From NCBI GenBank assembly GCA_902796895.1, contig CADBQV010000111.1, positions 1 through 11,684 of the forward strand: DNA of 11,684 nucleotides, read 5' to 3'. Source of the stretch: an uncultured Erysipelotrichaceae bacterium. Its GTDB lineage: Bacteria; Bacillota_I; Bacilli_A; Acholeplasmatales; Anaeroplasmataceae. Positions within the stretch are counted from its first letter, which is position 1, and every line of letters begins with the position of its first letter. The translations under genes were made by a program, and so were the position numbers. Positions 1 through 11,684 of the stretch are shown in pieces. Below the pieces are notes generated by a model. That model had not been told where the DNA came from, did no database searches, and worked only from the letters and a program-made list of their open reading frames with translations.

Positions 1-66
1 GATTTAGAAATAGGTATAATAGATGGAAAACAAGAATTATATGATTTCTTTTTGGGTATAAATTAA
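1..66 (+). CDS. 3' end of an unidentified gene (partial)
   Basis: The first 21 codons of the window are open in frame 1 and end with TAA at 64-66. The visible C-terminus ends in YDFFLGIN. The stop lies 10 nt before the start of the next gene, whose ribosome binding site (AAAAGGA, 65-71) overlaps it, so this is probably the upstream member of the same operon. The fragment is too short to assign a family, and it is called mainly because of its position and open frame. Confidence 0.5.
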   Translation, partial: DLEIGIIDGKQELYDFFLGIN

Positions 67-76
67 AAGGAATAAT

Positions 77-1981
77 ATGGAAAATATCAATAAGGTAGTT
101 AAAGAAAGAGTCAATCATTTAAAAAGTAGCAATAAAGATTTTAAAGCTATAATGGATGGCATGTTTTTAAATAAAAATAATATATTTGCTGAAACAAATG
201 ATGGCTATAAAATAACTAAATATACATATGGTGATTTAGAAAATAAAATTAATGATATAGCTTATAGCATTAATAAATTATATCCAGACTTATTAGATTC
301 TTATATAGGTATTATGCAAGAATCAACAATAGAATGGACATATATCTTTTTTGCAATAATTAAAAGTGGTAATAAACCATATTTAATTAATCTAAAGCAT
401 CCAAAGAAATTAATTAATTCACTATTAAAAAGCTTAGATATTAAATATTCTATAGGTTTAAAAGATTTAGAATATGATACATTATTTATTAATTTAAATG
501 ACTTAAATTTAAAATGTGAAAATGATTATAAATTTAATTATGCTAATGAAATGGCACTATCTACAAGTGCTACTACGATGAAAGAAAAAATAATCTTTTA
601 TAGTGGTAATGAAATAGCTAATCAAATATTAAATTGTGAAGGAATATTAAAAGAAAATAAGCAAATAAAAAAGCATTATAAAGGCTATTTAAAACAATTA
701 GTATTCTTACCTTTATATCATATCTTTGGTTTTATGGCTACATTCATGTGGTTTTCATATTTCGGTAGGTGTATGGTATTTTTAAATGATTATTCAAAAG
801 ATACTATATTAAATACTATTAAAAAACATGAAGTAACTCATATATTTGCAGTGCCTCTATTTTGGAATACAATAGAAAAAACAATTAATGCTGAGTTAAA
901 ACAAAAAGATATTAAATTACAAAATAAATTTAAAAAAGGTCAAAAATTAACTATACTTTTACAAAAATTATTTAAATCATATGGCATTAATAAATCTAAA
1001 AAAATAATGAAGGATATTACAAATAATTTATTTGGTAAAAGCGTAATGTTTTGTATAAGTGGTGGATCTTATATTAAAGATTCTACATTATATTTAATTA
1101 ATTCACTTGGATATCCACTATATAATGGATATGGAATGTCTGAAATAGGTATTACATCAGTGACACTTGGTGGAATAAATGATAGACTTAAAAATTCAAT
1201 TGGAAAAAGATTTGGTTCTGTTGAATATAAAATAGAAAATAATCACCTATTTGTTCGTGGTACATCTATAAGCCATAAAATGAAAATAGATGGTGTTATT
1301 TATAATTACAAATTAGAAGATTGGTTTGATACATCTGATATTGTTCATGAAATTAATGATTATTATTATATAGACGGAAGATTTGATGATTTATTTATTT
1401 CAGCTAATGGTGAAAATATCAATCCTGATTTAATTGAAAAAGAATTTAATTTAGATAAGGCTGAAAATATATCAGTAATAGATATAGATAATAAATTATC
1501 ATTAATAATTCAAATAAATGAATACTTACCTAAATCATCTATTGATAATATATATAATGATGTAATAAATATTAATAATAAACTTGATATGACACATCGT
1601 GTTGAAAAAATCTATTTTACATATAATCCAATTAAAAATAGTGAAGCTATAAAGGTATCAAGACAATATCTAAAAGCTAATTTAAAAAATAATAATATTA
1701 CATTAATTAATTATGAAAATATTAAAGAATCAAAATTAAATGTTGATTCAAATATCTTATTAAAGGTTAAAGAATGTATGGCAAATACATTATCTATAGA
1801 TATTAATGATATTAAAGATACTGATAATTTCTTTTTTGATTTAGAAGCATCATCACTTGATTATTTTGATTTAATTTCTAAAATTAATGATACATTTGAT
1901 ATTAAATTATTATTTGAAAATCAAAATCTACAAACAGCTATTTCTATCGCAAAAGAAGTAGAAAGAGTATTATCATTATGA
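77..1981 (+). CDS. AMP-forming acyl ligase with C-terminal acyl carrier domain
   Basis: A 634-residue adenylate-forming enzyme of the ANL superfamily followed by a carrier domain. It is expected to activate a carboxylic, probably fatty, acid with ATP and load it on its own phosphopantetheine arm in the cytosol. Adenylation motifs are readable: YNGYGMSEIG at 349-358, WFDTSD at 416-421, GRFDD at 434-438, NGENINP at 444-450, and a candidate A10 lysine K526 in AIKVSR. The ATP P-loop is odd: STSATTMKEK at 162-171 lacks the usual glycines of TSGTTGxPKG. Residues from about 563 form the carrier, with SSLD at 592-595 where DSL is usual; Ser593 is the predicted pantetheine site. AAAAGGA at 65-71 supports the start. 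Its stop overlaps the start of the acyltransferase gene (ATGA), so the two are probably translationally coupled. The substrate is unknown; an acyl-ACP synthetase (Aas-like) role is inferred from the neighbours. Confidence 0.85.
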   Translation: MENINKVVKERVNHLKSSNKDFKAIMDGMFLNKNNIFAETNDGYKITKYTYGDLENKINDIAYSINKLYPDLLDSYIGIMQESTIEWTYIFFAIIKSGNKPYLINLKHPKKLINSLLKSLDIKYSIGLKDLEYDTLFINLNDLNLKCENDYKFNYANEMALSTSATTMKEKIIFYSGNEIANQILNCEGILKENKQIKKHYKGYLKQLVFLPLYHIFGFMATFMWFSYFGRCMVFLNDYSKDTILNTIKKHEVTHIFAVPLFWNTIEKTINAELKQKDIKLQNKFKKGQKLTILLQKLFKSYGINKSKKIMKDITNNLFGKSVMFCISGGSYIKDSTLYLINSLGYPLYNGYGMSEIGITSVTLGGINDRLKNSIGKRFGSVEYKIENNHLFVRGTSISHKMKIDGVIYNYKLEDWFDTSDIVHEINDYYYIDGRFDDLFISANGENINPDLIEKEFNLDKAENISVIDIDNKLSLIIQINEYLPKSSIDNIYNDVININNKLDMTHRVEKIYFTYNPIKNSEAIKVSRQYLKANLKNNNITLINYENIKESKLNVDSNILLKVKECMANTLSIDINDIKDTDNFFFDLEASSLDYFDLISKINDTFDIKLLFENQNLQTAISIAKEVERVLSL

Positions 1982-3246
1982 TAATTTTATATATTATTGG
2001 TTATATATTTGCTTGGCCAGTACAATTTATATTTTTTAAAAAGAAAGTATATTATGAGGATAAAAAGGATACAAATAGAAAAGTTAAAGGTGGAGCTTTA
2101 ATTATATCTAATCATAAAAGCTTATTTGATTTTATGATGTCTATGTTTTTATTCTATTTTAAAAAATTATATTGTATCATGTCTGAATTAATATATTCAC
2201 ATGGACCAATTTTATCTTTACTTACTACCGTTATGGGTGGTATAAAAACAGATAGAAAAAAATATGATTTTTCATTTATTGATAAATCAGTTAATTTATT
2301 AAATAAAAATAAATTATTAATGATTTATCCCGAAGGAAGAATCAATAAAGAAAATAGCTTAGCTAAATTTCATCCTACATATATTTTAATTGCTTTAAAA
2401 TCTAATAAGCCTATAATTCCTATCTATACTGATGGTAAATATAGCTTATTTAAAAGAACAAGAGTAGTAATTGGTAAAAAAATATATTTAAGAGATTATA
2501 CAAATAGCTTAAATCCAGATAAAGAAGAAATTGAAAGATTAAATAATATTATCAAAAACAAAATTAATGAATTAAAAAGAATATATCAAAATAAATTAAA
2601 TGATGAATTATACCCTAATAAAGGCCTACACTTTAAATATTTTTCTAAGGACATGGGAAGAATATTAACATTTATATTAAATGGATGGTATCGCCTAAAA
2701 GTATTTAATAAGGGAAGACATAAAAAGAATTTAAAAATTAAGGGTGGTGCCGTGGTATTTGCCAACCACACATCTTTTGCTGACCCACTACTTACAATAA
2801 ATGCATATTGGCGAAGAAGAATATATATAGTTACTGCCGAAGTCTTATTTGATGGTCATCCTAAAAGATCTAAGCTACTTGAAAAAATAGGATGTATAAG
2901 AGTAGATAGAAACACAAATGATATTGATGCTTATAAAAAGATAATAGATGTACTTAAGGCAGGAAATATCGTTGTAGTATTCGGTCCAGGACATATCGAT
3001 GTAGGTGAGAATGAAGATTATAAGGATGGTGCTGTACTATTCGCATCTAAAGCAAAAGTACCAATTTATCCTATATATATTTGTAAAAGAGAAAAGAAAT
3101 TCGAAAGATTTAAATTAATATGTGGCGAAAGATATGATATCGATTATTCTAAGAGATTAAAGGAAGAAGATGTAACTAAAATAACTAATGATTTAAAGAA
3201 TAAAATAATGGAATTAAGGGATAATTATAAAGATGGCAAATTTTAG
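1978..3246 (+). CDS. Tandem PlsC-type (lyso)phospholipid acyltransferase
   Basis: A 422-residue protein made of two PlsC/LPLAT domains. Members transfer acyl chains from acyl-ACP or acyl-CoA to glycerophosphate or lysophospholipids at the inner membrane face. A hydrophobic segment at about 2-20 should anchor it. Domain 1 has NHKSLFD (catalytic His46 and Asp51) and YPEGRI at 117-122. Domain 2 has NHTSFAD (His264 and Asp269), but the expected EGTR block reads FGPGHID at 335-341, so the conserved Glu and Arg are absent. Domain 2 may therefore bind its acyl acceptor differently or be impaired. The start overlaps the ligase stop by 4 nt, and the end overlaps the LRAT-like gene by 14 nt, so the three should be co-expressed. 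The family call is firm; substrate and the order of acylation are unknown. Both domains are in one open frame with no sign of frameshift. Confidence 0.88.
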   Translation: MIILYIIGYIFAWPVQFIFFKKKVYYEDKKDTNRKVKGGALIISNHKSLFDFMMSMFLFYFKKLYCIMSELIYSHGPILSLLTTVMGGIKTDRKKYDFSFIDKSVNLLNKNKLLMIYPEGRINKENSLAKFHPTYILIALKSNKPIIPIYTDGKYSLFKRTRVVIGKKIYLRDYTNSLNPDKEEIERLNNIIKNKINELKRIYQNKLNDELYPNKGLHFKYFSKDMGRILTFILNGWYRLKVFNKGRHKKNLKIKGGAVVFANHTSFADPLLTINAYWRRRIYIVTAEVLFDGHPKRSKLLEKIGCIRVDRNTNDIDAYKKIIDVLKAGNIVVVFGPGHIDVGENEDYKDGAVLFASKAKVPIYPIYICKREKKFERFKLICGERYDIDYSKRLKEEDVTKITNDLKNKIMELRDNYKDGKF

Positions 3247-3601
3247 TTTGAAGGATGCAAAATATGCAGATATAATTAGAGTTAAAATAAGAGATGATTA
3301 TTATCATTATGGCATATTTGAAAATGAAAATTCAGTATATGAATTTGGTTCTGCCAAAGATGCATTTAAAACTGATAGTAAGGATATAAGTGTTATTAAT
3401 GTTACAATTAAAGAATTCTTAGATGGTAAATTCTTAGAAGTAAGAGAATATTCATTAAAAGAAAAATTTAAAAAGAATAAGCCAGATATTATAATAAAAA
3501 AAGCCAAGGAAAGACTTGGTGAAAAGGGATATAATATTATATCTAATAATTGCCTACATTTTGTAAATGAATGTGTATTTAATAAAAAGGATGTAAAATG
3601 A
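3233..3601 (+). CDS. LRAT-like thiol acyltransferase/hydrolase domain protein
   Basis: A 122-residue protein that looks like a minimal LRAT (lecithin:retinol acyltransferase) domain, a circularly permuted branch of the NlpC/P60 cysteine-enzyme superfamily. In LRAT proteins a Cys takes an acyl group from a phospholipid and passes it to an alcohol, amine or water. Visible landmarks are YADIIRV near the start, HYGIF with His25, and NNCLHFVNEC with the predicted nucleophile Cys107, matching the NCEHF signature. The usual second His lies 12 residues after the first; here that position is Glu37 in VYEFG, so the third polar residue differs. No signal peptide is seen. The start ATG lies inside the end of the acyltransferase gene, with AAGGGA at 3216-3221 upstream. 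It is the last gene before a terminator. Placement after an acyl ligase and acyltransferases supports a lipid role; cysteine hydrolase or amidase activity remains possible. Confidence 0.78.
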   Translation: MANFSLKDAKYADIIRVKIRDDYYHYGIFENENSVYEFGSAKDAFKTDSKDISVINVTIKEFLDGKFLEVREYSLKEKFKKNKPDIIIKKAKERLGEKGYNIISNNCLHFVNECVFNKKDVK

Positions 3602-3603
3602 TT

Positions 3604-3638
3604 GGAAGGAATAAAAAATCCTTCCTTTTATTTATTTT
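3604..3638 (+). terminator. Rho-independent terminator of the lipid operon
   Basis: GGAAGGA (3604-3610) pairs perfectly with TCCTTCC (3619-3625) around an 8-nt A-rich loop, followed by TTTTATTTATTTT. It begins 3 nt after the TGA of the LRAT-like gene and separates it from the next promoter. Confidence 0.85.
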
Positions 3639-3641
3639 AAA

Positions 3642-3670
3642 TTGTAAAAGTTTTATTTATTATTTATAAT
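3642..3670 (+). promoter_or_regulatory. Sigma-A-type promoter of the DUF2130/pectate-lyase operon
   Basis: TTGTAA (3642-3647) and a perfect TATAAT (3665-3670) are separated by exactly 17 nt, just after the terminator of the previous operon. Transcription would start near 3677, only about a dozen bases before the ATG at 3690, so the ribosome binding site AAAGGTGAT (3676-3684) would be at the very 5' end of the message. No other convincing promoter is seen before 8488, so this one may drive all six following genes. Confidence 0.72.
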
Positions 3671-3689
3671 AAAATAAAGGTGATTAGCA

Positions 3690-5051
3690 ATGAAGAAATT
3701 AAATGTAATTATAAAGGATAAAAACACATTAGTATTAAATGAAGAAGGTAGTGTTGGTGATTTAATTGATTTAACTGAATTAAAATCAGTTGATTTAACT
3801 AATATTGAATCACAAATAGATGATAATAAGGATAAATTATATAATCAAAAATTAGATTTATATATTAATAACAGCAAAAAAGAATTTATGCTTGAAAAAG
3901 AAAATGCATTAAAGGATTTAAATAATCAAATTGATGAATTAAAAAAAGAAATAGAAATTGAAAAGAATAAAAATATAGATGCATTAAAATTAAAAGAATT
4001 AGAATTAAATAATAAATTTAAAGAATATGAAATAAAAGAAAAAGAAAAGGTATCTTTATTAATTAACGAAAAAGAAGAAAAAATCAAAAAATTAGAAAAT
4101 GAAATAAATGAATTTAATTTAAAAAAGGAATTAGAAATAAAAGATAAATTAAATGAAAAAGAATTAAATATTATAAAGCTTAATTCTGAAATTAAAAACA
4201 TTAAAGCTAATGCCTTATTAAATGAAAAAAGAATCAAAGAAGAATTTGATTATAAAATAAAAGGTAAAGATGAAGAAATAGCATTTTATAAAGATTTTAA
4301 ATCAAAACAATCAACTAAAATGCTTGGTGAAACATTAGAGCAACACTGTGAAATATCATTTAATTCTATCAGAATGACAGCATTTCCTAATGCTTATTTT
4401 GAAAAGGATAATGATGTTGTTGAAGGAACTAAAGGAGATTTTATCTTTAGAGAAAAAACAGATGATGGTATTGAATTTTTATCAATCATGTTTGAAATGA
4501 AAAATGAAGCTGATTTAACATCTACAAAGCATAAAATATCAGATTTTTTCGATAAATTAGATAAGGATAGAAAAAATAAGAAATGTGAATATGCCATTAT
4601 AGTTACAACACTTGAGGCAGATAGTGAATTATATAATAATGGTATTGTAGATGTATCATATAAATATCCTAAAATGTATGTAATAAGACCACAATTTTTT
4701 ATTCCTATTATTACACTTTTAAGAAATTCAGCATTAAATAATATTGAAACATTGAGAGAATTAAATGTCATAAGAGAACAAAATATCGATATATCTAATT
4801 TTGAAGATAATATGAATGAATTTAAAGATAAATTCTCTAAAAATTATGATTCAGCAGTCTTACATTTTTCTAAAGCAATTGAAGAAATAGATAAAAGTAT
4901 TTCTCATCTACAAAAAATAAAGGATGAATTATTAACAAGTCAAAATCAATTAAGACTCGCAAACGATAAAGCACAGGATTTAACTGTTAAGAAATTAACT
5001 AGGGGAAATCCTACAATGAAAAAAATGTTTGATGATATTAAAAAGGACTAA
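3690..5051 (+). CDS. DUF2130-like coiled-coil protein with nuclease-like core
   Basis: A 453-residue cytosolic protein resembling the DUF2130 family, whose function is not established. Residues 1-50 are a small leading region. About 55-205 is a long, highly charged Lys/Glu/Asn/Leu heptad-like coiled coil. The conserved core at about 210-355 begins KMLGETLEQHCE (210-221) and continues with GDF (Asp250) and FEMKNE (268-273). The D-x18-E-x-K spacing (Asp250, Glu269, Lys271) on predicted beta strands resembles a PD-(D/E)XK nuclease active site; that reading is mine. A second helical region with the end VKKLTRGNPTMKKMF follows. A coiled coil before a nuclease-like core recalls RmuC, but sequence similarity is not evident. 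It is first in its operon, 3 nt before the acetyltransferase gene, and carries no signal peptide. The shared transcript with a pectate lyase may be incidental. RBS AAAGGTGAT fixes the start. Confidence 0.75.
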   Translation: MKKLNVIIKDKNTLVLNEEGSVGDLIDLTELKSVDLTNIESQIDDNKDKLYNQKLDLYINNSKKEFMLEKENALKDLNNQIDELKKEIEIEKNKNIDALKLKELELNNKFKEYEIKEKEKVSLLINEKEEKIKKLENEINEFNLKKELEIKDKLNEKELNIIKLNSEIKNIKANALLNEKRIKEEFDYKIKGKDEEIAFYKDFKSKQSTKMLGETLEQHCEISFNSIRMTAFPNAYFEKDNDVVEGTKGDFIFREKTDDGIEFLSIMFEMKNEADLTSTKHKISDFFDKLDKDRKNKKCEYAIIVTTLEADSELYNNGIVDVSYKYPKMYVIRPQFFIPIITLLRNSALNNIETLRELNVIREQNIDISNFEDNMNEFKDKFSKNYDSAVLHFSKAIEEIDKSISHLQKIKDELLTSQNQLRLANDKAQDLTVKKLTRGNPTMKKMFDDIKKD

Positions 5052-5054
5052 TAT

Positions 5055-5594
5055 ATGGATATAATTGATCAAAGAATAAAAGATGAAAAAAGAAAAGAAG
5101 AAATGATTCGTTCTGAAATATTATGTCATAAATTTAATATGGCAATACCTTATAGTAGTGAAGCTAAAAAATATTTAGATGAATTATTAGTTAATGGATA
5201 TAATAACAGTACTATAAAAGCACCAATATATATTAATAGAGCGAATAATATTTATATTGGTAAAAATTGTTCAATTCAACCATATTTTAAAGCTATGACA
5301 TCAGGTAAGATTTATATTGGAAATAATGTAATGATAGCAATGAATGTATCACTTATATCAAATAATCATAATTTATACGATAGATTATTATTAGAAGTCA
5401 AACCAGTAAAAATATTAGATAATGCCTGGATTGGGGCAGGCGCTATAATATTACCTGGAGTAACTATAGGAAAATATGCAGTAGTAGGTGCCGGAAGCGT
5501 AGTAACAAAAGATGTCTTAGATTATGAAGTAGTAGCAGGAAATCCTGCAAAAGTAATAAAAACATTAGATAAAGAAAAATTCAAGGAGGCTTAA
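5055..5594 (+). CDS. Hexapeptide-repeat sugar O-acetyltransferase (Maa/LacA/NodL type)
   Basis: A 179-residue acetyl-CoA-dependent transferase of the left-handed beta-helix class, close to the usual 180-200 residues of maltose/galactoside O-acetyltransferases. Residues 1-50 look like the helical Maa N-terminal domain (KFNMAIP at 26-32). Irregular hexapeptide repeats follow (IYIGKNC, IYIGNNV, AWIGAGAIILPGVTIGK, VVGAGSVV), then the typical AGNPAKVIK end. His105 in SNNHNLYDR is the predicted catalytic base. Enzymes of this family acetylate the 6-hydroxyl of sugars, often as detoxification or as modification of glycans; the acceptor here is unknown. It starts 3 nt after the DUF2130-like gene, with AAGGA (5043-5047) as ribosome binding site, and its stop directly abuts the next ATG. 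A serine or nodulation-type acetyltransferase is a less likely alternative. Confidence 0.88.
   Translation: MDIIDQRIKDEKRKEEMIRSEILCHKFNMAIPYSSEAKKYLDELLVNGYNNSTIKAPIYINRANNIYIGKNCSIQPYFKAMTSGKIYIGNNVMIAMNVSLISNNHNLYDRLLLEVKPVKILDNAWIGAGAIILPGVTIGKYAVVGAGSVVTKDVLDYEVVAGNPAKVIKTLDKEKFKEA
5583..5589 (+). promoter_or_regulatory. Strong Shine-Dalgarno for the 38-residue peptide
   Basis: AAGGAGG, a perfect anti-16S match, sits 5 nt before the ATG at 5595 and inside the last codons of the acetyltransferase gene. It is the strongest such site in the + strand operons here, and it is the main argument that the short following ORF is translated. Confidence 0.8.
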
Positions 5595-5711
5595 ATGGAA
5601 TACGTTAAACCAGTAATTACAGATGAAGAAATAGAAATTGAAGATATTGTATTGGTATCATCTTTTGACGAAGGATTTATTGATGATAGCCAAGGTATAA
5701 GCATTATATAG
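5595..5711 (+). CDS. 38-residue acidic peptide, KPVI-type small protein
   Basis: An ORF of 38 codons starting immediately after the acetyltransferase stop and ending 11 nt before the pectate lyase start. It begins MEYVKPVITDEEIEIED and ends GFIDDSQGISII. It is strongly acidic, has one Lys and no Arg or Cys, and has no signal peptide or membrane segment. The beginning, Y-x-KP-V-I followed by acidic residues and a hydrophobic-Ser stretch (IVLVSS), resembles the short peptides with a YEKPxI-like leader that I recall from gut Firmicutes, some of which are suspected ribosomal peptide precursors. No maturase, transporter or peptidase is nearby, so a bacteriocin-like role is not supported. The perfect ribosome binding site and exact fit between two genes argue for real translation. 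It could also act as a leader that couples translation to the lyase gene. Confidence 0.68.
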   Translation: MEYVKPVITDEEIEIEDIVLVSSFDEGFIDDSQGISII

Positions 5712-5722
5712 GGGGATAAAAT

Positions 5723-7933
5723 ATGAAAATAAAAAAAGTAATACTTGCAAGTGCTTTAATATTATCTGGCTTATTATTATCTAATGTTACTACTATAAAT
5801 GCTATCGAAGAATTAGAGTTACCATCAATAATGAGGAAGTTTGAAGCAATACATGCTGAATTTAATAAAGTTTCAAACGCAACGTCTTATACTGCAAAAT
5901 ATAAAGCAGATAATGATTCAACTTATAAGGATTTAGATAACGAATTAGTAAGAATAAAAGATGACAAGGTTATAGTAGATGTTGTAGGATTAAAAGAAGG
6001 ATATTATAATGTAAAATTAATCCCTAATGTTGGCGATGAAATAGAATTAAGAGATATTGAAGTTTTTTCTGATGATAGATCAGGATATGCACATTTTGGT
6101 TATAACGATGGTATTGGTGCATATAAAGATGATGGAACACTTAAGGATAACGCAACTGTATTATATGTAACAGAAGATACAAAAAATAACCCAATAACTT
6201 ATAAAAATAAAACATATAATAATTTTGTTGATCTATTAACAAAATCAGAATCTAAAGATCCACTTGTTATAAGATTTGTAGGAAAAATAAGTGCCGCAAC
6301 ATGGAAAAAAATTGATTATAAAAATAATATTAATGTTGGTGAATCTACAGTAGAAAAGCTTGCAGAAAATTTTTATGATATAAATATAAAAGATTCTACA
6401 GGAAAAAATTCATTTTCATACACAGGAAGTAGCTATTCTTTAGATGAAGATCAATTAATAGATGGTAACTATAATGAATTAGATACAACTCAATATTCAA
6501 AATTAAATAATTTAAATTCTAAATTGTCTATATCTAAAGAAAAGAAAACTAAAAGTGGTATTTCAACTTCAGTTAATAACTATGATTCTTGTTGGAATGA
6601 TTGCCAAATAAAAAGTATGGATTATGTTACACTTGAAGGAATTGGACTTGATGCTGAAATATTCCAATGGGGATTTACTGTTAGTAATTGTAATTCAATT
6701 GAAGTTAAAAATTTAACATTTACTGATTACCCAGAAGATGCTATAGGTATTCAAGGAAACAATAGTGATGCATCAGTATATGGAAATTATTGGATTCATA
6801 ACTGTACATTTAATCAAGGTAAAAATTATTGGGATCCTACATATGAACAAGATAAGCATGAAGGTGATGGCGCTACTGATTTTAAAGGTGGTCATGGACT
6901 AACAATTTCTTATTGTAAATATAATGATACACATAAAACATGCTTAATTGGCGGAGATGATAAAAATTTACAAAAAGATATAACATTACATCATAATTAT
7001 TATTTAAATGCAACATCAAGAATGCCACTTGTAAGACAAGCTAATATTCATATGTATAATAATTATTATAAAGGTATTGAATCAGCTGGATTAAGCTCAA
7101 GAGCAAAATGTAATGCCTTTGTAGAAAATTGTTATTTTGAAAATGGCAAAAATCCATTAGTCATTGTTCCAAAATCAGATAAATTAAATGAAGGAACTAT
7201 TGGCACATCAATAAAGGCAGTGGGAAATATTTTTGCTGGTGATTATACACTATCTACTAATAAGAGTGATGGATATAATTATGATCACGATGGAATTTAT
7301 TATGTCTCATCTACAACTGAAGCAACATCACAAAATGTCACATCACAAACATTAACAAGAGATACACAAGTTGAAAAAAGTCGTATGGTTGGTTATATAG
7401 ATTATGCTAATTTTGATACAAATTCAAGTATATTTTATTATGATGATGTTAAGCATGAATCAAATGTAAAATTAATGCATAATGCAACAGAAGTACCTGA
7501 ATTTTGCAAAAGATATTCAGGTGTAAAGTTTGAAGAAACAGAAGAAACAATACTTAGATTAGGATATCAAATAGGTACATATACTAAAGATAATAGTCAA
7601 TATTATGCAGTAAGATTTATTGGTAAAATTAATTTTAGTGACGAATTTGAATTATCAGATGTTGATAAAATAGTATTTAATTTCAAAATATATGATAATG
7701 ATGATAATTTGGTTAAAGAAGTATCAAATGTAAGAATAGAGAGTATGTATAATGTTTTATATTCGTCAGATAATAATGTTGTTGCACCTAGAATAAATAA
7801 TACAAAATATTTCTATCAAATAATTAATAATATAACACCATCTCAAAATGGTTATAAAATTAAAGCATTTGTTCGTATTACAGAAGAATATGATATAAGT
7901 GATGAAATAGAATACGTGGTAGATGTATTATGA
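5723..7933 (+). CDS. Secreted pectate lyase, polysaccharide lyase family 1
   Basis: A 736-residue extracellular enzyme expected to cleave de-esterified polygalacturonate by Ca2+-dependent beta-elimination. Residues 1-27 form a Sec signal peptide (KIKK, a hydrophobic core, cleavage probably after INA). About 30-110 look like a fibronectin-III-like beta domain. The PL1 right-handed beta-helix covers roughly 120-560, with WIHNCTF, DGATDFKGG (Asp382 and Asp386, probable Ca2+ ligands), GLTISYCKYNDTHKTCLIG, LHHNYY at 422-427, RMPLVR at 433-438 with the candidate catalytic Arg438, and HMYNNYY. The C-terminal 130 residues form another beta-rich domain of unknown family. There is no LPXTG or other anchor, so the enzyme should be free or non-covalently bound. 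GGGGG (5711-5715) precedes the start by 7 nt. The stop overlaps the lipoprotein start. Pectin lyase is less likely given the Asp ligands. Confidence 0.9.
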   Translation: MKIKKVILASALILSGLLLSNVTTINAIEELELPSIMRKFEAIHAEFNKVSNATSYTAKYKADNDSTYKDLDNELVRIKDDKVIVDVVGLKEGYYNVKLIPNVGDEIELRDIEVFSDDRSGYAHFGYNDGIGAYKDDGTLKDNATVLYVTEDTKNNPITYKNKTYNNFVDLLTKSESKDPLVIRFVGKISAATWKKIDYKNNINVGESTVEKLAENFYDINIKDSTGKNSFSYTGSSYSLDEDQLIDGNYNELDTTQYSKLNNLNSKLSISKEKKTKSGISTSVNNYDSCWNDCQIKSMDYVTLEGIGLDAEIFQWGFTVSNCNSIEVKNLTFTDYPEDAIGIQGNNSDASVYGNYWIHNCTFNQGKNYWDPTYEQDKHEGDGATDFKGGHGLTISYCKYNDTHKTCLIGGDDKNLQKDITLHHNYYLNATSRMPLVRQANIHMYNNYYKGIESAGLSSRAKCNAFVENCYFENGKNPLVIVPKSDKLNEGTIGTSIKAVGNIFAGDYTLSTNKSDGYNYDHDGIYYVSSTTEATSQNVTSQTLTRDTQVEKSRMVGYIDYANFDTNSSIFYYDDVKHESNVKLMHNATEVPEFCKRYSGVKFEETEETILRLGYQIGTYTKDNSQYYAVRFIGKINFSDEFELSDVDKIVFNFKIYDNDDNLVKEVSNVRIESMYNVLYSSDNNVVAPRINNTKYFYQIINNITPSQNGYKIKAFVRITEEYDISDEIEYVVDVL

Positions 7934-8154
7934 AAAAATATATTTTAATATTATCTATATTTTCTTTATTATTAGTATCTTGTAATAAAAAGATAGATAA
8001 TGATAATAATGAAACTAAAACAAATGATACAACTACATCACCAAATACAAATAACAGCGATATTATAGATGATACTACAACACCAAAAAGTGATAGTAGT
8101 GAAACTACAGATACAATATCAATATCTTGGGAAGATGAAATACATTGGGGATAG
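7930..8154 (+). CDS. Small Ser/Thr/Asn/Asp-rich lipoprotein
   Basis: A 74-residue lipoprotein precursor. Residues 1-17 are a lipoprotein signal peptide with lipobox LVSC and lipidated Cys18. The mature 57 residues are a low-complexity, acidic Asn/Asp/Thr/Ser stretch such as those that lift surface proteins off the membrane, but no folded domain follows; the protein simply ends ISWEDEIHWG. The start overlaps the pectate lyase stop by 4 nt (ATGA), so it is likely translated together with the lyase. I could not find a frameshifted continuation: the next frame leads into a separate cupin with its own start. It may be a surface peptide of unknown function, or a remnant that lost its domain. No homologue is recognised. 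Confidence 0.75.
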   Translation: MKKYILILSIFSLLLVSCNKKIDNDNNETKTNDTTTSPNTNNSDIIDDTTTPKSDSSETTDTISISWEDEIHWG

Positions 8155-8158
8155 GAAA

Positions 8159-8488
8159 ATGAAAATTAATTTTAATGAATTAGAATTTGAAAAGAAAGAT
8201 AATTTTAATGGTGGTAATTTATATTACCTAGTTAAAACATATAATGATGGCTTAAACAAAATAATGTATGGTAAATTAGTTCCAAATGCTTCAATAGGAA
8301 TTCATACTCATACTGATTCATCAGAAATCATATATGTAATATCAGGAAGTGGTATTAATATATGTAATGGAATTGAAGAAAGATTAAATGCAGGTGATTC
8401 ACATTACTGTAAAAAAGGTGAGACACATACATTTATTAATGATGGAAAAGAAGATTTAATATTTTTCGCAACAGTAGTTAAGCAATAA
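8159..8488 (+). CDS. Single-domain cupin protein
   Basis: A 109-residue one-domain cupin barrel. Motif 1 is GIHTHTDSSE with metal ligands His49, His51 and Glu56; motif 2 is GDSHYCKKGETHTFIN with His90. All four usual ligands are present, so it should bind a divalent metal. I start it at 8159, where GGGGATAGGA (8147-8156) gives a ribosome binding site and the family-like MKINFNEL begins. An in-frame ATG at 8069 would add 30 residues fully inside the lipoprotein gene, unlike a cupin, and is rejected. Small cupins of this size include KdgF, which converts unsaturated uronates released by pectate lyases; the location downstream of such a lyase suggests this, but KdgF usually has Gln where this protein has Glu56, so the role is only inferred. 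It is last in the operon, followed by a strong terminator. Confidence 0.82.
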   Translation: MKINFNELEFEKKDNFNGGNLYYLVKTYNDGLNKIMYGKLVPNASIGIHTHTDSSEIIYVISGSGINICNGIEERLNAGDSHYCKKGETHTFINDGKEDLIFFATVVKQ

Positions 8489-8489
8489 A

Positions 8490-8536
8490 AAATAAGCGAT
8501 AGCTCATGGTTTTGAGCTATCGCTTATTTATTTTAA
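8490..8536. terminator. Bidirectional rho-independent terminator between convergent genes
   Basis: A 17-bp perfect hairpin: 8490-8506 (core AAGCGATAGCTCA) pairs with 8513-8529 around the 6-nt loop TGGTTT. The + strand continues TTTATTTT and the - strand reads TTTTTTATT, so both directions have a U-rich tail. The TAA of the - strand gene (8530-8528) overlaps the end of the stem, and the cupin stop is at 8486-8488. It should end transcription from both sides. Confidence 0.92.
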
Positions 8537-10438
8537 ATTGTTATTTTTAATAAATTTAATAAATTCTTCCTTGCATACTGGTCTAGAATAATAAAAGCCT
8601 TGAATATAATCTATATCCATATCTAGAGCTTTATTAATACTATCTAAATCCTCAATACCTTCTAATACAATTGATAAATTTAAGCTTTTAATCATTTCAA
8701 TTATTTTACTAATAACTAATTTAGCTTTATCATCATTGAAATATGAATTAACAAGTATTCTATCGAATTTAACAATTTCAACTGGCATTTCAATAATATA
8801 ATTTAAATTTGAATTACCAGTACCGAAATCATCAAGTGAGAATTCTACACCATATTCTATTAATTTATTCATATTTTTAAGCATTATTTGCTTTAAATTA
8901 GTAGAAGCAGTTTCAGTGATTTCTAAATTAATATTACTTGGTTCAATATTATATTCTTCCATAATACTAATATATCTATCAGCTAAATTTGGATTACCAC
9001 ATTGAATTACTGATAGGTTTACTTCAATATAATTCATATTAAGTGAATTTAAATTATTTTCTTTAATGAATTTACATACATGGACAAATACCATTTCACC
9101 AAGTGTTGAGATTAAACCATTCTTTTCAGCTATTTCAATAAAAGAAGAAGGATAGATGATATTTCCATCATCATCTTTTATTCTTATTAATGCTTCAGCT
9201 GCAGTAAATCTATTATCCTTTTTAGAAAATATAGGTTGATAATATACTTCAATTAAATCCTTATCAATGGCATTTTGTAATACCTTTGCCATCTTTTTAG
9301 CTTCTTCAATTTTATCAATTGTTGATTTATCAATATAATTGATTTGATTTTTAAGTGAAATAGTCTTTTTATCAATTAATTCAGTCATTATATCGTTAAA
9401 TCCTTCATAATTCTTTAATATTGAAGAATCTTCAAATAATATAACCTTTAAATCAAATACATTTTTATAATCATGCTCGTATTCAGTTTCTTTTATACGT
9501 ATGTCTAATAAATTAAAGAAGTCTTTAGTTGTCGAATTTCTAATTAATATGATAAATCCATATTCATTTTTGAATGTTAAATATGTATTTCTAGATGAAA
9601 ATAGCTTATTATTAGTAAAGCTTGATAATATATTAGATAAAAGTACAGTAGCTTTAGCTCTTTCTTGATCATTTTGTGATTTATTTTCAAGCATTATATA
9701 AACTATCTTAAAATCAATTTTTGATTCATAAAAATCAGTCATACATTCTTCAAGTACTGAGAAATTAAATATTGATGTTTCACTATCAATAGATAAGGCA
9801 GGGTTTTCTAAATTAACATAAATTATTATTAATGCAGCTGCAGATGCAAATCCTACAACTAAAATATATTTGAAGAAGAATTGAACTAATGCAGCTAAAA
9901 TCCAAAATATCATCCATATTAAAAGAGAATCTCTTTTTCCTTTTGATAATACTTTGCTGTTTAATATAACATATATAATTGTTGTTATGATAAATATGCC
10001 AGTTGTGATATAGCATATATATGCAGAAGTACCTTCAGTATATAATTCTTTATCAGTAACTACGAATTTTAAATCATACATGAACATTAATATACCTGAT
10101 GCTATAATCAATAAAATTATTATTGAATATATTACCCATCTAATTTTAAGATTATATTTTAATGCACCATTTACTGCATATATTAAGCCCATCGATGATT
10201 CAATTACTAAAAATACTAAATATAATTTACATAAAAATATTGTTAAATCATACGAGAATAAATCTTGATGCAATATACATTCAATTGAAAATATATCTAA
10301 AAATAATAAAAGGAAGGTTGCAAGGGATACAAGCAAGAATAAAAAACCAGACTTTAATGTTAATCTTTTTTGTGCTAAATAAAATGAAGCAATTATCAAG
10401 ATTATAACCATTCCGGCTGTTTGAAATGCTATAAACAT
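8528..10438 (-). CDS. Membrane EAL-domain c-di-GMP phosphodiesterase with degenerate GGDEF
   Basis: Expected to hydrolyse c-di-GMP to pGpG and so favour motile or low-biofilm states. Read from M at 10438 (636 residues), about 1-220 form some seven hydrophobic helices, resembling a 7TM sensor input domain. About 225-385 is a degenerate GGDEF fold: the signature is replaced by KNEYGF (290-295), so no cyclase activity is expected. The EAL domain spans about 395-636 and appears complete: AEALIR (Glu415), EVNLSVIQ, LEITETA, DDFGTG (536-541), VKFDR, LEGIE (Glu593), QGFYYSRP. I chose this start over the longer one (10465, nine more residues) because GAGGGGAGGG ends 5 nt upstream of it while the longer start has no ribosome binding site. 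The gene is alone on the - strand; the signal sensed and cyclase partner are not in this window. Confidence 0.93.
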   Translation of the reverse strand: MFIAFQTAGMVIILIIASFYLAQKRLTLKSGFLFLLVSLATFLLLFLDIFSIECILHQDLFSYDLTIFLCKLYLVFLVIESSMGLIYAVNGALKYNLKIRWVIYSIIILLIIASGILMFMYDLKFVVTDKELYTEGTSAYICYITTGIFIITTIIYVILNSKVLSKGKRDSLLIWMIFWILAALVQFFFKYILVVGFASAAALIIIYVNLENPALSIDSETSIFNFSVLEECMTDFYESKIDFKIVYIMLENKSQNDQERAKATVLLSNILSSFTNNKLFSSRNTYLTFKNEYGFIILIRNSTTKDFFNLLDIRIKETEYEHDYKNVFDLKVILFEDSSILKNYEGFNDIMTELIDKKTISLKNQINYIDKSTIDKIEEAKKMAKVLQNAIDKDLIEVYYQPIFSKKDNRFTAAEALIRIKDDDGNIIYPSSFIEIAEKNGLISTLGEMVFVHVCKFIKENNLNSLNMNYIEVNLSVIQCGNPNLADRYISIMEEYNIEPSNINLEITETASTNLKQIMLKNMNKLIEYGVEFSLDDFGTGNSNLNYIIEMPVEIVKFDRILVNSYFNDDKAKLVISKIIEMIKSLNLSIVLEGIEDLDSINKALDMDIDYIQGFYYSRPVCKEEFIKFIKNNNLK

Positions 10439-10443
10439 TATAT

Positions 10444-10453
10444 CCCTCCCCTC
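10444..10453 (-). promoter_or_regulatory. Shine-Dalgarno deciding the start of the EAL gene
   Basis: On the - strand GAGGGGAGGG reads 10453 to 10444, five bases before the ATG at 10438. It is G-rich in an otherwise AT-rich region and stands out. It supports initiation at 10438 and not at 10465. Confidence 0.7.
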
Positions 10454-10463
10454 GTTTTTCTTC

Positions 10464-10472
10464 ATTTTATCA
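10464..10472 (-). promoter_or_regulatory. Possible extended -10 promoter of the EAL gene
   Basis: On the - strand TGATAAAAT (10472 to 10464) reads as an extended -10 element (TG, one base, TAAAAT). No good -35 hexamer lies 17 nt upstream. If it is used, transcription would start near 10457, downstream of the alternative ATG at 10465, which agrees with the chosen start. The region is so AT-rich that chance matches are likely. Confidence 0.3.
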
Positions 10473-10516
10473 TTATTTTTTAAAAAAAGATATATAAATA
10501 TATTATTGTCATTTTA

Positions 10517-10530
10517 AGAAAACGTTTATT
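10517..10530. promoter_or_regulatory. Possible cre-like catabolite response element
   Basis: AGAAAACGTTTATT, centred on the perfect palindrome AAACGTTT (10520-10527), matches 11 of 14 positions of the Bacillus-type cre pattern TGWAANCGNTNWCA; the ends differ. It lies between the divergent EAL and phosphofructokinase genes, about 60 nt upstream of the latter's -35. No CcpA gene is in the window, and there is no proof of binding. Confidence 0.3.
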
Positions 10531-10588
10531 AATGATAAAAAAATGAAATTTTAAATATATTAATTAATTAACAAAATATGGCAATATG

Positions 10589-10617
10589 TTGAATATCTAA
10601 TGTAATTTTGTTATAAT
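10589..10617 (+). promoter_or_regulatory. pfp: Strong extended -10 promoter of the phosphofructokinase gene
   Basis: TTGAAT (10589-10594), a 17-nt spacer, and TGTTATAAT (10609-10617) with both a perfect TATAAT and the extended TG. An AT-rich stretch upstream (10530-10588) could act as an UP element. The start of transcription would be near 10624, giving a leader of about 75 nt before the ATG at 10699. Such strength suits a central glycolytic gene. Confidence 0.78.
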
Positions 10618-10625
10618 TTAGTCAA

Positions 10626-10677
10626 GATAACGACAAATAAAATTAATATGTGATAATATTTTATCGTTAAATTTTTT
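10626..10677 (+). promoter_or_regulatory. Possible leader hairpin with U-run before the phosphofructokinase gene
   Basis: In the expected 5' leader, TAACGA (10628-10633) pairs with TCGTTA (10664-10669), and TAAAAT (10638-10643) with ATTTTA (10658-10663) inside it. The sequence AATTTTTTA follows. It resembles a weak terminator ahead of the ribosome binding site AAGGAG (10683-10688), which would fit attenuation, but the stem is AT-rich, has a bulge, and could be chance. It matches no riboswitch I know. Confidence 0.25.
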
Positions 10678-10698
10678 ATAATAAGGAGAAACAAAAAT

Positions 10699-11684
10699 AT
10701 GAAATTATCACCACTTCAAAAGGAAAGATACAATTACAAGCCAAAATTACCTGGCATGTTAAGATCAGGTATCGAAAACATTTGTGTTAAGGAAGGACTA
10801 CCTACAAAATCAGTAGCAGATCAAGAAAAGATTAAAGAATTATTCCCTAATACATATGGAAAGAATGAAATTACATTTGAAAAAGGTAAAAATACAGCAA
10901 AAGCTAAAAAACAAGTAGTAGGTGTTATTTTATCAGGAGGACAAGCTCCTGGTGGACATAATGTTGTTTGTGGATTATATGATGCACTTAAAGCTACAAA
11001 TAAGGATAATGTATTATATGGCTTTAAGGGTGGTCCATCTGGTTTAATTGACGATGATTATGTAATTTTCGATGATGAATTTATTAATAAATATAGAAAC
11101 ACTGGTGGTTTCGATATTATTGGTTCTGGTAGAACTAAGCTTGAAACAAAAGAGCAATTTAAGGTTGCTGAAGAAGTATGTAAGAAGCATGGTATTACTG
11201 CAATTGTTATAATTGGTGGTGATGACTCAAATACAAATGCTGCAGTTTTAGCTGAATATTTTGCAGCTAATAAATCAGGTGTTCAAGTTATTGGTTGTCC
11301 TAAAACAATTGATGGTGACTTAAAGAATGATGATATTGAATGCTCATTTGGTTTTGATACTGCAACAAAAACTTATAGTGAATTAATTGGAAATATCGAA
11401 CGTGACTGTAATTCAGCTAAGAAATATTGGCATTTTATTAAGGTTATGGGACGTAGTGCTTCACATGTAGCATTAGAGTGTGCACTTGAGACTCAACCTA
11501 ATATTTGTTTAATTTCTGAAGAGGTTGCAGCTAAAAAGATGTCTTTATCACAAATCGCAAATTATATTGCTGATTCTGTATGTACAAGAGCTAAATTAGG
11601 AATGAACTTTGGTGTTGCAATTATTCCTGAAGGTGTAGTTGAATTTGTTCCTGAATTCTCTAAATTAATTGCTGAAATTAATGA
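10699..11684 (+). CDS. pfp: Pyrophosphate-dependent 6-phosphofructokinase (5' part)
   Basis: The first 328 codons of a long-type PPi-dependent phosphofructokinase (family members are about 550 residues), cut by the window end. It phosphorylates fructose 6-phosphate to the 1,6-bisphosphate in glycolysis using PPi, in a reversible reaction. Diagnostic motifs: [11 protein letters not shown] (78-88), GGDDSN (173-178) where the second Asp marks PPi over ATP enzymes (GGDGS), PKTIDGDL (201-208) where Lys202 replaces the Gly of ATP forms, and MGRSASH (250-256). The N-terminal extension of about 70 residues before the SGG loop is typical of long forms. The start follows AAGGAG (10683-10688) by 10 nt. 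It has its own strong promoter. Saving ATP by using PPi is common in fermentative anaerobes and acholeplasmas. Activity cannot be judged from the missing C-terminal half. Confidence 0.93.

What the first reader, a model, noticed from the sequence alone, without database searches (positions are those of the whole stretch)
1..3640. Unusual acyl-transfer operon: carrier-fused ligase, double PlsC and LRAT-like protein
The genes touch or overlap and share one terminator. A self-loading acyl ligase (with built-in carrier), two acyltransferase domains and a Cys-type LRAT-like enzyme together make a complete hypothetical route: activate a fatty acid, hold it on the carrier, pass it to a glycerolipid, and remodel or move it on to an amine or alcohol. 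The ligase and PlsC parts are like E. coli Aas split in two; the LRAT addition is not something I know from a described bacterial pathway. The product could be an unusual lipid or an N-acyl compound. The function is inference from context.
Basis: partly seen in the sequence, partly recalled or inferred. Interest (0 to 1): 0.75.

Follow-up and report, generated by a model that had tools for sequence, protein, structure and literature searches.

The report
Gut bacterial fatty-acid-to-lipid gene cluster
A set of neighbouring genes, found in many little-studied gut and rumen bacteria, looks built to activate fatty acids, hold them on carrier proteins and attach them to membrane lipids, with an unexpected relative of human phospholipid-remodelling enzymes as a frequent member; what it makes is not yet known.

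The parts
1..66 (+). 3' end of a fakA-like gene (fatty acid kinase catalytic subunit), cut by the contig start
   Evidence: Translation aligns to the last 20 residues of FakA of L016 (score 86, best of 100 shuffles 37) and L017 (83 vs 39); 3 of 12 FakAs (L019, L021, L027) did not exceed their shuffles; 0 of 8 PPTases did
77..1981 (+). Acyl ligase of the adenylate-forming (ANL) superfamily with C-terminal acyl carrier domain, 634 aa
   Evidence: PF00501 91.3 bits, PF00550 29.4 bits; Lys526 and Ser593 invariant in 21 homologues
1978..3246 (+). Double PlsC-type acyltransferase, 422 aa
   Evidence: two PF01553 stretches; HX4D His and Asp in 77 of 77 first and 59 of 59 second domains examined
3233..3601 (+). 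LRAT/PLAAT-like cysteine acyltransferase candidate, 122 aa (His25, Cys107)
   Evidence: PF04970 63.7 bits; PDB profile hits PLAAT/LRAT, 9 of 9; model pLDDT 88.3, PLAAT fold
3604..3625 (+). Intrinsic-terminator-like hairpin after the last gene
   Evidence: 7 pairs, 8-base loop, T-rich tail

Best explanation
A carrier-dependent glycerolipid acylation or remodelling module. FakA/FakB activate free fatty acids to acyl-phosphate, which PlsX can exchange onto acyl carrier protein; in parallel the ligase adenylates an acyl acid and loads its own carrier domain (made holo by a PPTase). The PlsC domains take acyl groups from the carrier and put them on lysophospholipid or glycerol phosphate. The LRAT-like enzyme forms a Cys107-acyl intermediate and moves an acyl group between carrier and lipid: either from acyl-carrier to a lipid acceptor, or by deacylating a phospholipid so that PlsC can reacylate it. 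Shown here: gene order, conservation, domains, catalytic residues, predicted fold, co-inheritance. Inferred: every reaction, the acyl substrate, the acceptor and the direction.
For: Neighbourhood: within 80 ligase-baited loci FakA in 54, FakB in 55, PlsX in 29, PlsC directly downstream in 73, ACP downstream in 55, LRAT downstream in 47. ACP lies 6-95 bases before LRAT in 39 of 39 loci holding both. LRAT-PPTase fusions: 5 of the 10 long cluster LRATs carry PF01648 above cut-off, and 119 of the 120 listed homologues (185 found) of one such fusion, L147, carry both domains (the bait and its length favour fusions); catalytic residues of both are invariant in 31, both folds recognised. From the LRAT side: of 34 cluster genomes I chose, 15 have LRAT and the strongest hit of each lies in a cluster: 10 in the ligase-baited loci, 5 in other clusters that all carry ACP, two PlsC and a second ligase. 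A second-type PlsX (split by score, post hoc) is in 12 of 13 ligase genomes and 0 of 47 others (Fisher 9e-12, relatedness ignored). Ligase and LRAT distances correlate, r 0.81 over 45 rows, 0 of 2000 permutations as high; 48 cluster LRATs split cleanly from 30 paralogues, support 0.984.
Against: No reaction was tested. The ligase resembles MenE-type ligases at least as much as fatty-acyl ligases and its P-loop is non-canonical, so fatty acyl specificity rests on context. LRAT is absent from 20 of the 59 loci with at least 6.5 kb downstream and from 19 of the 34 genomes, so it is optional. In the window no PPTase or free ACP gene adjoins and the L017-type PPTase was not found in this 79% complete MAG (another PF01648 protein is at C203), so the PPTase link comes from relatives; in the window's closest relatives that PPTase has an altered WxxKE motif. 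PlsC motif III varies. Mantel and phyletic tests do not separate functional linkage from shared ancestry.
Confidence: 0.55

Rival explanations
1. A dedicated biosynthetic route to a distinct acylated lipid or N-acyl compound (for example a triacylated, glycosylated or N-acylated lipid), with LRAT adding an acyl group to an amine or hydroxyl. (Overlaps with the best explanation; the odds are not exclusive.)
For: Two ligases, a dedicated ACP, LRAT, two PlsC and, in L141 and L147, an LRAT with C-terminal extension (a PPTase in L147) in one cluster; HRASLS-2/3 make N-acyl-PE (stated in PMC7387801, passage); ordinary PlsX and PlsY are present besides; a GT2 glycosyltransferase group (24 proteins, one typed by Pfam) and alpha/beta hydrolases lie further out in a number of loci.
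Against: I saw no head-group or acceptor-making gene held constantly inside the cluster; FakAB and PlsX point to ordinary fatty-acid recycling.
Confidence: 0.25
2. A lysophospholipid salvage system like LplT-Aas: the MFS_2 protein moves lysolipid inward, ligase-carrier and PlsC reacylate it, and LRAT makes or handles lysolipid. (A special form of the best explanation.)
For: MFS_2 gene in 22 of 80 loci, between ligase and PlsC in L125, L136, L139, L147 and L149, and in 5 of 5 second clusters; LplT-Aas couples lysolipid flipping and acylation (PMC11416262, abstract and outline).
Against: The window and 40 of 47 LRAT loci show no MFS_2 gene; two MFS_2 proteins had no PDB sequence relative and one matched only sugar-symporter models, below cut-off, so the substrate is open.
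Confidence: 0.25
3. The LRAT-like protein is a thioesterase or editing enzyme that strips mis-loaded acyl groups from the carriers, not a transferase.
For: Directly downstream of ACP (39 of 39) and fused to PPTase in some; relatives of this fold can hydrolyse (Tox-Act1 cleaves PG and PE, PMC12994826, passages).
Against: Relatives with known function act on lipid esters; no hydrolysis data here.
Confidence: 0.15
4. Chance neighbours or an annotation artefact without joint function.
For: Most records are MAG contigs; LRAT comes and goes on the ligase tree (6 changes at least).
Against: Conserved order across records titled Acholeplasmatales, Bacilli and Clostridia, overlapping genes, fusions, and one cultured strain (L123).
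Confidence: 0.02

Closest known systems
E. coli Aas (acyl-ACP synthetase / lysophospholipid acyltransferase) with LplT
   Same: PlsC plus adenylating ligase acting with an acyl carrier; in some relatives an MFS-type protein in the cluster
   Different: Separate polypeptides, ligase carries its own carrier domain, two PlsC domains, FakAB/PlsX and an LRAT-like enzyme added; Aas model cut-offs not reached; described for Gram-negatives (PMC11416262 abstract)
FakAB-PlsX exogenous fatty acid activation of Firmicutes
   Same: FakA, FakB and PlsX homologues in the same cluster or co-occurring
   Different: Here joined to an ATP-dependent ligase, own carriers, PPTase, PlsC pair and LRAT
Human PLAAT/HRASLS and LRAT (PF04970)
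   Same: Predicted fold, His25 and Cys107 at the catalytic positions, NC[EL]HF motif
   Different: Second His replaced by Gln/Glu/Ala; the protein ends soon after the domain; in some Clostridia fused to a PPTase; linked to acyl carriers
LnsA of S. aureus (permuted NlpC/P60, lipoprotein N-acylation with LnsB)
   Same: Bacterial Cys-His protein of the permuted NlpC/P60 group needed for an acyl transfer
   Different: LnsA has a predicted export signal and works with LnsB on lipoproteins (PMC7387801 passages); this one lies in a fatty-acid/carrier cluster

Membership tests
LRAT/PLAAT (PF04970) | Profile score above Pfam cut-off | tested here: met
   63.7 bits vs 24.3
LRAT/PLAAT (PF04970) | PLAAT fold | tested here: met
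LRAT/PLAAT (PF04970) | Catalytic Cys and first His | tested here: met
   invariant in 56 of 56 and 46 of 46 (His25, Cys107)
LRAT/PLAAT (PF04970) | Second His (Cys-His-His triad, as stated in PMC10318531, passages) | tested here: not met
   aligned position is Gln 46, Glu 7, Ala 3 of 56 (placed by the PLAAT3 alignment); window Glu37. Hence called PLAAT-like, not filed as a PLAAT or LRAT enzyme
E. coli Aas | PlsC and ligase in one protein | tested here: not met
   separate genes
E. coli Aas | Score above the Aas model cut-off | tested here: not met
   double PlsC vs NF005959: 52.3 bits, cut-off 886
E. coli Aas | Acyl transfer to lysophosphatidylethanolamine | not testable with these tools
   needs an enzyme assay
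Adenylate-forming ligase with carrier | PF00501 and PF00550 above cut-offs, catalytic Lys, carrier Ser | tested here: met
   (Lys526, Ser593 invariant in 21; their roles by recalled motifs)
Adenylate-forming ligase with carrier | Canonical P-loop [ST]SG[ST]TGxPK (motif recalled) | tested here: not met
   STSATTMKEK in the window; STSATT is also the majority of 21
FakAB-PlsX system | FakA, FakB and PlsX linked to the cluster | tested here: met
   in relatives: YloV (DAK2 fusion) 514.9 bits vs 396.1 and DegV 188.4 vs 99.7 in L017, PF02504 178.3 vs 29.1 in L025. Not reached: FakA_VfrB equivalog 417 vs 975, FakB1 88.3 vs 350, plsX TIGR00182 199 vs 243.4
Sfp-type PPTase in the LRAT fusion | PF01648 above cut-off, GxDxE and WxxKExxxK, fold | tested here: met
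   L136, L143, L146, L147, L149, motifs in 31, fold for L147; five shorter proteins have no PF01648 match
LnsA | Export signal and LnsB partner | not tested
   no signal prediction or LnsB search was run
LplT | Lysophospholipid flipping by the MFS protein | not testable with these tools
   MFS_2 proteins only in relatives; none among the window genes typed

The most novel reading that the evidence does not exclude
A new class of carrier-protein-dependent, PLAAT-fold acyltransferases: a bacterial enzyme, in some lineages built together with its own phosphopantetheinyl transferase, that moves acyl groups directly between acyl carrier protein and membrane lipids within a pathway of many gut Bacilli and Clostridia for a remodelled or so far unknown lipid.
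Probability: 0.35. Interest if true: 0.8.

Novelty: new variant of a known kind. Interest (0 to 1): 0.6.

Why it matters
PLAAT/LRAT enzymes are best known from vertebrates, as phospholipid remodelers using lipid-bound acyl chains (PMC7387801 passages, and recalled). A conserved bacterial counterpart next to, and in places fused with, carrier-protein machinery would suggest a different donor (acyl-ACP) and would give gut and rumen bacteria an Aas-like remodelling route, which the LplT-Aas abstract describes for Gram-negatives. It also predicts a membrane-lipid trait that can be tested in a cultured strain, Anaeroplasma bactoclasticum ATCC 27112.

Tried and rejected
PPTase directly upstream in the window: first assumed from the relatives (notebook), then rejected, because window 1-66 is the FakA end. 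Peptidase reading of the LRAT-like protein: PF05903 is below cut-off (18.8 vs 29.2) and canonical NlpC/P60 folds score low. The cluster as the only phospholipid route: rejected, PlsY in 55 of 60 and PlsX in 60 of 60 genomes. Absence of fatty acid synthesis: rejected for the own genome, whose contig C82 holds a FASII-like operon (genes other than the ketoacyl synthase named by eye); all 11 ligase genomes of the genus have a ketoacyl synthase match, but 20 of 60 genomes have none, among them the ligase genomes G036 and G040 of another family. MFS_2 as an MFSD2A-like lysolipid carrier: no PDB sequence match, left open. ORF-only gene calling missed some ACP and LRAT genes under antisense ORFs and was replaced by six-frame profile search, whose profiles were built from the same loci. 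Ligase presence in the 80 is by construction. Paper searches listed no description of this cluster (titles and abstract starts seen); search 39 on Anaeroplasma lipids gave nothing useful.
Full report
What is there. The window is one 11,684-base contig of a metagenome-assembled genome (1.45 Mb, 79% complete); named homologues of its ligase are labelled Acholeplasmatales. Three genes on the + strand overlap: ligase 77-1981, double PlsC 1978-3246, LRAT-like 3233-3601, then a terminator-like hairpin 3604-3625. Pfam supports each domain above its cut-off. No NCBIfam model reached its cut-off for these three proteins; the nearest miss is AGP_acyltrn for the double PlsC, 99.0 vs 102.95 bits, which a clostridial homologue does reach (126.4). 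Bases 1-66 encode the C-terminus of a FakA-like protein, so the contig begins inside a longer operon.

Active sites. In 21 ligases (the others 43-77% identical to the window's) Lys526, the GR of GRxDD and the carrier serine Ser593 are invariant, while the P-loop reads TSATT in most. A profile of them matches MenE-type ligases best and acyl carrier proteins over the C-terminal part. The PlsC HX4D His and Asp are present in 77 of 77 first and 59 of 59 second domains examined; motif III varies (Glu or Gln in most, others in some; FGPGH in the window's second domain). The LRAT-like His and Cys are present in 56 of 56 cluster members; the residue aligned with PLAAT His35 is Gln 46, Glu 7 or Ala 3.

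Relatives. A ligase match (E 1e-30 or better) occurs in 13 of 60 genomes searched, the own genome included. Of the 12 relative loci, three are cut by contig ends before an LRAT gene could appear (L024, L026, L027); of the other nine, eight have ligase-PlsC-LRAT in order (L025 with a small ACP gene between) and one, L018, lacks LRAT. FakA lies upstream of the ligase in 12 of 12 loci and FakB in 11; a PPTase-like gene lies between FakA and the ligase in eight, PlsX in two (L025, L026). The PPTase assignment is borderline by Pfam in L017 (24.9 vs cut-off 25), and neither L017 nor L019 reaches an NCBIfam cut-off; four of the eight operon copies (genomes G003, G018, G019, G022) pass PF01648, and profile comparison supports it (hhalign probability 99.3 against the set with L080, 98.7 against the fusion domains; 22.5 against the shortened ones). 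In the window's nearest relatives its WxxKE motif is altered.

Second PlsX. A lower-scoring second type of PlsX (175-269 bits, against 280 or more for the other; a split made after seeing the scores) occurs in 12 of the 13 ligase genomes and in none of the other 47. G001 has only the first type, G000 only the second; G005 has two copies, both of first-type score and context. Fisher p is 9e-12 with relatedness ignored. In L059 and L066 this PlsX follows its own FakB and FakA.

Wider spread. Six-frame profile search of these 80: PlsC directly downstream in 73, ACP downstream in 55, LRAT downstream in 47; anywhere in the locus FakA 54, FakB 55, PlsX 29, MFS_2 22, separate PPTase 17, second ligase 11. 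Among the 59 loci with at least 6.5 kb downstream: 54 PlsC, 43 ACP, 39 LRAT. In the 39 loci with both ACP and LRAT the gap is 6-95 bases. The eight LRAT loci without a free ACP are six of the window's own group (L072-L076, L123) plus L136 and L139. On the ligase tree a clade of 15 rows, mostly with a single PlsC and an upstream MFS_2 gene, has no LRAT in the loci.

LRAT-PPTase fusion. Ten of the 47 cluster LRATs are 282-346 aa long. Five carry PF01648 above cut-off (L136, L143, L146, L147, L149); five (L141, L144, L148, L150, L151) have no such match and look like shortened versions of the same C-terminal part. A search with L147 found 185 homologues; 119 of the 120 listed carry both domains (bait and length limits favour fusions). 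The alignment of 31 keeps the LRAT His and Cys and the PPTase GxDxE and WxxKExxxK residues. The model (pLDDT 92.4, pTM 0.67) matches Sfp-type PPTases and PLAATs. This is the strongest hint that the LRAT-like enzyme works with carrier proteins.

From the LRAT side. I searched 34 genomes behind the ligase loci: 24 whose locus shows no LRAT and 10 whose locus does. Fifteen had hits: all 10 of the latter, at the cluster position (checked by hand from coordinates), and 5 of the former, in other clusters (L158-L162) that have ACP, two PlsC, a second ligase and MFS_2 in 5 of 5 and the first ligase in 4 of 5. Two further hits were the A. bactoclasticum paralogue and a weak one in a 788-aa frame where the profiles found no other cluster gene (L163). 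Nineteen genomes had none. Cluster LRATs (48) split from 30 non-cluster paralogues, all from the window's order or nearer, with support 0.984; ligase and LRAT distances correlate at r 0.81 over 45 rows (0 of 2000 permutations as high). Species ancestry was not controlled.

Mechanism and status. Shown: parts, order, conservation, residues, predicted fold, fusion. Inferred: acyl activation, carrier loading, lipid acylation, Cys-acyl transfer. I favour a carrier-dependent phospholipid acylation or remodelling module (0.55); a distinct-lipid pathway (0.25) and LplT-Aas-like salvage (0.25) overlap with it, and an editing role for LRAT is possible (0.15). The own genome also has FASII-like genes, PlsX and PlsY, so the cluster looks like an addition to ordinary lipid synthesis there.

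Literature. Passages seen: PMC7387801 (LnsA/LnsB), PMC12994826 (Tox-Act1, a permuted NlpC/P60 phospholipase), PMC10318531 (papain-like families, CHH triad for LRAT), PMC12409351, PMC6680752. Abstract and outline: PMC11416262 (LplT-Aas). Search listings only for the FakAB/PlsX papers. No listed paper described this cluster or an LRAT-PPTase fusion; the library holds few subscription papers.

Noticed in passing
L154 5099-7453, L153 7886-10321, L155 5661-8048: A FASII-like operon of this genus encodes a roughly 785-811 aa protein with two ketoacyl-synthase domains, the first with NACAAG and HGTGT, the second with NGSQSG/NGCQSG/NGAQAG at the matching place: a fused KS/chain-length-factor-like pair (analogy recalled), the only KS found in G015.
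   Followed up: partly
L028 6206-6610 and loci L029-L058: A second LRAT-like paralogue outside the cluster occurs in many of these genomes (beside a ROK-type kinase gene, named by eye, in the own genome) and forms its own clade.
   Followed up: partly
L060-L065, L068: In most of these loci the second-type PlsX sits beside a peptide-deformylase-like gene and, further on where the contig reaches, branched-chain amino acid genes (names by eye).
   Followed up: no
L111, L118, L122 and similar: A sister cluster type has FakB-FakA-MFS_2-ligase-PlsC followed by a gene of the alpha/beta hydrolase group, without LRAT.
   Followed up: no
window 5723-7933: Pectate lyase-like protein (PF00544) with a signal-like N-terminus by eye, followed by a 74-aa lipoprotein-like ORF at 7930-8154.
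   Followed up: no
window 8528-10465 (-): EAL-domain protein (PF00563) with a hydrophobic N-terminal part by eye, a c-di-GMP phosphodiesterase candidate.
   Followed up: no
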